A stretch of DNA of 64,000 nucleotides from Spirochaetota bacterium (GTDB lineage Bacteria; Spirochaetota; Spirochaetia; Treponematales; UBA12059). The notes beneath the pieces were generated by a model, which was not told where the DNA came from, did not search any database, and saw nothing but the letters and a program-made list of their open reading frames with translations. This document shows, one piece after another, positions 1 through 64,000 of this stretch (position 1 is the first letter of the stretch; each line of letters starts with the position of its first letter). The translations under genes and the position numbers were made by a program. The stretch is from NCBI GenBank assembly GCA_022703505.1, contig JAKLDN010000007.1:62001-126000 (forward strand), in the 5' to 3' direction.

Positions 1-782
1 ACGCGTTGAAAATTGGAGTATGAATCCGCAGAAGCCATTACCTCTTTTAAGCTTTCGATGCGGCGTTTTGTATCATGAGCTTGCATTTCGGCCCGTTTAT
101 AACTCTCGAGGTTGGCCTTCATGTCTTTCACATTTAAGGGTTGCTCTTCGAGGATATAATCGCAAACGAATTTGTCGACTGAAACCAGAGGGCTGAAACT
201 GATAGATCGTGTGAAAGCCTCCAGATATGGATTAAACGTGGTCATACGACGGAAGACGCCAAGTCTCGAGGTAAGGTCACGTCGATACTGAGTGGCTGAA
301 TCGTAAATGGTGGCTCCCCGTGATTGCAGTCTGTCTCGGAACTGTCGATAGGATAGCACGCGATTATCATCCGCCTTGACGTCTACAGAATCTGCAGTTA
401 CATTATCGCAGATCCAGAAATGATCCGAAGTCCGACCATCTACCCATGCTTCCGCGCAAGCACCTGCCAGAAACCCGCCTCCATCGGCCGAAAACTCAAG
501 AATAATATGGGCTACTGAGTCATCTCGAAGATATTCCGTTGTGTCGCTCCCGAGTTTACAGCGGATATAACTCGCGAGATCTCTACCGCCTCGACGATCC
601 CCCGCGGCCGTATTAAAACGAGCCTTACGGAGATCAGCCGCTAAAGCATACTGTATCGCATCCACGATCGTGGACTTCCCAGCCGCATTATCCCCGGTTA
701 ATAAACAAAAATTCCCCACGGGGACCAGGACATCATTGAAAAAATGCCAGCCCACAAGCCGGACCTTTTCTAAGGTGATCAT
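1..782 (-). CDS. jetC: Wadjet JetC, SMC-like ATPase (5' part only)
   Basis: Partial gene running off the left edge; about 260 N-terminal residues are readable without a stop. It opens with a short strand region and a Walker A loop, GDNAAGKST, near residues 28-36, as in the head domain of SMC/MukB-type ATPases. Its ATG (782-780) overlaps the jetB stop as ATGA, so the two are translationally coupled. In known Wadjet systems JetC is the motor that, with JetA and JetB, extrudes circular DNA loops and presents small plasmids to the nuclease JetD. Coiled coils, Walker B and JetD must lie to the left. Identification rests on the P-loop, gene order and neighbours. Confidence 0.85.
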   Translation of the reverse strand, partial: MITLEKVRLVGWHFFNDVLVPVGNFCLLTGDNAAGKSTIVDAIQYALAADLRKARFNTAAGDRRGGRDLASYIRCKLGSDTTEYLRDDSVAHIILEFSADGGGFLAGACAEAWVDGRTSDHFWICDNVTADSVDVKADDNRVLSYRQFRDRLQSRGATIYDSATQYRRDLTSRLGVFRRMTTFNPYLEAFTRSISFSPLVSVDKFVCDYILEEQPLNVKDMKANLESYKRAEMQAHDTKRRIESLKEVMASADSYSNFQR

Positions 783-1378
783 TCGGGGTCCTCCCCGGAA
801 AGGTCTTCCTTAGAGACGGCCGCTGATATTTCGTCGATCCCCTTTTGATCCAAGACCATGGCTAACGAGGGGTAGAGGACGATAATGCCATCGGGATTGG
901 CCGGGTCTGACGGGATTTCCATCAGCCGACAGCCTGCCAGTTTTCGAAGAACCGTCTCAAGGCGTGTTTTTTTTAGATCGTCGCCAACGACTGCACGGTA
1001 GCGCTGCGCAAATTCAAATACCGATATAGAAGGGTATCCTGTTAAAGAAAGTTCAGTGCGCTTCTCCTCGAACATCAGCCGAAACACGAGGAGAGCGCAT
1101 GTTTCATCTCGGCTTAACCGCAGACGCATATCGTGCCCCGCACGGCACGCCACCACGCCTAGTATCTCATCCCGCCTAAGCTCCATATCAGCACATCCAA
1201 ACCAAGCTTCCAAAAGTCGGATGTTTCGTACGGCAAAGTCATAGACCTGGTCACTTCGCTCAATGCCGCGGACGAGGAATGTGCGAGAAAGAAGAGTTCT
1301 CACGGCAGCTTTAAAAAGGTCAAACTCTGTATCGCTTAATTCACCGATTAGAATTAAGTTTTCAGCATCTACTGTCAT
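779..1378 (-). CDS. jetB: Wadjet JetB, MukE-like subunit
   Basis: A 199-residue acidic, soluble, mostly helical protein between a JetA-like and a JetC-like gene. Its start overlaps the jetA stop by ATGA and its stop overlaps the jetC start, a tightly coupled three-gene unit. Size and position match JetB, the MukE-like winged-helix subunit (DUF4194 or DUF6063 families). The sequence from about residue 10 (LILIGELSDTEFDLFKAAVR) fits the helical start of that family. JetB bridges the kleisin JetA and the ATPase heads. The assignment is by size, order and fold feel rather than a diagnostic motif. Confidence 0.78.
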   Translation of the reverse strand: MTVDAENLILIGELSDTEFDLFKAAVRTLLSRTFLVRGIERSDQVYDFAVRNIRLLEAWFGCADMELRRDEILGVVACRAGHDMRLRLSRDETCALLVFRLMFEEKRTELSLTGYPSISVFEFAQRYRAVVGDDLKKTRLETVLRKLAGCRLMEIPSDPANPDGIIVLYPSLAMVLDQKGIDEISAAVSKEDLSGEDPE

Positions 1379-2841
1379 TTTCTTCCTCTGAACACAAGGT
1401 CGGGCATCTCATAACCAGCTGAAATGACTCGCTCGGAAAGACCGTTCTCTACAAAATACCGGAAACGTCCTTTTCTACCATCCGCGTAGAGCACGGCATA
1501 TAGAAGACGGACAAAGGAATCCACATCGGTAACCAATTCGGAGGACGTTAGAGGGCGTTCCGTACCCCCCGCTTCGTCCAACCAGGCGGCGATTTTATTC
1601 GGGCCCAACTGTCGTTCGAGTCTTAATCGAAGTTCGGCTTCAGCCTGCTCCAGCCCTTCATAACTGGCACCGGGCGGTCCTGCAGAGGGAGAGAGGGCCT
1701 CTCTAAGCCAGCGACGATATCGCGATTCCGGTGCGATCAAGCGCACCTGATATAGATGATGCGTGAATCCACGAGTGCGTGATTTTGAGCCAGCCAAAGC
1801 ATGTGCAACCGCGATTATCCTTCCGGCGATGGATGACTCGGGCTCGAGCATAGCCCTAACCCGTTCGACACTTACCTTCGCGTATAGCATGTTGCGACGA
1901 TCAATCTCATCCAAGAGCGGATCGATGGAACGCAAAATGTCGCGAATTTCTTCCAGCATTGTCGCAAGCCGTTGCCGGGCATCTTCTACTGTACAGCGGG
2001 AGGTTCTCGAGTACTTGAGCGCGCTAGTTTCTATCCAATCTCTATCTGTGAGAAATTCCGCAATTCGCCTGAGAATCCTAGGTCTGTAACGTGATAGGTT
2101 GTCGGAAGTTTTGAGTCGACGATACGCCCCTTCCAAAATATCATCTGCATAAAGATCATAATGGAGATGTAGAAGCTCCGGGATACTCCCGGTGGAATTC
2201 GTAGAGAGTCGTTCATAGTGCTCTTTGATACTCTGCGATAGAACCTTCAGGGAGTCACCCAATGCAACTGTAGCCTCGTGAGCGTTCAAGACAGCATAAT
2301 GCCCATTCTCCGAGGCGGCGTCCGAATTTAAAAGTGAATATATTGCCACCACATGGCTTTCATACTCCGTCTTTAAACCTTCCTCGACCTTTGCTAATGC
2401 TTCAAGAAATGGTTTTGCCCATGGTTGAATATTGATAACTCTGGTGTAATCCGGGAGTTCTTCAACGGAGAGCCAACCGTACCGTACGAGCCTATTCAGC
2501 ATCCGCGATGCCAAGGCGCGGGCCGGTTCAAATAGTGTTTCAGGATAGGAGGATGCTTCCTTTTCATCAGCTACTTTAGATTTTGTAAAATCATTTGAAT
2601 CTAAAACTTCATCCCCCTCTTGATTTTCCGAGTCCTCTTCAGCGATTTGAGCACGATGTAAGTTGATGTAATCAGTCATCTTGCTGATGATTACATTCCG
2701 CTCGACACCATGGGTTGATTCCTGAAAAGATCGATAGAAGAGAGAAAGAAGTGCAGCGTAGTGCTCTCGGTTTGGGCTTGAAAGGGGGGAGAAGAAGCTC
2801 GCAGGCAGTGTAGAGAAGACACCTTGCCGAACACTATCCAT
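1375..2841 (-). CDS. jetA: Wadjet JetA, MukF-like kleisin
   Basis: A 488-residue soluble protein, first gene of the jetABC operon. It begins FSTLPASFFSPLSSPNREHY, which resembles the PF18982 (formerly DUF5716) JetA group; DUF3375 is the other JetA family of similar length. JetA is the kleisin of the SMC-like loop-extruding complex that defends against plasmids. The middle (about residues 190-330) is helical and charged, as expected for a kleisin linker. An AAGGA lies 13 bases before the ATG, a weak ribosome site. Moderate GC, lower than the metabolic genes to the right. The subtype (I, II or III) cannot be settled without jetD and a profile search. Confidence 0.8.
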   Translation of the reverse strand: MDSVRQGVFSTLPASFFSPLSSPNREHYAALLSLFYRSFQESTHGVERNVIISKMTDYINLHRAQIAEEDSENQEGDEVLDSNDFTKSKVADEKEASSYPETLFEPARALASRMLNRLVRYGWLSVEELPDYTRVINIQPWAKPFLEALAKVEEGLKTEYESHVVAIYSLLNSDAASENGHYAVLNAHEATVALGDSLKVLSQSIKEHYERLSTNSTGSIPELLHLHYDLYADDILEGAYRRLKTSDNLSRYRPRILRRIAEFLTDRDWIETSALKYSRTSRCTVEDARQRLATMLEEIRDILRSIDPLLDEIDRRNMLYAKVSVERVRAMLEPESSIAGRIIAVAHALAGSKSRTRGFTHHLYQVRLIAPESRYRRWLREALSPSAGPPGASYEGLEQAEAELRLRLERQLGPNKIAAWLDEAGGTERPLTSSELVTDVDSFVRLLYAVLYADGRKGRFRYFVENGLSERVISAGYEMPDLVFRGRK

Positions 2842-3343
2842 TTCAGGCTAATTCCTTTTAATGTCAGTATACCTTGTGTGCCACTATTTGGTATATGAAA
2901 AAAGCCAGAACCGCTACAAATCAATGCTACCTAGCTGCGAATGATGAATTCATGGGTTAGCTGCAATATTATATAGTGATATAACAGATGTGTTTTCCCT
3001 AAATAGATTTGTTGATTTGTTGACATTTTTTATCATTTTTCAAACAGTAGACGTAGTTACTTCAAACCTTTTCTGACTAAAATATCTTATTATGAAATTC
3101 TGTTGACAAGTCTGCATTCAGATATAAAACTTGTTATGTGCGTGATTTTTCTTGGCGGCTATTGGCTGGTGTTTCCGCGCCATCCTGGCGCGGAAAGCCT
3201 AGACTATTGCACTATAAACCAATTTGTCTGAAAAATTTAATAAACGCTTCATTGTTTAGTAATCAAGCAATGGTGGATTGTGGTTAATCTATGAAAGATA
3301 AAGTCTCCTAATTCTGAGTATTTTTTCACAGCTGAAATTTCCT
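2842..3343. other. AT-rich intergenic spacer between jetA and the nuclease-like gene
   Basis: About 500 bases, markedly AT-rich, between divergently transcribed genes. It should hold the jet promoter and the promoter of the gene at 3344. A possible plus-strand promoter is TTGACA at 3103-3108 with TAAAAC at 3125-3130 (16-base spacer), weak at the -10. A strong hairpin sits at 3172-3196. No credible gene seen. Confidence 0.5.
3172..3196. repeat. Perfect inverted repeat, 10-bp arms, 5-base loop
   Basis: TTTCCGCGCC, loop ATCCT, then GGCGCGGAAA. A GC-rich stem inside an AT-rich spacer, between the possible promoter and the start of the gene at 3344. It could be an attenuator or a protein-binding site; there is no T tract directly after it, so a classical plus-strand terminator is doubtful. 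Confidence 0.6.
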
Positions 3344-5155
3344 ATGAATAAAGATAGTAAGAAGGATAGTATACTCTTTGAATATTATTCTCGTCCATTT
3401 TTGTTATTTCATATGGAAATTACAAATAAAAATCTATTATCAAAAAAAGAAAGTAGATTTAGAAAAAACTTCTGGCAATTAGTCCCCGTAAAGACATATG
3501 AATACAACAAAGCGATAGAAATTATAGATTCATACGTAGGATTGTTGAATTACTATGCTAAAGAAACCATTTCTAAGCATTCGGTAATATATTGGTTACA
3601 TATCTATCGACGTTTGTCACTTGGTCCAATTGGGAATGACAAGAGGCCACAATCAATTGCATTAACAAGAGCTGCATTAGAAGCGCTTATTCAGAAATAT
3701 GGACAACTCCATAAATGTAATGGAATCGAAAATTCAAATGACATTGATGTTTCGAAAATATTTCGTGGACTTCTACTATCCGAAGACTTCCGTCTTGAAA
3801 GAGAAAAGTTAATTCAAGGCAAGGGAGAAACTGTATTAACTAATTTTGGAACGCAAGAGCTATTAGAATTTTATGAAATTGAAAAAATTGCCTACGAAAT
3901 ATGGAGAGCAGGAGCAATAAAAAGAATATTAGCAAAAGGAACTACGTTATCTGTAATTGAGAGAGAACCATATTTCATTGATAATAGGAACGAAGAATTA
4001 AATCATTGTGTTGAAGTGTATGATAAAAGAATAAGGAACGGATTCGCGACTTCTAGTGGTGTTTGGTGGGGCAAAGATATTGGCTCAAATCAGGGCACGA
4101 TCTTTACTCCAGTTTATAACTGGGAAAAGATAAAGTTCGGGAATTATAACCAATTGATAACAAAAAGGTACAACGCAAAACTTGATGAAGATTGTGTACT
4201 TAATTTCCTTTGGTATCCGTATAACATTAAGGATTTCTATAATGCGCATAAACCTTATGCAAACGAATTTTTAAAGAAAAATGGTGTAAGTCTTGAAAGC
4301 GTTTTAGTAGTGGTAATTTCTATTTGTGTTTTTTCATTTGATTTAGCTATGAATGCTGGTATAGATAAATTTATTCATACATGGAAAAGGGGGTATTTAT
4401 ATATTTATAAAAATGAAGTAATATCGCAGCAAGTTTTAAACTATAAAGAGTATGCAGAAAAAATGCTAATCGTTGAAAAGATACACCCACAAGATATTGA
4501 AAAAGCAATTAAATTTTGGACACTGGATAGTAAAAGGCAAGAGAATATTGATAGTCTATACTCTGGTCCTCATCAAGTCTTTTTACCATATTCAAAGGAT
4601 GAGAGTTTAATTGATTTGGCATGGATTGGTAGAAGATTATATGATCTGTTTTACAATGTTAATATTAAAGATCAGAATTTTAAAGGAGATGCGTTAGAAA
4701 TCGCCGTAGGAAGGCAAAATAGCATATTACCAAAAAAGTCTTGCGAATCGTTTAACGGAGGAAAAAGGCAAATAGATTTTGCAACAGAAAAAGAGGATAT
4801 ATTAATAATTGTCGAATGTAAGGCAGTAGCAAAATCAATAGCATACGACCGTGGAATTAAGCGTGCTATTGATTATCGTACAGAGAATGTTGTAAATCGA
4901 GCATTGACGGAGATCGACGATAAAGCTTTGTTTTTATACAATAATGTTACTGGTAAAAATTATAGCATAATAAAATATAAGTATATTTTACCTCTAGCAG
5001 TTAGTCCGTTTGTAGAATATATGCCATCGCTTGAGAGCAAATATTGGATTGATAGAGAACATCCAAGAGTGTTAACGCCGCTTGAACTGAAAAGTTTTCT
5101 AAACACAATGGGAAATATAGGTCATATGAATAATATAATTAAATTACGTAACTAA
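3344..5155 (+). CDS. Hypothetical protein with PD-(D/E)XK-type nuclease motif
   Basis: A 603-residue protein that I cannot assign to a named family. Near the C-terminus there is a plausible restriction-endonuclease-like core: Glu452 in GDALEIAVG, Asp478 in QIDF, and Glu491-x-Lys493 in IIVECKA, with hydrophobic strands around each, the usual layout of a PD-(D/E)XK active site. The first 440 residues are helical and charged with no recognised motif, and there is no signal peptide or clear membrane segment. Codon use is very AT-rich, unlike the neighbours on either side, which points to recent transfer. Next to Wadjet and an IS element, a defence role is likely but inferred. Confidence 0.6.
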   Translation: MNKDSKKDSILFEYYSRPFLLFHMEITNKNLLSKKESRFRKNFWQLVPVKTYEYNKAIEIIDSYVGLLNYYAKETISKHSVIYWLHIYRRLSLGPIGNDKRPQSIALTRAALEALIQKYGQLHKCNGIENSNDIDVSKIFRGLLLSEDFRLEREKLIQGKGETVLTNFGTQELLEFYEIEKIAYEIWRAGAIKRILAKGTTLSVIEREPYFIDNRNEELNHCVEVYDKRIRNGFATSSGVWWGKDIGSNQGTIFTPVYNWEKIKFGNYNQLITKRYNAKLDEDCVLNFLWYPYNIKDFYNAHKPYANEFLKKNGVSLESVLVVVISICVFSFDLAMNAGIDKFIHTWKRGYLYIYKNEVISQQVLNYKEYAEKMLIVEKIHPQDIEKAIKFWTLDSKRQENIDSLYSGPHQVFLPYSKDESLIDLAWIGRRLYDLFYNVNIKDQNFKGDALEIAVGRQNSILPKKSCESFNGGKRQIDFATEKEDILIIVECKAVAKSIAYDRGIKRAIDYRTENVVNRALTEIDDKALFLYNNVTGKNYSIIKYKYILPLAVSPFVEYMPSLESKYWIDREHPRVLTPLELKSFLNTMGNIGHMNNIIKLRN

Positions 5156-5434
5156 CTCTAGAACAGTTAATATATAATTAGTCATGATTATATAAATATT
5201 AATTGTACAGAGCGAGAAATTGCCTGACAGTAGTTCCTGCGCTACGGCCTGCCCGCGCCCCCCTTGCCGCTTCCCCCTCCCGGGCCCACCCCCATAGGCT
5301 TACCCCCCTGCGAAGGAATCCTATGATCGTCCGGGAGGGATTCGCCGCGAGCCGGCGAGCGGCAGACTCAACAGGGGGGTGCGGTTTCTGTACGCCCCTC
5401 CGTTCGTCGCAGTCCTGGGGTAGCGTACAATATC
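5156..5434. other. Spacer with abrupt composition change
   Basis: The first 60 bases after the nuclease-like gene are AT-rich; from about 5215 the sequence becomes GC-rich up to the left end of the insertion sequence. No gene or RNA recognised. The break probably marks a junction between transferred DNA and another segment. Confidence 0.4.
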
Positions 5435-6758
5435 TTTCGCACAATTGGTCATTGAAAGAGGCGTCTCCATCTGGTTTAGTTAGGTTACCACACCGCAACA
5501 AACCAAAAAGGAGACGCCATGAGCGAAGGACGCCCACAAGGAAAGATTATAAGCATCGACGAGGGACTCGTGAAGAGCCAGCTCGGCGAAGTGGTGCGGG
5601 AGACGGTCGAGCAGACCTTGAACAATCTGCTGGACGCCGAAGCGGATGAACTGTGCGGTGCGAGACGGTATGAGCGCAGCGTAAGCCGCCTGGATACTCG
5701 GGCAGGGCATTATGAACGGAACCTGCATACCAAGGCGGGGATGGTGAAACTCAAGGTGCCTAAGTTGAGGACCATACCCTTCGAAAGCGCGATCATCGAC
5801 CGGTACCGTAGGCGGGAATGCTCGGTGGAAGAAGCGCTCATGGAGATGTACCTGGCTGGCGTATCCGTACGCCGCGTCGAGGACATCACCGAAGCCCTCT
5901 GGGGTACCCGGGTATCCGCGGGTGTCGTCTCTAAATTGAACCAGGAGCTGTACGACAAGATCGATACTTGGCGGAACCGGAAGATAGAAGGCTCGTTCCC
6001 GTACGTATACTTGGACGGAATCGTCCTAAAGCGAACCTGGGCGGATGAGATCCGCAACGTGTCCATCCTTGTGGCCTTTGGCGTAAATAACGATGGGTAC
6101 AGGGAAATCCTGGGTGCCTGCGAAGGGGCCAAGGAAGACAAATCCGGCTGGGGATCGTTTATCGCTTCTTTGAAGGACCGTGGGCTTACCGGGGTTCGGC
6201 TGTTCATCTCCGACAAGTGCATGGGACTTGTTGAATCCCTCGGTGAGTACTACCCCGAAGCCCAGTGGCAGCGCTGCTCGGTCCACTTCTATCGCAACGT
6301 GTTTACCAACGTTCCTTCAACGAAGGTGAAGGATGTAGCAGCAATGCTCAAGGCCATTCATGCCCAGGAAGACCGCGAAGCTTCGATCGAGAAGGCAGAA
6401 CAGGTCATAGAAAAGCTCAAGGTCATGAAGCTGTCCGTGGCGGCAAGGACCGTAGAAGAAGGCATACGGGAAACGCTTACCTACACGTCATTCCCACGAG
6501 AGCATTGGAGAAGCATCCGGACGAACAACCCAATGGAGCGCATCATGCGGGAGATTCGAAGGCGGACACGAGTCGTGGGAAACTTCCCGGACGGAAGATC
6601 CGCGCTGATGCTCGTAACAGCGCGTTTACGATACATCGCTGGCCGAGAATGGGGAACCAAACGGTACATGGACATGAATAGGTTGGCCGGTATGGCCAGC
6701 TACCAGGTGCTGGACGCGTAGCCCGCGATAACCAGATGAAGCGCTTAATTGTGCGAAA
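5435..6758 (+). mobile_element. IS256-family insertion sequence
   Basis: Bounded by inverted 12-mers, TTTCGCACAATT at 5435-5446 and its complement at 6747-6758. Inside each end there is a further imperfect match containing CATCTGGTT, giving ends of roughly 25-35 bases as in the IS256 family. It encodes one intact transposase. I could not find an 8-9 bp target duplication directly outside the ends, so one end may be misplaced or the flanks rearranged. Confidence 0.75.
5519..6721 (+). CDS. IS256 (Mutator-type) transposase
   Basis: A 400-residue transposase of usual family length, apparently intact. The DDE catalytic triad is visible: Asp166 in YLDGI, Asp232 in ISDKCMG, and Glu340 in NNPMERI. 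The C/DxxC-H segment RCSVHFYRN, typical of the family, follows the second Asp by about 25 residues. The N-terminal half (1-160) is the DNA-binding part. The ATG follows an AAGGAG at a normal distance. It moves the element by a copy-out/paste-in route in known relatives. GC-rich, unlike the AT-rich gene to its left, so it arrived separately from that gene. Confidence 0.93.
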   Translation: MSEGRPQGKIISIDEGLVKSQLGEVVRETVEQTLNNLLDAEADELCGARRYERSVSRLDTRAGHYERNLHTKAGMVKLKVPKLRTIPFESAIIDRYRRRECSVEEALMEMYLAGVSVRRVEDITEALWGTRVSAGVVSKLNQELYDKIDTWRNRKIEGSFPYVYLDGIVLKRTWADEIRNVSILVAFGVNNDGYREILGACEGAKEDKSGWGSFIASLKDRGLTGVRLFISDKCMGLVESLGEYYPEAQWQRCSVHFYRNVFTNVPSTKVKDVAAMLKAIHAQEDREASIEKAEQVIEKLKVMKLSVAARTVEEGIRETLTYTSFPREHWRSIRTNNPMERIMREIRRRTRVVGNFPDGRSALMLVTARLRYIAGREWGTKRYMDMNRLAGMASYQVLDA

Positions 6759-7050
6759 AAAGCTTGACGTTATCAGTCCTGGCTCCTCGCTCCGGAACTA
6801 CAGAAAGCCCTCCGCGTGGGAAAGCAGCTATCTCCCTTGTCTTCCTATACTGGTCTCTAATAATCTTGGTGATGATCTGGCTCTCTCCAAAACTATAGAC
6901 ATGAAAGATTAATAAAAAAAAATAGAATCTGGGTTAGAGTATTGGTTTTCCACATGAGCCTTCGGAGGACTACAATAAAGTCCGGAGAAGGCGATTGTGG
7001 TAAACGGGACAACTTTTTAATTGCATCAAGTTGTGCTTTTAGCCCCTTGC
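6759..7050. other. Spacer between IS256 and the tRNA-containing repeat
   Basis: About 290 bases of mixed composition. A weak hairpin with two 5-bp stem parts lies near 6959-6991. No gene seen. Confidence 0.4.
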
Positions 7051-7107
7051 CCCCCCACCGTACAAAAAATGTGCCAATCCGCTTCCTGATAGCTCGGTGT
7101 AGTTCAG

Positions 7108-7134
7108 GACAGCTCAGGAGAATCCTGAGTTGTC
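7108..7134 (+). terminator. Hairpin in repeat copy 1
   Basis: GACAGCTCAGGA, loop GAA, TCCTGAGTTGTC (one G-U pair), followed by ATTTTC. The form is that of a Rho-independent terminator with a short T run. Confidence 0.45.
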
Positions 7135-7234
7135 ATTTTCCGAACTCTTGAAATAATTGGAATTACATGTATCCTGTAATCTAGAGTGCTCTGGAGGTAC
7201 CAGGAGCTACTCGGTGTAACCACGCCCCTGTGCC

Positions 7235-7276
7235 CTCATAATCCGTAGGTCGCTGGTTCAAGTCCAGCAGGGCCCA
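7235..7276 (+). pseudogene. tRNA(CAU) 3' half (anticodon loop to acceptor), copy 1
   Basis: Starts exactly at the anticodon loop CTCATAA, then TCCGTAGGTC, an intact T arm (GCTGG-TTCAAGT-CCAGC) and acceptor AGGGCCC-A. The matching 5' half is absent; the bases upstream do not pair with the acceptor or the anticodon stem. This is the segment that tyrosine integrases using tRNA genes usually duplicate. The anticodon fits tRNA-Met or tRNA-Ile2. Not a functional tRNA. Confidence 0.75.
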
Positions 7277-7310
7277 TTCCCAGTACAAGACACCGTTAAA
7301 CCTCGAAGTC

Positions 7311-7333
7311 GGCCGCCTTGCTTCACGGCGGCC
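7311..7333. repeat. GGCCGCC hairpin, also at 31723
   Basis: GGCCGCC (7311-7317) pairs with GGCGGCC (7327-7333) around a 9-base loop. Preceded by GAAGTC; the same GAAGTC plus stem recurs at 31717-31744, so this is a small dispersed element. Confidence 0.6.
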
Positions 7334-7441
7334 CTGCTGGACTTGAACCGAGGGGCACGATCCGCCCGCAGCCCGATCTAGTGAGGGCCGCGGGCGGACG
7401 CGCCGCAGGACGCGGCGCGAGTGCCCCGAGGCGGGCCGGAA
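7330..7441 (-). repeat. Inverted tRNA 3' segment with ~110-bp conserved block, copy 1
   Basis: GGCCCTGCTGGACTTGAACC is the reverse complement of the T arm and acceptor, so a minus-strand tRNA 3' end faces the plus-strand one at 7235. The following 90 bases match 18036-18123 closely. A further plus-strand copy of AAGTCCAGCAGGGCCC follows near 7474-7489. The 5' half does not fold into a tRNA. Confidence 0.6.
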
Positions 7442-7533
7442 GGAGCGATCAGGAGGATCGCGACTGTAGGCCAAGTCCAGCAGGGCCCAAATTGTTTTAT
7501 AAAAAGGACTTATAAAGATATCGGAGAGGGGGC

Positions 7534-7881
7534 ATGAGCTCCATACCAAGGAATTCTCCCTTCAATGTCGCGGTATCGGGAATCGATACATTGCCTCATC
7601 TGCCTGTGATCGTGAACCTGGCAACGAAGTACTGCTGGTGGAAGACGCCAGAGGAGTCTCTGGCCTATCCACAGCGTGTTATAGCCGCCATAATGGATAA
7701 AGGGACCTTCTCCGACATCCAGCTTCTACTCTCGCTGATAGGCGAAGAAGGGCTTCGAGATGCCCTTTCACAGGCGGAGCCTGGTCAATTCCGGCCAAGA
7801 TCTTGGGCGTATTGGCAGTATCGGCTGAACGGGCTCTATGAGCATTCCTTGCCCGCGCTTCCAAGTAGGGTCATTCCCTGA
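7534..7881 (+). CDS. AbiEii-associated antitoxin-like protein (DUF6922-like)
   Basis: A 115-residue protein directly upstream of a decayed AbiEii-type toxin gene. The region around residues 30-95, with WKTPEESLAYPQRVIAAIMD and the later FRPRSWAYW segment, resembles the small DUF6922-type partners that pair with AbiEii nucleotidyltransferase toxins (a pattern of acidic residue, ILEYGD-like turn, then L-x-P-R-S-x-x-x-W). GGAG lies shortly before the ATG. The reading frame is intact. Its expected role is to neutralise the partner toxin, now apparently not needed. First gene inside the repeat-bounded segment. Confidence 0.6.
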   Translation: MSSIPRNSPFNVAVSGIDTLPHLPVIVNLATKYCWWKTPEESLAYPQRVIAAIMDKGTFSDIQLLLSLIGEEGLRDALSQAEPGQFRPRSWAYWQYRLNGLYEHSLPALPSRVIP

Positions 7882-7886
7882 GATCG

Positions 7887-8581
7887 GTGGTCCCGCATCT
7901 TGAGACATTACCAGAAGCACAAAAACTGCTGTACCCCACGCTCGCTTGGACAAAGGCCATGGGATTCGTGCTGTACAATGGAACCACCGTCGCGTTGTAT
8001 TGTGGTCACCGGGAGTCCAAGGACTTTGATTTCTTCACCGAGAGTTCCTTGGATAAAGAAGTCATACGTAAATGGATTGTAGTCAAGTAGGAGATCTGAA
8101 GCATACTTCAAGGTGAGCCGAACACCTTTTCCTTCCTGGTGAATGAAGACCGCGTTAAGCTTTCTTTTTTCGGGACCATTAACTTTAGCCGTGTAGGGGA
8201 ACCTTCCATTACGACGGATAAAGCCCTGGTTGTTGCGTCGCCGATTGATCTCATGGCCACATAGCTTGCAGTCCTATTTGACGGAATCGAGGCTAAGGAT
8301 TATTTAGATATTTCCGCTTTATGCATGTCCGGTGTATCCCTCGAACTAGGTCTCGCGGCGGCAAAGTAACTGTATCCGGAATTCCCAGAAATGGAATGCC
8401 TGCGCGCGCTTACGTATTTCAGGGGTGGTGATTTAGACTCATTGAGCGAAGTGACTCGAGCCCATCTACGAGAGATGAGTGTAAGCGTGCGAGAGTTGCC
8501 ACAATTAGAATTGAAGAGCCTTCGTCTGGGTTCAATCGAAAGCAATCAAGAATCCGGCTCACCGGATGGGATGTCATTTTG
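7887..8581 (+). pseudogene. Decayed AbiEii/AbiGii nucleotidyltransferase toxin
   Basis: Starts 5 bases after the antitoxin-like gene with GTG. The opening frame carries the family motif: YNGTTVALYCGHRESKDFDFF, that is, the GT...HRxSxDxDFF active-site block. The frame is lost near 8080-8110; the continuation is readable in another frame (VNEDRVKLSFFGTINFSRVG, then VVASPIDLMAT) but is cut by TAG at 8262-8264 and TAA at 8367-8369 (GLAAAK-stop-LYPEFP). The rest of the family pattern (KDYLDISAL, then LRALTYFRGGDL) is still visible to about 8560. At least one frameshift and two stops make this a pseudogene. Confidence 0.8.
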
Positions 8582-8656
8582 AACTCAATCATATAAAACT
8601 ATAATTGCACTATCTGTCGCCGAAGGTACAGGTTATAGCTGCTGGTCAGTTCGCCC

Positions 8657-9652
8657 TCATGGCAAGCTGTGCGGGAAAAGGCTGGAACGCTTTTTCGTCC
8701 ACCCCAGACGGAGCATCGATGTCACGTCTCCCGTTATTCCGTTAACCGTACCGGTTCCGGTGTAATTCCAGAAAGCCCAGTTATGCCAGGCGGACGGGAA
8801 GGTCGGGACAATGGCCGTCGTATAATGGCGTATCATCAGCGGGTGCTCGGTGAAGGCGTCCGAGTTTCCCATGCTTCCCGACCAGAATAGGGTTCCCGTA
8901 GCGATGATCGGCTTGACGCCGATCTCCGCTTCGATCAAGCCCACGCAGAGCTGAAGCCAGTTAAGGCGATATGCCTCTGATGTCGCGCCTTCCGCCTCGC
9001 ACAGGATGAGAGGAGGAAGGTCGAAGCTTTTGTAATCTCCGGTAAAATCGGCGAGGAATAGATTGGTAGATTCTTCGACGTCTTTATTGAAGTCAACATA
9101 TATGTAGGCGCTTCGCAGGATACCCGCAGCCCGAGCACCCGCCCAGTTGGCGGAGAACTTGGCGTCAGGGAATTCGCCTTGACGGGCCCGGATGAATGCA
9201 TAATCGACCATATCGTTCCTGGCTGCGCTCCAATCAATGTCGCCCATAAAGGAATCTACTAAGACACCAATGCAACACTCGTCGATCAGAGGTGGGTCGA
9301 CGATTACAAGGTAGTCGGCCATCGTGCCGTCCTCGGCTATAACCAAGTACCTCAGGGGATAGGAGAAATCGTTCGGGGTTGAACCACTTAGTTGAAGGAC
9401 GCCGTCGACAGAAACGCCCACACCCGTCGTCTCGAAGATGGCGACAAGTCCAGTCATGTTTATTCGCGAGTCCAAATTGACGTGGATGACACGCTGCTCC
9501 TGATCTATAATGGCCGCCTCCCCTCCAACGAAGGAAAAAGCCGTTATAGACTTTGACGAAGCTTTAACAGGATCCTGAAGCGTCGTGCCGCAGGCCTCTA
9601 ACACCAGCGTAACCACTACGATTAATCCGATTGCCAGCCAAGACTTTCTCAT
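8657..9652 (-). CDS. Lipoprotein with GH25 lysozyme-like domain
   Basis: A 331-residue predicted lipoprotein. The start chosen is the ATG at 9652, because GGAG sits 6 bases upstream of it inside the longer alternative frame. A hydrophobic signal ends in the lipobox LEAC with Cys21. Residues about 35-125 form a DUF5018-like all-beta segment (ITAFSFVGG...). Residues about 130-325 follow the GH25 muramidase plan: IDWSAARND, FIRARQGE, KFSANWAGARAAGI, YIYVDF, and AFWNYTGTGTVNGITGDV at the end. The usual DIE catalytic strand reads LCEAEG, with Cys in place of the first Asp, and the opening GIDVS reads GVLVDS, so activity is uncertain. Confidence 0.75.
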   Translation of the reverse strand: MRKSWLAIGLIVVVTLVLEACGTTLQDPVKASSKSITAFSFVGGEAAIIDQEQRVIHVNLDSRINMTGLVAIFETTGVGVSVDGVLQLSGSTPNDFSYPLRYLVIAEDGTMADYLVIVDPPLIDECCIGVLVDSFMGDIDWSAARNDMVDYAFIRARQGEFPDAKFSANWAGARAAGILRSAYIYVDFNKDVEESTNLFLADFTGDYKSFDLPPLILCEAEGATSEAYRLNWLQLCVGLIEAEIGVKPIIATGTLFWSGSMGNSDAFTEHPLMIRHYTTAIVPTFPSAWHNWAFWNYTGTGTVNGITGDVTSMLRLGWTKKRSSLFPHSLP

Positions 9653-9710
9653 AATATTCTCCATGCTATCTTTAGATGATGAATCAGTATAGACCTCCCA
9701 GGAAAGAACG

Positions 9711-9740
9711 CAAGTGTGAAATCTGCAAGCTTCACACTTG
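9711..9740. promoter_or_regulatory. Perfect 10-bp inverted repeat upstream of the lipoprotein gene
   Basis: CAAGTGTGAA and its exact complement TTCACACTTG, 10 bases apart, 58 bases before the lipoprotein ATG. Possible operator or transcript hairpin. The next 200 bases (to 9943) hold nothing I recognise. Confidence 0.5.
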
Positions 9741-9943
9741 CCTGACCGAAATACGCCCCTTCATGTGTGATGGAATGCGTCAACTGTGAAGGAATTGAAT
9801 GAGGTAGCTACTCGGTGATTTCAATAGCCCGAGCCCGACGAGCACGGATAGGCGATATATCTAATTCCAGGCACACAGGGATCATTCAATGAGAAATTGA
9901 TTTGTCTATGAGACTTTGAACTATGACTTCGAATTGAGGTTGA

Positions 9944-10038
9944 CCCCACTGTACAAAAAATTTGCCAAACCACTTTCAGATAGCTCGGTGTAGTTCAAGA
10001 CAGCTCAGGGTTGCCCCGAGCTGTCATTTCCCGAACTC
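9944..10038 (+). repeat. Partial third copy of the 226-bp repeat, without the tRNA part
   Basis: Matches the first 95 bases of the repeats at 7051 and 17733 (CCCCACTGTACAAAAAATTT, then GATAGCTCGGTGTAGTTCA) and stops near CCGAACTC. It keeps the hairpin: GACAGCTC (9999-10006) with GAGCTGTC (10018-10025) and GGG with CCC inside. It lies just beyond the stop of the minus-strand gene ending at 10056 and may terminate it. Confidence 0.75.
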
Positions 10039-10055
10039 AGAAATCGTGATCTGAC

Positions 10056-10508
10056 TCAGTTGATACCTGAAAGCTGCTCCGCCGTGCTTCGGTCGAAACC
10101 GAGATTCATAAAACTTTGGATTGCCTCTTCCTGGTCTTCCCTGAAGAAGAACTCCGTTCCCGTGTAGGCTCTTACCTTGAGACGAACTAGGTCTGCACCC
10201 TCGCCCGATGTGATTCCGGCTAAACCCTGGGAGATCATGAGACGTTCAAGGAGTGCCCGTCCCCGTTTCCCGCTGGACAAGGCGGCTTCCCGGAGGGCCG
10301 TTTTGGCTCCGCCCGAACCTTCCAACGCAAAGCCGACGGCCTCCGCAAGAAAGCCCGTATGTTCCTCGGCGTACCTGCCCAGAGCGAACAGTCCTTCCTT
10401 TTCTACCGTCCCGGCCATTTCCGCCATCCTGTCCGCAAGACCAGCCAAGACGGCGCGTTCCTCCCTGGAACAGGAAGCCGCTCGTATCTCGGACACGTCA
10501 AAAAGCAT
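10056..10508 (-). CDS. Soluble MotA-like protein
   Basis: A 150-residue protein without membrane segments. Start at ATG 10508, which overlaps the end of the upstream gene by 11 bases. Residues about 32-62 (TVEKEGLFALGRYAEEHTGFL, then EAVGFALEG) follow the MotA cytoplasmic helix pattern (ARxEGLLALE...DxFLxxGLxLxVDG). Residues about 90-120 (LLERLMISQGLAGITSGEGA, then LKVRAYTG) follow the MotA C-terminal pattern (IxEGLLAIQxGENPxxxxxKLxAYL). The four transmembrane helices of MotA are missing. It is coupled to a DUF342 protein. I infer an interaction with the flagellar stator or switch; no family name is certain. Confidence 0.5.
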   Translation of the reverse strand: MLFDVSEIRAASCSREERAVLAGLADRMAEMAGTVEKEGLFALGRYAEEHTGFLAEAVGFALEGSGGAKTALREAALSSGKRGRALLERLMISQGLAGITSGEGADLVRLKVRAYTGTEFFFREDQEEAIQSFMNLGFDRSTAEQLSGIN

Positions 10509-11463
10509 CAGCGGCCTCCAGTCGCAGGAGAAACCCTTCTTCCCGTATCCTGACACACGTGAGAGCTTGACGTAGGGACATGCGGGACTGTCCCACCGAG
10601 ATTTCCGTGCGTTCGTGGATGGTTCCAGTTACGGTGATACCGGCTCCGGCGGAAACTGATGTGCACGTACATAGCGGTCCTCCGATCATCCCTGCGTGAA
10701 CCGAGCCACCCGCCCGGACCGAACCTCCTAGGATTACGCCGGGTCCGCCTTCGCAAATCAAGTCGCCGGTACATGTCAACTCGATCGGCTCGACTGTCGC
10801 ACCAAGGTGGACATCTCCACCGGATTCTAAGCGGGCCCGTTCGAGTGATATCGCATGGAAATCTCCCCCGCACCGGATAACAGCCCTGCCCTTGCCAAAT
10901 ACACAGCCTTCCACCTTGATGCTGCCTTCGGCCTCGATATGTGCGGCGTTAACCTGCCCGACGACCCGGATCGAGCCTGAGCTGTCCACGGACAGTTCAT
11001 CGCTCACATTGCCCTTGATGAGGAGATCCTGTCGGCTTGAGACCCGTGTGTCGATCCAATTGAGGCGGGATTCAATCCCGTCCGGCGATACCTCGAATAC
11101 GGGCGGACGACGGTCTCGACCCGGAAGCCTGGATCTTCCAAGGATTGCCGCTTCGCGTTCTTCACGCAGGGCGTCGGGGCCTTCGCCGTCCAGGACGAGC
11201 AGCAAGGCAGCAAGGCTAAAACGGTTAATATTATCGTGCGCGAAGGATCCTCCGCTCGAGGCCATGAGTATTTCGATAACTTCAACGATATCGGCCCGTG
11301 CGGCCCCTTTCCGGGCCATATCGAGGCCCAAGTTGAATATAGGAGGATACGCATGATTCGGGAGCATACTAAGGCCGGTAGTACCGCCGAGCCTGATCTG
11401 GGCCGCGATACGTGTGGCGGATTCAAAGAGGGTTTCGGCCTGGTTGTGCCAGTCAGAATCCAT
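10498..11463 (-). CDS. DUF342/FapA-like beta-helix protein with MotA-like N-terminus
   Basis: A 321-residue soluble protein. Residues about 140-300 are a right-handed beta-helix of the DUF342 (FapA) or polymer-forming type: short repeating strands with glycine turns, such as GSIRVVGQVNAAHIEAEGSI, GKGRAVIRCGGDFHAIS and GGSVRAGGSVHAGMIGG. Residues about 10-70 are helical (GGTTGLSMLPNHAYPPIFNL, then GLDMARKGA, IVEVIEIL) and loosely match the MotA cytoplasmic pattern found in the next gene. GAGG precedes the ATG. It is the first gene of a two-gene minus-strand operon. DUF342 proteins in other bacteria are linked to surface and motility functions, but their chemistry is unknown. Confidence 0.65.
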   Translation of the reverse strand: MDSDWHNQAETLFESATRIAAQIRLGGTTGLSMLPNHAYPPIFNLGLDMARKGAARADIVEVIEILMASSGGSFAHDNINRFSLAALLLVLDGEGPDALREEREAAILGRSRLPGRDRRPPVFEVSPDGIESRLNWIDTRVSSRQDLLIKGNVSDELSVDSSGSIRVVGQVNAAHIEAEGSIKVEGCVFGKGRAVIRCGGDFHAISLERARLESGGDVHLGATVEPIELTCTGDLICEGGPGVILGGSVRAGGSVHAGMIGGPLCTCTSVSAGAGITVTGTIHERTEISVGQSRMSLRQALTCVRIREEGFLLRLEAADAF

Positions 11464-11631
11464 GAACTACCTCGGTTTCATGCATAAAAGGATACACCGG
11501 CGGGGGCGGGAGTACAAATACCCTTTCTAATAAATTTCAAGAAATTGTGGATTTGGATGGAAGGTGTATAATCAATGCGAGGTTTGATCTCTAGAAGTAT
11601 ATACCGTACTTTTATTAAAGAAGGAGTATAT

Positions 11632-14148
11632 ATGTTAATCAAAACGATACTTATCCTGGTCATGGTTTTCTTATTCGATATTGAAGCTTTTCCAGAGGAA
11701 CAAAGTTATCCGATCACTGTACCTCCGGATAGCTCAGTCGTCGATGTATATGGCGCGAAGAAGAACTATGTTGCTGTTATAAAAAGCACGGCTGGCTATT
11801 CGATTTTTAGCAATTTCTTTCCTCGGCAGGGGCCTTATAAATGGATAGGCTCTGATAATTTGCGCCTTTCGCCCGACGGGGAAAAACTTGCTTTTTCTTA
11901 TGATGACTTTAGTGGGGCCAGCTTTATAAATGTTTCAGGCAAGGTCTACGGTCCTCTGACCGGATATATATGGAATGGTACTTTTTCCCCATCTGGTGAC
12001 GAGTTTGCCTTTGTTCGTACTACTGATTCAAAGAATTATCTTCATGTAGGTTCATCTGTTTTCGGTCCATACCTTGAAATAGGGTATGTAAGCTATCTCC
12101 AAGGAGTTGGTTTTATCGTACAAGCCAAGAATGAAAAAGGCTGGTATAGCTTCGAGGGCTCTCGTATGTGGGGCCCTTTTAGTGAGATGGGGGAATATTG
12201 GGTTCTTTCGGATGGGAAGACCCTTGTATATAGCGCAAAAAGGATAGACGACACCAAGTCGCCGACTCCTGTTTGGAACTTGTACACATCTAGTGGACGA
12301 TCTATCGCAGGGCCGTATCTGGAAATCGAACAACTTACCATAAGTCCGGATGGGAAGAACTATGCGTTCATGTTCAAGTCGGACGATGGATGGAGAATAC
12401 GTAGCCAATCCGTAACCGTCGGGCCGTTTCATAATATTTTTGGACGATTCGCTATAGCAAACAATGGCACTCTCGCTTATATCGTAGAGGGAAAAAATGG
12501 GAGGCGGACTCTTTATAGAAATGATACGGCAACCGGTATTTGGGGTGACTTATTTGATCCCTCAATTTCTTCCAATGGAAACCTTATAGCCGTGTATGTA
12601 TTCCGCGATGGACGTAAATGCGATTTGATCACGCAATTCGGCAAAGAAGAAGGATGCTTGTGGCCATACGAGAATGTTCTAGATGCACATATCTCTGTTG
12701 ATGGTACCCACCTTCTAATGGCCGTGAAGAATAAAGATAAAATACAAATAATAGTAAATAACTCCCTTCTCATGGATGTAAGCGACAGCTTAAAAGGGAC
12801 AGGATTTCGACCTGAAGATATTGATTTATATCCAAGCCCCAGGTGGGGTCGATTGGCTTTTATAGTAAAGGATCCGAGTTTTGTTAGGAGTAATGGTGAT
12901 GATGGTTATTGCTTACTATTTGATGGAGCCATGTGGGTTGGACAATTTGAGAGAATAATGAACCTAAATTTCGCTCCGGATAGTTCCAGTTTGAGTTATT
13001 CGGTCTCGGAGCGAGGTGTTATGGGTGCCCGGGAAAACCATTTAAGTAGAATCGATTCGACTCATAAACGCTGGTATACAGGACGTTCGTATTCAAGTGG
13101 TAGCGCCTATTTTGATGGGACTGGTTCGATCATCGTCCGATATGTCGATTCCATCGCTCCTAGTATTGGGGTGGCGACCGAGACATCGGGCAGCCTGTCT
13201 CTGAAGCTAGCCAGCCCTGGTACCCTGATCGTGGGTAACGTCACTATGACTGTATCTGCGGGGACTGTGCCGGTGAACGACTTGCCCGCCGGCCCCCACT
13301 GTGTAACAGTTCGATACGAGGACGGAAAGGTAGAAAGCTACGTTGGGATGGTATCTGCGGGTGAAGCGACCGCTCTGTCCTTCACCTATATACCGATGCC
13401 AAAAGCCACACGATCCCTAGATAAAAGCAAAAGCCTCCGGGGTGAGATCTTTGTTCAGGGTGGGACTTTCCGGATGGGCAGCGAGTCCGGTCGCCCAAAC
13501 GAGAAGCCTGTGCACTCTGTGACTGTCTCAAGCTTCTGGATGATGAAGACTGAGGTGACGCAGAAGGATTTTATTGCTTTGATGAGAATGAACCCTAGTT
13601 CTTTCGAGGGCGATGACCTTCCAGTGGAGAAAATAAGCTGGTACGACGCGATAGACTATGCGAATAGGTTAAGTCAGAAAGATGGATTAACACCAGCGTA
13701 CACCATAAGCGAGGATAAGGTTTCTTGGAACAAGGGTGCGGACGGCTGGCGGTTGCCCACAGAAGCGGAGTGGGAGTTTGCAGCCAGGGGAGGGGTATCG
13801 AGTCGAGGTTACACTTACGCCGGCGGGAATGAAGTAGACGCTGTGGCCAGGTACAATAAGAAGGGTGGACATGGTACCAAGCCCGTGGGTACGTATGGTC
13901 CCAACGAACTAGGATTGTACGACATGAGTGGGAACGTATCGGAGTGGTGTTGGGACTGGGGCTGGAGCTACAGTGATGCCGCTCAAATCGACCCCGTTGG
14001 CGCTGCCTCTGGGGATGTGCGTGTGACGCGTGGAGGTGGCTGGAAACAAGATGCGATTGGTGTACGTGTAGCCTTTCGAGGACAGAGAGCTCCCTTTGGG
14101 AGCGGCGAGGACCTGGGCTTCCGTCTCGTTCGTCCTCAGATTCGCTGA
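11632..14148 (+). CDS. Secreted beta-propeller / PEGA-like / SUMF1 domain protein
   Basis: An 838-residue exported protein. The start at 11632 is chosen for AAGGAG five bases upstream and because a signal peptide (MLIKTILILVMVFLFDIEAF) begins there. Residues about 25-510 are repeated beta-strand blocks with SPDGKxxA-type signatures, as in WD40/TolB-like propellers. Residues about 515-595 look like a PEGA domain. Residues about 605-838 are a formylglycine-generating-enzyme (SUMF1) fold: GGTFRMGSESGRPNEKPVH, WRLPTEAEWEFAARGG, MSGNVSEWCWDW and FRGQRAP. In most bacterial relatives this fold binds ligands or does other chemistry rather than making formylglycine. The 5' part is lower in GC than the downstream genes. 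Confidence 0.8.
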   Translation: MLIKTILILVMVFLFDIEAFPEEQSYPITVPPDSSVVDVYGAKKNYVAVIKSTAGYSIFSNFFPRQGPYKWIGSDNLRLSPDGEKLAFSYDDFSGASFINVSGKVYGPLTGYIWNGTFSPSGDEFAFVRTTDSKNYLHVGSSVFGPYLEIGYVSYLQGVGFIVQAKNEKGWYSFEGSRMWGPFSEMGEYWVLSDGKTLVYSAKRIDDTKSPTPVWNLYTSSGRSIAGPYLEIEQLTISPDGKNYAFMFKSDDGWRIRSQSVTVGPFHNIFGRFAIANNGTLAYIVEGKNGRRTLYRNDTATGIWGDLFDPSISSNGNLIAVYVFRDGRKCDLITQFGKEEGCLWPYENVLDAHISVDGTHLLMAVKNKDKIQIIVNNSLLMDVSDSLKGTGFRPEDIDLYPSPRWGRLAFIVKDPSFVRSNGDDGYCLLFDGAMWVGQFERIMNLNFAPDSSSLSYSVSERGVMGARENHLSRIDSTHKRWYTGRSYSSGSAYFDGTGSIIVRYVDSIAPSIGVATETSGSLSLKLASPGTLIVGNVTMTVSAGTVPVNDLPAGPHCVTVRYEDGKVESYVGMVSAGEATALSFTYIPMPKATRSLDKSKSLRGEIFVQGGTFRMGSESGRPNEKPVHSVTVSSFWMMKTEVTQKDFIALMRMNPSSFEGDDLPVEKISWYDAIDYANRLSQKDGLTPAYTISEDKVSWNKGADGWRLPTEAEWEFAARGGVSSRGYTYAGGNEVDAVARYNKKGGHGTKPVGTYGPNELGLYDMSGNVSEWCWDWGWSYSDAAQIDPVGAASGDVRVTRGGGWKQDAIGVRVAFRGQRAPFGSGEDLGFRLVRPQIR

Positions 14149-14158
14149 CCCGGGCTTG

Positions 14159-14337
14159 TCATCCATGACGCACTCGTCCGCAAGGACGGACGGGTCAAGC
14201 TCTGGCGCGGCAATTATACCGCGCTTGCCTACGCTCTCCACCGGAGGCGCGAAGCCGGAGGCGTGGCGGAAGAAAAGCGGGAAGGGGGGAGCGGGGGAAT
14301 ATATCCCCCCGCGGCCCGCGAGAGGAGGCTTGGATGA
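14159..14337 (+). pseudogene. Possible relic of a coding sequence (unrecognised)
   Basis: An open frame with no good start that reads VIHDALVRKDGRVKLWRGNY, then ALAYALHRRREA, and stops at TGA overlapping the next gene's ATG. It looks like the C-terminal tail of a larger protein, perhaps an ABC-F-type ATPase (GRVxxxxGNYT), but is too short to be sure. Confidence 0.25.
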
Positions 14338-16106
14338 GTCGAACTTTGATTCTCCATCGTAAGATCATCTCCTTCCTCCTCCTCCTCCTCTCCGCCCACC
14401 TCCCCTCCGTTGCCCAGGATGCGGCACGATCTGGTGAATTCCTCTTCCACCGCACCCTGAGCGGTTTTGAGACCTGGTTCGCCGAGTCTCCACGGGGAGA
14501 CTTGGCCGTCGCGGGGCTGGCCGAACAGGGACCGGTAGTACTCCTCGAGCGGTCCACGGGCCTGGTGCTCCGGGAGCTCTCCCCGAACGCCCAGGCTTTC
14601 GGCGCGGCCTTCAGCGCCGACCAGGACCTGGTGTTCGTCACGGAGCGGTATATCCTGAAGGTGTACGAAGTCCGGACAGGGCGAGTCCGCTCCGTGCACA
14701 GGGTCGAGATGGAGGGCCCCTATCTCGTTGTTGCTGGACGCGTTCTCTTTCTTCGAGGCCGGGTCGACGGTTCAGAAGGCCTGTTCCGCCTGGACCCGGG
14801 CGGCCCCGGCACCGGGGAGGACGGGACCCTTACGCGCGTCCCGGCCCTGCCGCCCGGCATCGTCCTGGGCGGGACCCGGGCAGCGGCCGCGGATAAAGAC
14901 CCGCTTCCCTCGGATCTCCGAAAGACCTTTTCCCGGGTTTTTCCGCCCCGTGTCGTCGGACGGCTTTCCGCGGCGGTCCTGGCCGAGGGCGCCGTGGTCC
15001 TGCTCGATCTGAGAACCGGCCGTCCCGGTCGGATCCTCGACCTCGACGGTTCCGAGCCCAAGCTCTTCGAGACGGACTACTTCGGGCGGATCGGCGCCGC
15101 GTACGCTCCCAGGGGCTCCGATCACTACCTCCACCTGTGGCACCTGGACTCCGCGACCGCCCCCGCAGTTCAACGCCCTGATAATCGCTACCAGGTGCCT
15201 CTGCATCCCGTAAGGCTGGCCATTTCGAACTCCGGCACGGAGGCCTGGATCAGCGGGTTCCGGGGCGGCCGGGATATCGGCGGCGGGAGGATTATCGAGA
15301 CTGTTAGCGCCGCGGGCTTCCTGGACCTGAAGACCGGCTCCTGGAAAGAATCCGCCAAGGATGAAGCTCCGTCCTGGGCTGTGGAGAAAACCAGCCTCGG
15401 AGTCGAAGAGCTTGTACAGCCCGGCCGCCTCCGGTATCGAATGCTCGATCACGGCGTTGTAGAGGCGCGGGATCCAAAAACCGGTGACCCCTTGGTCCAC
15501 CTGAGCGTCGATGGCCGGGGCGAGTGGGCGGCCTTCGCCCCCGACGGCCGCTGGGACGCCAGCCCCGGCGCGCTGGGAAGCCTCCTCTACAGGTCCGACG
15601 GCCTGCGCACCTGGGCCCCTGATCCGGCGAGAGACGGGGGTTTCACGCCGGGGCTCGTACAGGCGCTGGCCGAAGCTGCGGAGAGTATCCATCTTTCCGT
15701 AAACGTTGACCGGGGTGAGGGCGGCGTGTACCGGATAGGCGAAGAAATTACTATCCTGGTCTCGGTGGACCGGCCGGTCTGGCTCCGGCTCTACTACATC
15801 CAGGAGGACGGTACGGCCAAATTGATCTGGCCGAGCGACCACGTCCGGAAACAATGGATACCTGCCGGTACTGATCAACGTTTTCCCCCTGTGGACGATT
15901 GGTATTCCTTTAAGCTGACACCTCCCCTCGGCAGGGAGTCCATCCTGGCCTTCGCCTCCACCCGGCCCTTCGAGCCCGGGCATCCCGGTCTTCCGGACAC
16001 GGGGAAACAGGATCAGGGATCTTCAGTACCCCGCTATATTACGGAGCCGGAATCCTGGCCACCCGCCTCGGCGTCCGCCCGGACGACCTTCACGGTGACG
16101 GAATGA
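14334..16106 (+). CDS. Exported WD40-like protein with C-terminal DUF4384 domain
   Basis: A 590-residue protein with an N-terminal signal (MSRTLILHRKIISFLLLLLS, cleavage after ASVAQ-like PSVAQ). Residues about 35-420 are beta-rich repeats in the style of WD40/propeller proteins (FAPDGRWDASPG near 400). Residues about 455-550 match DUF4384: VYRIGEEITILVSVDRPVWL, then LYYIQEDGTAKLIWPSD and a closing strand ending in FASTRPFE. DUF4384 domains often accompany caspase-like peptidases or act as outer cell-surface sensor modules; no caspase is present here. AGGAGG lies five bases before the ATG. Very GC-rich, in contrast to the preceding SUMF1 gene, so the segment is mosaic. Likely co-transcribed with the next gene. 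Confidence 0.7.
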   Translation: MSRTLILHRKIISFLLLLLSAHLPSVAQDAARSGEFLFHRTLSGFETWFAESPRGDLAVAGLAEQGPVVLLERSTGLVLRELSPNAQAFGAAFSADQDLVFVTERYILKVYEVRTGRVRSVHRVEMEGPYLVVAGRVLFLRGRVDGSEGLFRLDPGGPGTGEDGTLTRVPALPPGIVLGGTRAAAADKDPLPSDLRKTFSRVFPPRVVGRLSAAVLAEGAVVLLDLRTGRPGRILDLDGSEPKLFETDYFGRIGAAYAPRGSDHYLHLWHLDSATAPAVQRPDNRYQVPLHPVRLAISNSGTEAWISGFRGGRDIGGGRIIETVSAAGFLDLKTGSWKESAKDEAPSWAVEKTSLGVEELVQPGRLRYRMLDHGVVEARDPKTGDPLVHLSVDGRGEWAAFAPDGRWDASPGALGSLLYRSDGLRTWAPDPARDGGFTPGLVQALAEAAESIHLSVNVDRGEGGVYRIGEEITILVSVDRPVWLRLYYIQEDGTAKLIWPSDHVRKQWIPAGTDQRFPPVDDWYSFKLTPPLGRESILAFASTRPFEPGHPGLPDTGKQDQGSSVPRYITEPESWPPASASARTTFTVTE

Positions 16107-16146
16107 CCTGCAACGAGTACGTTCTCGGAAGGAATAGGAGGAACGC

Positions 16147-17700
16147 ATGGTCTTGAGCCCGGAAGAGATCCGAGCCGTCCCCTTCGCCTCCGCCCCCCTC
16201 CCGGTCCTCTTGAAGCCCCTGGGGGCGCTGAAGTCCGAGGCCGAACGAAGCGGACTCCTGGTTATCGAAGACCTCGCCCGTGTCATCGACCATCCCGTGC
16301 TCGGAAATCTTCTTTCCCTGGCCGTCGACGGTATGTCCCCGGGCGACCTGGCGGCCTTCGGACTCGGGGCGGCGGTCGGGAAGGATTCCGGGGAGGCGAC
16401 CCGGATCCTCCTGTTCACCTTCTTCGCCGTGTTGCTCCAAACCGCCTCGCGGGACACGGAATCTGAACTCCGGAGCTTCCTGGAGCGGAAATCTCCCTGT
16501 CGTTCCATCGCGGACGCCCTGATCCGGGGAACCATGCCCCTCCACTACGAACGCCTCCTGGGCGGAAAACCGGGTTTACGGGAGATTGTTGAAGGAGCCG
16601 GAGCATCCGACGCCCACAGCCTCTACATCGGGGGGCTTCTGTCCCTGGGGCTCCCGGACCTGGGCGAAGCGGTGGATCTCCTGGACCGGTTTCGATCCGC
16701 CTACGGCCGGATCCATCCCTTCCAGTGGGCCTTCCAGGATTACCTTTCGACCCTCGAAGTGGAGAAGGGCGGGACGGAAGGACTGCTTGGAGTGCTCCGT
16801 TTCGGTTTTCTTGCCGGTCCCGCAATGTCGGAATCCTTCCACCTTCTATCCCGGGTCCGGGACACGGGACGGGCGGGTCCCTTCACGAACTTCCTACTCG
16901 GCATGCTCCACCTCTACCGGGAGGAGTCGGTGCCCTACGATGCGGAGAAAGCCTTCGCCTTGGTTTTAGATTCCGCAGACCAGGGCTCGGCCCTGGGAGC
17001 TGAATGGAAGGCTGGGTTCCTGGGATCCCGGCAAACCCCCGCCTTTCCCGGAAACGCCGTCCCGCGCTCCATTCGGGGCACCGAGGTCTTTTCCGCTGGG
17101 GAGATTGATCTGCTCCTCGCGGCCTTCGGAGATCCCGGGGCCGGGGAAAACCCGGCCGTCCCCGCATGGTACGATCCGGAAAGAGCGGCGGAAGATCTCC
17201 TGGGACCGTCTCCGGGCTGGAGCGGCCTGTGTCTCCGGGCCCGCGCCGTCCGGGCCGCCGCTGCCGGTACCACCGACGAAGCCTGGGGCTTCGTCCGGCG
17301 CTGTGCCGTCCTCGGGGAGTCCTGGGCGGTCGCCACCGTGGTCGGCGCATGGAGCGGTTCGACCCTGGGCCTCTTCGCGCCCAAGGAGGACGGTTTGTCC
17401 GGCGGGCTCGTGATTCCCTCCGGCCTATCCGCCTCGAGCCTGGTCAAAGCGATCCGCGGGGACCGCCGCTCCCGCCCTATCGTGGTCCTCGCGGCCCGGC
17501 ATCCTCTCCATCGGACGGACGCGGCCGCCCTCGCCGAGCGTCTGGAGGGCGGCGGCGCGCCCCGGGATCCTGAACTCCAAACCCTGCTGCGTACGGAGTT
17601 GGACAAGGCAGAAGCGGCGGATCGGAATGCCCCGGGCGCAATGACCCAGGCGGAGATCGACGAACTGCTGGGGAACACTCCCCGAGTGGAATCACAGTAG
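16147..17700 (+). CDS. Protein with MotA-like segment and FliM-like C-terminal peptide
   Basis: A 517-residue soluble protein, no signal peptide. Residues about 30-70 (EAERSGLLVIEDLARVIDHP, then LLSLAVDGMSPGDL) match the MotA cytoplasmic helix pattern AxRxGLLxLED...IxxPxLxxxLxLxVDGxxP closely. The middle contains Sel1/TPR-like helical repeats (LLGMLHLYREESVPYDAEKA, typical of Sel1). The last 15 residues, AMTQAEIDELLGNTP, match the EIDALL peptide by which FliM binds phosphorylated CheY, here at the C-terminus instead of the N-terminus. AGGAGG precedes the ATG, 40 bases after the DUF4384 gene. I infer contact with the flagellar switch or CheY; the function is not known. Confidence 0.5.
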   Translation: MVLSPEEIRAVPFASAPLPVLLKPLGALKSEAERSGLLVIEDLARVIDHPVLGNLLSLAVDGMSPGDLAAFGLGAAVGKDSGEATRILLFTFFAVLLQTASRDTESELRSFLERKSPCRSIADALIRGTMPLHYERLLGGKPGLREIVEGAGASDAHSLYIGGLLSLGLPDLGEAVDLLDRFRSAYGRIHPFQWAFQDYLSTLEVEKGGTEGLLGVLRFGFLAGPAMSESFHLLSRVRDTGRAGPFTNFLLGMLHLYREESVPYDAEKAFALVLDSADQGSALGAEWKAGFLGSRQTPAFPGNAVPRSIRGTEVFSAGEIDLLLAAFGDPGAGENPAVPAWYDPERAAEDLLGPSPGWSGLCLRARAVRAAAAGTTDEAWGFVRRCAVLGESWAVATVVGAWSGSTLGLFAPKEDGLSGGLVIPSGLSASSLVKAIRGDRRSRPIVVLAARHPLHRTDAAALAERLEGGGAPRDPELQTLLRTELDKAEAADRNAPGAMTQAEIDELLGNTPRVESQ

Positions 17701-17789
17701 CTCAGGCGAGATAGGGAGAGTCCAGGACGATTCCCCCCACTGTACAAAAAATGTGCCAAACCAATTCCAGATAGCTCGGTGTAGTTCAG

Positions 17790-17816
17790 GACAGCTCAGG
17801 AGAATCCTGAGCTGTC
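17790..17816 (+). terminator. Hairpin in repeat copy 2
   Basis: GACAGCTCAGGA, loop GAA, TCCTGAGCTGTC, a perfect 12-bp stem followed by ATTTTCTT. It lies 90 bases after the stop of the 517-residue gene and probably ends that transcript. Confidence 0.55.
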
Positions 17817-17916
17817 ATTTTCTTAACTCTTGAAATAGTCAGAATTACATGTATCCTGTAGTCTAGAGTACTCTGGAGGTACCAAGAGCTACTCGGTGTA
17901 ACCACGCCCCTTAGCC

Positions 17917-17958
17917 CTCATAATCCGTAGGTCGCTGGTTCAAGTCCAGCAGGGCCCA
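17917..17958 (+). pseudogene. tRNA(CAU) 3' half, copy 2
   Basis: Identical to the copy at 7235-7276: anticodon loop CTCATAA, intact T arm and acceptor AGGGCCC-A, with no matching 5' half. Not functional as a tRNA. Confidence 0.75.
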
Positions 17959-18280
17959 AATTCCCTGAATAAGTGACATAAGACTCAGTAACACCGCAGC
18001 CCCCGGCAACCGTGGGCCCTGTTGGACTTGAACCGAGGGGCACGATCCACCCACGGCCCGATCATGTGAGGGCCGCGGGCGGACGCGCCACAGGACGCGG
18101 CGCGAGTGCCCCGAGGCGGCCCGGAGCGAGCCGGAAGGATTCCGGGGAGCGGAGGGCAAGTCCAGGAGCCCCGCGTCGCGGGGCTCTCACATAACCTCCC
18201 TGCTGGACTTGATCGGCGCGAGTACGCGACAGTAGGAGCGGAAGGCGCACACGAAGTGCGCCGCCAGCGAGCGCCGCGGG
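17959..18280. other. tRNA-derived inverted segment and hairpins after the sugar operon
   Basis: Contains an inverted tRNA 3' segment (GGGCCCTGTTGGACTTGAACC at 18015-18035) and the ~90-base conserved block shared with 7352-7441, then partial T-arm copies near 18156 and 18203. A perfect 9-bp hairpin with loop GTC lies at 18166-18186, and a 7-bp hairpin at 18244-18262. The last one is 19 bases beyond the stop of the sugar operon. No protein gene. Confidence 0.6.
18166..18186. terminator. 9-bp GC hairpin
   Basis: GAGCCCCGC, loop GTC, GCGGGGCTC. Strong stem without a clear T tract on either strand. Placed downstream of the minus-strand sugar operon. Confidence 0.4.
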
Positions 18281-19159
18281 CTACGCGACGCCTCCTTCCC
18301 GCATCCGGCCCAGGATCCACTGTCGGGCGGCCCGGATCTCCGCGGCCGGGTCCGGGGACTGATGGGTCCACATCTCGATCAGGTAGGAGCCACGATACCC
18401 TATCGACCGCAGGGCGCGGAAGGCCCCGGGGAAGTCCACGCACCCGGTCCCGAAGGGCACCTCCCGGAACCGACCCGGGAAGCCCGGCCGGGGTTTCAGG
18501 GTGTCCTTGAGGTGGACCGCGGCGATGCGTCCCTTGGCCTTCGCAAGCTCCCCGGGCACGTCCTCGGCCCAAGCCGAGAGGTTCCCGATGTCCGGGTAGA
18601 CCTGGAACCAGGCGGAAGGCAGTTTCTCCGCGAACTCGAGCCACCGGGAGACGGTCCCCATGAAGGGGGTGTCCATGATCTCCATGGCGACGCAGACCTG
18701 GGCCCGTTCCGCCAGCTCCACCGCCTCGGCCAGGCCCTCCCGGTACCTCTCCCGGGACTCGGGGGTGGAAGGCTCGTAGTAGACGTCGTAGCCCGCCAGC
18801 TGGATGGTCCGGATACCGACGTCCGCCGCGAGGTCCAGGGCCCGGACCATGATGTCCCGGGAGCGCTCCCGCACCGCCGGATCCGCGCTTCCGAAGGGAT
18901 ACAGGCGGTGCCCGGACAGGCACATCGAGGGCACCCGGAGCCCGGAGTCCGCCACGGCCTCGCGGAAGGCGGCCCGCTCCCCGGCGCTCCACTCCAGGCG
19001 GGCCAGCCGGGCGTCCGTCTCGTCCACGGACATCTCGACGTAGTCGTAGCCCGCCTCCCGGGCCGCCCGGAGCATCCCCGGCCAGTCGAGTCCCGCGGGC
19101 AGGGCCTTCTCGTAGATCCCGATCCGGGGAGGCAGGGGCGGCCGATCGTCGGTTTTCAT
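18281..19159 (-). CDS. ulaE: L-xylulose-5-phosphate 3-epimerase (UlaE/SgbU type)
   Basis: A 292-residue TIM-barrel of the sugar phosphate isomerase/epimerase family (AP_endonuc_2), close to the usual UlaE length. The start ATG overlaps the cupin stop by ATGA. Metal-binding positions expected for the family are visible: Glu in AMEIMDTPFMG, Asp in YPDIGNL, His in AVHLKDT and Glu in LIEMWT. It would convert L-xylulose 5-phosphate to L-ribulose 5-phosphate in the cytoplasm, the step after the LyxK-like kinase of this operon. Last gene of the 12-gene minus-strand operon. An L-ribulose-5-phosphate 4-epimerase is not in the window. Confidence 0.8.
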   Translation of the reverse strand: MKTDDRPPLPPRIGIYEKALPAGLDWPGMLRAAREAGYDYVEMSVDETDARLARLEWSAGERAAFREAVADSGLRVPSMCLSGHRLYPFGSADPAVRERSRDIMVRALDLAADVGIRTIQLAGYDVYYEPSTPESRERYREGLAEAVELAERAQVCVAMEIMDTPFMGTVSRWLEFAEKLPSAWFQVYPDIGNLSAWAEDVPGELAKAKGRIAAVHLKDTLKPRPGFPGRFREVPFGTGCVDFPGAFRALRSIGYRGSYLIEMWTHQSPDPAAEIRAARQWILGRMREGGVA

Positions 19160-19497
19160 GGAAGGGTGGTCACGGCCAGGAAGACCGCATCCGATGGCCC
19201 CGAATTCCGGAGCCGATGAGGTTCCCCGGCGGGGATGTGCACGGCATCCCCGGGACCGATCGTGCCCGCGGCCTCGGCGCCCCGGAACACCTCGAGCTCG
19301 CCCCGGAGCATGAAGAACACATGGTCCGAAACCTCGTGGATCTCCTCCTCCATGCCCGCGCCCGGGGCGAAGGTCGTCACGTGGGCGTCCAGCTTGGGAC
19401 ATCCGTTCGACGGATTGAAGAGTTTCCGGGAACGTACGGAAGCGTCGTGGCCGGGCGGCGTGTAGGTTCCCCCCGCGTCGGATCGGACGATCGTCAT
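19156..19497 (-). CDS. Small cupin-domain protein
   Basis: A 113-residue single-domain cupin_2 protein. The two cupin motifs are seen as the segment around HEVSDHVFFMLRGELEVF (about residues 54-71) and GDAVHIPAGEPHRLRN (about 83-98). The His/Glu metal-ligand pattern (HxxSDHxxxxLxGExE, then PxxxPH) is largely kept. Small cupins in sugar operons may be mutarotases, isomerases or regulators; the substrate cannot be told. Coupled to the downstream epimerase gene by ATGA and 36 bases after the TSUP gene. Confidence 0.75.
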   Translation of the reverse strand: MTIVRSDAGGTYTPPGHDASVRSRKLFNPSNGCPKLDAHVTTFAPGAGMEEEIHEVSDHVFFMLRGELEVFRGAEAAGTIGPGDAVHIPAGEPHRLRNSGPSDAVFLAVTTLP

Positions 19498-19533
19498 GTC
19501 ATCGCCTCCTGGAGTCGGGACTTCGAGACCCGC

Positions 19534-20286
19534 TCAAGTGAACAGAAGATAGGCCCCGCCGAGGGCCACGGTGGCCAAGCGGAAAAACCGGTACGGCTTC
19601 TCCGGGATACGCTGGACTAGCCGGGCGCTGCCGAACACGGAGGCGACCGCGAGGGGCGCCACGGCGAGGTCGACCAGAAGGGTCGGGACCGAGAGGGTAT
19701 GCCAGGCGAAGATGTGGAACGGGAGCTTCATCATGTTGATGATGAAGAAGAACCAGACCATGGTCCCGATCAACTGATTCTTGAGCAGGCCGCTGGACAG
19801 GAGGAACAGGCTCATGATCGGACCGCCCGCGTTCCCGACCATGCTGGAGAATCCGCTCAACAGCCCCAACGGGGCGGCGTAATACCACCGCTCGGGCAGG
19901 ACAAAGCCGCCGGCTTTCAGCTCTTGGGCCAGCATCATGGCCGCGCTCAGCAGGATGAGCACGGACACCACGGTCCGGAAGGTCTCCTCGGATAGGCGTC
20001 CCCCTACGAAGGCCCCGAGAAGGATGCCCGCCAGGGCGTACGGCAGGGTCCGGAGGAGGTGCCGGAAGCTTCCCAGGGACCTGTACTTGAACAAGGCGGC
20101 GAGGTCCGCGGTCAACATGATGCCCAGCATGATCGACGATGACAGGCGGGCGCCGAACACCCCCGCCATGAGGGGGATGGCGATCAGGGGCCCCCCATCC
20201 AGACCCGCGCGGGCCGAACCGACCAGTACCGCGGCCAAGGCGATCGTCAACCAGTGCAGGAAGGTCAGGTCCGTGAGCAGGTCCAT
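19534..20286 (-). CDS. TSUP family membrane permease (TauE/SafE)
   Basis: A 250-residue integral membrane protein with about 8 hydrophobic segments and the TSUP pattern of two related halves, each with a glycine-rich start (GLDGGPLIAIPLMAGVFG; GNAGGPIMSLFLLSSG). TSUP proteins export or import small organic anions or sulfur-containing anions. Within a sugar operon it may move an organic acid product. The gene sits 80 bases from the upstream ABC permease and 36 bases from the downstream cupin. Substrate unknown. Confidence 0.85.
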   Translation of the reverse strand: MDLLTDLTFLHWLTIALAAVLVGSARAGLDGGPLIAIPLMAGVFGARLSSSIMLGIMLTADLAALFKYRSLGSFRHLLRTLPYALAGILLGAFVGGRLSEETFRTVVSVLILLSAAMMLAQELKAGGFVLPERWYYAAPLGLLSGFSSMVGNAGGPIMSLFLLSSGLLKNQLIGTMVWFFFIINMMKLPFHIFAWHTLSVPTLLVDLAVAPLAVASVFGSARLVQRIPEKPYRFFRLATVALGGAYLLFT

Positions 20287-20365
20287 CGGCAGCCACCTCT
20301 GTTCCTCAGTCTTACTCGGTGCGGAAGGGATTCCAGCGCCAGGAATCGCGGGATTAAAATAAATT

Positions 20366-21352
20366 TCAGGCGGCCTGGATCCGAGCCAGCCTCTTCTGCA
20401 TCGTGATATCGATCAGGACGGTCAGGATGATCAGCACGCCGATCACGGCGTCCCGCCAGACGCTGTCCACCGCCAGCAGGTTCATCCCGTTCTGCACGAC
20501 CGTGATGATGAGCGCTCCGATCACCGTTCCGAGCAAGGTTCCGCGGCCCCCCGTCGGGCTCGTACCGCCCATGAACACCGCGGCGATGACCGGCAGGACG
20601 TAGTTCTTTCCGATATCGGCCTGGACCGCGTTGATGCGTGCCACGAGCACGATCCCGGCCAGGGCGGCCAGGGCTCCGCTCAGGATGAAGGCTTGTATGA
20701 TCTTCTTCTCCGTGTCCACGCCGGACATGCGGGCCGCGACGCGGTTCGCGCCCACGGCGTAGAGTTCACGGCCTACGACGGTCCTGCGGAGCATGAACAT
20801 GCCTCCCGTCACTACCAGGAGCATCACGACGATGGGCATGGGGATCGTCCCGAAGAGGTATCCGTTTCCGATGAACCGGAAGGAGGTGTCGAAATCGTAG
20901 ATCACGTAGCCCTTCAGGATGACGTACGCGAATCCGAACACGGCCCATTGGAGCCCGTACGTGGATATGAACGAGGGGATTCCGATGCGGGCTATCATGT
21001 AGCCGTTCAGGAAGCCCAGGAACATTCCCAACGCGAGGGCGGCCAGGATGGCTATCGGGAAGAATATGCCAAGCTGCTTGACCATCAAGGTCGCGATCAC
21101 CGCACAAATGGTCAGGACCGAACCCGCCGAGAGATCCGGGCCGTTGGTGATGATGGCGATGGTCTGTCCGACGCCCAGGATGATGATCACGCTGGCGTTG
21201 GTCACGATGTTGCTGATGTTCCTTCCGCTCAGGAAGACGTCGGAGGCCAAGGCTCCGACCACGATGAGGATCGCCAGCGCCCCGAAGCGTCCCAGGCCCG
21301 CAAGCAGGGCCGCGTCCGCCCGGATGCGGACCCCGGAAGAAGTCTTCGTCAT
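20366..21352 (-). CDS. Sugar ABC transporter permease (RbsC-like), second subunit
   Basis: A 328-residue inner-membrane permease of the BPD_transp_2 (RbsC/AraH) type with about 8-10 hydrophobic segments and the family stretch GGTSPTGGRGTLLGT near residue 255. ATG 21352 overlaps the stop of the first permease by ATGA. It should pair with the other permease to form a heterodimeric channel for a pentose or related sugar driven by the ATPase two genes upstream. Two different RbsC-type subunits in a row are common in sugar importers of this class. Confidence 0.9.
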   Translation of the reverse strand: MTKTSSGVRIRADAALLAGLGRFGALAILIVVGALASDVFLSGRNISNIVTNASVIIILGVGQTIAIITNGPDLSAGSVLTICAVIATLMVKQLGIFFPIAILAALALGMFLGFLNGYMIARIGIPSFISTYGLQWAVFGFAYVILKGYVIYDFDTSFRFIGNGYLFGTIPMPIVVMLLVVTGGMFMLRRTVVGRELYAVGANRVAARMSGVDTEKKIIQAFILSGALAALAGIVLVARINAVQADIGKNYVLPVIAAVFMGGTSPTGGRGTLLGTVIGALIITVVQNGMNLLAVDSVWRDAVIGVLIILTVLIDITMQKRLARIQAA

Positions 21353-22299
21353 TTCCGTTCCTTTCCCGAGGTGGAGATCCAGACCTGGAACACGATCGAA
21401 AGGATGATGATGGTTCCGATGATGGCGGGCTGCCAGACGGAAGGGACCCGTACCACGTTCAATCCGCTCCGGATGATGGTAATCAGCATGACGCCCACGA
21501 TCGTCCCTCGGACGTCGCCGCGTCCGATCCGGAGGCTCGTGCCTCCTAGGATCGCGGCGGCGATCGCCTCGAACTCCCACTGGACACCCACGATGGGGTC
21601 GGCCACTTCGAGACGGGCGACCAGTACCACCGCGCCGAGCCCGGTGAGAAAACCCGCGAACGCGTAGATCGCCCATTTCCAGAATCGGGTCTCTACGCCG
21701 GACAAACGGGAACCCTCCTCGTTACCCCCGATCGCGAAGGTGTAACGCCCCAGCAGGGTGTGGTTCTGCACGAAAACCGCCAGCAGAAAGATGAGGCCGC
21801 AGCTGATCGCGGCCATGGGAACGGTCCGGTTGACCAGGTCCCCCAGGAAGACGAACCGCTCGTTCGAGACCGGGATGCCCTCCTTGTTCGTCATGGCCAG
21901 CGAAATGCCGTACAGGAGTCCCTGCATGCCCAGGGTGGCGATGAAGGGTTCCATGCCCGCGAAGGAGATGAGCAGGCCGTTGACCGCCCCGCAGGCGGTC
22001 CCGACGAGGGCGCCGACCGCGATGACGGCCGGGATGGGAAAGCCCGCGTTCACGGCCAGGGCGGTGAAGACCCCCGCGACGGTCATGATCGCTCCCAGGG
22101 AGAGGTCGAGGCCCCCGCTGATGATCACGAAGGTCGCCGCCGCGGAGATGACCAGGAGCACGGCCCCCTGCTGAAGGAGGATGAGAAGATTCCGGGTGGT
22201 CAGGTAATTCCGGGAAAAGAAACTGAACACGATCACCAGAAGGAGTTCCACCCAGAGCACCGCTGGTACGTTCTTGAGGATGCGGGAGAATCCGCTCAT
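21349..22299 (-). CDS. Sugar ABC transporter permease (RbsC-like), first subunit
   Basis: A 316-residue permease of the RbsC family. The ATG at 22299 overlaps the ATPase stop by ATGA. Family landmarks: SGGLDLSLGAIM near residue 62, and GGTSLRIGRGDVRGTIVG near 250. About 9 hydrophobic segments. It works with the second permease, the ATPase and the binding protein to import a monosaccharide, most likely an L-pentose given the enzymes in the operon. Confidence 0.9.
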   Translation of the reverse strand: MSGFSRILKNVPAVLWVELLLVIVFSFFSRNYLTTRNLLILLQQGAVLLVISAAATFVIISGGLDLSLGAIMTVAGVFTALAVNAGFPIPAVIAVGALVGTACGAVNGLLISFAGMEPFIATLGMQGLLYGISLAMTNKEGIPVSNERFVFLGDLVNRTVPMAAISCGLIFLLAVFVQNHTLLGRYTFAIGGNEEGSRLSGVETRFWKWAIYAFAGFLTGLGAVVLVARLEVADPIVGVQWEFEAIAAAILGGTSLRIGRGDVRGTIVGVMLITIIRSGLNVVRVPSVWQPAIIGTIIILSIVFQVWISTSGKERK

Positions 22300-23822
22300 G
22301 ACGCGCGTCCCTCGTCGGCGCACACGCCGCCCATGGCGTAGGCGATGATCGTCTCCTGCGTCGCCTCGGTTCTGTCCAACTCGGCCACGATGCTTCCCTC
22401 CCGCATGACATAGACCCGGTCGCACAGCCCGATAATTTCCGGGAGTTCCGAAGAGATCATGAGTACGGCTTTCCCCTGGCGGGCCAGATCATCCATGAAC
22501 GCGTAGATCTCCTGTTTGGCCCCCACGTCGATGCCGCGGGTCGGCTCGTCGAACATGAAGACCTCCGCCTCGGTGCACAGCCACTTGGCCAGAACCACCT
22601 TCTGCTGATTTCCCCCCGAGAGGTTCTTCGCGAATTGCCGTATGCCCGGCGTGGAGATTCGAAGTTCCTGTACGTATTTCGACACGGATTCCTGTTCCCT
22701 GCGGTTCCGGAGGAACCCCCGGGGAAAGAGCCGAGAAAGGCTCGCCATCACGACGTTCTCCGCGACCGAGAGGATCAGGGCAAGCCCCTGGCGTTTCCGG
22801 TCCTCCGGCAGCAGCGCGAGGCCCCTGCGGATCGCGCCCTTCGGATCTTCCTTGGCGAGGGATTTGCCGAGGAGTTCGATCTCTCCGGTTTCGTGGGGGT
22901 CCACATGGAAGATCGCCCGGGCTAGCTCCGTGCGGCCGGATCCGACAAGCCCCGCCAAGCCCACGATCTCCCCTCTGTGTACCGTCAAGTTCACGTTGCT
23001 CAGTCCGGTTCCCCGGGACGAGAGATCCTTCACCCGGAGGGCCGGTTCCCCCCGAGGGCGATAGGACCGGTTGAAAAGGTTGCTGATTTCCCGGCCGACC
23101 ATCATCTCCACCATGCGTTCCTGGGTCAGGTCCGCCGCGTTCGCGGTTCCCACGTACCTGCCGTCCCGGAGCACGGTGATCCGGTCCCCGATGAGGGGGA
23201 TCTCCTGAAGGCGGTGGGAGATGTACACGATTCCGATCCCCCGGGCGGTGAGCTCGCGGATCGTCCGGAAAAGCTGCTCGATCTCCCGGTCGCACAACGA
23301 GGCGGTCGGCTCGTCCATGATGAGGATCTTGAGGTCGTGGGTGAGCGCCTTGGCCACCTCGACCATCTGCTGCTGGGCCACGGGGATGTCGTGGGCCAGG
23401 GCCCGGGTGTCGACGCGCATGTCCAGGCTTTTCAATAGGGCTTCCGCGTCCCGGTGCATGCGGGCATGGTCGAGGGCCAGCCCTCCGAGGGTGCGGGGCA
23501 TGTGGTCTATGAATATGTTATGCGCCACGTTCAGGTAGGGCACAAGGTTGAATTCCTGGTAAATGATGCCTACACCCAAGGACTGGGCGTGCCGCGGGTT
23601 GAAGTGATCCACAAGGCGGCCGTCGATGTACAGCTCGCCGGAGTCGGGGATGTAGGCCCCCGCCAGGACCTTCATCAAGGTCGACTTCCCCGCGCCGTTC
23701 TCCCCGAGAAGGACGTGGACTTCCCCGGGCCGGAGGTCGAAGCTGACGCCGTCGAGGGCTCGTACGCCCGGGAAGGTCTTGGTGATGTTTCTCATCTCGA
23801 GCAGGTACTCTGGAGTTCCCAT
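22296..23822 (-). CDS. Sugar ABC transporter ATPase, two ABC domains (RbsA-like)
   Basis: A 508-residue cytoplasmic ATPase with two fused ABC domains, normal for the RbsA/AraG/MglA family. First domain: Walker A GENGAGKST (about residue 38), Walker B LIMDEPTASL near 165. Second domain: degenerate Walker A GLVGSGRTE near 285, signature LSGGNQQKV near 400 and FDEPTRGIDVG Walker B. It couples ATP hydrolysis to sugar uptake through the two downstream permeases. A 163-base gap with a strong hairpin separates it from the binding-protein gene upstream, and it is coupled to the next permease. Confidence 0.93.
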   Translation of the reverse strand: MGTPEYLLEMRNITKTFPGVRALDGVSFDLRPGEVHVLLGENGAGKSTLMKVLAGAYIPDSGELYIDGRLVDHFNPRHAQSLGVGIIYQEFNLVPYLNVAHNIFIDHMPRTLGGLALDHARMHRDAEALLKSLDMRVDTRALAHDIPVAQQQMVEVAKALTHDLKILIMDEPTASLCDREIEQLFRTIRELTARGIGIVYISHRLQEIPLIGDRITVLRDGRYVGTANAADLTQERMVEMMVGREISNLFNRSYRPRGEPALRVKDLSSRGTGLSNVNLTVHRGEIVGLAGLVGSGRTELARAIFHVDPHETGEIELLGKSLAKEDPKGAIRRGLALLPEDRKRQGLALILSVAENVVMASLSRLFPRGFLRNRREQESVSKYVQELRISTPGIRQFAKNLSGGNQQKVVLAKWLCTEAEVFMFDEPTRGIDVGAKQEIYAFMDDLARQGKAVLMISSELPEIIGLCDRVYVMREGSIVAELDRTEATQETIIAYAMGGVCADEGRAS

Positions 23823-23941
23823 GGTCGATCCCTATCACGCTGGGAGGATGCAGCCGGCAGGTCCGGCGGAGACCCGGACCGGGAGGCTCGGCGCTTTCCC
23901 GGTCCAGGGATGCTTGGTCAGGATAGTCCGGTTCGCTTGAT

Positions 23942-23992
23942 CCGGTAAATGAAATGCCCGGCCCGATCGGGCCGGGCGGAAGCGTTTACCGG
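23942..23992 (-). terminator. Nested GC hairpin after the sugar-binding protein gene
   Basis: GCCCGGCCC (23956-23964), loop GATC, GGGCCGGGC (23969-23977), enclosed by CCGGTAAA (23942-23949) and TTTACCGG (23985-23992). The outer arm includes the stop codon of the binding-protein gene. No T tract; more likely protects the upstream mRNA or terminates partially. Confidence 0.6.
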
Positions 23993-25008
23993 GCTTTCAG
24001 GGCCGCGGGGCGCTCATCCATGGCCGTCAGATTCTTCTTGGTCACCACCGTGATCGGGGTGGTGATCAGGCGGGGGACGCTCTCGCCGTTCAAGGCACGG
24101 ATCGCGGCCACCACGCTCAGGTAGGCCTGATCGTACACACCCTGGGATACCGTGAATACTTCGTCTCCGTTGGCCACGGCGGTGTACTGGGGTTCCTGCA
24201 CGTCGAACCCGCTGATCAGGACCTGGCCGTTCATGCCGGCGGCCTTGACCGCCTCGACGGCGCCTTCGGCCTGGTTTCCGCCGACCGCCACGATCGCCTT
24301 GAGGTCCTTGCCCCACTTGGTGATGTAGTCTTCCGTGACCTTCCGGCCCTCGTCGAACTGCCACTTGGTGACGGCGCGTTCCGCGACGATCCCCGGGTAG
24401 TTCTTGGCGAGGCTCTTCATGACGCCTTCCGTGCGGAGGTCCGAGGTGGACTGTCCGGGCACGCCCTCCATGACCAGGAGCTTGCCCTTACCGCCCATCA
24501 TGTCCCCGATGGTCTTGGCGATGACGTTCCCGACCTCGAGGTTGTCCACGCCCACGTAGGTCAGGTAATCCACGTTGGAGGGGCCCATGGTATTGTCGTA
24601 GATGACGGGAATCCCGGCCTTGATCAGGCTCAGGACCGGTCCGCGGACGGCCTCGGTGTTGGCCGGGGCCAGGATGACCGCATCCACCCCGGTAGTGATG
24701 AGGTCCTCGAGGATCCGCTTCTGCTCCTCGACGTTGTCCGCCTTGGTCGGGGCGTACCCGATGATCTTGACGCCGAGCTTCTTGCCCGCCTTCTCGGCGG
24801 CGATCAGGTGGGATTCCCAGACCGGGATGGCGGCGCTCTTCACCACCACCGCGATGGTGTACTTGCCCTTCGGCTTGGCGTCGTAGCCGAATTCCTTGGC
24901 GGAGACGACCTTGTCGATTCCGACCATCGTGATCTTCTTGCTTCCCTGGGCGAACACGGATCCGGCCAGAGCCAGCAACGCTGCGAACAGCAACCATTTC
25001 CTTCCCAT
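23986..25008 (-). CDS. Periplasmic sugar-binding protein (RbsB-like)
   Basis: A 340-residue protein with a signal peptide (MGRKWLLFAALLALAGSVFA, cleavage before QGSKK). The rest follows the Peripla_BP_4 fold: IAVVVKSAAIPVWESHLIAA, VDAVILAPANTEAV, VLISGFDVQEPQ. It captures the sugar in the periplasm and delivers it to the ABC permeases. Upstream of it is the LyxK-like kinase (112-base gap), downstream a strong hairpin and the ATPase gene. The substrate is inferred to be L-lyxose, L-xylulose or a similar sugar from the catabolic genes. Confidence 0.92.
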   Translation of the reverse strand: MGRKWLLFAALLALAGSVFAQGSKKITMVGIDKVVSAKEFGYDAKPKGKYTIAVVVKSAAIPVWESHLIAAEKAGKKLGVKIIGYAPTKADNVEEQKRILEDLITTGVDAVILAPANTEAVRGPVLSLIKAGIPVIYDNTMGPSNVDYLTYVGVDNLEVGNVIAKTIGDMMGGKGKLLVMEGVPGQSTSDLRTEGVMKSLAKNYPGIVAERAVTKWQFDEGRKVTEDYITKWGKDLKAIVAVGGNQAEGAVEAVKAAGMNGQVLISGFDVQEPQYTAVANGDEVFTVSQGVYDQAYLSVVAAIRALNGESVPRLITTPITVVTKKNLTAMDERPAALKAR

Positions 25009-25120
25009 GACGGTTCTCCTTCGTCGCGCTTCGCGCGGTCTATTGTCTCAGGCGTGTCCGCCTGGGATCAACGGTTCCGGTCCGGAGGCGCCGTCGGACG
25101 CCCCCGGGGTACCTTCATCC

Positions 25121-26641
25121 CTAGGGAGTCGGGTCGTACAATCCCTGGATGCCGTCCCAGACGGGATCCAGGGCGTCGAGCGCCGCCCGGTACAGGCGGT
25201 ACCTCCGGTCGTATTCCAGGGTCTTCGACGGGTCGGGTTCCACCGCCGGGCGGACCTGGATCATTCCCCGGGCGGCCGCGCCGAAATCCGCGTAGTCTCC
25301 GAGCGAAACCGCGGCGTTCATGGCGCAGCCGAGCGTTCCCGTCTCGCGGATGTCGACGGTCTCGATCGGGGACCCGAGAACATCCGCGAACATCCGGACC
25401 CAGCCGGCGGATTTGGTCACTCCACCGGCCAGGCGGATCCTGTCGAACGGCCGGCCCCGGGAGGCCAGGAGCCGGTCCACGTGATACCGATGGCTGAACG
25501 CGATCCCCTCGTACACCGCTTTGGCGAGGTGGGCTCGGGTGTGATAGTACGTCATGCCCAGGAAGCAGGCTTTCGCGTTCGGATGCGGAACACCGGCCAT
25601 CAGGAACGGCAGGAAGAGCGGGTAGGCGTCGGATCGGGGGACGCTTTCCACCCAGGATTCCGCGGCCGCGTAGGCGTCTTTCGACGCGGCCGCGCCCGGG
25701 GTGAGGGTGGACAGGAACCACTCCAGGTTCACGGCGGATGTGGGACTGCTCTCCTCGATCAGGTAGCGGTCGGGAACGCAGAAGACGGAGTTCATCATGA
25801 CGCTGCCGTCCCGGACCGGTTCGCTCCGGACATACTCGTTGATGCTCCAGGTGCCGGCGATCATGCAGAGGGTGTCGTCGTCCGCGGCGTCCACCGCCAC
25901 GGCGCAGGCGTCGATGTCGAACATCCCGCCGAAGACCGGGGTCCCCTCCGCCAGGCCCGTCCGTCTCGCGGCGTCCGGCGTGATCCGGCCGCAGAGGTCG
26001 GTGGACGAACGCAGGGGGGGAAGGCGATCCCGGAAACCGGACAGCCCGAACAGCTCGAGGAGTTCCGGGTCGTAGTCCCGGGTCTCGAGGTTCACGAGGT
26101 TCGCCCCGGAATAGTCCGTGAGCTCGCCGAACGCCTCTCCGGTAAGACAGAACCGGACGTAGTCCTTGCACTCGAAGATCCACCGTATCTCCGGGAGTTT
26201 TTCCGGCTCATGATCCCGCATCCACGCGAGGAGGGATACCGGCTGACAGGCCAGGATGCGTTGGAAGGTTTTCCCGAACACCTTCGGAGCCGTTCCGTCC
26301 CGGTTCCAGCGTTCGGGGTATTCCCAGGCCCGGTTGTCCGAGGAGAGTATCCCGGGGCGTACCGGTCTTCCGTCCCGTCCCCAGAGGTAAAGGCCCTTGC
26401 CGTGACCGCAGCAGGCGATCCCCGCCACGTCCCGCCCGGGGATGCCGGAACGCTCGAGCAGGCAGCGGATGACCTCGAAGTTGGTCTCGCGCATGTCGTC
26501 CATGTCCCGTTCGGCGAATCCCGGGGCCCGGGAGAGGACCTCGGTCCTCCGCGATTCCACGGCCGCTTCCCGGCCGTCCTTCGTGTACAGCGCGGCCTTC
26601 GTGACCGTTCCGCCGTTGTCGATCCCCAGATAGTATCGCAT
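25121..26641 (-). CDS. lyxK: FGGY-family kinase, L-xylulose kinase-like (LyxK)
   Basis: A 506-residue FGGY sugar kinase. The N-terminus has the phosphate-binding DNGGT. Many stretches match E. coli LyxK from memory: GFAERDM, ILSSDNRAWEYPERWNRDG, CQPVSLLAWMRDHEPEKLPE, ESSPTSAVNLEWF and YYHTRAHLAKAVYEGIAFSH. The catalytic Asp should be the one in GGMFDIDACAV. LyxK phosphorylates L-xylulose to L-xylulose 5-phosphate, which fits the RhaA-type isomerase and UlaE-type epimerase here. Rhamnulokinase or erythritol kinase are the alternatives, but no rhamnulose-1-phosphate aldolase is present. Confidence 0.75.
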   Translation of the reverse strand: MRYYLGIDNGGTVTKAALYTKDGREAAVESRRTEVLSRAPGFAERDMDDMRETNFEVIRCLLERSGIPGRDVAGIACCGHGKGLYLWGRDGRPVRPGILSSDNRAWEYPERWNRDGTAPKVFGKTFQRILACQPVSLLAWMRDHEPEKLPEIRWIFECKDYVRFCLTGEAFGELTDYSGANLVNLETRDYDPELLELFGLSGFRDRLPPLRSSTDLCGRITPDAARRTGLAEGTPVFGGMFDIDACAVAVDAADDDTLCMIAGTWSINEYVRSEPVRDGSVMMNSVFCVPDRYLIEESSPTSAVNLEWFLSTLTPGAAASKDAYAAAESWVESVPRSDAYPLFLPFLMAGVPHPNAKACFLGMTYYHTRAHLAKAVYEGIAFSHRYHVDRLLASRGRPFDRIRLAGGVTKSAGWVRMFADVLGSPIETVDIRETGTLGCAMNAAVSLGDYADFGAAARGMIQVRPAVEPDPSKTLEYDRRYRLYRAALDALDPVWDGIQGLYDPTP

Positions 26642-26659
26642 TCCCGTACCTCGCCGCCC

Positions 26660-27043
26660 TCAACCCCGTCCCGAGGCGGGATACGCCAGGGTCGTCATCA
26701 GGGCGTTCTCGCTTTGGGTCGTGTCGACCCGGGTGTACTGGACAACCGCGGGGACGGAGCACGTCACCACGGCCGCGTACGGGACCCCCCGGGGCACCGG
26801 GCTTCCGTCCGGGCTTTTCAAGGCATCCATGCGGATGTGGCGGGTCCGGGCGGCCGGGCAGAGGGCCCGGAGGCCGCGAATGGGCGCGCGGTCCTCGAAG
26901 TAGAGGTCGAGGACCACCTCGCAGTCCGCGTCCGAGGGATTCAATACGCAGACCGCCTCGTGGCTCACGTACCGCCCCGGGGACGTATGCTCCGGCCAGT
27001 ACATGTCCGGGATGATCCAGGTCCTCGATCCGATCGGTTCCAC
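26660..27043 (-). CDS. ASRT-family protein (sensory rhodopsin transducer-like)
   Basis: A 127-residue protein of the family founded by the Anabaena sensory rhodopsin transducer (PF07100). Features: SRTWIIPDMYWP at the start, SHEAVCVLNPSDADCEVVL, FEDRAPI, RTRHIRMDAL, PRGVPYAAVV, VVQYTRVDTTQSENALMTTL. This is a small all-beta tetramer-forming protein. No rhodopsin gene is near; many family members sit in carbohydrate operons, and a sugar-binding or regulatory role has been proposed for them. Located between the isomerase (9-base gap) and the kinase (18-base gap). Confidence 0.85.
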   Translation of the reverse strand: MEPIGSRTWIIPDMYWPEHTSPGRYVSHEAVCVLNPSDADCEVVLDLYFEDRAPIRGLRALCPAARTRHIRMDALKSPDGSPVPRGVPYAAVVTCSVPAVVQYTRVDTTQSENALMTTLAYPASGRG

Positions 27044-27052
27044 AGTAGCCTC

Positions 27053-28321
27053 CTAAGCCCGGCCTCGGGCGGACAAAACCTCGCGCTCATAGCGGCGGAT
27101 CTCGTCCAGCCAGTCGGAGCCGACGGGAACCGAGCTCTCCAGGCAGTAGTGATCCCAGACGGGGCCGAAGGGCAGGGACTTGGCTTCCTCGATCAGGGCC
27201 AGCCGGGTCGTGTAATCCCCTGAGTCCTCGGCCTTCCGCATCGCGGCGACGGGGGTCAGGGCGGCGGCGAGCAGGGCCTTGCGGGCATTCCGGGTCCCGA
27301 TCACCCAGCAGGCCAAGCGGTTGATGGAGGCGTCGAAATAGTCCAATCCGATGCGCACCTGCCTCTCGTACCCGTTCAGCACGATCTCGTTCATGATGTT
27401 CTGCAGTTCGTCGTCCCAGGAGACCACGTGGTCGCTGTCCCAGCGGACGCCCCGGCTGACGTGCAGGAGCAGCTCTCCCACGAAGGGCAGGAGGGCGCTG
27501 AGCTTCGCGCTGATCGTCTCGGTGGGGTGGAAGTGCCCCGCGTCCAGGGTGTACAGGATCTTCCGGGTGACGGCGTAGCCCAGGGAGAACTCATGGCTGG
27601 CCACGGTGTAGCTCTCGAGGCCCAGGCCGAAGAGCTTGCTCTCCAGGGCATCCCGGAGGTGGGCCGGATCGAACTTCCGCTCGAAGATTCGGTCCAGGGA
27701 TTCCGCCATGCGCGTCCGGGGCGCGGCCGTGTCCGCGGGGGTGTCTTTGTAGCCGTCGGGCATCCAGAAGTTCACGATGCAGGGACTCTTCAGAGCCTTC
27801 CCGAACTCCGCGCCGATCTCTCGGCAGCGCTTCCCGTGTTCGATCCAGAAAGCCCGCGTTCCCGCGTCCCGGCTGGCCAGGGAGAAATCGCCGTCCATCC
27901 GGGGGTGGGAGAAGAAGGTCGGATTGAAGTCCAGCCCGATTCCCCGGGCGCCCGCCCAGTCGAGCCAGGAACGGAAATGTTCCACGGCATAGGCGTCCCG
28001 GTCGACCTTCCGTACCGCGGTCTCCGCGTGGCAGGAGTGGAGATTGACCCGCTTGGTCCCCGGGATCAGGGACATGGCCTTGTCCAGGTCGGCCCGGAGC
28101 TCGTCCGCGGTGCGGGCCCGGCCCGGGTAGTTCCCGGTGGCCGCGATCCCTCCGGTGAGCTCGCCGACCCCGTCGAAGCCGATGAGGTCGTCCCCCTGCC
28201 AGCTGTGCATCGAGATCGGGATCGAGTCCGCCTTCCGGACGGCGGCGTCCACGTCCACCCCGAGCTCGCCGTACGCTTCCTTCGCGAGCTCGTACCCTTC
28301 CCGTATCCTGGATTCCTTCAT
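27053..28321 (-). CDS. rhaA: L-rhamnose isomerase family protein (RhaA)
   Basis: A 422-residue cytoplasmic isomerase, about the length of E. coli RhaA. Recognised blocks: ISMHSWQGDDL, RVNLHSCHAET, LDFNPTFFSHP, MPDGYKDTPAD, SLGYAVTRKILYTLDAGHFH and SRGVRWDSDHVV, which contribute the metal sites and active-site residues. RhaA converts L-rhamnose to L-rhamnulose but also acts on L-lyxose, giving L-xylulose. With a LyxK-like kinase and UlaE-like epimerase, and no RhaB/RhaD, L-lyxose is the more likely substrate; this is inference. Confidence 0.88.
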   Translation of the reverse strand: MKESRIREGYELAKEAYGELGVDVDAAVRKADSIPISMHSWQGDDLIGFDGVGELTGGIAATGNYPGRARTADELRADLDKAMSLIPGTKRVNLHSCHAETAVRKVDRDAYAVEHFRSWLDWAGARGIGLDFNPTFFSHPRMDGDFSLASRDAGTRAFWIEHGKRCREIGAEFGKALKSPCIVNFWMPDGYKDTPADTAAPRTRMAESLDRIFERKFDPAHLRDALESKLFGLGLESYTVASHEFSLGYAVTRKILYTLDAGHFHPTETISAKLSALLPFVGELLLHVSRGVRWDSDHVVSWDDELQNIMNEIVLNGYERQVRIGLDYFDASINRLACWVIGTRNARKALLAAALTPVAAMRKAEDSGDYTTRLALIEEAKSLPFGPVWDHYCLESSVPVGSDWLDEIRRYEREVLSARGRA

Positions 28322-28358
28322 TTCGCTCTCCCGGCCCTTCCGATCCGCGCTGGGATCC

Positions 28359-29345
28359 TCATCCGAAGTACACGTACCGCTTCATCCGTCCCAATTCCGC
28401 CAGCAGGGCGCCCGGAACGGGTTTGTCCCAGCAGGACAGGCCCTCCTCGAGCTGCTCAGGCGTGTCGAAGGACGCGATGGGCACCGTGGGAAACCGCGTC
28501 TCGGCCATGAGGTACATCAGGGAGAGGTCCATGAAGGTGTACTCCCCCGCGTCCACCGCCGCGCGGGCCCGCTCGTAGATCCGGTCGTTGCTCTCGCTGC
28601 CGTACACCGAGGTCACACTCTCGGGCAGCTTTTCGCCCTGGTGCCTCCGGGTGAAGTAGGCCTTCGCTATGGACATGTACGCCATGACGTTGAGGCCGGT
28701 CTCGGCGTGGTACTCCGCCGTCTCCCGGTCCATGAGGACGAAGGTTTTATCCGGTAGATTGTGGAAATTGATATCCGCAAGGCTTAGCATTAGCTGGTTC
28801 ACGACGAAGCCCGGGGAGCCCTTCCCCGCCGCGTAGGCCGCGGCTTCCCGGATGCGGCCGAGCTTCCAGTTGGAGCAGCCGTACCAGCGGATCTTCCCCC
28901 GTTCCCGGGCCCGGTCCAGGCAGTCCACGATGTCCGATACCGGCACCGCCGGATCGTCCCGGTGGAGGAAGTACAGGTCCACGTGATCCGTGCCGAGCAG
29001 ACGGAGGCTTTCTTCCAGGTCCGCCTCGATGTCCCGGGGCCGGACGCGGGGAACGCTCATCCTACCCCATTCCGGGTGGGCACCCTTTGTGGCGAGAACC
29101 AGGGAATCGCGTTTCCCGGTCTCCCGGATCCATTCCCCGATCGCCGCCTCGCTGCGGCTCGTCGCTCCCGGCTCCCACATGCCGTAGACGTGGGCGGTAT
29201 CCACGAAATTGCCGCCCCTCTCCACGAACCGGCTGAGCTGCCGCTTGGAGTCGGCCTTTGAAAGGAGGGCGGTGTCGTAGTTCACCGTCCCCAGGCAGAT
29301 CGGACTGACCTCCAGGTCCGTGCGGTTCAGTTTCCGGTAATGCAT
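28359..29345 (-). CDS. Aldo/keto reductase
   Basis: A 328-residue NADPH-dependent aldo/keto reductase with the usual (alpha/beta)8 layout. The start is the ATG at 29345, which gives the normal N-terminus MHYRKLNRTDLEVSPICLGT. The catalytic tetrad is present: Asp and Tyr in DTAHVYG, Lys in LATKGAHP, His in LYFLHRDD. It may reduce a sugar aldehyde or oxidise a sugar, feeding the ketose pool of this operon. Second gene of the minus-strand operon, 37 bases before the RhaA gene. Confidence 0.85.
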   Translation of the reverse strand: MHYRKLNRTDLEVSPICLGTVNYDTALLSKADSKRQLSRFVERGGNFVDTAHVYGMWEPGATSRSEAAIGEWIRETGKRDSLVLATKGAHPEWGRMSVPRVRPRDIEADLEESLRLLGTDHVDLYFLHRDDPAVPVSDIVDCLDRARERGKIRWYGCSNWKLGRIREAAAYAAGKGSPGFVVNQLMLSLADINFHNLPDKTFVLMDRETAEYHAETGLNVMAYMSIAKAYFTRRHQGEKLPESVTSVYGSESNDRIYERARAAVDAGEYTFMDLSLMYLMAETRFPTVPIASFDTPEQLEEGLSCWDKPVPGALLAELGRMKRYVYFG

Positions 29346-29389
29346 TTCCCGCGCTCCTTTCTCGTCAGGAGGCCGTCCGGGCAGTCCGC

Positions 29390-30769
29390 CTAGCGGACTG
29401 CCTCGACCTCCCGCTTCTGGACATGTTTCCGGTAGAGCGGCAGATAGACCTCCTGGTCCCGCATCACGCAGCCCGTGACCGTGTGTCCCTTCTGGATGAG
29501 GTCGTAGCACTTGTCGCAGGTCATGCAGCACTTTTCACGCTCCATGACGTTCCGGATCAGGATGTCTCTTGCGAAGTCCGGATAGGCGAAGGCCTGGCGC
29601 CCGAACCCCGCGATGTCGAACCATCCGTCCCGCACCCCGCCGGCCCCTACGTTCCCTCCGAACTGCTCCAGCCAGGTCAGGCCCGTGCAGACGAAGATCC
29701 CCTCCGGGACCGCCTCCTTGATCTGCCGGGTCGCCTTCAGGAGCTCGTACGTCCCTTTGTAAGGTTGAATTTCAGCATCCTCCTCGAGTTCCGCCAGGTA
29801 CCCTCGTCCGTAGGGCTGGTACCGGGGCATCATCGTGGAGAGGTTAATGAGCTTGACGTCCCGTTCGACGAGCATCTGACAGAGCCGGATGGGCTCGCTG
29901 ACGTCGGGGGCCATGACCCCCTCCTCCTTGACCATGCCCCAGCCGTGGGGATAGGGAATGCAATCGTAGGCGTTGAGCCTGACACAGATGTCGATTGCAT
30001 CTCCTACCCGGGCGCGGACGCCATCGATGATGTCGAAAAGCGCCCGGGTGCGGTTCTCGAAGCTTCCGCCGAACTTCCCCGGGCGGTTGAAGGCCGCGAG
30101 GAGTTCCCGGAGGATGTATTCATGGCAAACCTTGATGTCCACGGAATCGAACCCCGCCTCCACGGACAGCACGGCCGCCTCGATGAACTCCCGGATGATC
30201 TGTTCGATCTTCTCGTCCGAAGCGATAGTGATCTTCCCGGATTGGCCGTCTATGGAGTTGTGATGGTCGATATAGGGATTGGCGACTACCGCGAGGGGCG
30301 TCGATTTCCAGTTCGCGTCCACGCTGCGGCGTCCCGAGTGGGTCAACTGCAGGACGTTGTAGGGCTTCCTTCCGAAGGCCTCGTAGGCCGTTCGGTCGGT
30401 TTCCTCCACCAGGCGCCGTATCTCCTTGATCGTGCTCTTCTTGATGATCATCTGCAACGGGTTGCACCGCCCGTCGTCCGCGACGGTTATGGATTCGTAC
30501 CAGATGAGCCCCGCCCCGCCCCGGGCGTACCGGTCGTACCGGCGGAAGATGAGATCCGACGGCGCGCCTTCCTTGGTGCCGTCGAATCCCTCGAGAGGCT
30601 GCAGGCAGATGCGGTTCGGGATGGTCTTGGCGCCCAGCCGGACGGGCTCTCCGAGGATGGACATGTCGCTGGAGACGGGGAAGGGCAGCCCCGCGGCGTG
30701 CATTTCCCGGGCGAACTGTTCCGCGTCCTTCATTTTGGAGAACGCGAACGGCTTCGAGACCTTGTGCAT
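29390..30769 (-). CDS. Old-yellow-enzyme family oxidoreductase with Fe-S cysteines
   Basis: A 459-residue FMN TIM-barrel oxidoreductase. AGGAGG six bases before ATG 30769 sets the start. The OYE motif QLTHSGRRS and the later GGSFENRTR (family GGSxENRxRF) are clear. The C-terminus has CCMTCDKC followed after 12 residues by Cys, resembling the 4Fe-4S cysteines of 2,4-dienoyl-CoA and trimethylamine reductases, but the C-terminal FAD/NAD domain of those enzymes is missing, so a separate electron donor is needed. First gene of the sugar operon, directly behind a good promoter. Substrate unknown. Confidence 0.8.
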   Translation of the reverse strand: MHKVSKPFAFSKMKDAEQFAREMHAAGLPFPVSSDMSILGEPVRLGAKTIPNRICLQPLEGFDGTKEGAPSDLIFRRYDRYARGGAGLIWYESITVADDGRCNPLQMIIKKSTIKEIRRLVEETDRTAYEAFGRKPYNVLQLTHSGRRSVDANWKSTPLAVVANPYIDHHNSIDGQSGKITIASDEKIEQIIREFIEAAVLSVEAGFDSVDIKVCHEYILRELLAAFNRPGKFGGSFENRTRALFDIIDGVRARVGDAIDICVRLNAYDCIPYPHGWGMVKEEGVMAPDVSEPIRLCQMLVERDVKLINLSTMMPRYQPYGRGYLAELEEDAEIQPYKGTYELLKATRQIKEAVPEGIFVCTGLTWLEQFGGNVGAGGVRDGWFDIAGFGRQAFAYPDFARDILIRNVMEREKCCMTCDKCYDLIQKGHTVTGCVMRDQEVYLPLYRKHVQKREVEAVR

Positions 30770-30792
30770 GAATTCCTCCTGGATCCCAGGCC

Positions 30793-30820
30793 ATGATACC
30801 ACGGGATACCCGGCTGTCAA
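30793..30820 (-). promoter_or_regulatory. Sigma-70-type promoter of the 12-gene sugar operon
   Basis: On the minus strand, TTGACA (30820-30815), 16-base spacer, TATCAT (30798-30793), preceded by a long A/T stretch (30820-30850) that could act as an UP element. It lies 24 bases before the OYE start codon. Confidence 0.7.
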
Positions 30821-30905
30821 TTTATTTTTTATAAAAAATTAAATTTGTATTTCTATCTTATATTGACAGTTGTGTTAGATGGGATCGATGTTTCTTGGAT
30901 TTCGA

Positions 30906-30935
30906 TTGACAACCCGGCCCGGGAGGGCGTATAGA
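30906..30935 (+). promoter_or_regulatory. Possible promoter of the GntR gene
   Basis: TTGACA (30906-30911), 18-base spacer, TATAGA (30930-30935), 59 bases before the GntR start. A second TTGACA at 30863 lacks a good -10. Confidence 0.45.
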
Positions 30936-30993
30936 TATCCTGGCGTTCTGAGTCCGCCGGACGGGTGGACGAAGTCGGAAACGGCGGGAAGGC

Positions 30994-31641
30994 ATGAAAA
31001 ACGAGACACTGAGCGAACGCATCTTCACCAAGCTCAAGGACGATATCCTGTCCGGGGTTTATGTACCCGGCGAGCGCCTGCTCTACGAAAAGATTGCCGA
31101 GCGCCTGGGCGTCAGCATGACGCCCCTCAAGGACGCTTTCCATAAACTCGAGCAGGAAGGCCTCGTAAACAACGTTCCCCGGCGGGGGTGTTTCGTCACG
31201 AGGTTGGACGACGAGGATATCGTGGAATACTGCCAGATCCGGTGGGCGCTGGAGTCCTTGGCCGTCGATCTGGTATGTGCGAAAAGCTCGGTTCCGGAAG
31301 GTGACCTGGACGGCCTGGAGAAGATCAACGATCAGATCGCCAAGGCGATCCGACGCAAGCGGCCCAGGGAATGCATCGTGCACGACGCCCAGTTCCACCT
31401 ATCCTTGGTGAACATGAGCGGCAACCGTCGCCTCATCCAGATGCTCCACCAATTCCCGCTGTCCAACCTCCTAGTCTTCATGGGACGGGGCGAGAAGAGC
31501 ATCGAGAACGGAGAGGCCATCCTGGACGACCATGCCCGCATCATAGAGGCGCTGAAGGTCCGGGATCGGCAACGGATCAAGGAGATCCTGGAGAAGAACA
31601 TCTTCGTCCCGTACAACCAGATCATCGGGGAGAGACGGTAG
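30994..31641 (+). CDS. GntR-family regulator, FCD type
   Basis: A 215-residue regulator. The N-terminal winged helix is clear: SERIFTKLKDDILSGVYVPG, ERLGVSMTPLKDAFHKLEQE, GLVNNVPRRGCFV. Residues about 80-210 are the helical FCD ligand-binding domain, with His/Asp metal-site positions in HDAQFHLSLV and in DDHARIIEAL. It is transcribed away from the sugar operon and its promoter lies within 130 bases of the operon promoter, so it most likely represses that operon until a sugar or sugar acid binds. Confidence 0.9.
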   Translation: MKNETLSERIFTKLKDDILSGVYVPGERLLYEKIAERLGVSMTPLKDAFHKLEQEGLVNNVPRRGCFVTRLDDEDIVEYCQIRWALESLAVDLVCAKSSVPEGDLDGLEKINDQIAKAIRRKRPRECIVHDAQFHLSLVNMSGNRRLIQMLHQFPLSNLLVFMGRGEKSIENGEAILDDHARIIEALKVRDRQRIKEILEKNIFVPYNQIIGERR

Positions 31642-31722
31642 ACTGAGCGGATTGAAAACCAAATTTGCCTAAACACTCCTCCGCTGTTCAAGGAATACGG
31701 CAAACCGAGAACCCTAGAAGTC

Positions 31723-31744
31723 GGCCGCCTCTTTTACGGCGGCC
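31723..31744. terminator. Hairpin between convergent genes
   Basis: GGCCGCC (31723-31729), 8-base loop TCTTTTAC, GGCGGCC (31738-31744), between the GntR stop and the ankyrin gene stop. Same GAAGTC-GGCCGCC stem as at 7311-7333. Could serve both strands, though T tracts are poor. Confidence 0.5.
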
Positions 31745-31761
31745 CCGCCTGACTAACGGCC

Positions 31762-33204
31762 CTAACGAGCTCCCGCTTCCAGAAGGAGCCGAATTATCTC
31801 CTTGTTGCCGGAATTCCTCGCCAGATGAAGCGCGCTTACTCCGTCGTTGGTTCGGAAGTTCGGATCCGCACCGGCCTCGAGGAGTACCCGCAGCATTTCG
31901 GGGTTTGTACCGTTTCGCGCCACGAGCATCAAGGTCGTCCATCCCGCTTTCGAGCGGGCGTTTGGGTCCGCACCTGCGGCGAGCAGGGCTCGGACGATGT
32001 CAACCTGGCTGGTGAAGCCTCCTGCCAGGGAGAGTGCGGTGATGCCATTTTCGCCGCGGATGTTCGGATCAGCGCCTGCTTCGAGCAGCAAACGCACAAT
32101 TTCAATACTGCCGCCGGAGCGGCAGGCGTACATCAGCGGCGTCGTGTTCGTGTCATCCGGGAGATTCGGATCCGCACCCTCCGCCAGGATCCGTCGCACG
32201 GCGGCGGCGTCGCCGGATCGGAGGAAGTCGACGAGCGAACCGGGACTACGCTTCGGCATCGCCTCCACCAGGGGTTTCAATTGATCACGGAGTGAACGGA
32301 ACTCAGTGACCATGGGATCTTTGTAGCCCCAGAGATCCGAAAGCTTCACCATCAGGTTGAGCGTGTCATAGGCGCCGACAATGTCCCCGAGTTTGAGATA
32401 CGCTTGAGCCGCGAAACCGGAAATTCGAAGCATCCGATCCGCTTCCTGTTTCCCGCCCCCTGAAAAGGCTTTAGTAAAAGCGTCATACGCGGCCGGGACA
32501 TGATCGTAACCCCCAAGCAAGGTCGCGTTGGTGATGAATATTTCGTAGGTATACAAGACATCGCGCGTCGCACCGATCTTGTTGAACTCGGCGGCGGAAG
32601 CCCCGGCGTCAGCCCAGGCTCCATCAAAATCACGGGTGATCGTACGCTCGAGGGCGCGATCCCGGTACGCGAAGGCGAGCAATCCGGCGCGGGTTCGATC
32701 GTCAAGGGCGTCGTGGACGACAAGCCGCGCGGGGAGCCTCTCACGCCAACTCCTATCCTCCAGCATCGCGATCCTGAAGTCGAACACTCGGGCAGCAGCC
32801 TCGTTCCGTTTCAAATGGGACAGCGAGAATGCCCGTAACTGAAGCATTCCATTGAGTTGGCCGTTTGTCAGCGCGAGGTTGTTGGTGGCCGAATACCAGA
32901 TCACATAGGCATACAGCTCCTCCGCCTTGGCCGGATCGCCCTGTCGACGATGCCAGAGCGCCTTGGCCGCGATCTCATCCAGGAATGGATCGGCAACCGG
33001 GCCGAAGTCGGAAAGGGGGTGGTAATCACTTACGTCCGTGCGCCCGCTCTCGATCAACCCTTTTTCCCGACCCGTCGGCGGCGGGAAAACGAGCGGATCC
33101 GACCTCACACCGGGATAGTCGGCCTCGATCGATTGCGCGATTATCATATAGGAAGCCAAGATTACAAGCAGAACGACAGAGACGATCCGCCTAGGTGCTT
33201 TCAT
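31762..33204 (-). CDS. Exported ankyrin-repeat protein
   Basis: A 480-residue protein. AGGAGG before ATG 33204 and a signal peptide (RRIVSVVLLVILASYMIIAQ) decide the start. Residues about 90-310 are helical, TPR-like (EELYAYVIWYSATNNL, then repeated A-rich helices). Residues about 325-480 hold four to five ankyrin repeats with the consensus LLEAGADPNxRxxxGxTxLxxA (for example IVRLLLEAGADPNIRGENGI). Ankyrin repeats bind proteins; a periplasmic scaffold is the simplest reading. No operon partner. A palindrome lies close upstream. Confidence 0.85.
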   Translation of the reverse strand: MKAPRRIVSVVLLVILASYMIIAQSIEADYPGVRSDPLVFPPPTGREKGLIESGRTDVSDYHPLSDFGPVADPFLDEIAAKALWHRRQGDPAKAEELYAYVIWYSATNNLALTNGQLNGMLQLRAFSLSHLKRNEAAARVFDFRIAMLEDRSWRERLPARLVVHDALDDRTRAGLLAFAYRDRALERTITRDFDGAWADAGASAAEFNKIGATRDVLYTYEIFITNATLLGGYDHVPAAYDAFTKAFSGGGKQEADRMLRISGFAAQAYLKLGDIVGAYDTLNLMVKLSDLWGYKDPMVTEFRSLRDQLKPLVEAMPKRSPGSLVDFLRSGDAAAVRRILAEGADPNLPDDTNTTPLMYACRSGGSIEIVRLLLEAGADPNIRGENGITALSLAGGFTSQVDIVRALLAAGADPNARSKAGWTTLMLVARNGTNPEMLRVLLEAGADPNFRTNDGVSALHLARNSGNKEIIRLLLEAGAR

Positions 33205-33226
33205 CGTACCTCCTCCTGACTTCGTT

Positions 33227-33240
33227 CCGGTATATACCGG
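33227..33240. promoter_or_regulatory. 14-bp palindrome at the ankyrin gene promoter
   Basis: CCGGTATATACCGG, a perfect palindrome 23 bases before the ankyrin start codon. The central TATATA could be a -10 with a repressor site over it. No clear -35. Confidence 0.35.
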
Positions 33241-33368
33241 GTCCAGATCGACAGACCAGGGGACAGGAGTGAACCGGAATAGTAGCCGGTGCTCAAGTCT
33301 GAGTTGCTCTCTAAATTCGAAACTCCGCCTCACCCCTTCGGGGGCCCGAACCGGCCCTGGCCGCCGCC

Positions 33369-34955
33369 TTACCGCAGACAGCGCCTGGCGGCGATCCTGC
33401 CCGTCATGATGGCGGTGGGGCCGCCGGCCGGGCTGTAGACCCACTTGCCGGCTGCGCACACGCCGGGGAGCGGGGTCTTCACGGAATCGGCCATGCGGAA
33501 CATGTTCGTCACAGCGGGTATCCCCTCCTCGAAGGACCAGCCCACGATGGACCCCTCCGAGCTTCCCACGCGCTCGCGGATCGACAGGGGCGAGGCGGAG
33601 AACCGGAACAGGATTTTTTCCTCGAGACCCGGGTATAGGCTAGACGACAGTGTCTTGAGGAACTCGTCCTCCATTCGGCTCTTGAATTCTTCGTACCAGC
33701 CCGACGAGCGGATCCTCTCGGTCAGCTCGTAGTCGAAGAGGGCGCTGACGATGATGCCCGTCCTGCCCGGGGGGGCCGCGTCCGGATCGCGCAGGACCGG
33801 GATCGAAATCTCGAAGGTGTTGAACGCGCAGAACCTGCGCAGCCAGGCGAACAGCTCGTCCTTCCGGACGCTGTCCCAGCGCCGGAGCAGGTCCCGGACC
33901 TCTGCGGTATGGATGGTCCCGAGGCCTCGTCGGTCGGGGGTGAAGAAGACGTGTCCGCTTGCGGCCTTGGCGAAGGTTTCGGGCGGAAGGTCGACGGCCG
34001 CGAACACGGAGAACACCGACTCCGCGCCCCGGTGCCCCAGCACCGCTTCCTTGCGACGTGCGTAGGAGGCCCGGTCCTTGGGCGCCAGTCCCTCCTCCCC
34101 GCTCAGGGCGTACAGAGTCTTCAGGTCCCCCGCCCAGATCAACCTCGAATAGCCGAAGGAGTTGCCGGCCGAGTCCGTCAGGATCCGGGTCTTCGCGTCG
34201 ATGCGGGTGACCTCCGTCCCGCAGCGTATCTCGCCGCCCCGCGCCCGGATCGTGTCGACCAGGGTGTCGATGAGCGCCCCCACGCCGCCCTTGGGGTAGA
34301 TGTAGTCGTTGTAGAGGGCGAAATAGCTCAGGGCGAAGAACACGGGGGTCTTCCGGAAGAAATGCTGCCCGATGATGTCCTTCAGCGACCGGTTGGAGGA
34401 GATCGCGTCCAGGTACTCCTCGAAGGGTGTGTCCATTTGGGATATGTGGTACATGGTCCGGAAGAACCGGATCGTCCACGCCAGGAGCTCGGGCAGGAGA
34501 ACCAGAATGTTCTTTTTCTTCTGGGCGAACAGGGGATTGTCGACGCCGTAGAGGACCTTCATGTCCTCGATGATTTCGCGGACGGCCCGGATGATCCTGT
34601 CCACGTCGCCCTCGCTGCCCGGATACAGGTCCTTGAGCAAGCGGGCGTAGTCGTCGAGGCTTTTCTCCCCGGCGATGACGAGGGTTCTGTCCTCGATCCC
34701 GAGGGTGATGGGGTTGGGCAGGACCTCGAGGTCGATCCCGAATTCTTTCATGAGGGGCTTCACGAGGCCGGCGTTGACCAGGGCGCGCGCGCCGCCCTCG
34801 AAGCGGAACCCGTCCCGTACGAAGGAGTTCATGAGGCCGCCGCAGCGTTCGTTTTTCTCGAGAAGGAGGACGTCCTTCCCCTTGTGCGCAAGGCTCAGGG
34901 CCGCGGTAAGCCCCGCGATGCCCCCGCCGACCACGACGATGTCCTTCTTTATCAT
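33369..34955 (-). CDS. FAD-dependent oxidoreductase, phytoene desaturase-like
   Basis: A 528-residue flavoprotein. It begins with the dinucleotide-binding motif VVVGGGIAGLTAALSLA, then LLEKNERCGGLMNSF, as in CrtI-type carotenoid desaturases/isomerases and related amine oxidases. YIYPKGGVGALIDTLVDTI (about residue 215) is the usual GGxxxLxxAL block, and PLPGVCAAGKWVYSPAGGPT closes the FAD site. No other carotenoid gene is present, so the substrate is open. Transcribed divergently from the DUF2269 gene 81 bases away. Confidence 0.8.
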   Translation of the reverse strand: MIKKDIVVVGGGIAGLTAALSLAHKGKDVLLLEKNERCGGLMNSFVRDGFRFEGGARALVNAGLVKPLMKEFGIDLEVLPNPITLGIEDRTLVIAGEKSLDDYARLLKDLYPGSEGDVDRIIRAVREIIEDMKVLYGVDNPLFAQKKKNILVLLPELLAWTIRFFRTMYHISQMDTPFEEYLDAISSNRSLKDIIGQHFFRKTPVFFALSYFALYNDYIYPKGGVGALIDTLVDTIRARGGEIRCGTEVTRIDAKTRILTDSAGNSFGYSRLIWAGDLKTLYALSGEEGLAPKDRASYARRKEAVLGHRGAESVFSVFAAVDLPPETFAKAASGHVFFTPDRRGLGTIHTAEVRDLLRRWDSVRKDELFAWLRRFCAFNTFEISIPVLRDPDAAPPGRTGIIVSALFDYELTERIRSSGWYEEFKSRMEDEFLKTLSSSLYPGLEEKILFRFSASPLSIRERVGSSEGSIVGWSFEEGIPAVTNMFRMADSVKTPLPGVCAAGKWVYSPAGGPTAIMTGRIAARRCLR

Positions 34956-35036
34956 GGTTCCATCCCTGTGCCGCTCCTCGCCGGTGTTTGCGACCGTAAT
35001 TGTAATCTAACGGGAACTATGTTCCAATGGTAGACC

Positions 35037-35636
35037 ATGAAGACCAAGCATGTCCTGTGGATCTTCCTGGCCGCCATGGCCGGGCTGGTCGCCTTCGCGG
35101 TCTTGTTCCGGGCGGAGTTCACCGCCCTCCTGAACCGGCCCGACGCCTACCGCCACGCCCTGTTCGTCCACGTCGCGGCGGCCACGATGTTCTTCGCCAA
35201 CGCCGTCGTGGGCATGCTCTGGGAGCGCCGGAGCCTGGCATCGGGCCGCAAGGACGTGATCCTCCATACCTACGAAACCGTGGCCTGGCTGGACGCGCGG
35301 CTCTCGTCGCCCCTCATCCTCCTTTCCCTCGTCGCGGGCCTGATGCTCAGCGTCCTGATGGGCGACCTGTGGGGGATCGGCTGGCTGGCGTCGGGCTTCG
35401 TCCTCTTCCTGCTCTCCGGCCTTGTTTGGGTGGCCAGCGACATCCCGACCCAGTACCGGCTGAAACGCCTCATGGCCGGACTCGACCCCGCCGATTCGGC
35501 GCTCCCGGAGGAACTCATCCGGTTGCTGAGGCTGCGTTGGTGGATCAGCCTGGCGGGGGTCCTGCCCCTCGTCGTCGTCTTCGCGCTGATGGTCTACAAG
35601 CCCGACATCCCCGCCCCGGCCGCGTGGTTCCGGTGA
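35037..35636 (+). CDS. DUF2269-like integral membrane protein
   Basis: A 199-residue membrane protein with about four to five hydrophobic segments (residues 8-25, 42-62, 90-110, 120-140, 172-190). The segment ALFVHVAAATMFFANAVVGM, then the ARLSSPLILLSLVAGLML and DIPTQYRLKRLM blocks resemble the DUF2269 family. Function unknown; relatives sometimes neighbour redox or cytochrome genes. The flavoprotein gene lies divergently upstream. Confidence 0.6.
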   Translation: MKTKHVLWIFLAAMAGLVAFAVLFRAEFTALLNRPDAYRHALFVHVAAATMFFANAVVGMLWERRSLASGRKDVILHTYETVAWLDARLSSPLILLSLVAGLMLSVLMGDLWGIGWLASGFVLFLLSGLVWVASDIPTQYRLKRLMAGLDPADSALPEELIRLLRLRWWISLAGVLPLVVVFALMVYKPDIPAPAAWFR

Positions 35637-35691
35637 TCGAACCCTCTGCCCGGGCATCCAAGCCCTGTGCCGAGCTTGCGGAGCCGCGGGG

Positions 35692-36213
35692 GTGGTCCTA
35701 TACTTCTTTCCAGGAATGCGTATCGTCTATGACGTCCCGGGTCATGTCCCGGGGCTCCGCGCCGTTTCCGTCGTCCGGGGCGGCCGGTCGAGCGAGCCGG
35801 TTCTGGTGGTCCGCCTGGCCGAGGACGGTCCGTCCGGGAACGGGGAATCGGCCGGAAGGCCGGCCGAGGCTGGGTTCCCCGCCATAAATTCCGAGAGGGT
35901 ACGCGCGCGGGACGCGGCGGTGCGGGCCCACGAGGCGGCTCATCTTTCCACCCTCGGACCCTACGCCGCGTCGGCGGTTCTCTACGACACGGTCGCGACT
36001 CCCGACGGGCCGGCCGCGGTGGGCGGCCGGATCGCGGTCGACCTCGCCGAGGTCCCCGGGGATCCCGAAGCCACCCTCCGAAAAGCCCGCGTGATCCTGG
36101 CCGCGGCGGGCGCTCCGGGAGATCCTTCCGCGGCGGATGCCCGCGTGGCCGCGGAGGCGTATCGCCTCATGGCCAAGGCCGTCGCCGAGCTCTCTGTGGA
36201 CGAGCGGGCCTAG
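35692..36213 (+). CDS. SprA-related putative metallopeptidase-like protein
   Basis: A 173-residue protein. The block VRAHEAAHLSTLGPYA, then PAAVGGRIAVDLAEVPGDPE, then TLRKARVILAAAGAPGDPSA, fits the SprA-related family (PF12118), whose members share HExAH-type residues and a GDPExTxxKA stretch. HEAAH has the HExxH shape of zinc peptidases, but activity is unproven for the family. GTG start with GGAG eight bases upstream; an internal ATG at 35716 is the alternative. Shorter than the usual 200-300 residues because the N-terminal low-complexity part is reduced. Confidence 0.65.
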   Translation: MVLYFFPGMRIVYDVPGHVPGLRAVSVVRGGRSSEPVLVVRLAEDGPSGNGESAGRPAEAGFPAINSERVRARDAAVRAHEAAHLSTLGPYAASAVLYDTVATPDGPAAVGGRIAVDLAEVPGDPEATLRKARVILAAAGAPGDPSAADARVAAEAYRLMAKAVAELSVDERA

Positions 36214-36240
36214 ACCCGCTTCGGTTTCCCGCCCTTCGTT

Positions 36241-37446
36241 TCAGCTTCGAGCCGCTCCCCGTTTCCTCGTTATGAGCAGGGGCAGGACCGCGAGGACGGC
36301 GAAGGCCGCGCTGACGGGGAAGACCTTGTCCACGCCGAACCGTTCGGATACCAGGCCGAAGAGCAGGGGCGAGATCACACCCGCGACGCCGTTCAGGGTG
36401 GAACCGAGGGCGAAGGCCTCCTCGACCCCGCCGCCCTCCCCGGCCGCCTCCGCGAGCAGGGTGTTGATCACGGGGACCGTTCCCTTGGTCACCGCGCCCA
36501 GCAGGACCGAGAGCGGAACCAGGACCGCAAGGCTCTCCGAGCGGCCCAGTGCGACCAGGAGGGCCGCCATGACGAACTCCGAGACGAAGAAGACCCTACG
36601 GCCCCCGAACCGGTCCACGGTGCCCCCGAGGGCGACCTTGCCGAGCATGTTCCCCAGGAAGAAGGCCCCCGAGAGGGAGCCCAGGAGCCCGGGGGAGGCG
36701 CCGCGGAGGGTGAAGAGGAAGGGCAGGAACACGAAGAGCGAGGAGCCCGCGAGGGTGTCGATGAAGCCGCTCGCCAGGATGGGCGCGAGGCGGCGATCCA
36801 CCGAGAGCCGGAACCTCCGGTTCTTCCCGGTTTCCGGCAATCCGTGTGTTCCGGCGTCGTTCGCGTCCCGGAACAGACCGCCCGCCAGGCAGGCTGCGAG
36901 CACGAGGATCGGCACCGCGGCGTAGATGGCGGCGACCCGGCGCCAGGACAGCCAGGCCATGAGCGCGGTGACCAGGGCGGCGACCCCGATCCTCCCGATG
37001 TCCCCGACGGCGGTGAAGCCGCCCATCCGCTTCCCGAGGGAAGCGGACGGACCCGCCGAGGCGGTCAGGGAAAATCCGATGGGGTGGAAGGCGCCGAAAC
37101 CGAGGCTCGCGAGGCCGAAGGCCAGGGCGAGGGCGCCGTAGGACCGGGCCGCCGCGACGACCAGGAAGGAGGCCGCGTACAGGACCGCCGCGGCCGCGAG
37201 CACCCGAAAGCCTCCGAAACGCCGGGCGAGGCCGGCGGCCGGCAGGGCCAGGAAGATTCCGGCGACGCCGAGAAGGCTCGTCAGGATGCCGATACCCGCG
37301 TAGTCCAGCCCGAGCTCGCCCCGGAGGAAGGGCAGGAGCAGGGGAAGGCTCGCGAGCCATCCGTCGTTCATGATGTGGAGCAGTCCGAGCGCCCGGTACC
37401 GGCCGCTCGCCGATACCCCGGGTCCTCCGTGCCGAGTTGTGCCCAT
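36241..37446 (-). CDS. MFS transporter
   Basis: A protein of about 401 residues with 12 predicted membrane helices. Start set at ATG 37446; a longer frame begins at 37485. MFS landmarks: PAAGLARRFGGFRVLAAAAV between helices 2 and 3 and a matching GGTVDRFGGRRVFFVSEFV between 8 and 9. The opening LGLLHIMNDGWLASLPLLLP is like the fosmidomycin-resistance/sugar exporter branch of the superfamily. It is divergent from a second, different MFS gene 118 bases away. Substrate unknown. Confidence 0.85.
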   Translation of the reverse strand: MGTTRHGGPGVSASGRYRALGLLHIMNDGWLASLPLLLPFLRGELGLDYAGIGILTSLLGVAGIFLALPAAGLARRFGGFRVLAAAAVLYAASFLVVAAARSYGALALAFGLASLGFGAFHPIGFSLTASAGPSASLGKRMGGFTAVGDIGRIGVAALVTALMAWLSWRRVAAIYAAVPILVLAACLAGGLFRDANDAGTHGLPETGKNRRFRLSVDRRLAPILASGFIDTLAGSSLFVFLPFLFTLRGASPGLLGSLSGAFFLGNMLGKVALGGTVDRFGGRRVFFVSEFVMAALLVALGRSESLAVLVPLSVLLGAVTKGTVPVINTLLAEAAGEGGGVEEAFALGSTLNGVAGVISPLLFGLVSERFGVDKVFPVSAAFAVLAVLPLLITRKRGAARS

Positions 37447-37563
37447 AGGGGCTCGAATACTACCCCGGGACGATGGGCGGTTCAAGCGGGAGGGGACTCT
37501 CGTCCGTATCCGTCTAGCAAGTCGATGTTGGACTCCGGGCTCGATTCCCCGTACAATGGCTGC

Positions 37564-38760
37564 ATGCGCGACTCCTCCCGGACGGTCCTCCTACTGACCC
37601 TGGCGCACTTCAGCCACCACGTCCTGACCGCCCTGTTGACGCCCCTCCTGCCCTTCATCCGGGACGACCTGGGGCTGTCCTATGCCCAGGTCGGGGTCGT
37701 GCTCGCGGCCTTCAACCTCTCCTACGGGTTCGGGCAGATCCCCGCCGGACGCCTGGCGGACCGGATCGGGGCGCGGGTCGTGCTGACCGCGGGTATCGCG
37801 GGCATCGGGGGGGCGGGGCTCCTCCTGGGATTGTCCTCGGGGTACTCCCTGCTTCTGGCCTCCCTGGTCCTCATGGGAATACTGGGCGGGGGGTACCATC
37901 CCGCGGCGTCCCCCCTGATCACCTCGGCGGTGGACCCGAAACGGCGGGGGCGCGCCCTGGGCCTTCACGCCGTAGGCGGCAGCATCAGCTACCTGGCCGC
38001 GCCCCTCCTGGGTGTGGCCGCGGCTGCCGTCCTGGGATGGCGCGGGACCTTCCTGGCCTTCTCGGTACCCGTCGTCCTGCTGGGGATCCTGATCCACCGG
38101 GCGTGCCTGCGCGCCTCCCTCGGGGGACCGGCCGTCGCGGGTCCGGCGGACGGTGGCCGGAGGGATCGGCTAACCCCGGGGACGATCCTGGAGCTTTCCG
38201 CCTTCATCCTCATGGTGACGGGGATGGGGGCGGCCTTGGCCTCGGCCTCCTCCTTCCTGACCCTGTACATCGTGGACGTTCTGGGGGCTACCGAGCGTAC
38301 GGCGGCCGCCCTCCTGGCTTTGTATTTTTCCGCCGGCGTCTGGGCGGCTCCCCTGGGCGGGCGCCTGGCGGACCGTTTCGGCCGGAAGCGGGTGGCCGCG
38401 GCCGCGGCCTTCGCCGCGGTCGCGGGGCTGCTGGCCCTCCCCCGGGTACCGTACGGATTCGGGTTTTTCGCCCTCCTGGCCGCCCTGGGCGCGGTTCCCT
38501 ACGTGCGCATGCCCGCCGCGGAGGCCTACCTCGTGGGTCGGGTGCCGGAAAACCTCCGGTCCACCGTCCTGGGTCTCTATTTCTTCGCGGGCATGGAGGG
38601 CAGCGGTGTGCTCACCCCCCTCCTGGGCCGGTGGATCGACCTGCACGGTTTTTCCGCGGGATTCACGGCCCTGGGGTTCCTGCTGGCCTGCGTCGTGGCC
38701 GTCTGCTCCGCGGCGCTCGCGGCGGCAAGCCGGAACGAGGCGAGGGGGACTGCGGTCTGA
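37564..38760 (+). CDS. MFS transporter
   Basis: A 398-residue protein with about 12 membrane helices. MFS motif A is clear in both halves: GRLADRIGARVVLTAG (about residue 61) and GGRLADRFGRKRVAAAAA (about 270). The start is LLLTLAHFSHHVLTALLTPL, again like the small-molecule exporter branch, but the sequence is not a close copy of the neighbouring MFS protein. There is no strong ribosome site before the ATG; an in-frame ATG at 37525 is possible. Confidence 0.85.
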   Translation: MRDSSRTVLLLTLAHFSHHVLTALLTPLLPFIRDDLGLSYAQVGVVLAAFNLSYGFGQIPAGRLADRIGARVVLTAGIAGIGGAGLLLGLSSGYSLLLASLVLMGILGGGYHPAASPLITSAVDPKRRGRALGLHAVGGSISYLAAPLLGVAAAAVLGWRGTFLAFSVPVVLLGILIHRACLRASLGGPAVAGPADGGRRDRLTPGTILELSAFILMVTGMGAALASASSFLTLYIVDVLGATERTAAALLALYFSAGVWAAPLGGRLADRFGRKRVAAAAAFAAVAGLLALPRVPYGFGFFALLAALGAVPYVRMPAAEAYLVGRVPENLRSTVLGLYFFAGMEGSGVLTPLLGRWIDLHGFSAGFTALGFLLACVVAVCSAALAAASRNEARGTAV

Positions 38761-38872
38761 TGCCGAAGGTCCGTCCCTTCTCTCCGGGAATCGGGGCCGG
38801 CCGGCGCCTGGACGCGGGGTGATCCCGCGCTATACTCACCGTATCCGGGGCGTCCCCGGGCAGGAGGAGATC

Positions 38873-39292
38873 ATGGCGAGACGCGCGGTTTGTTGGATCC
38901 TGGTCCTGGTCGCGGCGGCGGCGGGCGCCCAGACGATAACCTTCGGGCTCGGCGACGCCGGCCTGGAGGCGTCCCTGAACGAGATCGGCGCGTCCGCACG
39001 GGTCGACCTCCCGGGTTTCACCGCGGAGGTCAGCCTGCAGTGGGGGATTCCCAAGACCCAGGTGCAGGTCGTCCTTTCCCAGGGGTTCCAGCCCGCGGAG
39101 GTCTACCTCGTGGCGGCCCTTTCCAGCCTCTCGGGCAAGCCGGTCGCCACGGTGGTGGATGTCTACCGGAAAAACAAGGCGAAGGGTTGGGGCTTCGTCG
39201 CCAAGGAACTCGGGATCAAGCCGGGATCCAAGGAGTTCAAGGCCCTGAAGGATAAGAGCACGGCTTCCGCCTCGAAGGCCAAGAAGAAGTAA
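38873..39292 (+). CDS. Small secreted protein of unknown function
   Basis: A 139-residue protein with a signal peptide (RRAVCWILVLVAAAAGA, cleavage before QTITF) behind a strong AGGAGGAGA. A core DVYRKNKAKGWGFVAKELGI, then KPGSKEFKALK, is a motif seen in several small periplasmic proteins whose role is not known. It ends with a lysine-rich tail. TATACT at 38831-38836 may be its -10. No operon partner. Confidence 0.7.
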   Translation: MARRAVCWILVLVAAAAGAQTITFGLGDAGLEASLNEIGASARVDLPGFTAEVSLQWGIPKTQVQVVLSQGFQPAEVYLVAALSSLSGKPVATVVDVYRKNKAKGWGFVAKELGIKPGSKEFKALKDKSTASASKAKKK

Positions 39293-39383
39293 GGAGCCCA
39301 AACACGCCGGCTCCCCTCCGCCGGGCCGGAGGGGAGCAAGTTCGAAACCGTTCTCGATATTATATATTTTTTGCACGACACCC

Positions 39384-39412
39384 TTGACACGTCCGATTCC
39401 CTTCGATATCGT
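39384..39412 (+). promoter_or_regulatory. Sigma-70-type promoter
   Basis: TTGACA (39384-39389), 17-base spacer, TATCGT (39407-39412), following an AT-rich stretch. It faces a region without a long gene; the first credible product is the micro-ORF or the structured RNA. Confidence 0.55.
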
Positions 39413-39611
39413 TTCCGGAAAATCGTGCGACGCGGAGCCCGGAAGGGTCCGCACCGGGATGGTCCCCGAGGATATGCGCCGGTTCCCATGGGGGGAACGA
39501 AGCGGTTCCTCGCAGGGCGGAAGGATGCCGCTCTTTTCGCGCGATTGTACAAGGAGTATCTAAATGATTTTCTGCGATTACTGCCCCTCCACTCCCGCCC
39601 TGGGCATGTAG

Positions 39612-39672
39612 CTCGGGAGGCCCCGCGATCCGGATGGATCGCGCACTCTGAACCGTAGACAGCCTTCCCGAG
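39612..39672 (+). ncRNA. Structured RNA element candidate
   Basis: Outer arms CTCGGGAGG (39612-39620) and CCTTCCCGAG (39663-39672) pair with one bulged T. Inside, CGCGATCC (39624-39631) pairs perfectly with GGATCGCG (39636-39643) around loop GGAT. No known RNA family recognised. May be a leader element for the genes at 39933 and 40130. Confidence 0.35.
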
Positions 39673-39932
39673 CGCCTCAGGAAACCGAGCGATCCGGACA
39701 CCCTTCGCCCTTTGTCGGCGTCGGGGAAGCACCGGTCCCGAGGTTTTCAAGGCGATTCCTCATGCCCGGACGGATCCCGGCCGCGCGGCCGAGCGCCCGA
39801 AGGCCATCCATGCGTCGACGACGGATGGACGGCCCGCCGCTCCCGCGTCCGACGCGATTCGGGGTATTCCACGCGCGATCCTTGCGCGGGCTGCCCCGGA
39901 TTCCTTTGTCCAACGAAATTGGAGCGTGAACC

Positions 39933-40133
39933 ATGACCTTGATCCTGCGTATCTCGAATCTCCTTTCTTTCCTGCGCAAGGCGGAGGCCGCCCGAACGAC
40001 CCGCGTTGAGCGAGCCGCGGGACGGGCCGCGAAGAACCGGATGTCCGGACTCCGCTCGGATGCGGAGGAATTCGGCTCCCGGGCCGCCGCCGACGCCTGG
40101 CAGTACGCCTGCAACCAGCGGGCGTTCCGATGA
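39933..40133 (+). CDS. Small protein of unknown function
   Basis: A 66-residue, basic, Ala/Arg-rich protein. GGAG nine bases before the ATG, and its TGA overlaps the ATG of the serine hydrolase (ATGA), so the two are translationally coupled. A short hydrophobic start (MTLILRISNLLSFL) precedes a charged helix. No family recognised; it may simply act as a leader peptide for the hydrolase. Confidence 0.5.
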   Translation: MTLILRISNLLSFLRKAEAARTTRVERAAGRAAKNRMSGLRSDAEEFGSRAAADAWQYACNQRAFR

Positions 40134-41644
40134 TACTTAGCCTTCCGGGAGGGGGCGGTGCGGCCGGTGCGGCGCGCCGCCTTCTCGCCGGGTTTTTCTT
40201 GTCCCTTCTCGCCCTTCTGCCCGCCGCGTCCTCGGTCGCGGTCGGGTCCGTAGAGTCGTTCACGCGCCGTCTGGATGCCCGGATCTCCGGCTTAATGCGC
40301 CGGTACGAGGTGCCGGGCTTGGGCATCGCCCTGATCCGGGACGGCGGAATCGTCTGGCAAAAGTCCTACGGGATCGCCGACTCCGGCCGTCCCCTGAACG
40401 AGGATTCGGTCTTCCGGGCCGAATCCATCTCCAAGTCCGTCACCGCCTGGGGTGTCCTGACCCTGGTCGATCGCGGATTGATCGACCTGGACGCCCCGGT
40501 CAGCCGGTACCTGGGGGACTTCCGGCTTCCGGACTCCCCCTACGAGGAAGACACGATCACCGTCCGAGCCCTCCTATCCGGAAACGCAGGGATGGTCCTG
40601 GGTCCGGTGGGTCCCTCGGTGGAATACGCGCCGGGTGCCCCCAAGCCCACGCTCCGGGAAGCCCTGGCCGGCACGGTCCGGATGAACCGGGAACCCGGAA
40701 CCGGCTTCGAGTACTCCAACGTCGGGTTCAACCTCCTGGAGCTCGTCGTGGAGAACGTGTCCGGCCGGCCCTTCGCGGAGTATATGGCCGAGGAGGTCCT
40801 CCAGCCCCTGGGCATGACGGATTCCTCCTACGAATGGAACGCGACAATCCGGGAGCGGAGCGCCTCGGGCCACGATCTCAAGGGCCGGAGGGTCGGAGCC
40901 TACGTGTATTCCGAGAAGGGGTCCGGCGGCCTGTTCACCACCGTCCGGGACATCGCGGCCTTTGTCCGTGCCGGGATGCGGGTGCCGGGCGGGGAGGGCG
41001 CCGGAGTCCTCACGGCCGGCTCCCTGGGGTCCCTCCACTCCGATTCCGCCGAGATCCGGGGCCTCTTCGGCATGGCCGCCGACGCCTACGGGTTCGGCCA
41101 CTTCACGGAGCGACTCTCCGACGGCCGCCGGGCCGTGTGGCACGGCGGGCAGGGCCACGGCTGGATGACCCACTTCCACGCGGTGCCCGAATCCGGGGAC
41201 GGGATCGTCATCTTGACCAACACCCAGAGAAGCTGGCCGGTCATTTCCGTCCTGCTGGCCGACTGGTCCCGGTGGTGCGGATTCAAGCCGGTCAAGTTCA
41301 GCCGGATACGGTTCGGCGTCGCGGGGATGTGGGTTCTGGTCGGCGTCCTGGCGCTGGCGACTCTGTACTCGGGCGGCCGCTTGGCTGCCGGGATCGCCCG
41401 GGGACGCCTGCGCTTCGCTCCCCTCGCGCCGGAGGGCCGTGCGGGTCGGATTCTCCGGGCCGCGGCCGGGACGGCCGGGATCGCCGCGATCGGGTGGGCG
41501 GCCTCGCGTCCCTACCTGATGGTGACCTCCCTCTTCCCCGGACCGGCCGAGAGCGCGGGTGGAGCCGTCCTGGCCCTTTCGTCGGTGCTCCTCTTTTCAG
41601 CCCTGTTTTCCGCACCTGCCGCGGTCCGCTCCGCTCGGTTTTGA
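40130..41644 (+). CDS. Serine hydrolase, class C beta-lactamase / PBP4* family
   Basis: A 504-residue membrane-attached hydrolase. A signal or anchor lies at about residues 15-40. The class C triad is visible: SISK (SxxK) near residue 98, YSN in GFEYSNVGFN near 200, and HGG in VWHGGQGHGW near 342. Residues about 400-500 contain three or four hydrophobic helices, so a C-terminal membrane domain follows the catalytic domain. Family members act on peptidoglycan peptides, D-amino-acid peptides or esters rather than antibiotics in most cases. Starts inside the stop of the small gene at 39933. Confidence 0.85.
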   Translation: MILSLPGGGGAAGAARRLLAGFFLSLLALLPAASSVAVGSVESFTRRLDARISGLMRRYEVPGLGIALIRDGGIVWQKSYGIADSGRPLNEDSVFRAESISKSVTAWGVLTLVDRGLIDLDAPVSRYLGDFRLPDSPYEEDTITVRALLSGNAGMVLGPVGPSVEYAPGAPKPTLREALAGTVRMNREPGTGFEYSNVGFNLLELVVENVSGRPFAEYMAEEVLQPLGMTDSSYEWNATIRERSASGHDLKGRRVGAYVYSEKGSGGLFTTVRDIAAFVRAGMRVPGGEGAGVLTAGSLGSLHSDSAEIRGLFGMAADAYGFGHFTERLSDGRRAVWHGGQGHGWMTHFHAVPESGDGIVILTNTQRSWPVISVLLADWSRWCGFKPVKFSRIRFGVAGMWVLVGVLALATLYSGGRLAAGIARGRLRFAPLAPEGRAGRILRAAAGTAGIAAIGWAASRPYLMVTSLFPGPAESAGGAVLALSSVLLFSALFSAPAAVRSARF

Positions 41645-41704
41645 CAACCAAAATCCCGGGAACTATGGTTAGAAGCGCCGATCCCAAGATCGGGGGGAGG
41701 AAAA

Positions 41705-42736
41705 ATGAAAACTCTGAAAGTATTACCAATCGTCCTTGCTTCGACGCTCTGGATCCTATCCTGCGGCTCGAAACCCGCGGACAGCTCCGGAACGGGGACC
41801 GCCGACCCGTCCGTTCCCGGCCAGGGCTTTCTTTCCGCGGGCCAGCCCGTGACGGGGGTCCAACCCCAGGGCATGCAGGCCGCGGACACTTCGTGGATCA
41901 AGGTGAAGCATCTCGACCTGGCCTACGCATCCAAGTCCCCCACCCAGAAGCTGGACCTGTACCTTCCGAACGAGGGGTCCGGGCCCTTCCCCCTGATCAT
42001 CGAGTTCCATCCCGGGGGATTCATGGTGGGCGGGAAATCCATGGGCATCGGGCCCATGCTCGAGGGTCTCAAACGGGGTTACGCCGTCGCCTCCGTCGGT
42101 TACAGGCTGAGCGGGGAGGCCCCGTTTCCCGCGGCGGTGAACGACGCGAAGGCGGCCGTGAAATTCCTGCGGGCCTCGGCCGTGAAGTACAACCTCGATC
42201 CCCGCCGCTTCGCCGCCTGGGGAAGTTCCGCGGGAGGGAACCTGGCGGCCCTGGTCGCCGTGTCGGGGGATGACCCGTCCCTGGTGGACTCGTCCCTGGG
42301 GAACGCCGGAGTGTCCGACTCCGTCCGGGCCGCGGTGGACTGGTACGGCCCCCTCGATTTTTCCGCCATGGACGAGCAGTTCAAGGCCCTGGGTACGAGC
42401 GGAAGCATGGGTCCGACCTCGTCCCCGACGTCCCCGGAGTCGAAGTACCTGGGGAAGACTGTGGGCACCCCGGAAGCCCGGCCCCTGGCCGAGAAGGCGA
42501 ACCCCGGAACCTACATCTCCGCCGATGACCCGCCGATGTTCATCCAGCACGGCACCGCGGACCGCAACGTCCCGATCACCCAGTCCCGGGACTTCGCCGC
42601 CCGCCTGTCGGCCGAGATCGGGGCGGATAAGGTGATCTTCCAGGCCTTGGAAGGGGCCGGACACGGAGGAACCGCGTTCGAGGCTCCGGAGAATGTCGCC
42701 CGTATCCTGGACTTCCTGGATCGCCATCTGAAATAA
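41705..42736 (+). CDS. Lipoprotein alpha/beta-hydrolase (esterase)
   Basis: A 343-residue predicted lipoprotein. The signal ends in ILSC with Cys20, followed by a Ser/Gly-rich tether. Esterase features: oxyanion HPGG in EFHPGGFMVGG, nucleophile AWGSSAGGN near residue 178, and the final His in GAGHGGTAFE. The substrate-binding region resembles BD-FAE/acetyl-esterase types that remove acyl groups from carbohydrates. GGAGG lies before the ATG, 60 bases after the serine hydrolase, so the two may form an operon. A CCGGC-CTT-GCCGG hairpin follows at 42738-42750. Confidence 0.85.
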   Translation: MKTLKVLPIVLASTLWILSCGSKPADSSGTGTADPSVPGQGFLSAGQPVTGVQPQGMQAADTSWIKVKHLDLAYASKSPTQKLDLYLPNEGSGPFPLIIEFHPGGFMVGGKSMGIGPMLEGLKRGYAVASVGYRLSGEAPFPAAVNDAKAAVKFLRASAVKYNLDPRRFAAWGSSAGGNLAALVAVSGDDPSLVDSSLGNAGVSDSVRAAVDWYGPLDFSAMDEQFKALGTSGSMGPTSSPTSPESKYLGKTVGTPEARPLAEKANPGTYISADDPPMFIQHGTADRNVPITQSRDFAARLSAEIGADKVIFQALEGAGHGGTAFEAPENVARILDFLDRHLK

Positions 42737-42798
42737 ACCGGCCTTGCCGGAATCTTCCGCTCCGCACGGGTCCCCCCCGCGGTCCGGCGCGGAGACGT

Positions 42799-44166
42799 CT
42801 ATCCCAGGCGCTCCAGGAAGTCCGTCACCGCCAGGAGGTCCGCGCAGCCCCCGGGGCTGAGGTGCCGGGCGATCAAGCCCTCGTCTAAATTCCGGACCGC
42901 GGCGCGGCCGGCCGAGGTCGATAGGCCACCCAGGCCGAGAGCCCGGGCGGCTTCGGCCCGAAGATACTCCAGGCCTTCCGGCCCGCCCCGGGCCAGGACG
43001 CAGGTGTCCTCGACCTCCGCGCAGAGCGCCAGGAGGACTTCGGCCAGGGCGTCGTTCCGGGAGAGCCCGGCGGCCAGGCCGGAGCGGAGACGCGGAAGCC
43101 CGATCCGAAGCGCCGAGGGGAATCCCCGGGCCGCCTCGCCCCGCACCCCCAGGACTCCCGAGCTCCGATACAGTCTCTCCCCCGCGGTCAGCTCCGCCTC
43201 GGGTTTGGCCGACGCCGCCGTAAAGTCCGCGGTCGCGGCGGCCCGGACCAGGGCGCCCGCCGTGTCGCAGCAGGACTCCGCGGTCGGAACGAAGCCCCGG
43301 GCCGCCAAGCACCCGGCCGCGGCGCACAGTGCCCCCAGGGAGAAGACGAGTCCCTTGTGGGTGTTCACCCCGCCCGTGGCCTCGAACATCGCGGCCTCGG
43401 CGCGGCGTCCGGCGGCTCGAAGACGGTCCAGGAGGTCTTGAGCCCCGGGGTCCTCCGTAGAGGCGAACCCGGCAAGCCCGGCGCCCAGGTCGGCCGCTTC
43501 CGCGAACCAGGGAGCCAGGGCCGCCGCCCCGGCCAGGAAGGTGAAGTAGTCCATGTCCGCGTGGGAACCCCGGGAGCGGGGCGTCACGAGGCCGGGTTTG
43601 GGATCCACGGCCGCCTCCTCCAGGAGTGCCTGCAGGGCCAGCCGGCCTATCCGGCCGGGCGTGCAGGCCGGCCGGGCCAGGACCGTCTCCGCGGCGGCGC
43701 GAAGCTCCGGCAGGCCGTGGGCGGCTCCGGCGGCGCAGACCGCGGCGGGGCCCCCGCAGACCAGGCAGGTCCGGGGCGGCAGGCCCAGGTCCTCCCGGCC
43801 GAGAGGTTGGCCCCGGGCATCCGTGGCGTCTATGTCCGCCAGGGTACCCCAGGGATGGTCCTCCTCCACGCCCAGGGCGAGCGTCTTGGCGGCCCGGGCG
43901 CCGGTCCCCAGGGCCAGCCAGCCCTCGGGGCCGTCCGCGGAGATCTTGAACTCGGAGGAAAGGACGGGTGACCCCGACGTACGGGCCTCGGCTTCCAGGG
44001 CCTCGAACAGCGCCCGGGCGGCCCCGTCGAAATCCCCGCCAAGGCGCAGGGCCGCGGGGAGCCGGAGGGTCAGGGTGAGGAGGCTCCCGCCCGCGGGCAG
44101 GGACCCGGCGAGGGAGAGCCGCCGGGCCCAGCGCTCCTCCCGGGCGTCCAGGGCCGGGGAGCTCAC
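42799..44166 (-). CDS. citXG: CitX-CitG fusion for citrate lyase prosthetic group
   Basis: A 455-residue fusion. The start is GTG 44166, overlapping the citD stop as GTGA. Residues about 1-165 correspond to CitX (apo-citrate lyase phosphoribosyl-dephospho-CoA transferase: REERWARRLSLAGSLPAGGS, then TCLVCGGPAAVCA). Residues about 175-455 correspond to CitG (triphosphoribosyl-dephospho-CoA synthase: LLEEAAVDPKPGLVTPRSRG and TGGVNTHKGLVFSLGALCAA). Together they make and attach the cofactor to CitD. The same CitX-CitG fusion is known in some gamma-proteobacteria and firmicutes. Last gene of the minus-strand operon. Confidence 0.9.
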   Translation of the reverse strand: MSSPALDAREERWARRLSLAGSLPAGGSLLTLTLRLPAALRLGGDFDGAARALFEALEAEARTSGSPVLSSEFKISADGPEGWLALGTGARAAKTLALGVEEDHPWGTLADIDATDARGQPLGREDLGLPPRTCLVCGGPAAVCAAGAAHGLPELRAAAETVLARPACTPGRIGRLALQALLEEAAVDPKPGLVTPRSRGSHADMDYFTFLAGAAALAPWFAEAADLGAGLAGFASTEDPGAQDLLDRLRAAGRRAEAAMFEATGGVNTHKGLVFSLGALCAAAGCLAARGFVPTAESCCDTAGALVRAAATADFTAASAKPEAELTAGERLYRSSGVLGVRGEAARGFPSALRIGLPRLRSGLAAGLSRNDALAEVLLALCAEVEDTCVLARGGPEGLEYLRAEAARALGLGGLSTSAGRAAVRNLDEGLIARHLSPGGCADLLAVTDFLERLG

Positions 44167-44435
44167 GTACCGGCGGTCGACCGCTCTATGGCGGTTTCCA
44201 GGCGGGCCCGGAGGGTGCATTCCAGGGCTCCCCGGTCCTGGACCCGCACCGCCGCCCCGGACAGGCCCGCGGCCGCCGCCACCTCCTCGGTGACCGAACG
44301 GATCCGGCGGCCGTACTGCTTGAGGACGATGCTCTCGATCGTGCACTCGACGCCCTCGCCCTCCCGGGGGCGGATGGTGACCAGGACGTCGCTGGACTCC
44401 AGGGAGCCCGCCATCGCTTCCTTCTTGGCCTTCAT
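44163..44435 (-). CDS. citD: Citrate lyase acyl carrier protein, gamma subunit
   Basis: A 90-residue protein. The start at 44435 gives the usual N-terminus MKAKKEAMAGSLESSDVLVT; the Ser in LESSDV (residue 14) is the expected site for the phosphoribosyl-dephospho-CoA arm. The rest matches CitD (VLKQYGRRIRSVTEE, then VRVQDRGALECTLRARLETA). It carries the acetyl and citryl groups between the alpha and beta subunits, whose genes lie in the divergent operon. Its stop is coupled to citXG. Confidence 0.93.
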   Translation of the reverse strand: MKAKKEAMAGSLESSDVLVTIRPREGEGVECTIESIVLKQYGRRIRSVTEEVAAAAGLSGAAVRVQDRGALECTLRARLETAIERSTAGT

Positions 44436-44536
44436 ATTCTTCCTTTCCTCATATACGAACCTCGCGGGACCCGGGGAAAGCCCTGCGGCGTCCTCCCGGG
44501 AAAACCGGTCGGCGGCCGTCCGGCCGCCCCGTCCGA

Positions 44537-45631
44537 TCAATGCCGGGTGTCGCTGGCCCGGATACGCTCCAGGACCGGTGCCGCCCCGGGGGAGCGGAGC
44601 CAGTCCCAGGTGGTCTCGGGCACCAGGGTTCGAATTTCCTCGAATCGTCCGGCCCGGATCAGGTCCCGGACCCGGGAGGCGCTGACGGCCGCCCCGTCCC
44701 GCTCCACCCGGGGCAGTTCCCGGATCTCCAGGGCGGGAGAGTCCGGCCGCGGGGCCGGAAGGATCTCCCTCATCAGCCTATTGTAGGTCGAGGTGGTCGG
44801 GCAATACGGTTCGGTGCCCACGAAGCGCTCGACGGCCCCGAGGACCGGGGCTACGTGGGTCCGGAAGACCTCCAGGTCCAGGGCCGCGTGGAGCTCCGCC
44901 GCCGCGTCGTCCGGGCTTCCCGGCCTTGGGCGGGTGAAGTAGGTCGGGAAGGTGGCGGAGGAGATCACGTAGGGTCCGCCGGGGTGCACGTCAAGGTTCC
45001 GGATGTGGGTCGTCCCCTTCCGCACCAGGTCCAGGCGGACCGGGAAGGGGAAGAGCGAGCGGTCCTCCTCCACAACCAGGACGTGGACCCAGGAGGATTC
45101 GGAGGCGGCCCATTCCAGGAGGGCCTGGTGCCCCCGGGTGAAGGGGTTGCAGTTCACCACCACGACCCCCGAGGGCCGGGGGCGGCCCTCGGCGCGGCGG
45201 GCCAGGTCCGCCTTCCAGTCCTCGATCCCCGGGCTGCCCCATTCCAGCAGGGCCGCCCCGAGGCCCGTGGCGGGTCGCTCCGCGACGGCTAGGCGCCGGA
45301 ATCCCAGTCCCTCGAAGACCGCGGCCTCCGGGGGCTTGGTGAAGACCGCAACCCTGCCCAGGCCCCGGTCCGCGGCGGCCTTCAGGAGGGCCGTGACCAG
45401 GACCGCGGCCGAGCCTTCTCCCTCGGTCTCCCGGGCCGTCGCCAGGCCCTGGATCACGTTCCCCACCAGGGATCCCGCGGCGGCCAGGCGCTCCCCCTCG
45501 TACAGGCCCAGTACGAGGTCCGACCCTTCGGGTACGGAGAGTCCCCGGGAGGTCAGGAGGGTCCGGTACTCGTCCCGGTCCGGGTCGTCCCGGATCTCCC
45601 GGACGTCCCGGTCCCCGTACGCCGCGGACAC
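44537..45631 (-). CDS. citC: [Citrate (pro-3S)-lyase] ligase
   Basis: A 364-residue ligase that acetylates the thiol of the CitD prosthetic group and thereby activates citrate lyase, using acetate and ATP. N-terminal part (about 20-125) is a GNAT-like domain. The nucleotidyltransferase part starts near residue 150 with VVVNCNPFTRGHQALLEWAA, where the HxGH-type motif is NPFTRGH, and contains SSATFPTYF and PYCPTTSTYNRLM. It starts 4 bases after the aconitase stop and ends about 100 bases before citD. Confidence 0.93.
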   Translation of the reverse strand: MSAAYGDRDVREIRDDPDRDEYRTLLTSRGLSVPEGSDLVLGLYEGERLAAAGSLVGNVIQGLATARETEGEGSAAVLVTALLKAAADRGLGRVAVFTKPPEAAVFEGLGFRRLAVAERPATGLGAALLEWGSPGIEDWKADLARRAEGRPRPSGVVVVNCNPFTRGHQALLEWAASESSWVHVLVVEEDRSLFPFPVRLDLVRKGTTHIRNLDVHPGGPYVISSATFPTYFTRPRPGSPDDAAAELHAALDLEVFRTHVAPVLGAVERFVGTEPYCPTTSTYNRLMREILPAPRPDSPALEIRELPRVERDGAAVSASRVRDLIRAGRFEEIRTLVPETTWDWLRSPGAAPVLERIRASDTRH

Positions 45632-45635
45632 GGCC

Positions 45636-47561
45636 TTAAGCCCCCGCCCCCGGGGAGCGGGCGGCGTTCAGGGCGCCCCCCGCCCGGAGGATCTCGACCT
45701 GCCGCCGGGACAGGCCGTGCAGGGCTTCCACGGTCTTGCCGGTCGTCTCGTTCCGGATCCGGATCCGTTCCCCGTCCAGGGCCTTCCGGGCGTCCTCGAT
45801 GCGCAGGCGGTCCCCGGCGTGCAGGGCATCCCGGTCGGCCTTGTCCGCGAAGGTCAGGGGCAGGATACCGGCGTTCACCAGGTTCTGCCGGTGGATCCGG
45901 GCGTAGGACACGGCGACGACTGCCTTGACCCCCAGGAAGAGGGGCGAGAGGGCCGCGTGTTCCCGGCTGGAGCCCTGGCCGTAGTTCTCCCCGGCCACCA
46001 CGAAACCGCCCCCCGCGGCCCAGGCCCGTGTCGGGAAGGAGGGGTCCACGGCGGAGAAACAGTACTCCGAGATCGCCGGGAGGTTGGACCGGAGGGACAT
46101 GATCCTGCTGCCCGCGGGGAGGATATGGTCCGTGGTGATGTCGTCCCCCAAGGTCAGGAGGATCTCCCCGTCCAGGGTGTCCGCCAGGGGCCGGAACTCC
46201 GGAAGGGCCTTGATGTTGGGGCCCCGGCGGATCCTCACCCCGGAACCGTCCGCGGGGGGAAGGACCACCTGGGAGTCGTCGACGAGGAAGGCCTCCGGCT
46301 GGCGGGCCGCCGGGGCGGAGCCCAGGCTCCGGGGATCCGTGATCACCCCCCGGATCGCGGAGGCCGCGGCGGTCTCCACGCTGACCAGATGGACGAGGGC
46401 GTCCTTCGTACCGGACCGGCCCTCGAAATTGCGGTTCGAGGTACGCAGGGACACCCCCCCGGAGCTGGGGGCCTGGCCGATGCCGATGCAGGGCCCGCAG
46501 GCGCATTCCAGGATTCGGGCTCCCGCCCCGACCAGGTCCGCCAGGATCCCCTCCTTCGTGATCATGAGAAGGGTCTGCCGGGAGCCCGGGCCTATGACCA
46601 GGCTGGTCCGCTCGGCGACCTTCCGTCCCCGGAGGACCGCGGCGGCACGGACCAGGTCTAGGTAGGAGGAGTTGGTGCAGGACCCTATGAAGCACTGGTC
46701 CACGGGGGTGCCCTCCACCTCCCGGACGGGGACGACCTTGTCCGGCATGTGGGGCAGGGCGATCAGGGGCTCCAGGGCCGCCAGGTCGATCACGATCCTC
46801 TCGTCGTAGTCCGCCCCGGGATCCGCGGCCAGGGGAACCCAGTCCCCGCCCCGGCCCTGGGCCTCCAGGAAGGCCCGGGTAGCCTCGTCGGAGGGGAAGA
46901 CCGAGGTGGTGGCCCCCAGCTCGGCGCCCATGTTGGTGATCGTGCCCCGCTCGGGCACCGTGAGGGAGGCGACTCCATCCCCGGAATACTCCAGGATCTT
47001 CCCGACCCCGCCTTTCACGGAAAGGCGCCGCAGGAGCTCCAGGATGATGTCCTTGGCTCCGACCCAGGGGGAAAGCCGGCCTCGGAGTTCCACGTTCAGA
47101 ACCTTCGGGTCGGGGATCGAGAAGGGGACCCCCGCCATGGCCAGGGCCACGTCCAGGCCGCCCGCGCCCATGGCCAGCATCCCCAGGCCCCCCGCCGTGG
47201 GGGTGTGGCTGTCCGAGCCCAGGAGGGTCTTCCCGGGCACCCCGAAACGCTCCAGGTGGACCTGGTGGCAGATTCCGTTGCCCGGCCGGGAAAAACGGAT
47301 TCCGTATTTCGCGGCCACGTCCTGCAGGTAGGCGTGGTCGTCGGCGTTCTCGAAACCCGTCTGGAGGATGTTGTGGTCCACGTAGCTCACGGACAGCTCC
47401 GTGCGGACCCGGTCCACCCCGACCGCCTCGAACTGGAGGTAGGCCATGGTGCCCGTGGTGTCCTGGGTCAGGGTCTGGTCGACCCGCAGGGAGAGCTCTC
47501 CCCCCTCCGCCTTGCCCGCCAGGTGGGAATCGATGAGTTTCCGGACCAGGTTCTTCGCCAT
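45636..47561 (-). CDS. acnA: Aconitate hydratase
   Basis: A 641-residue aconitase-superfamily enzyme, in the length class of the single-chain form found in Aquifex and several anaerobes rather than the 890-residue AcnA. GGAGGA before ATG 47561. The three cluster cysteines are present: QCFIGSCTNSS, and ECACGPCIGIGQAP. GSDSHTPTAGGLGMLAMGAG and GSSREHAALSPLFLGVKAVV bind substrate. It converts citrate and isocitrate through cis-aconitate. It leads the citC-citD-citXG operon, which is unusual and suggests that isocitrate, cis-aconitate or a related tricarboxylate enters citrate cleavage. Confidence 0.88.
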   Translation of the reverse strand: MAKNLVRKLIDSHLAGKAEGGELSLRVDQTLTQDTTGTMAYLQFEAVGVDRVRTELSVSYVDHNILQTGFENADDHAYLQDVAAKYGIRFSRPGNGICHQVHLERFGVPGKTLLGSDSHTPTAGGLGMLAMGAGGLDVALAMAGVPFSIPDPKVLNVELRGRLSPWVGAKDIILELLRRLSVKGGVGKILEYSGDGVASLTVPERGTITNMGAELGATTSVFPSDEATRAFLEAQGRGGDWVPLAADPGADYDERIVIDLAALEPLIALPHMPDKVVPVREVEGTPVDQCFIGSCTNSSYLDLVRAAAVLRGRKVAERTSLVIGPGSRQTLLMITKEGILADLVGAGARILECACGPCIGIGQAPSSGGVSLRTSNRNFEGRSGTKDALVHLVSVETAAASAIRGVITDPRSLGSAPAARQPEAFLVDDSQVVLPPADGSGVRIRRGPNIKALPEFRPLADTLDGEILLTLGDDITTDHILPAGSRIMSLRSNLPAISEYCFSAVDPSFPTRAWAAGGGFVVAGENYGQGSSREHAALSPLFLGVKAVVAVSYARIHRQNLVNAGILPLTFADKADRDALHAGDRLRIEDARKALDGERIRIRNETTGKTVEALHGLSRRQVEILRAGGALNAARSPGAGA

Positions 47562-47630
47562 AACTCCTCCTAATGGAAGAATCGCGGGATTTCCCGCGAA
47601 TTCCGCTTTACAGATTCCGAATGCGGGTCT

Positions 47631-47679
47631 AGTATACACCTGGATTCTGGATCCAGGATGCAGAATCCACAAAATTTGT
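47631..47679. promoter_or_regulatory. Operator region between aconitase and GntR genes
   Basis: In the divergent region: AGTATA/TATACT at 47631-47636 (minus-strand -10 candidate); inverted repeat GGATTCTG (47642-47649) and CAGAATCC (47661-47668); palindrome CTGGATCCAG at 47647-47656; and ACAAA-A-TTTGT at 47669-47679, similar in form to FCD-type GntR operators. Likely bound by the adjacent GntR protein. Confidence 0.5.
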
Positions 47680-47705
47680 AAAGATTTTTGTCCAGGAGGG
47701 TCGTC

Positions 47706-48416
47706 GTGGGTTATCTGAGGGATGTTCCGGACCTCCGCACCCAGCCGGTACGGGACATCATCTTCGAGCGCCTCCGGAAGGCCATCGTCCAGGGCGAGCT
47801 GAAGCCGGACACCTACTTCACGGACGTGGAGATCGCGGAGGAGTTCGGCGTCAGCCGGACCCCCGTGCGGGAGGCGGTTCAGAAGCTGGAACTCGGGGGC
47901 TACATCGAGCGGGTGCCCATGCGGGGCAACCGGGTCCTCGGACTGTCGCCCCGGGAGCTGGCCCACTCCTTCGCGATCCGCAAGGCCCTGGAGACCTTGG
48001 CCCTCCGGTACACGGCCCTGCGCATCTCCCAGGAAGACCTGGCACGGATGGAGGACATCCTGGACCGGCTGGAAGCCTTCGCCGCCTCCGGACGGAGCGA
48101 AGCGGACCCGGAGCAGCTCTTCTCCCTGGTGAAGGAGTACAACGCGGTCCTGTTCCGGTCCTGCGGTTCCGAGCACCTCGAGGGCCTGGTCTACGCCCAG
48201 CGGGAGGTGTTCGACCGGTACGGGGTCATGCGGGTGGTCCTGCCCAACCGGGTGGACCGCAGCGTGTCCCGGCGAAGGCAGCTCTGGGAGGCTTTCCGGG
48301 CCCGGGATCCCGAGCGGGCCGCGGCGATCTGGGCGGAGCACCTGGACGAATCCTTCGCGATCTGGCGGGACAAGTCGGGCTACGCGGAAGAGCTCAAGGA
48401 CTTTCCTTTCTTTTAG
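47706..48416 (+). CDS. GntR-family regulator, FCD type (citrate module)
   Basis: A 236-residue regulator. GTG 47706 is chosen because AGGAGGG lies five bases before it. Winged helix: RTQPVRDIIFERLRKAIVQG, EEFGVSRTPVREAVQKLELG, YIERVPMRGNRVL. The FCD helical domain occupies about residues 85-230. It sits between two divergent citrate operons and next to palindromes, so it most likely controls both according to citrate or a related acid. No CitA-CitB two-component system is present, which is the usual citrate control in enterobacteria. Confidence 0.9.
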   Translation: MGYLRDVPDLRTQPVRDIIFERLRKAIVQGELKPDTYFTDVEIAEEFGVSRTPVREAVQKLELGGYIERVPMRGNRVLGLSPRELAHSFAIRKALETLALRYTALRISQEDLARMEDILDRLEAFAASGRSEADPEQLFSLVKEYNAVLFRSCGSEHLEGLVYAQREVFDRYGVMRVVLPNRVDRSVSRRRQLWEAFRARDPERAAAIWAEHLDESFAIWRDKSGYAEELKDFPFF

Positions 48417-48476
48417 GCCGCATCCGCCCCAGTAGGCGGTCGAGCGATATTTCCGATCCTTAGGAGGAACGGTATC

Positions 48477-49451
48477 ATGAAGAAGACACTCGCGATCGTG
48501 CTTATGCTCTCGATCCTGGCGGTGTCCTTCGTCGGCGCCCAGACCTGGAAGCCCACGAAGACCATCGAGCTGGTGGCACCCGCCAACCCGGGCGGCGGCT
48601 GGGACATGCTCTGCCGGGTCGTGCAGAAGACCCTGGTGGACGAGAAGCTCGTCGAGAAGAACGTGATCGTGGTCAACAAGCCGGGCGGCGGCGGGGCCGT
48701 GGGCTGGACCTACCTGAAGGGCAAGAAGGGGCAGGGGGAATTCCTGGCCGCCACCTCCACCCTGATCATGCTGAACAACCTCCTGGGCTCCAGCGAGCTG
48801 ACCTTCAAGGACTTCACCCCCCTGGCCGCCCTGCAGACCGAGTGGATCTCCGTGGCCGTCCAGGCGGACGCCCCCTACAAGAACATCAAGGACCTGATGG
48901 AGGCCATCAAGGCCAACCCCGCGGCCATCCCCATCGGCGTCGGCCCCACCCTGGGCAACAACGACCACCTCCTGATCCTCCGCCTGGCCAAGGCCTACGG
49001 GATCGACCCCTCCAAGCTCAAGTTCATCGTCTACCCCGGCGCCGGCGGGGAGATCGTCCCGGCCCTCCTGGGCGGGCACATCAAGGCCACCACCATCGGC
49101 CTGGGCGAGGTCCTGGAGCAGCACAAGGCCGGCAAGCTCCGGGTCCTGGGCGTCAGCTCCGACGCTCCCCTGTCCTTCCTGCCCGGAGTCCAGACCTTCA
49201 AGGCCCAGGGTATCGACGTGGTCTTCCCCCACTGGCGCGGCATCATCGGCGCCCCGGAGATGACCCCCGCCATGGTCAAGTACTGGGACGACGTCTTTAC
49301 CAAGATGGTCCAGACCAAGACCTGGAAGGAACAGATCGAGAAGCTCGGCTGGACCGGGTTCTACCAGAACTCCGCGGCCCACACGGCCTTCCTGACCGAG
49401 CAGACAGGGATCTTCAACGACCTGCTCACCACGGTCGGACTCAAGAAGTAA
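48477..49451 (+). CDS. tctC: Tripartite tricarboxylate transporter binding protein (TctC)
   Basis: A 324-residue periplasmic protein with a signal peptide (KKTLAIVLMLSILAVSFVGA, before QTWKP). The TctC/Bug-type fold is recognised from the APANPGGGWDMLCRVVQK and NKPGGGGAVGWTYL loops that bind a carboxylate, and the PYKNIKDLMEAIKANP block. It brings citrate or another tricarboxylate to TctAB. GGAGG before ATG. It is 60 bases downstream of the GntR gene and followed by a strong hairpin before tctB. Confidence 0.93.
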   Translation: MKKTLAIVLMLSILAVSFVGAQTWKPTKTIELVAPANPGGGWDMLCRVVQKTLVDEKLVEKNVIVVNKPGGGGAVGWTYLKGKKGQGEFLAATSTLIMLNNLLGSSELTFKDFTPLAALQTEWISVAVQADAPYKNIKDLMEAIKANPAAIPIGVGPTLGNNDHLLILRLAKAYGIDPSKLKFIVYPGAGGEIVPALLGGHIKATTIGLGEVLEQHKAGKLRVLGVSSDAPLSFLPGVQTFKAQGIDVVFPHWRGIIGAPEMTPAMVKYWDDVFTKMVQTKTWKEQIEKLGWTGFYQNSAAHTAFLTEQTGIFNDLLTTVGLKK

Positions 49452-49469
49452 TTCCGTAAAGTAGGCAAA

Positions 49470-49497
49470 GCGGGGGCGGGGGAAATCCCGTCCCCGC
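49470..49497 (+). terminator. Hairpin between tctC and tctB
   Basis: 11-bp stem: 49470-49480 (GCGGGGGCGGG) with 49487-49497 (CCCGTCCCCGC), loop GGAAAT, one G-T pair. No T tract. Probably stabilises tctC mRNA or stops part of the transcripts. Confidence 0.6.
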
Positions 49498-49532
49498 GAA
49501 GGCGCGTCCGGGACGCGCCGGGAGGTGCGCTC

Positions 49533-50009
49533 GTGACGAAAGACACCCTGACCGGAATCATCGCCGTGGCCGTGGGAGGTATCTACACGGCCACCGCCCT
49601 GGTCCTGCCCGAGATGCGGATGGGGGACAAGCTCGGGCCCAAGATCTTTCCCCTGGTGGTCGGCATCGGATCCGTCCTGGCGGGCTTGGCCCTGATCCTG
49701 GGGGACCGCAGGCCCGGTAAGCAGTCCAAGAAGGCGGACTTCGGTTTCGTGGAGCACAAGGACCTGTGGCTCAAGATCGTCCTGACCACGGTGGTCGGGA
49801 TCGTCTACGGCCTGGTGATGGACAAGCTGGGCTTCCTGATCCCTACGACCCTCTTCATGCTCTTCATCTCCACCCTCATCAACAAAGGCCGGCTGGTCCA
49901 GAACGCGGTCCTCTCGGCCGTGTTCGCGGTCATCACCTACGGGGTCTTCGCGGTGGCCCTGAAACTAAGCCTGCCCCGGGGATTCCTGGAATCCCTGCTG
50001 CCCTTCTAG
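49533..50009 (+). CDS. tctB: TTT transporter small membrane subunit (TctB)
   Basis: A 158-residue protein with four hydrophobic segments, usual for TctB. It begins at GTG 49533 behind GGAGG. Family pattern: GGIYTATALVLPEMRMGDKLG, PKIFPLVVGIGSVLAGLAL, and a short cytoplasmic linker before two more helices. It pairs with TctA in the membrane; the transporter runs on an ion gradient. It ends 12 bases before tctA. Confidence 0.85.
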   Translation: MTKDTLTGIIAVAVGGIYTATALVLPEMRMGDKLGPKIFPLVVGIGSVLAGLALILGDRRPGKQSKKADFGFVEHKDLWLKIVLTTVVGIVYGLVMDKLGFLIPTTLFMLFISTLINKGRLVQNAVLSAVFAVITYGVFAVALKLSLPRGFLESLLPF

Positions 50010-50021
50010 GAGGAGACCGAG

Positions 50022-51509
50022 ATGCAAGAGATATTCGCCAACCTCGGTCTGGGATTCCAGACCGCGTTCACCTTCACGAACATCCTGTGGGTGTTCATCG
50101 GAGGGACCCTGGGAACGATCATCGGCATGCTCCCGGGACTCGGGCCGGCCACGGGGGTGGCCATCCTGATCCCCATCACCTTCGGCATGAACCCCGCCAC
50201 GGCCCTCATCACGATGTGCGCGGTGTACTACGGGGCCATGTTCGGAGGCTCCCGGGCTTCCATCATGATCAACACCCCCGGGGACGCCTCGGCCATCGTG
50301 TCCTGCTTCGACGGCTACCCCATGACCAAGCAGGGACGCGCCGGCGCGGCCCTGGCCATCTCCGCCTTGGCCTCCTTCATCGGCGGCATGATCGGCATGT
50401 TCTTCCTGGTCTTCCTGACCCAGCCCATCGCGGCCGCGGCCCTGAAATTCGGACCCGCGGAGATGTTCTCCCTCATGATGTTCGCCCTGGTGGCCACGAT
50501 CACCCTGGCGGAAGGCAACCTCCTCAAAGGTGCGGTGGCCATCGCCTTCGGCCTCATGCTCTCCACGGTGGGCATCGACGCCCTGACGGGGATCATCCGC
50601 TTCACCTACGGGGCGGAGGCCCTCCAGGACGGGATCGACTTCCTGGTCATCATCATCGGTGTCTACGCGGTCTGCGAAGTCTTCAAGAACTTCAAGGACA
50701 TCAACGCGGTCTACAAGTTCGACTCCAAGCACATCGGCAAGGTCTGGATCACCAAGGAGGACTGGAAGCGCTCCCTGCCCCCGATGCTCCGCAGTTCCCC
50801 CCTGGGCTTCATCGTGGGAGTCCTCCCGGGCATGGGCGGCACCATCGCCACCTTCATGTCCTACGCCATGGAGAAGAACCTGAGCAAGAAGCCCGAGGAG
50901 TTCGGCAAGGGCGCCATCGAGGGCCTGGCGGCCCCGGAGGCGGCCAACAACGCCTGCTCCTGCGGCGCCATGGTTCCCCTCCTGACCTTGGGCATCCCCG
51001 GATCCGGGACCACCGCCGTCATGTTGGGCGCTCTGATGCTCCTGGGCGTACGGCCCGGTCCGACCCTCTTCACGGACCACCCCGAGATCGCCTGGGGCGT
51101 CATCGCCTCCATGCTGATCGGGAACATCATCCTGATCATCATCAACCTCCCCCTGGCCATTCCCCTGGTCCAGATCCTCAAGGTGCCCACCCGCATCATG
51201 CTGCCCATCATCATGGGGCTGGCCCTGATCGGGACTTACTTCCTGAACTACAGCTCCTTCGACTTCGTCGTGGTGATGGTCTCCGCGGTGATCGGGTACC
51301 TCTTCTCCAAGCTCGAGATACCCCTGCCTCCCCTGGTCCTAGCCCTGATCCTGGGGGGCACCACGGAGCAGGCCCTGCGGAACTCCCTGGTCCTGTCCGA
51401 CGGCTCCCTGGGCATCTTCGTCCAGAAGCCGATCTCCGCGGTCTTCATTGTCCTGGCCGCCGCCTCGCTGGTATACTCGCTGGCCAAGAGGAAGAAGCAC
51501 GCAGCATGA
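50022..51509 (+). CDS. tctA: TTT transporter large membrane subunit (TctA)
   Basis: A 495-residue protein with about 12 membrane helices. Family markers: LGTIIGMLPGLGPATGVAIL, YYGAMFGGSRASIMINTPGD, GVLPGMGGTIATFMSYAMEK and AAPEAANNACSCGAMVPLLT, which form the repeated substrate-path loops. It is the translocating subunit for the tricarboxylate delivered by TctC. AGGAGG precedes the ATG, and its stop overlaps the citE start as ATGA, so transport and citrate lyase are expressed as one unit. Confidence 0.95.
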   Translation: MQEIFANLGLGFQTAFTFTNILWVFIGGTLGTIIGMLPGLGPATGVAILIPITFGMNPATALITMCAVYYGAMFGGSRASIMINTPGDASAIVSCFDGYPMTKQGRAGAALAISALASFIGGMIGMFFLVFLTQPIAAAALKFGPAEMFSLMMFALVATITLAEGNLLKGAVAIAFGLMLSTVGIDALTGIIRFTYGAEALQDGIDFLVIIIGVYAVCEVFKNFKDINAVYKFDSKHIGKVWITKEDWKRSLPPMLRSSPLGFIVGVLPGMGGTIATFMSYAMEKNLSKKPEEFGKGAIEGLAAPEAANNACSCGAMVPLLTLGIPGSGTTAVMLGALMLLGVRPGPTLFTDHPEIAWGVIASMLIGNIILIIINLPLAIPLVQILKVPTRIMLPIIMGLALIGTYFLNYSSFDFVVVMVSAVIGYLFSKLEIPLPPLVLALILGGTTEQALRNSLVLSDGSLGIFVQKPISAVFIVLAAASLVYSLAKRKKHAA

Positions 51510-52411
51510 AACCCGACAGGACGGCGGGGCGCCCCCGGCGCTCCCTGCTGTACATCCCCGGGAACAACCCGGGGATGATCCAGAACTGTTCGATCTACGG
51601 GGCGGACGGGGTCCTCCTGGACCTGGAGGACTCCATCGCCCTGGCGGAGAAGGACGCGGCCCGCAAGCTGGTCCGCGGCGCCCTCCGGGCCCTCGACTTC
51701 GGGGGCGTGGAGAGGGTGGTGCGGATCAACGGGCGGGACACGCCCTACTTCGAGAAGGACCTCGCGGAAATCGTCCCGGCCCGTCCGGACGCCGTCCGCC
51801 TTCCCAAGGTGGACGGCCCCGAGGACGTGCTCGAGGCGGACCGGATCATCTCCCGCCTGGAGAAGGAGAACGGGATCGAGCCCGGGACGGTCCGGATCCA
51901 GGCCATGCTGGAGACCGCCCGGGCCATAGTGAACGCCGCGGCCATAGCCTCCTCCTCTCCCCGGCTCTCGGGGCTGACCCTGGGCGGCCAGGACCTGGCC
52001 GCGGACCTGGGGATCAAGGCCACCAAGGACGGCCGGGAACTTCTGTACGCCAAGAGCGCCGTGGTCATCGCCGCCAAGGCTTCGGGCCTGGAGGCCTTCG
52101 ACACGGTCTACACGGACGTGAACGACCTGGAGGGCCTCCTGGAGGCCACCCGGACGGCGGTGTCCCTGGGCTTCTCGGGCAAGGCCGCCATCCATCCCTC
52201 CCAGGTCCCGGTGATCCACGTGGCCTTCGCTCCGACCGAGTCCGAGGTCCGCAAGGCCCGGGCCGTGGTCCGGGCGGCCCGGGAGGCGGAAGCCCGGGGC
52301 GCGGGGGTGGTGGCCCTGGACGGGCGCATGATCGACGCCCCCGTCGTGGCCCAGGCGGAGCGGACCCTGGAGCTCGCCCGCCTCGCCGGCATGGAGGACG
52401 CCCAAGCATGA
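51506..52411 (+). CDS. citE: Citrate lyase beta subunit (citryl-CoA lyase)
   Basis: A 301-residue TIM-barrel protein, normal CitE length. Blocks: RRSLLYIPGNNPGMIQNCSI, ADGVLLDLEDSIALAEKDAA (substrate and Mg site), VVRINGRDTPYFEKDL, IQAMLETARAIVNA and GKAAIHPSQVPVI. It splits the citryl thioester on CitD into oxaloacetate and acetyl-CitD. ATG overlaps the tctA stop and its stop overlaps the citF start. Confidence 0.95.
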   Translation: MKPDRTAGRPRRSLLYIPGNNPGMIQNCSIYGADGVLLDLEDSIALAEKDAARKLVRGALRALDFGGVERVVRINGRDTPYFEKDLAEIVPARPDAVRLPKVDGPEDVLEADRIISRLEKENGIEPGTVRIQAMLETARAIVNAAAIASSSPRLSGLTLGGQDLAADLGIKATKDGRELLYAKSAVVIAAKASGLEAFDTVYTDVNDLEGLLEATRTAVSLGFSGKAAIHPSQVPVIHVAFAPTESEVRKARAVVRAAREAEARGAGVVALDGRMIDAPVVAQAERTLELARLAGMEDAQA

Positions 52412-53973
52412 AGCTCGACTGCGTGACCAATTCCATCGGACGGCGGGTGCCCCGGGAGATCCCGGGGCTCGGCGTCCTGGCCCCCTACGCGGGAGCCTAC
52501 TCCCGGTTGGACGGTTCCTACGTCTACACCCCGAAGACCTTCCCGCGCCGGGTTCCCGCTCCCACCACCGACAAGGTCGCGCCCAGCCTGGCCGCCGCGA
52601 TCGAGCGCTCGGGCCTGGAAAGCGGCATGACCGTCTCCTTCCACCACCACCTGCGCAACGGCGATACCGTGGTGGAGCAGGTCCTGGCCGCTGCGGAGGC
52701 CCTGGGGATCCGGAACCTGACACTGGCTCCCAGTTCCCTGGGGGACGAGGCGGACTGCGTGGCCGGCTTCATCCGGCGGGGCGTCGTGTCCCGCCTGCAC
52801 ACCTCCGGGGTTCGTGGAGAGGTCGGCAAAGCCATCTCCCGGGGCGAGATCGAGGCCCCGGTGGTCATCCGGAGCCACGGGGGACGTGCCCGGGCCGTGG
52901 AGGAGGGGAGCCTGCGGATCGACGTGGCCTTCCTGGCCGCCCCGGCCTGCGACCGGCTCGGCAACATGACCGGTTCCGCGGGCAAGACCGCCTGCGGGTC
53001 CCTGGGCTACGCGATCCACGACGCCCGGTACGCGGGTCGGGTGGTGGCGGTGACGGACAACCTCGTGCCCTATCCCCTGGCCCCCCGTATCTCCATACCC
53101 CAGTACCTGGTGGATCACGTCGCGGTGGTGGACTCCATCGGGGACCCCTCCAAGATCGCCACCGGGGCCACCCGTATATCCCGGGATCCCGTCCAGCTCC
53201 GGATCGCAGAGTTGGCCTTCGGACTCATCAAGTCCACGGGCTATCTGAAGGACGGCTGTTCCTTCCAGACCGGAGGCGGCGGCCCGAGCCTGGCCGCGGC
53301 CCGGTACGTCCGGGATTACATGAAGGAGAAGGGGATCCGGGGCAGCTACTGCATCGGAGGGATCACGGGCTTCATGGCCGAGATGCTGAAGGAAGGACTT
53401 TTCGAGGCCCTCTTCGACGTCCAGAGCTTCGACGCCGCGGTCACCTCCTCCATGGCGGACAATCCCCGGCACATGGAGGCGGACGTCTCCTGCTACGCCA
53501 ACCCCCTGAACAAGGGCTGCCTGGTCAACGACCTGGACGTGGTGGTCCTGGCCGCCCTGGACACGGACGTGGACTTCAACGTGGACGTGCTCACGGGCCA
53601 CGACGGGGTCCTCCGGGGCGCTTCCGGGGGACATTCCGACACGGCCGCGGGGGCCAAGCTGGCGGTCATCACCGTGCCCTCCATGCGGAACGGGGTGCCT
53701 TCCATCCGGAACCGGGTCCAGACCGTCGTCACCCCCGGGGAGACCATCGACGCCATCGTCACCGAGCGGGGGATCGCCATCAATCCCCGCCGGGAGGACC
53801 TGGCCGCCGCGGCCCGGGCCGCGGGCCTACCGATCAAGGACATCCGGGATCTCAAGGCGGAGATCGAGCGGGTAACCGGGGTCCCCGACGAGGTGGAGTT
53901 CGCGGACGACATCGTGGGGATCGTGGAATACCGGGACGGGACGATCATCGACTCGATCCGCAGGGTCGTCTAG
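52408..53973 (+). CDS. citF: Citrate lyase alpha subunit (citrate:acetyl-ACP transferase)
   Basis: A 521-residue protein, usual CitF length. Blocks: SFHHHLRNGDTVVEQVLAAA, VIRSHGGRARAVEEGSLRID, GNMTGSAGKTACGSLGYA, GGITGFMAEMLKEGLFEALF and LTGHDGVLRGASGGHSDTAA. It exchanges acetate for citrate on the CitD arm. Starts at ATG 52408, overlapping citE. The gamma subunit and the cofactor genes are in the divergent operon, so both must be expressed for active enzyme. Confidence 0.95.
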   Translation: MKLDCVTNSIGRRVPREIPGLGVLAPYAGAYSRLDGSYVYTPKTFPRRVPAPTTDKVAPSLAAAIERSGLESGMTVSFHHHLRNGDTVVEQVLAAAEALGIRNLTLAPSSLGDEADCVAGFIRRGVVSRLHTSGVRGEVGKAISRGEIEAPVVIRSHGGRARAVEEGSLRIDVAFLAAPACDRLGNMTGSAGKTACGSLGYAIHDARYAGRVVAVTDNLVPYPLAPRISIPQYLVDHVAVVDSIGDPSKIATGATRISRDPVQLRIAELAFGLIKSTGYLKDGCSFQTGGGGPSLAAARYVRDYMKEKGIRGSYCIGGITGFMAEMLKEGLFEALFDVQSFDAAVTSSMADNPRHMEADVSCYANPLNKGCLVNDLDVVVLAALDTDVDFNVDVLTGHDGVLRGASGGHSDTAAGAKLAVITVPSMRNGVPSIRNRVQTVVTPGETIDAIVTERGIAINPRREDLAAAARAAGLPIKDIRDLKAEIERVTGVPDEVEFADDIVGIVEYRDGTIIDSIRRVV

Positions 53974-54006
53974 GACGGCGACAGGCCGCGCCGGAAAGGA
54001 AGCGAC

Positions 54007-54495
54007 ATGCAACAGCCGTGGATCATCGGCGCCGCAGTCCTGGCCGGGGCCTTCCTGGGCGACCGCCTCAAGCTGCCCTCGGGCATCCTGACCGGCGGGA
54101 TGATCGCGGGTCTGGTGGCCAAGGGTTTCGTGGAGGGGAACGTGCCCAGCGGCCGGGCCCTCTCGGTGATCTCCCAGCTCCTGGTGGCCTACGTGGTGGT
54201 CTCCAATTCCGACGTGGCCACCATCCGCAAGCACCCCGAGATCCTGCCCATCGCGGTGGGCTACATCGTGGCCCTGACCCTATTCTGCCTGGGTGCCGCC
54301 TGGGCCATCAACAAGCTTTTCCACATCGACCTGGAGACCGCGATCTACGCCACCGCCCCCGGGGGCCTGTCCGGCATGGCCCTTTCCGCGACGGAGGCCG
54401 GGGCGGAGACCCCGGTCTCCATGATGTTCCACCTCCTCCGGCTCACCCTGATCCTGGTCTTCACGCCCTTCCTGGCGGCGCTGTTCGGGAAGTGA
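54007..54495 (+). CDS. Half-length AbrB-family membrane protein
   Basis: A 162-residue membrane protein with about five hydrophobic segments. The ending ETAIYATAPGGLSGMALSAT is the marker of the AbrB/ammonia-monooxygenase-type family (PF05145), whose usual members are about 350 residues with two such halves. Here only one half is present, with AAGGA before the ATG, 33 bases after citF. Single-half members are often found next to tripartite tricarboxylate transporters; an accessory transport or regulatory role is possible. It is the last gene of the plus-strand citrate operon. Confidence 0.75.
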   Translation: MQQPWIIGAAVLAGAFLGDRLKLPSGILTGGMIAGLVAKGFVEGNVPSGRALSVISQLLVAYVVVSNSDVATIRKHPEILPIAVGYIVALTLFCLGAAWAINKLFHIDLETAIYATAPGGLSGMALSATEAGAETPVSMMFHLLRLTLILVFTPFLAALFGK

Positions 54496-54525
54496 ACGGA
54501 CCGAGGAACAGGGCGAGGGGCCGCT

Positions 54526-55548
54526 TTATGGTTTCCCATCGACCTTCGGCAACAGGGCCAGGGCCTTCCTCCAGTACCCGAGGATCTCGTCGATTTCCGC
54601 GTCCACGACAGGATTCGGAACCTTCAGGTCCGGGCGGGCGTCGTACCACTCCAGGGATCTGCGGACGCCCTCGGCGAAGGTGACTTCGGGCCGGAACTCC
54701 GGGACGAAACTCCGGATCTTCGAGTTGTCGAACAGCACGCTGACCGCCTTGTCCCCCAGAAGGCCCGCTCCGCGTTCCGGGCGAATACGGGCGATGTAGT
54801 CCGAGGGAATGTGTACCGTCTCGGCTCGCACTCCGAGCGCCTCGGCGAGGATCGCGTGGATAGCGTCCCAGGTCAGGCGCTCGTCGGAGGTGATGTGGAA
54901 TGCCTCGGACAGGGCCGCGGGATTCCCCAGCAGTCCTACCAACCCGACGGCGAAATCCGATGCGTGGGTGAGGGTCCACAGGGACTGGCCGTCCCCGGGA
55001 ACCACGACCGCCTTGCCCCCCCGCATCCGCCAGGGGATCGTGTAATCCGACGATCCGAACACCCCCGGGATCCAGCCGTCGTCGTAGGTGTGGGACGGCC
55101 GCACGATAGTGAAGGGGAAGGATCGTGCGGTTCCCTCCTCCCGGAGCACCGCCTCGCAGGCGATCTTGAGCCGGGAGTATTCCCAGAAGGGATTTTCCAG
55201 GGGGGTATCCTCGGTGATCACGGGGCTCAGGGACGGCTTGCGGTAGGCGGAGCAGGTGCTTATGAGCACGTACTGGCCCGCGATCCCCTCGAACAGTTCC
55301 AGATCCGCCCGGACGTGCTCGGGGCGGTAGGCCAGGAACTGCACCACGCCGTCGAAGCGCAGGCCCGCTAGGGCTGTCTTCACCGTTTCGGGATTCCGGA
55401 TGTCCGCCGTCAGGGTGACGACACCCGGCGCCGTCCTGTCGGGACGGTTGCCGCGGTTCAGGTTGAACACCTCGAACCCCTCGGAGAGCGCCCTGCGGGT
55501 ACAGGCCGCGGAAATGTTGCCCGTCCCCCCCACGAATAGTATCCGCAT
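54526..55548 (-). CDS. NAD-dependent epimerase/dehydratase family protein (extended SDR)
   Basis: A 340-residue Rossmann-fold protein. It opens with ILFVGGTGNISAACTRRAL, the GxxGxxS variant of the NAD(P)-binding motif seen in atypical extended SDRs. The catalytic STCSAYR and YSRLK (YxxxK) are present near residues 97-130. Substrate not evident; relatives include sugar-nucleotide epimerases and RNA-binding plastid proteins. Its promoter region faces that of the M24-like gene in a 111-base gap, so the two may be co-regulated. Confidence 0.8.
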   Translation of the reverse strand: MRILFVGGTGNISAACTRRALSEGFEVFNLNRGNRPDRTAPGVVTLTADIRNPETVKTALAGLRFDGVVQFLAYRPEHVRADLELFEGIAGQYVLISTCSAYRKPSLSPVITEDTPLENPFWEYSRLKIACEAVLREEGTARSFPFTIVRPSHTYDDGWIPGVFGSSDYTIPWRMRGGKAVVVPGDGQSLWTLTHASDFAVGLVGLLGNPAALSEAFHITSDERLTWDAIHAILAEALGVRAETVHIPSDYIARIRPERGAGLLGDKAVSVLFDNSKIRSFVPEFRPEVTFAEGVRRSLEWYDARPDLKVPNPVVDAEIDEILGYWRKALALLPKVDGKP

Positions 55549-55579
55549 TTCTTCCCTCCCCGGCGATGCGAGGTTTTTC

Positions 55580-55608
55580 TTGACACCTGACGTCTTACAA
55601 CGTAAGAT
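55580..55608 (+). promoter_or_regulatory. Promoter with overlapping operator for the second TTT operon
   Basis: TTGACA (55580-55585), 17-base spacer, TAAGAT (55603-55608). Inverted repeat TCTTAC (55593-55598), AAC, GTAAGA (55602-55607) covers the -10 region. The arrangement fits repression by a GntR protein such as the one at 59887. Confidence 0.7.
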
Positions 55609-55659
55609 TACGGATGACCGTCGGGATTGTCAATAGAACCTGAACGCAGAGGATTCCAG

Positions 55660-56766
55660 ATGTTCGAATTCAGCCAAGACGAAGTCGCGGAAAAGAAACG
55701 CCTCATCCGGGGGCTTTTGGAAGAGACGGGCCTCACAGGGATCTACCTCAAGAAGACCGCGAATTTCTCCTGGGTCACCGCCGGGGGGTACAACATCGTC
55801 GGCCTTTCCACCGAGTTGGGAGTGGCCGGAGTCCTGTTGACTCCGGACCGGGGCTTCGTGGTCTGCAGCAACATAGAAGTCCCCCGTATGGAGCAGGAGG
55901 AGCGGCTGGTCGAGCAGGGCTACGAAATCGTCGGCTTCCCCTGGTACGAGGACCGGGAGGCTGCCCTGGTGGCTTCCCTAGGGGGGCCCCGGCTCGGGGC
56001 CGACCACGCCTTCCCGGGCGCCGTCGACGTGTCCGGAAAAATCAATCCCCTCCGGTACTCCCTGACCTCCTGGGAGATCGCCCGCTACCGGGGACAGGCC
56101 CGGGAAACCGCCCGGGCCGCGGAGGAGACCGCACTGGAGATCCGGCCCGGGGACGAGGAGCGGGCCGTGGTGGGCCGGCTTTCGGATCGGCTCTGGTCCC
56201 GGGGCATGGACTTCATCGTGGCCTTCTGCGCGGCGGACGATCGGATCTCCCGGTACCGGCATCCCGTGGCTACGGACGCGAAGATCCGGAAGCGGGCCAT
56301 GATCAGCGTGAACTCCCGGCGCCGGGGGCTCATCGTCTCCATCACCCGTTTCGTACAGTTCGGGAAGGTCCCCGGGGACCTTCAGCGCCGGTACGAGGAC
56401 AACGTCTATGTGGACAGCGTCATGATGGCGGCAACGAAGCCGGGAAGGCCCGCATCGGAGGTCTTCCAGGCGGCCGTACGGGCCTACGCCGAGAAGGGCT
56501 ATCCCGACGAGTACAAGCTCCACCATCAGGGCGGCGCCATCGGTTACATAGGCCGGGATTACAAGGCCACGGAGCGCACGACCGAGATCATCCGGGAAAA
56601 CCAGGCCTTCACGTGGAATCCCTCGATCACCGGAGCCAAGAGCGAGGATACCATGCTGGCCTCGTCCTCGGGCCCGATCGTGCTTTCGGAGCCCGTGATC
56701 TTTCCGACCATCCTGTCCGAGGCGGGCGGATTCGTTTTCCGACGCCCCGGAATCGCGGAACTGTGA
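55660..56766 (+). CDS. M24 (creatinase/aminopeptidase P) family protein lacking metal ligands
   Basis: A 368-residue protein of pita-bread fold type. ATG 55660 follows GAGG. Residues about 1-140 are a creatinase_N-like domain, then the M24 domain. The usual five metal ligands are mostly replaced: the first Asp position reads ISVNS, the second VSITRF, and the first Glu position WNPSIT in place of EPGxY, while the HHQGGAIGY His and the final SEDTML Glu remain. That is the pattern of metal-free creatinase-type hydrolases, which use the His. First gene of an operon with tctCBA; it may hydrolyse an amide or amidino compound taken up by the transporter. Confidence 0.75.
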   Translation: MFEFSQDEVAEKKRLIRGLLEETGLTGIYLKKTANFSWVTAGGYNIVGLSTELGVAGVLLTPDRGFVVCSNIEVPRMEQEERLVEQGYEIVGFPWYEDREAALVASLGGPRLGADHAFPGAVDVSGKINPLRYSLTSWEIARYRGQARETARAAEETALEIRPGDEERAVVGRLSDRLWSRGMDFIVAFCAADDRISRYRHPVATDAKIRKRAMISVNSRRRGLIVSITRFVQFGKVPGDLQRRYEDNVYVDSVMMAATKPGRPASEVFQAAVRAYAEKGYPDEYKLHHQGGAIGYIGRDYKATERTTEIIRENQAFTWNPSITGAKSEDTMLASSSGPIVLSEPVIFPTILSEAGGFVFRRPGIAEL

Positions 56767-56805
56767 AACGGGAAACGAAGTTTCCTTAATTTTAGGAGGA
56801 ACCAG

Positions 56806-57783
56806 ATGAACGTACAGCGAGTGTTCGTCGCGACGGTGCTCTGCGTCCTGGCGGCCGTCGCCCTCACGGCGGACGGCACGAAGGAAGCCAAGTTCCCGGA
56901 GCGGGAAATCGAGGTCATGGTCCCCTGGGCCGCCGGCGGCGCGACGGACGTGACCTTCCGCGCTTTCACGGGGGTCATCCAGAAGTACCTGGGGGTCCCG
57001 ATGATCATCAGCAACAAGCCCGGTGGAGCGGCGGTTCCCGGCTACGTGGAGGCTATGACCAAGAGCCCCGACGGACACTACCTGGTCGCCTGGGCGACGC
57101 CTTCCATCACGGTGACCCACATGCAGAACACCCCCTACGACGCGACCACCTTCGAACCGGTCCTGAACATCGTGACCGCGCCGGTATGGTTCCTGGTCCC
57201 CGCGAACTCCCCCTATAAAAACCTGGCGGACCTGGTGGCGGACGCCAAGAAACGGCCGGGCATGATCAACCTGGGCAATGCCGGCACCGGCGGCGGAACC
57301 CACATGATCGCCCTGGCCTTCGAGACCGCGGCGGGCGCCAAGTTCAACCACGTTCCCCACGCGGGAGGCGGCCCCACGGTGACCGCGGCGGTCGCGGGCC
57401 AGGTGGACGTGATCACCGTCGGTCCCCCCGAAGGGGTTCCGCAGCTCGCGAGCGGACAGCTGCGCTGCCTGGGCGTCTTCTCGGACAAACGGCTCGAGCA
57501 GTTCCCGGACTACCCGACCGCGAAGGAGCTCGGCATCCCCTTCAGCATGGGCCAGTGGCGGGGTTTGGCGGTTCCGAAGGGAACGGATCCCAAGAAGATC
57601 AAGATTCTCCACGACGCCTTTAAGGCCGCCATGGCGGATCCGGAGTTCCTGGCGATCGCGGAGAAATCCGGTCTCCTCCTGGACTACCGGGACACCGTGT
57701 CCTTCCGGAAGCTCATCCAGGAGCAGGACCTGGTCTACAAGACCACCGTCCAGACCAACAAGCTCGGGGACAAGTACAAGTAA
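56806..57783 (+). CDS. TTT-type periplasmic binding protein (TctC), second system
   Basis: A 325-residue protein with a signal peptide ([16 protein letters not shown]). Family loops: [60 protein letters not shown], and a further [20 protein letters not shown]. It is clearly different in sequence from the TctC at 48477, so another carboxylate is likely. AGGAGG before the ATG, 39 bases after the M24-like gene. Followed by a strong hairpin. Confidence 0.92.
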
Positions 57784-57794
57784 TTTGCCGCCGT

Positions 57795-57827
57795 GGGGGA
57801 CCCGTACGCCGATGGTACGGGACCCCC
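57795..57827 (+). terminator. Hairpin between tctC and tctB of the second system
   Basis: GGGGG (57795-57799) with CCCCC (57823-57827), one A-A mismatch, then CCCGTAC (57801-57807) with GTACGGG (57815-57821), loop GCCGATG. No T tract. Same position as the hairpin in the first TTT operon. Confidence 0.65.
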
Positions 57828-57918
57828 GCGCCGGAACCGGCCGTTCGAAAAGCCCCGGGCTTTTTGGACGATCCGCCGCATTTCCGGGCTCCGCGCATCC
57901 CTGTTAAGGAACGCACCG

Positions 57919-58377
57919 ATGGGCAGAATCGATATCGTGTACGGCTTCGTATTGGGAGCTCTCTCCCTGTTGTTTTTCGTGGAGACCCTCTCCGCTCCCG
58001 CATCGAGGGGGGGGATCAACCCGCGTACCTTTCCCCTGATCGTGATCCTGTCACTCTTTGGTCTTTCCGTCGTTCTGGGAATTCAGGGGCTGCTCCGATC
58101 CCTGCGCGACAGGAATCCCCTACCGCCCACACTGCCCCGGGGAAAGACCGCCGGCAAGCTCGCGGTCCTGACGGCGGCGGGTGCGGGCTATACCCTCATC
58201 CTGGAACCCGTCGGCTACATCCTGGCTACGCCGGTCCTGATCGCCGTGGCCATGATCCTCTTCGGCGAGCGCCGCCCGATCCGAATCGCGATCCTTTCCC
58301 TGACCGCTTCGGCGGCCCTCTATTTCCTGTTCCGGGGGGTGTTCCGGGTCCCCCTTCCCCGCTCGATTCTCTGGTGA
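57919..58377 (+). CDS. TTT transporter small membrane subunit (TctB), second system
   Basis: A 152-residue protein with four hydrophobic segments. The start at ATG 57919 (AAGGA upstream) gives the usual TctB N-terminus, DIVYGFVLGALSLLFFVETL, and a short INPRTFPLIVILSLFGLSVV second helix. A charged linker (RSLRDRNPLP) separates it from the last two helices. Works with TctA directly downstream (14-base gap). It lies 135 bases after the binding protein gene, across the hairpin. Confidence 0.8.
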   Translation: MGRIDIVYGFVLGALSLLFFVETLSAPASRGGINPRTFPLIVILSLFGLSVVLGIQGLLRSLRDRNPLPPTLPRGKTAGKLAVLTAAGAGYTLILEPVGYILATPVLIAVAMILFGERRPIRIAILSLTASAALYFLFRGVFRVPLPRSILW

Positions 58378-58391
58378 TAGGAGATCCCGCC

Positions 58392-59882
58392 GTGCCAGGA
58401 TTACTTGAAGGTTTCGTCTACGCCTTTTCCCACCTGCATTTCCTGGCCATCGGAGTGGTCGGGGGTATCCTAGTGGGGGTCATTCCGGGACTGTCCGGTT
58501 CCACGGGGATCATACTGATGCTGCCCTTCCTCCTGTACGTAGAACCCTCCGCGGCCCTCATCATGATGAGCGGCCTGTTCTGCGGATCCATGTACGGAGG
58601 TTCGATTTCCGCCATCCTGATCTCGACTCCCGGAACCCCCTCGGCGGCGGCCACGGTACTGGACGGCTACCCCCTGGCGAAGAAAGGCCAGGCGGGCAAG
58701 GCTCTTTGGGTCGCGACGATAGCGTCCACTGCGGGAGGAATGGTATCCGCCCTCTGCCTCATATTCCTGGCGCCTCAACTGGCCCGGATTGCCCTGAAGT
58801 TCGGGCCCGCCGAGTACTTCGCACTGATGATCTTCGGGCTCACCATCATGGCCAGCGTATCCGCCTCGTCGATCACTAAGGGCCTGATATCGGGTTTTTT
58901 CGGAATTCTCCTCTCCCTGGTGGGAATCGATCCGACCCTGGGCACCGAGCGCTTCACCTTCGGCGTAGTCCGCCTGCTTACGGGATTCTCCATGATGCCC
59001 GTCCTTATCGGCGTCTTCGCCCTTTCGGAGGTTCTGCTTCAACTGGAACTGCTCAGCGACGGTAAGCTCGCCCGGATTCCCCATACCGACACGCTCGGTT
59101 CCATCGTTCCCACGAAAAAAGAACGGAAGGGTTTGTGGAAGGTGATTCTCGGATCCTCCATCCTGGGAACCATCATCGGCATCATCCCCGCCACGGGAGG
59201 GGCCATCGCCTCCTTCATGGCCTACAACGAGGCCCGCCGTTTCTCGAAGGAGCCGGAAACCTTCGGCACGGGAAACCTGGCGGGCATCGCCGCTCCCGAG
59301 GCGGCGAACAACGGAACCACCGGAGGGGCCATGGTCCCCCTGATCACCCTGGGAATTCCGGGGGACGTGGTCACCGCGGTCATGCTCGGTGCCCTGCTCC
59401 TGATCGGTGTCCAACCGGGACCGCTGTTGTTCAGCCAGACTCCGCACATCGTGAACAACCTGTTCGCGGGTTTCCTAGTCGCCCAGTTCCTGATCCTCGG
59501 GTTCGGACTATTGAGCATCCGCGTGTCGCCCCTCATCCTGAAGGCGCCGCTTGCCGTGCTCTTCCCCCTCATCCTCTGTCTCTGCCTGCTGGGGGCATTT
59601 TCCCTGGGCAACAGCATGTACGACGTGGGCCTGGCTATAATCTTCGGGGCAATCGGCTACCTCATGAAGAAGCACGGGTTCTCCGCGGCTTCCCTGATCC
59701 TGGGCCTCATCCTCGGCCCCATCGCCGAGCGGGAGTTGAGCCGTGCCCTCATACTGTCCCACGGGAATTGGCTCACCTTGGTCAAATCTCCGATCGCCGT
59801 CGGGTTCTACGTCCTGGCCCTGGCGTCCGTGGGGTATTCCCTGGCCGGTTCGGGCAAAGCCGGCAAGGCGAATAAAGCCTGA
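58392..59882 (+). CDS. TTT transporter large membrane subunit (TctA), second system
   Basis: A 496-residue protein with about 12 membrane helices. GTG 58392 is the start, behind TAGGAG. Family loops: GGILVGVIPGLSGSTGIILM, LFCGSMYGGSISAILISTPG, GIIPATGGAIASFMAYNEAR, AAPEAANNGTTGGAMVPLIT. It is the translocator for the substrate bound by the second TctC. Convergent with the GntR gene, whose stop is 4 bases away. Confidence 0.95.
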   Translation: MPGLLEGFVYAFSHLHFLAIGVVGGILVGVIPGLSGSTGIILMLPFLLYVEPSAALIMMSGLFCGSMYGGSISAILISTPGTPSAAATVLDGYPLAKKGQAGKALWVATIASTAGGMVSALCLIFLAPQLARIALKFGPAEYFALMIFGLTIMASVSASSITKGLISGFFGILLSLVGIDPTLGTERFTFGVVRLLTGFSMMPVLIGVFALSEVLLQLELLSDGKLARIPHTDTLGSIVPTKKERKGLWKVILGSSILGTIIGIIPATGGAIASFMAYNEARRFSKEPETFGTGNLAGIAAPEAANNGTTGGAMVPLITLGIPGDVVTAVMLGALLLIGVQPGPLLFSQTPHIVNNLFAGFLVAQFLILGFGLLSIRVSPLILKAPLAVLFPLILCLCLLGAFSLGNSMYDVGLAIIFGAIGYLMKKHGFSAASLILGLILGPIAERELSRALILSHGNWLTLVKSPIAVGFYVLALASVGYSLAGSGKAGKANKA

Positions 59883-59886
59883 GGGA

Positions 59887-60606
59887 TCAGCCCGGGCTTT
59901 CCGAAGCTCCCCGGACCGAGCGCTTGGCCATGGTCCGTCGGTAGCTCCGTTCTAGATGGTCGTGCATGGCGCCGTAGGCGCCCTCGGCGTCCCGGGCGGC
60001 GATGGCCTTGAAGATGGCCGTGTGCTCCTGCAGGGCGTGGCGGTGGTCCTCGCTCGTGCGGGGGGCGTCCCGGTAGGTCTTCACGATGGAGTCCATGATG
60101 ACCGGAACGAGCCGCATGATCACGGGGTTTTTGGTCGCCTCGGCGATACTCCGATGGAACGCAAGTTCCGGGTTCACGTCGACCTTTTCCAGGTGGACGA
60201 TCTCCTCCATGTCGCGGATGCTTCGGGCTATGCGTTCCACGTCCTGGACGTCGGCGTTCCGGGTGGCCAGCCGCGCGACCCCGGGTTCAATGATCAGCCT
60301 CGCCTCTAGGAGGGAAATTCGTAGGTCCGGGCCCGATACAAAATCGAGGCCCAGGGGATCCTCGGCCAGGCCGGGAAGCATGGAAACGTAGGTGCCCTTT
60401 CCCCGGCGGATCTCGAGGATTCCGGCGGATACCAGGGACTTTATGGCCTCCCGCACGGTGGGCCGGGACACGGAGAAAAGTCCGCAGAGATTCAGCTCGT
60501 TGGGGATCTTCTCCCCACGCTTCAATTTCTCCGAAAGGATGAGGTCCTTGATTCGGGCGGCGACTTCCTGGGAGCGCTGCCCTTCGGATTTGATAGCAGT
60601 ATACAC
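59887..60606 (-). CDS. GntR-family regulator, FCD type (FadR subgroup)
   Basis: A 239-residue regulator. GTG 60606 start behind AGGTG. Winged helix: SQEVAARIKDLILSEKLKRG, LFSVSRPTVREAIKSLVSAG, LEIRRGKGTYVSM, then the FCD domain (about 85-220) with ELAFHRSIAEATKNPV carrying metal-site residues. It is convergent with the second TTT operon and is the best candidate for its control through the operator at 55593-55607. Its own upstream region holds ATCAT-ACA-ATGAT (60639-60651). Confidence 0.9.
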   Translation of the reverse strand: MYTAIKSEGQRSQEVAARIKDLILSEKLKRGEKIPNELNLCGLFSVSRPTVREAIKSLVSAGILEIRRGKGTYVSMLPGLAEDPLGLDFVSGPDLRISLLEARLIIEPGVARLATRNADVQDVERIARSIRDMEEIVHLEKVDVNPELAFHRSIAEATKNPVIMRLVPVIMDSIVKTYRDAPRTSEDHRHALQEHTAIFKAIAARDAEGAYGAMHDHLERSYRRTMAKRSVRGASESPG

Positions 60607-60725
60607 GGTACACCTGTTAGTTTGGATCGTTGACTGACATCATACAATGATACCATGGCGCGTTAAAACGCACAACTCGAGGCGGCGGCGGTCCGGCCCT
60701 GGCACGCGGTTGCGAATCCGTGGAC

Positions 60726-61499
60726 TCAGATCAGGCCGAGGGCCGCGGCATAGCGTACGGCCTCGGCGCTGGACTTAGTGCTGAGCTTCTCCAGGATCCG
60801 TTGGCGATGGTTGTTCACCGTCGCCACGCTGATGTACAGGCGGTCGGCGATCTCGCGGCTGGCCAAGCCCGAGGCGACGAGCCCCAGGATCTCGGTCTCC
60901 CGGGGAGACAGGGTTCCCGGCCCCTCGCCGCGGTCCCCCGGCGGGAAGAGGTGCCAGGTCCCGGCCCTCCGGTTCTCCAGGCGTCGGAGCAGTGTCTCCT
61001 CCCCCGCCCCCCGGGGCGCCCGGTCGTTCGCGATCAGGACGAGCCAGGGATTCCCCCGCGCGTCCGCCTCCAGGATGACAACCTGCTGGACGAGCCGGAC
61101 CAGCCCCCCTCCGGCGGCGCGGATCCGGAACTCGAAGGAAAGACGGTAGTCCCTCCGTTCCTCTGCAGGAACCGCCAGGAGGAAGCGCAGGGCCCGGGTC
61201 ACGGTCTCCAGCACGAAGGGCAGGTCCGCCGGGAGCATGAGCCGGAAAAAGTAGTTTGGTCCTAGGGCCAGGGCCTCGTCCCGGGGATAATCGCCCAGGA
61301 ACTTGAAGGACGAGGTCAGGAAGCGGTAGCTCTTGGTCCGCAGGTCGAAGAGGGCGACGGAACTCCCGTCCACGGCGTCCAGAGTCGAGAGGAAGGGCAG
61401 GTGATGGGCCAGGACGGTCTCGTCGCAGTCCTCCTCCCGGACCCGTAGCCGCCCGAGAAGCTTCCCGTATTCCTCCGCCCAGTCGGTCGATTCCCGCAC
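60726..61499 (-). CDS. PAS-LuxR transcription regulator
   Basis: A 257-residue regulator. The start is GTG 61499 with GGAGGA six bases upstream. Residues about 40-165 look like a PAS domain (SSVALFDLRTKSYRFLTSSF, then RLMLPADLPFVLET, then SFEFRIRAAGG). The C-terminal LuxR helix-turn-helix is clear: LSPRETEILGLVASGLASRE, IADRLYISVATVNNHRQRIL. No receiver domain, so it probably senses a ligand or redox state itself. Divergent from the Cys-rich protein, with a palindrome between them. Confidence 0.85.
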   Translation of the reverse strand: MRESTDWAEEYGKLLGRLRVREEDCDETVLAHHLPFLSTLDAVDGSSVALFDLRTKSYRFLTSSFKFLGDYPRDEALALGPNYFFRLMLPADLPFVLETVTRALRFLLAVPAEERRDYRLSFEFRIRAAGGGLVRLVQQVVILEADARGNPWLVLIANDRAPRGAGEETLLRRLENRRAGTWHLFPPGDRGEGPGTLSPRETEILGLVASGLASREIADRLYISVATVNNHRQRILEKLSTKSSAEAVRYAAALGLI

Positions 61500-61528
61500 C
61501 CCGGTCCTCCGATGGAATACCGTACCGA

Positions 61529-61546
61529 ATGATGATTTCTCATCAT
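61529..61546. promoter_or_regulatory. Palindrome between LuxR and Cys-rich genes
   Basis: ATGATGA (61529-61535), TTTC, TCATCAT (61540-61546), a perfect 7-bp inverted repeat in the 108-base divergent gap. Likely site for the LuxR-type regulator. Confidence 0.5.
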
Positions 61547-61607
61547 ACCGCGCCCCGGTAAACCCGGGTAGAGTGCGGGTATACGATCGAGCAGGCGGGA
61601 GGAAGGG

Positions 61608-62066
61608 ATGACGGAATCGGAACGGCTGAAGACACTTCAACTGATGTACGCCGGTGTTTTGGTGGACGCGGTCCGGCAGTACGGCTCCTTCGGGATCCTG
61701 GCGAACGTCACGGAGAAGAAGCGGATCGAGCAGGAGCTTGCGGCCCGGGACCAGGTCGCCCGGCTCGGGATACATACACCCGAAGACCTCTTCACGATCC
61801 TCCCCGAGATCTTCGGCTGCGCCGCCTGGAACCCGGACGACTCGGGCCCGGTCTTCCGGGTGGAGACCCGGTCCTGCCTGATGTGCGCCCTGGCCAAGCG
61901 GCTCGGCGCCCCGGCGCCCTGCTCCATCTACTGCGTAAACCCCTCCCGGGCTCTGGCCGGGGCCCTCCCGGTCCCGCACGATCTCACCGTGCTCGGTACC
62001 CTCTGGGACGGCGGCTCCTGCGTCTTCGAGCTGGAGCCCCGGGGGGCGGGGGAATCGGCCCGCTAG
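61608..62066 (+). CDS. Cys-rich protein of unknown function
   Basis: A 152-residue soluble protein. It has no family I recognise. The middle has a cysteine cluster: FGCAAWNPDD, then SCLMCALAKRLGAP, then CSIYCVNP, five or six cysteines spaced as CxxC, CxxxC, which could bind a metal or Fe-S cluster or act in redox sensing. GGAGG before the ATG. It is divergent from the PAS-LuxR gene and upstream of the hydrogenase-like receptor, so a redox-sensing partner of either is plausible. Confidence 0.5.
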   Translation: MTESERLKTLQLMYAGVLVDAVRQYGSFGILANVTEKKRIEQELAARDQVARLGIHTPEDLFTILPEIFGCAAWNPDDSGPVFRVETRSCLMCALAKRLGAPAPCSIYCVNPSRALAGALPVPHDLTVLGTLWDGGSCVFELEPRGAGESAR

Positions 62067-62300
62067 GGAGGTCCCGGGGACGACGGGTCCCGCCTCCGCG
62101 CCGGAACGGGCGGGACGGGACGCCGCGGCGTCTCCCCACGCGATTCTCGTACGGCGGACCGATTCTCCCCGGGGAATGCTTTATCGATAATTTCACATTG
62201 CGAAATGAAATTCTAAAACACGATGGACTATACTCTAGGTATTCCTTCCCCAGGATCCGCCGTGCGTACCGCTGGGAAATCCGACCCCGAGAGGAATACT

Positions 62301-64000
62301 ATGCCAAATTCCTTCCCAGATCGTCCCCTGGTTCCCGTCATCGGGGTGGACGAGGACAAATGCGTGAATTGCCATATGTGCATCGCCGTTTGTCCCGTCA
62401 AATTCTGCATCGACGGCTCGGGAGAGAAGGTTTCCATCGACGAGACCCTCTGCATCGGCTGCGGGAGCTGTGTGCGCGCCTGCTCGCAGAAGGCCCGTTA
62501 CATCATCGACGACGCCGACCATCTCCTTGAGGATCTGGAACGGGGCGAACGTATCGTCGCGGTAGCCGCCCCGGCCCTCGTGTCGAGCTTCCCGGGGCGG
62601 CACCGGAAATTCCTCGGATGGCTCCGCAGCCTCGGCGTCGATGCCTGCTTCGACGTGAGCTTCGGTGCCGAACTGACCGTCCGGTCCTATCTGGACCACA
62701 TCCGCACGAACGATCCCCGACTCGTGATCGCCCAGCCCTGTCCGGCGATCGTGAGCTACGTCGAGATCTACCGCCCCGGACTGATCCCCTACCTGGCCCC
62801 CGCGGACAGCCCCATGCTCCACACCATCAAGATGATCCGGGAGTACCATCCTGAATATTCCCGCCACAAGGTAGTCGTGGTATCCCCCTGCGCCGCGAAG
62901 AAACGCGAGTTCGAGGAGACGGGGATCGGGGACTACAACGTCACGATCCGTTCCTTCCACCGGATCCTCGAGGAGCGGGGCGTCGACCTGGATCATCTGC
63001 CCGAATCTGACTTCGACAATCCTCCTGCGGAACGGGCCGTCCTCTTCTCCACCCCCGGCGGCCTCCTCCGAACCGCCATGCGGGACGCGCCGGGGATTGA
63101 ATCCCGGACCCGCAAGATCGAGGGCCCCGAACTCGTATACCCCTACCTCGACACCCTCCAGTCCTCCCTGGAGTCGGGCATCGCACCCCTCCTGGTGGAT
63201 TGCCTCAACTGCGAGTTCGGCTGCAACGCGGGACCCGGCACGCTGAACCACGGCAAGTCGCCGGACGCCTTCGAGCGGTCCGTGGAGGATCTCGCCGAGG
63301 AACGGCGCCGACGCTACGGGGGGCGGGCCGCGTCCGACCGGGCCGTCCGTCGCCGCCTGGCCAAGGTCGTCTCCGGCCGGTGGAGGCCCGGACTGTACGG
63401 GCGGAACTACGTGGACCGCTCCCCCGACCTCCGTATCCGGGAGCCCGACGACGCACGGCTGGCCGAGATCTACGCGGCCCTGCTCAAGGAGACGGAAAAG
63501 GACCATCTCAACTGCGCCGCCTGCGGCTACAAGACGTGCCGAGGTATGGCCGTGGCCATCCACAACGGCCTGAACAAGAAGGAGAACTGCCACCTCTTCC
63601 GCCAACGCCTGATCGAGCGAGAGCAGACGATCGTCCACGAGGCCAACGCCCGGCTGTACCGGGAGATCCGCCAAGCCACCGGCCAGGTGGACGCGATACG
63701 GACCGCCCTGAACCGGCTGCAGGAGGACGCGGCCTCCCAGTTCTCGGCCATCGAGGAATCCGCGGCGGCCGTGGAGCAGATGGTGGCCACCCTGGGGAAC
63801 GCGAGCTCCATCGCGTCCAGCAAGCGCGGCCAGATGGACCACTTGGCGGAGGAGGCCTCGGCGGGCGGGCGAGACATGGACCGGACCGTGGAATCGATCC
63901 GGAAGGCGACGGGCGGCATGAACGCGATCGACGGCATGATCGCCTCGATCCGGGACGTGTCGGACCGGACGAACCTGCTGGCCATGAACGCGGCCATCCA
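62301..64000 (+). CDS. FeFe-hydrogenase-like domain fused to methyl-accepting chemotaxis domain (partial)
   Basis: Open to the right edge, 566 codons with no stop. GAGGA lies before ATG 62301. Residues about 15-75 hold two 4Fe-4S ferredoxin sites (CVNCHMCIAVCP, CIGCGSCVRAC). Residues about 85-360 resemble the large FeFe-hydrogenase domain: AQPCPAIVSYVE, VSPCAAKKREFEE and DCLNCEFGCNAGPG keep the four cluster cysteines. CAACGYKTCRGMA with a later Cys forms another Fe-S site (about 410-440). From about residue 460 a coiled coil leads into an MCP signalling domain (FSAIEESAAAVEQMVATLGN, then SIRDVSDRTNLLAMNAAI). No membrane segment. A soluble H2 or redox chemosensor is inferred. TATACT at 62229 may be its -10. 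Confidence 0.85.
   Translation, partial: MPNSFPDRPLVPVIGVDEDKCVNCHMCIAVCPVKFCIDGSGEKVSIDETLCIGCGSCVRACSQKARYIIDDADHLLEDLERGERIVAVAAPALVSSFPGRHRKFLGWLRSLGVDACFDVSFGAELTVRSYLDHIRTNDPRLVIAQPCPAIVSYVEIYRPGLIPYLAPADSPMLHTIKMIREYHPEYSRHKVVVVSPCAAKKREFEETGIGDYNVTIRSFHRILEERGVDLDHLPESDFDNPPAERAVLFSTPGGLLRTAMRDAPGIESRTRKIEGPELVYPYLDTLQSSLESGIAPLLVDCLNCEFGCNAGPGTLNHGKSPDAFERSVEDLAEERRRRYGGRAASDRAVRRRLAKVVSGRWRPGLYGRNYVDRSPDLRIREPDDARLAEIYAALLKETEKDHLNCAACGYKTCRGMAVAIHNGLNKKENCHLFRQRLIEREQTIVHEANARLYREIRQATGQVDAIRTALNRLQEDAASQFSAIEESAAAVEQMVATLGNASSIASSKRGQMDHLAEEASAGGRDMDRTVESIRKATGGMNAIDGMIASIRDVSDRTNLLAMNAAI

Follow-up and report, generated by a model that had tools for sequence, protein, structure and literature searches.

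Soluble MotA-like proteins in a repeat-bounded segment of a spirochaete genome, and their relatives in an apparently undescribed family

Genes and repeats of the segment

The window, that is the whole 64-kb stretch of DNA analysed here, comes from a flagellated spirochaete (genome of 3.66 Mb, 98.5% complete) in which MotA, FliM and an FlhA-type gene (FHIPEP) were all found. Part of it is bounded by direct repeats and contains five genes, as listed below.

9944..10038, no strand: direct repeat that bounds the segment on the left
10056..10508, minus strand: P0001, sMotA, 150 aa from ATG, with both MotA cytoplasmic pieces
10498..11463, minus strand: P0002, DUF342/FapA beta-solenoid protein, 321 aa (Pfam FapA/DUF342, PF03961, E = 1e-27)
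11575..14148, plus strand: 857-aa protein that combines WD40-like repeats with an FGE-sulfatase domain (Pfam FGE-sulfatase 2e-54, PD40 1e-6)
14334..16106, plus strand: 590-aa protein with DUF4384 and, at its N-terminus, a signal-like segment (Pfam DUF4384 3e-18)
16147..17700, plus strand: P0003, 517 aa, with a MotA-like N-terminus, a weak Sel1-like stretch and a FliM-like C-terminal peptide
17641..17670, plus strand: MTQAEIDELL peptide at the C-terminus of P0003, from a pattern search of the source genome
17733..17958, no strand: direct repeat, right boundary of the segment, including the tRNA-like 3' half CTCATAATCC...GGTTCAAGTCC...GGGCCC

The start of P0001 is overlapped by P0002 over 11 nt, and the two genes therefore probably form one transcription unit. 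The 857-aa WD40-like/FGE-sulfatase gene sits between both sMotA units of the segment, while the 590-aa DUF4384 gene ends 40 nt upstream of P0003, with which it possibly shares a transcript. In the searches described below, P0001 was represented by positions 10505-10056, which is one residue short.

As the preliminary description had stated, the segment is bounded by repeats, with a repeat of about 98 bp flanking it at 9944 and 17733. This repeat has exactly three copies in the genome, at 7051, 9944 and 17733. The outer copies (7051 and 17733) run on into a piece resembling the 3' half of a tRNA with CAU anticodon, so that the tRNA-like half of the right boundary is also present at 7051-7276. 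Such fragments at the outer repeats would fit the ends of an integrated element. No intact tRNA was detected in the 64-kb window, and the repeats gave no Rfam match. A MotB-like ORF follows the real motA gene elsewhere in the genome; the Pfam scan revealed no MotB among the proteins of the segment and no FliG_C in any of the six window proteins scanned. P0001 and P0003 were not found in the two same-genus genomes searched.

MotA likeness of P0001, P0003 and P0002

P0001, P0002 and P0003 had been described as sharing the cytoplasmic pattern of the stator protein MotA without its membrane helices. A profile, hereafter the soluble-MotA HMM, was built from 19 small proteins with joined cytoplasmic pieces, none of the window trio being included. 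It placed P0001, P0003 and P0002 at ranks 1, 2 and 3 of the 49 ORFs of the window, and it found the real MotA in two pieces (7e-29), skipping the TM3-TM4 insert. A family profile in which P0001 was a training row gave five hits in the whole genome at E<10, namely P0001, the real MotA in two pieces, P0003 (7e-4) and P0002 (0.27). None of the three proteins has a membrane helix, as against the four of MotA, and their best 19-residue hydropathy means were 0.83 (P0001), 1.24 (P0002) and 1.36 (P0003), compared with 2.21 for MotA of the same genome. The membrane-free MotA pattern of the trio was confirmed, weakly in the case of P0002.

General domain libraries gave a different picture. Pfam returned no MotA match in P0001, P0002 or P0003 and nothing useful on 21 sMotA members; PF01618 (MotA_ExbB) misses the family and found only MotA and an ExbB-like gene in the source genome. 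The sole library hint for the trio was that of NCBIfam MotA on P0003 (E = 0.075). The expected profile match to MotA was obtained with the soluble-MotA HMM for P0001 and, over one piece, for P0003, whereas Pfam gave none in any of the three proteins.

The evidence is strongest for P0001, which matched the soluble-MotA HMM over both cytoplasmic pieces with E = 2e-10 and 35 bits, a score reached by none of 20,000 shuffled sequences. Its AF2 model (pLDDT 84) aligned with the cytoplasmic domains of MotA/PomA at Z 9.2-12.3 (1.9 Å over 97 residues), the next fold reaching Z 4.4. A profile of P0001 and 18 sMotA proteins, compared with the PDB, retrieved MotA/PomA chains only (best 1.2e-13; next unrelated entry 0.36). 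Foldseek E-values were poor for this model and for that of the A2-type partner presented below, probably due to the large membrane insert in MotA, and the question was resolved by a second structure aligner. The MotA-domain identity of P0001 is as good as certain, and the earlier assignment of both cytoplasmic pieces to a membrane-free 150-residue protein holds. In E. coli MotA, R90 and E98 are the residues that touch FliG (PMC12505986). In P0001 the former is replaced by E and the latter by G. With neither contact residue left, an ordinary grip on FliG is improbable for this protein.

P0003 is likely MotA-like as well, over residues ~17-73, which correspond to the first piece only (E = 8e-4; 14 bits with filters off; 0 of 20,000 shuffles as good). 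It bears E at both the R90 and E98 sites, R90 thus being lost, and its Sel1-like stretch reached E = 0.05 with Pfam Sel1. For P0002, the likeness covers the N-terminal ~110 residues, with 6.7 bits (filters off) and 11 of 20,000 shuffles scoring as well; it is weak, would not stand alone and is probable mainly from the position of the gene. The hhalign P values were 7e-4 for P0003 and 0.0016 for P0002, against 4e-16 for the real MotA. The DUF342 protein had correctly been named the weaker match, in keeping with its 6.7 bits and its genome-wide E value, whereas the 517-residue protein, put forward as a strong one, is surpassed by P0001 (35 versus 14 bits). BLAST searches with P0003 against 149 genomes from the order and against plasmids returned no full-length relative. 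P0001 and P0003 have both diverged from all other sequences.

P0003 does end, as noted earlier, in the FliM-like MTQAEIDELL, which contains a motif of the EIDALL type. In FliM/FliY, CheY-P binds at EIDALL (PMC9126983). The genome encodes the pattern QxEIDxLL at four places, namely the N-termini of FliM and FliY/FliN, the C-terminus of P0003 and one unrelated oxidoreductase-like enzyme; the reversed control pattern does not occur, and the usual number across genomes of the order is two. A second look-alike, VFSAGEIDLLL, is located near residue 317 of P0003. Pfam gave no FliM match in P0003, and its EIDELL motif is C-terminal, not N-terminal before a FliM middle domain. Judging from this motif, P0003 may bind CheY via its tail.

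Chance, a MotA pseudogene and a derivation from ExbB/TolQ were considered for these sequences and set aside, as the best matches are flagellar MotA/PomA with ExbB far down (Z 5.5), and the two cytoplasmic pieces are cleanly joined in many species.

The sMotA family and its FliG-like partners

The trio appears to consist of diverged members of an apparently undescribed, phylum-wide spirochaete family, termed here sMotA. The BLAST search with P0003 led to P0004, a 407-aa protein from a genome of the same taxonomic family, in which a MotA cytoplasmic domain is joined to a FliG-like C-terminal part. With the first 121 residues of P0004 as query, many small proteins were recovered in which both MotA cytoplasmic pieces are directly joined. 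A further match of P0003 (locus L005 of genome G101) was dropped because the region has no convincing sMotA gene.

The family takes several forms. Stand-alone sMotA proteins have 120-200 aa, and single-chain fusions of sMotA with FliG_C (~220-410 aa) are spread over several families that belong to other orders and classes. One of these fusions (L108) matches both FliG (4e-37) and MotA (1e-11) structures, and another (L114) has, by eye, the reversed domain order. Larger sMotA proteins carry LRR, Sel1, ankyrin or TPR repeats, some of them with FliG_C too. At one locus (L058), successive genes encode sMotA, a homologue of FliM and a fusion of FliN-FliN-FliG type. Plasmid pTS2 of Treponema saccharophilum, which belongs to the same order, encodes three sMotA proteins with EIDALL-like C-terminal tails (WP_002704070.1, WP_002704066.1 and WP_141607231.1, all annotated as hypothetical), and their genes adjoin BspA-type LRR genes. 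Since these three proteins share the tail type, the combination of sMotA with a FliM-like tail in P0003 is not a one-off. R90 and E98 are kept in many other sMotA proteins, and most fusions outside the family f4 described next keep the K264 or R281 positions of FliG together with R90/E98, with both partners of the established salt bridges intact. Association with FliG_C is common in the sMotA family; it is not universal, and it is not seen in the six window proteins scanned.

One family of spirochaetes (f4) has a fixed gene pair made of sMotA and a partner, A2, of ~370-410 aa. Pfam detected FliG_C in 10/10 A2 members, and in the A2 model (pLDDT 81) residues 21-140 matched MotA (Z 13.2) while residues 153-356 matched FliG (Z about 12-13). 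Of the 30 f4 genomes, 29 carry the partner gene, and sMotA adjoins it at every f4 locus read. Neither FliM nor FHIPEP (FlhA) was detected in 19 of the 30 genomes, several of these 19 being at least 93% complete, and 18 of the 19 keep the partner gene. Within the flagellum-less lineages, dN/dS values of 0.05-0.11 indicated purifying selection. Because the pair persists without flagella under such selection, a role outside the motor is required in these lineages. The preliminary description had named homologues in non-flagellated bacteria as evidence against its motor reading, and these genomes without FliM and FHIPEP supply them. Non-flagellated rod-shaped spirochaetes, not necessarily of f4, are known among cultured species (PMC6052044).

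E98 was kept in 12/12 sMotA genes of flagellated f4 genomes and in 0/10 of the tested flagellum-less ones; it is also lost in three further relatives of untested flagellar status. The Fisher test gave p about 2e-7 with 13 losses, three of them from genomes not scored for flagella, and it is not phylogenetically independent, as a single split of the tree separates flagellated from flagellum-less members and the pattern thus amounts to one event. This pattern fits a contact with flagellar FliG in the flagellated members. In the FliG-like partner of f4, K264 of FliG is replaced, so any contact between sMotA and its partner must differ from that of the motor.

A possible docking module and its relation to known systems

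FliG_C is the natural and well-known partner of the MotA cytoplasmic domain. Taken together, the occurrence of sMotA and FliG_C as fused domains or as neighbouring genes, along with FliM, FliN and CheY-binding-like peptides, suggests that the contact between stator and rotor serves these proteins in the cytosol as a docking module, a reading to which we give about an even chance. The sMotA protein would be the cytoplasmic domain of MotA with its membrane helices removed, and the module would join other parts, such as FapA, LRR, Sel1, FliN and CheY-binding-like EIDALL tails. Where flagella are present and R90/E98 are kept, it would probably make contact with FliG of the motor as well; where flagella have been lost, sMotA and its partner would bind each other and serve another role. 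Domain fusion hints at such binding without being proof of it. A contact with the motor is plausible for relatives that keep both R90 and E98. A strong motor effect of the window trio is unlikely, because of the lost contact residues and the location in an island. More broadly, soluble sMotA and FliG_C could form a two-part system with a flagellum-independent job in the cell, retained in the core genome once flagella are lost and spreading with varied domains via islands and plasmids; we consider this broader proposal about as likely as not. The family probably does more than tune swimming, since it is kept even by relatives without flagella. Within the window itself, the lack of FliG_C in the segment and the failure to find the trio in the two same-genus genomes searched count against docking, as do the divergence of P0001 and P0003, the weak match of P0002 and, in f4, the replaced K264 of the partner.

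The function first proposed for the trio was that of a motor brake or clutch, in which soluble torque helices would sit on FliG, so that the motor slows or is uncoupled, and binding of CheY-P to the EIDELL tail would be the switch. The flagellated source genome, the retention of E98 along with flagella and the likeness of the tail to the CheY-P site of FliM/FliY speak for it. However, the E98 pattern comes down to one tree split, no flagellar operon lies beside the sMotA loci read, P0001 has neither contact residue and P0003 lacks R90. As the gene pair is kept under selection in flagellum-less genomes, braking cannot be the family's only role, and as an explanation it is rather unlikely. The lost contact residues, the missing counterparts of P0001 and P0003 in the two same-genus genomes searched and the bounding repeats, unique to the island and with tRNA-like 3' fragments, would also suit island genes that are accessory or in decay, the trio being a degenerate copy that was gained by horizontal transfer and does little in the strain. 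This we consider unlikely, given that all three frames are open, that the P0002/P0001 overlap is operon-like and that relatives elsewhere are under strong purifying selection.

Another possibility is that sMotA is a generic protein-binding scaffold, a sensing or interbacterial adaptor in mobile LRR, Sel1 and ankyrin proteins with no tie to flagella or CheY. It would account for the LRR, Sel1, ankyrin and TPR repeats and for the BspA-type LRR neighbours on the plasmid, but sMotA is linked time and again with FliG_C, FliM, FliN and EIDALL motifs, which speaks for partners from the flagellar switch and makes the scaffold improbable. Chance resemblance among helical proteins might be invoked for P0002, which is weak when taken alone; it is refuted for P0001, and for the trio it is very hard to reconcile with the shuffling results of P0001 and P0003, the top three ranks in the window and the fold match.

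If the docking reading is correct, the MotA-FliG contact, among the best studied in biology, has been lifted from a membrane motor and reused. Soluble stator-rotor pairs would then be available for studies of the torque contact, and they would offer a natural experiment on which residues of the interface count only in the presence of a motor. A new class would emerge among the spirochaete proteins that currently carry hypothetical annotations, and matches to FliG_C or MotA would not by themselves prove motility. The preliminary description knew of no system with this set of proteins, and we likewise found no description of soluble or MotA-like proteins with FliG-like partners or FliG fusions in open-access full text, where one could be missed.

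Compared with the MotA/PomA stator (NCBIfam MotA; PF01618), sMotA is alike in cytoplasmic sequence and fold, in both pieces for P0001. It differs in having no membrane helices, hence no ion channel, and the Pfam model MotA_ExbB does not match it; the R90/E98 motif of the stator is present in many members and lost in P0001. A survey of MotAB evolution (mBio 2025, PMC12505986) covers MotA homologues including those of spirochaetes and gives the contacts as R90/D288-D289 and E98/R281, the terms soluble, truncated and fusion being absent from its main text. With FapA/DUF342 (PF03961), P0002 has the beta-solenoid domain in common, its N-terminus being weakly sMotA-like. The Borrelia fapA gene lies in a flagellar operon (PMC11607428), whereas P0002 does not. 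The tails of P0003 and of the treponeme sMotA proteins are similar to the CheY-binding peptide of FliM/FliY (EIDALL) but C-terminal, with CheY binding putative. Borrelia FliG1/FliG2 likewise illustrate a spirochaete duplication of rotor parts, and FliG1 acts in torque generation according to a review (PMC7225975) in which we saw no fusion to a stator domain mentioned. Unlike in FliG, the FliG_C domain of the fusions is joined to sMotA, usually without the FliG N domain, and it is kept without flagella in f4 and missing from the window segment. The FliG C-terminal domain itself (PF01706) is present in the sMotA partners and fusions, and most of the fusions keep its stator-facing charges.

Direct repeats and cassettes in the window

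The region is divided into two cassettes by three island-specific direct repeats, which contain a short palindrome (GACAGCTCAGG...CCTGAGCTGTC):

7051-7276: direct repeat (outer), with a tRNA-like 3' half
8657-9664: GH25 lysozyme-like protein, in the left cassette
9944-10038: direct repeat
17733-17958: direct repeat (outer), with a tRNA-like 3' half

An intact 400-aa ORF (5519-6721), transposase-like by eye, lies directly outside the left repeat.

sMotA genes on a plasmid and beside PcfJ

Plasmid pTS2 of Treponema saccharophilum (NZ_AP025290.1, 178000-190000; loci L138 and L139) carries a cluster of genes encoding sMotA and EIDxLL-bearing proteins, interspersed with BspA-type LRR genes. The N-terminal half of one of these sMotA proteins had no Pfam match. 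At locus L069 (genome G130, C3, 1932-5712), a PcfJ-domain protein is flanked by two FliG_C proteins and one sMotA.

Additional FliM homologues and switch-like gene sets

Within the window's own family, FliM-domain proteins additional to the normal FliM occur in open frames of 620-783 codons (genomes G008 C1:43050, G054 C5:29943, G019 C126:602 and G004 C11:225095, among others), possibly FliM joined to other parts. Locus L058 (genome G065, C42, 6122-9293) bears three consecutive genes: one for sMotA, one for a homologue of FliM and one for a FliN-FliN-FliG fusion. MCP-like and LuxR-like genes, both assigned by eye, are found nearby. The trio itself looks like a second, membrane-free switch complex.
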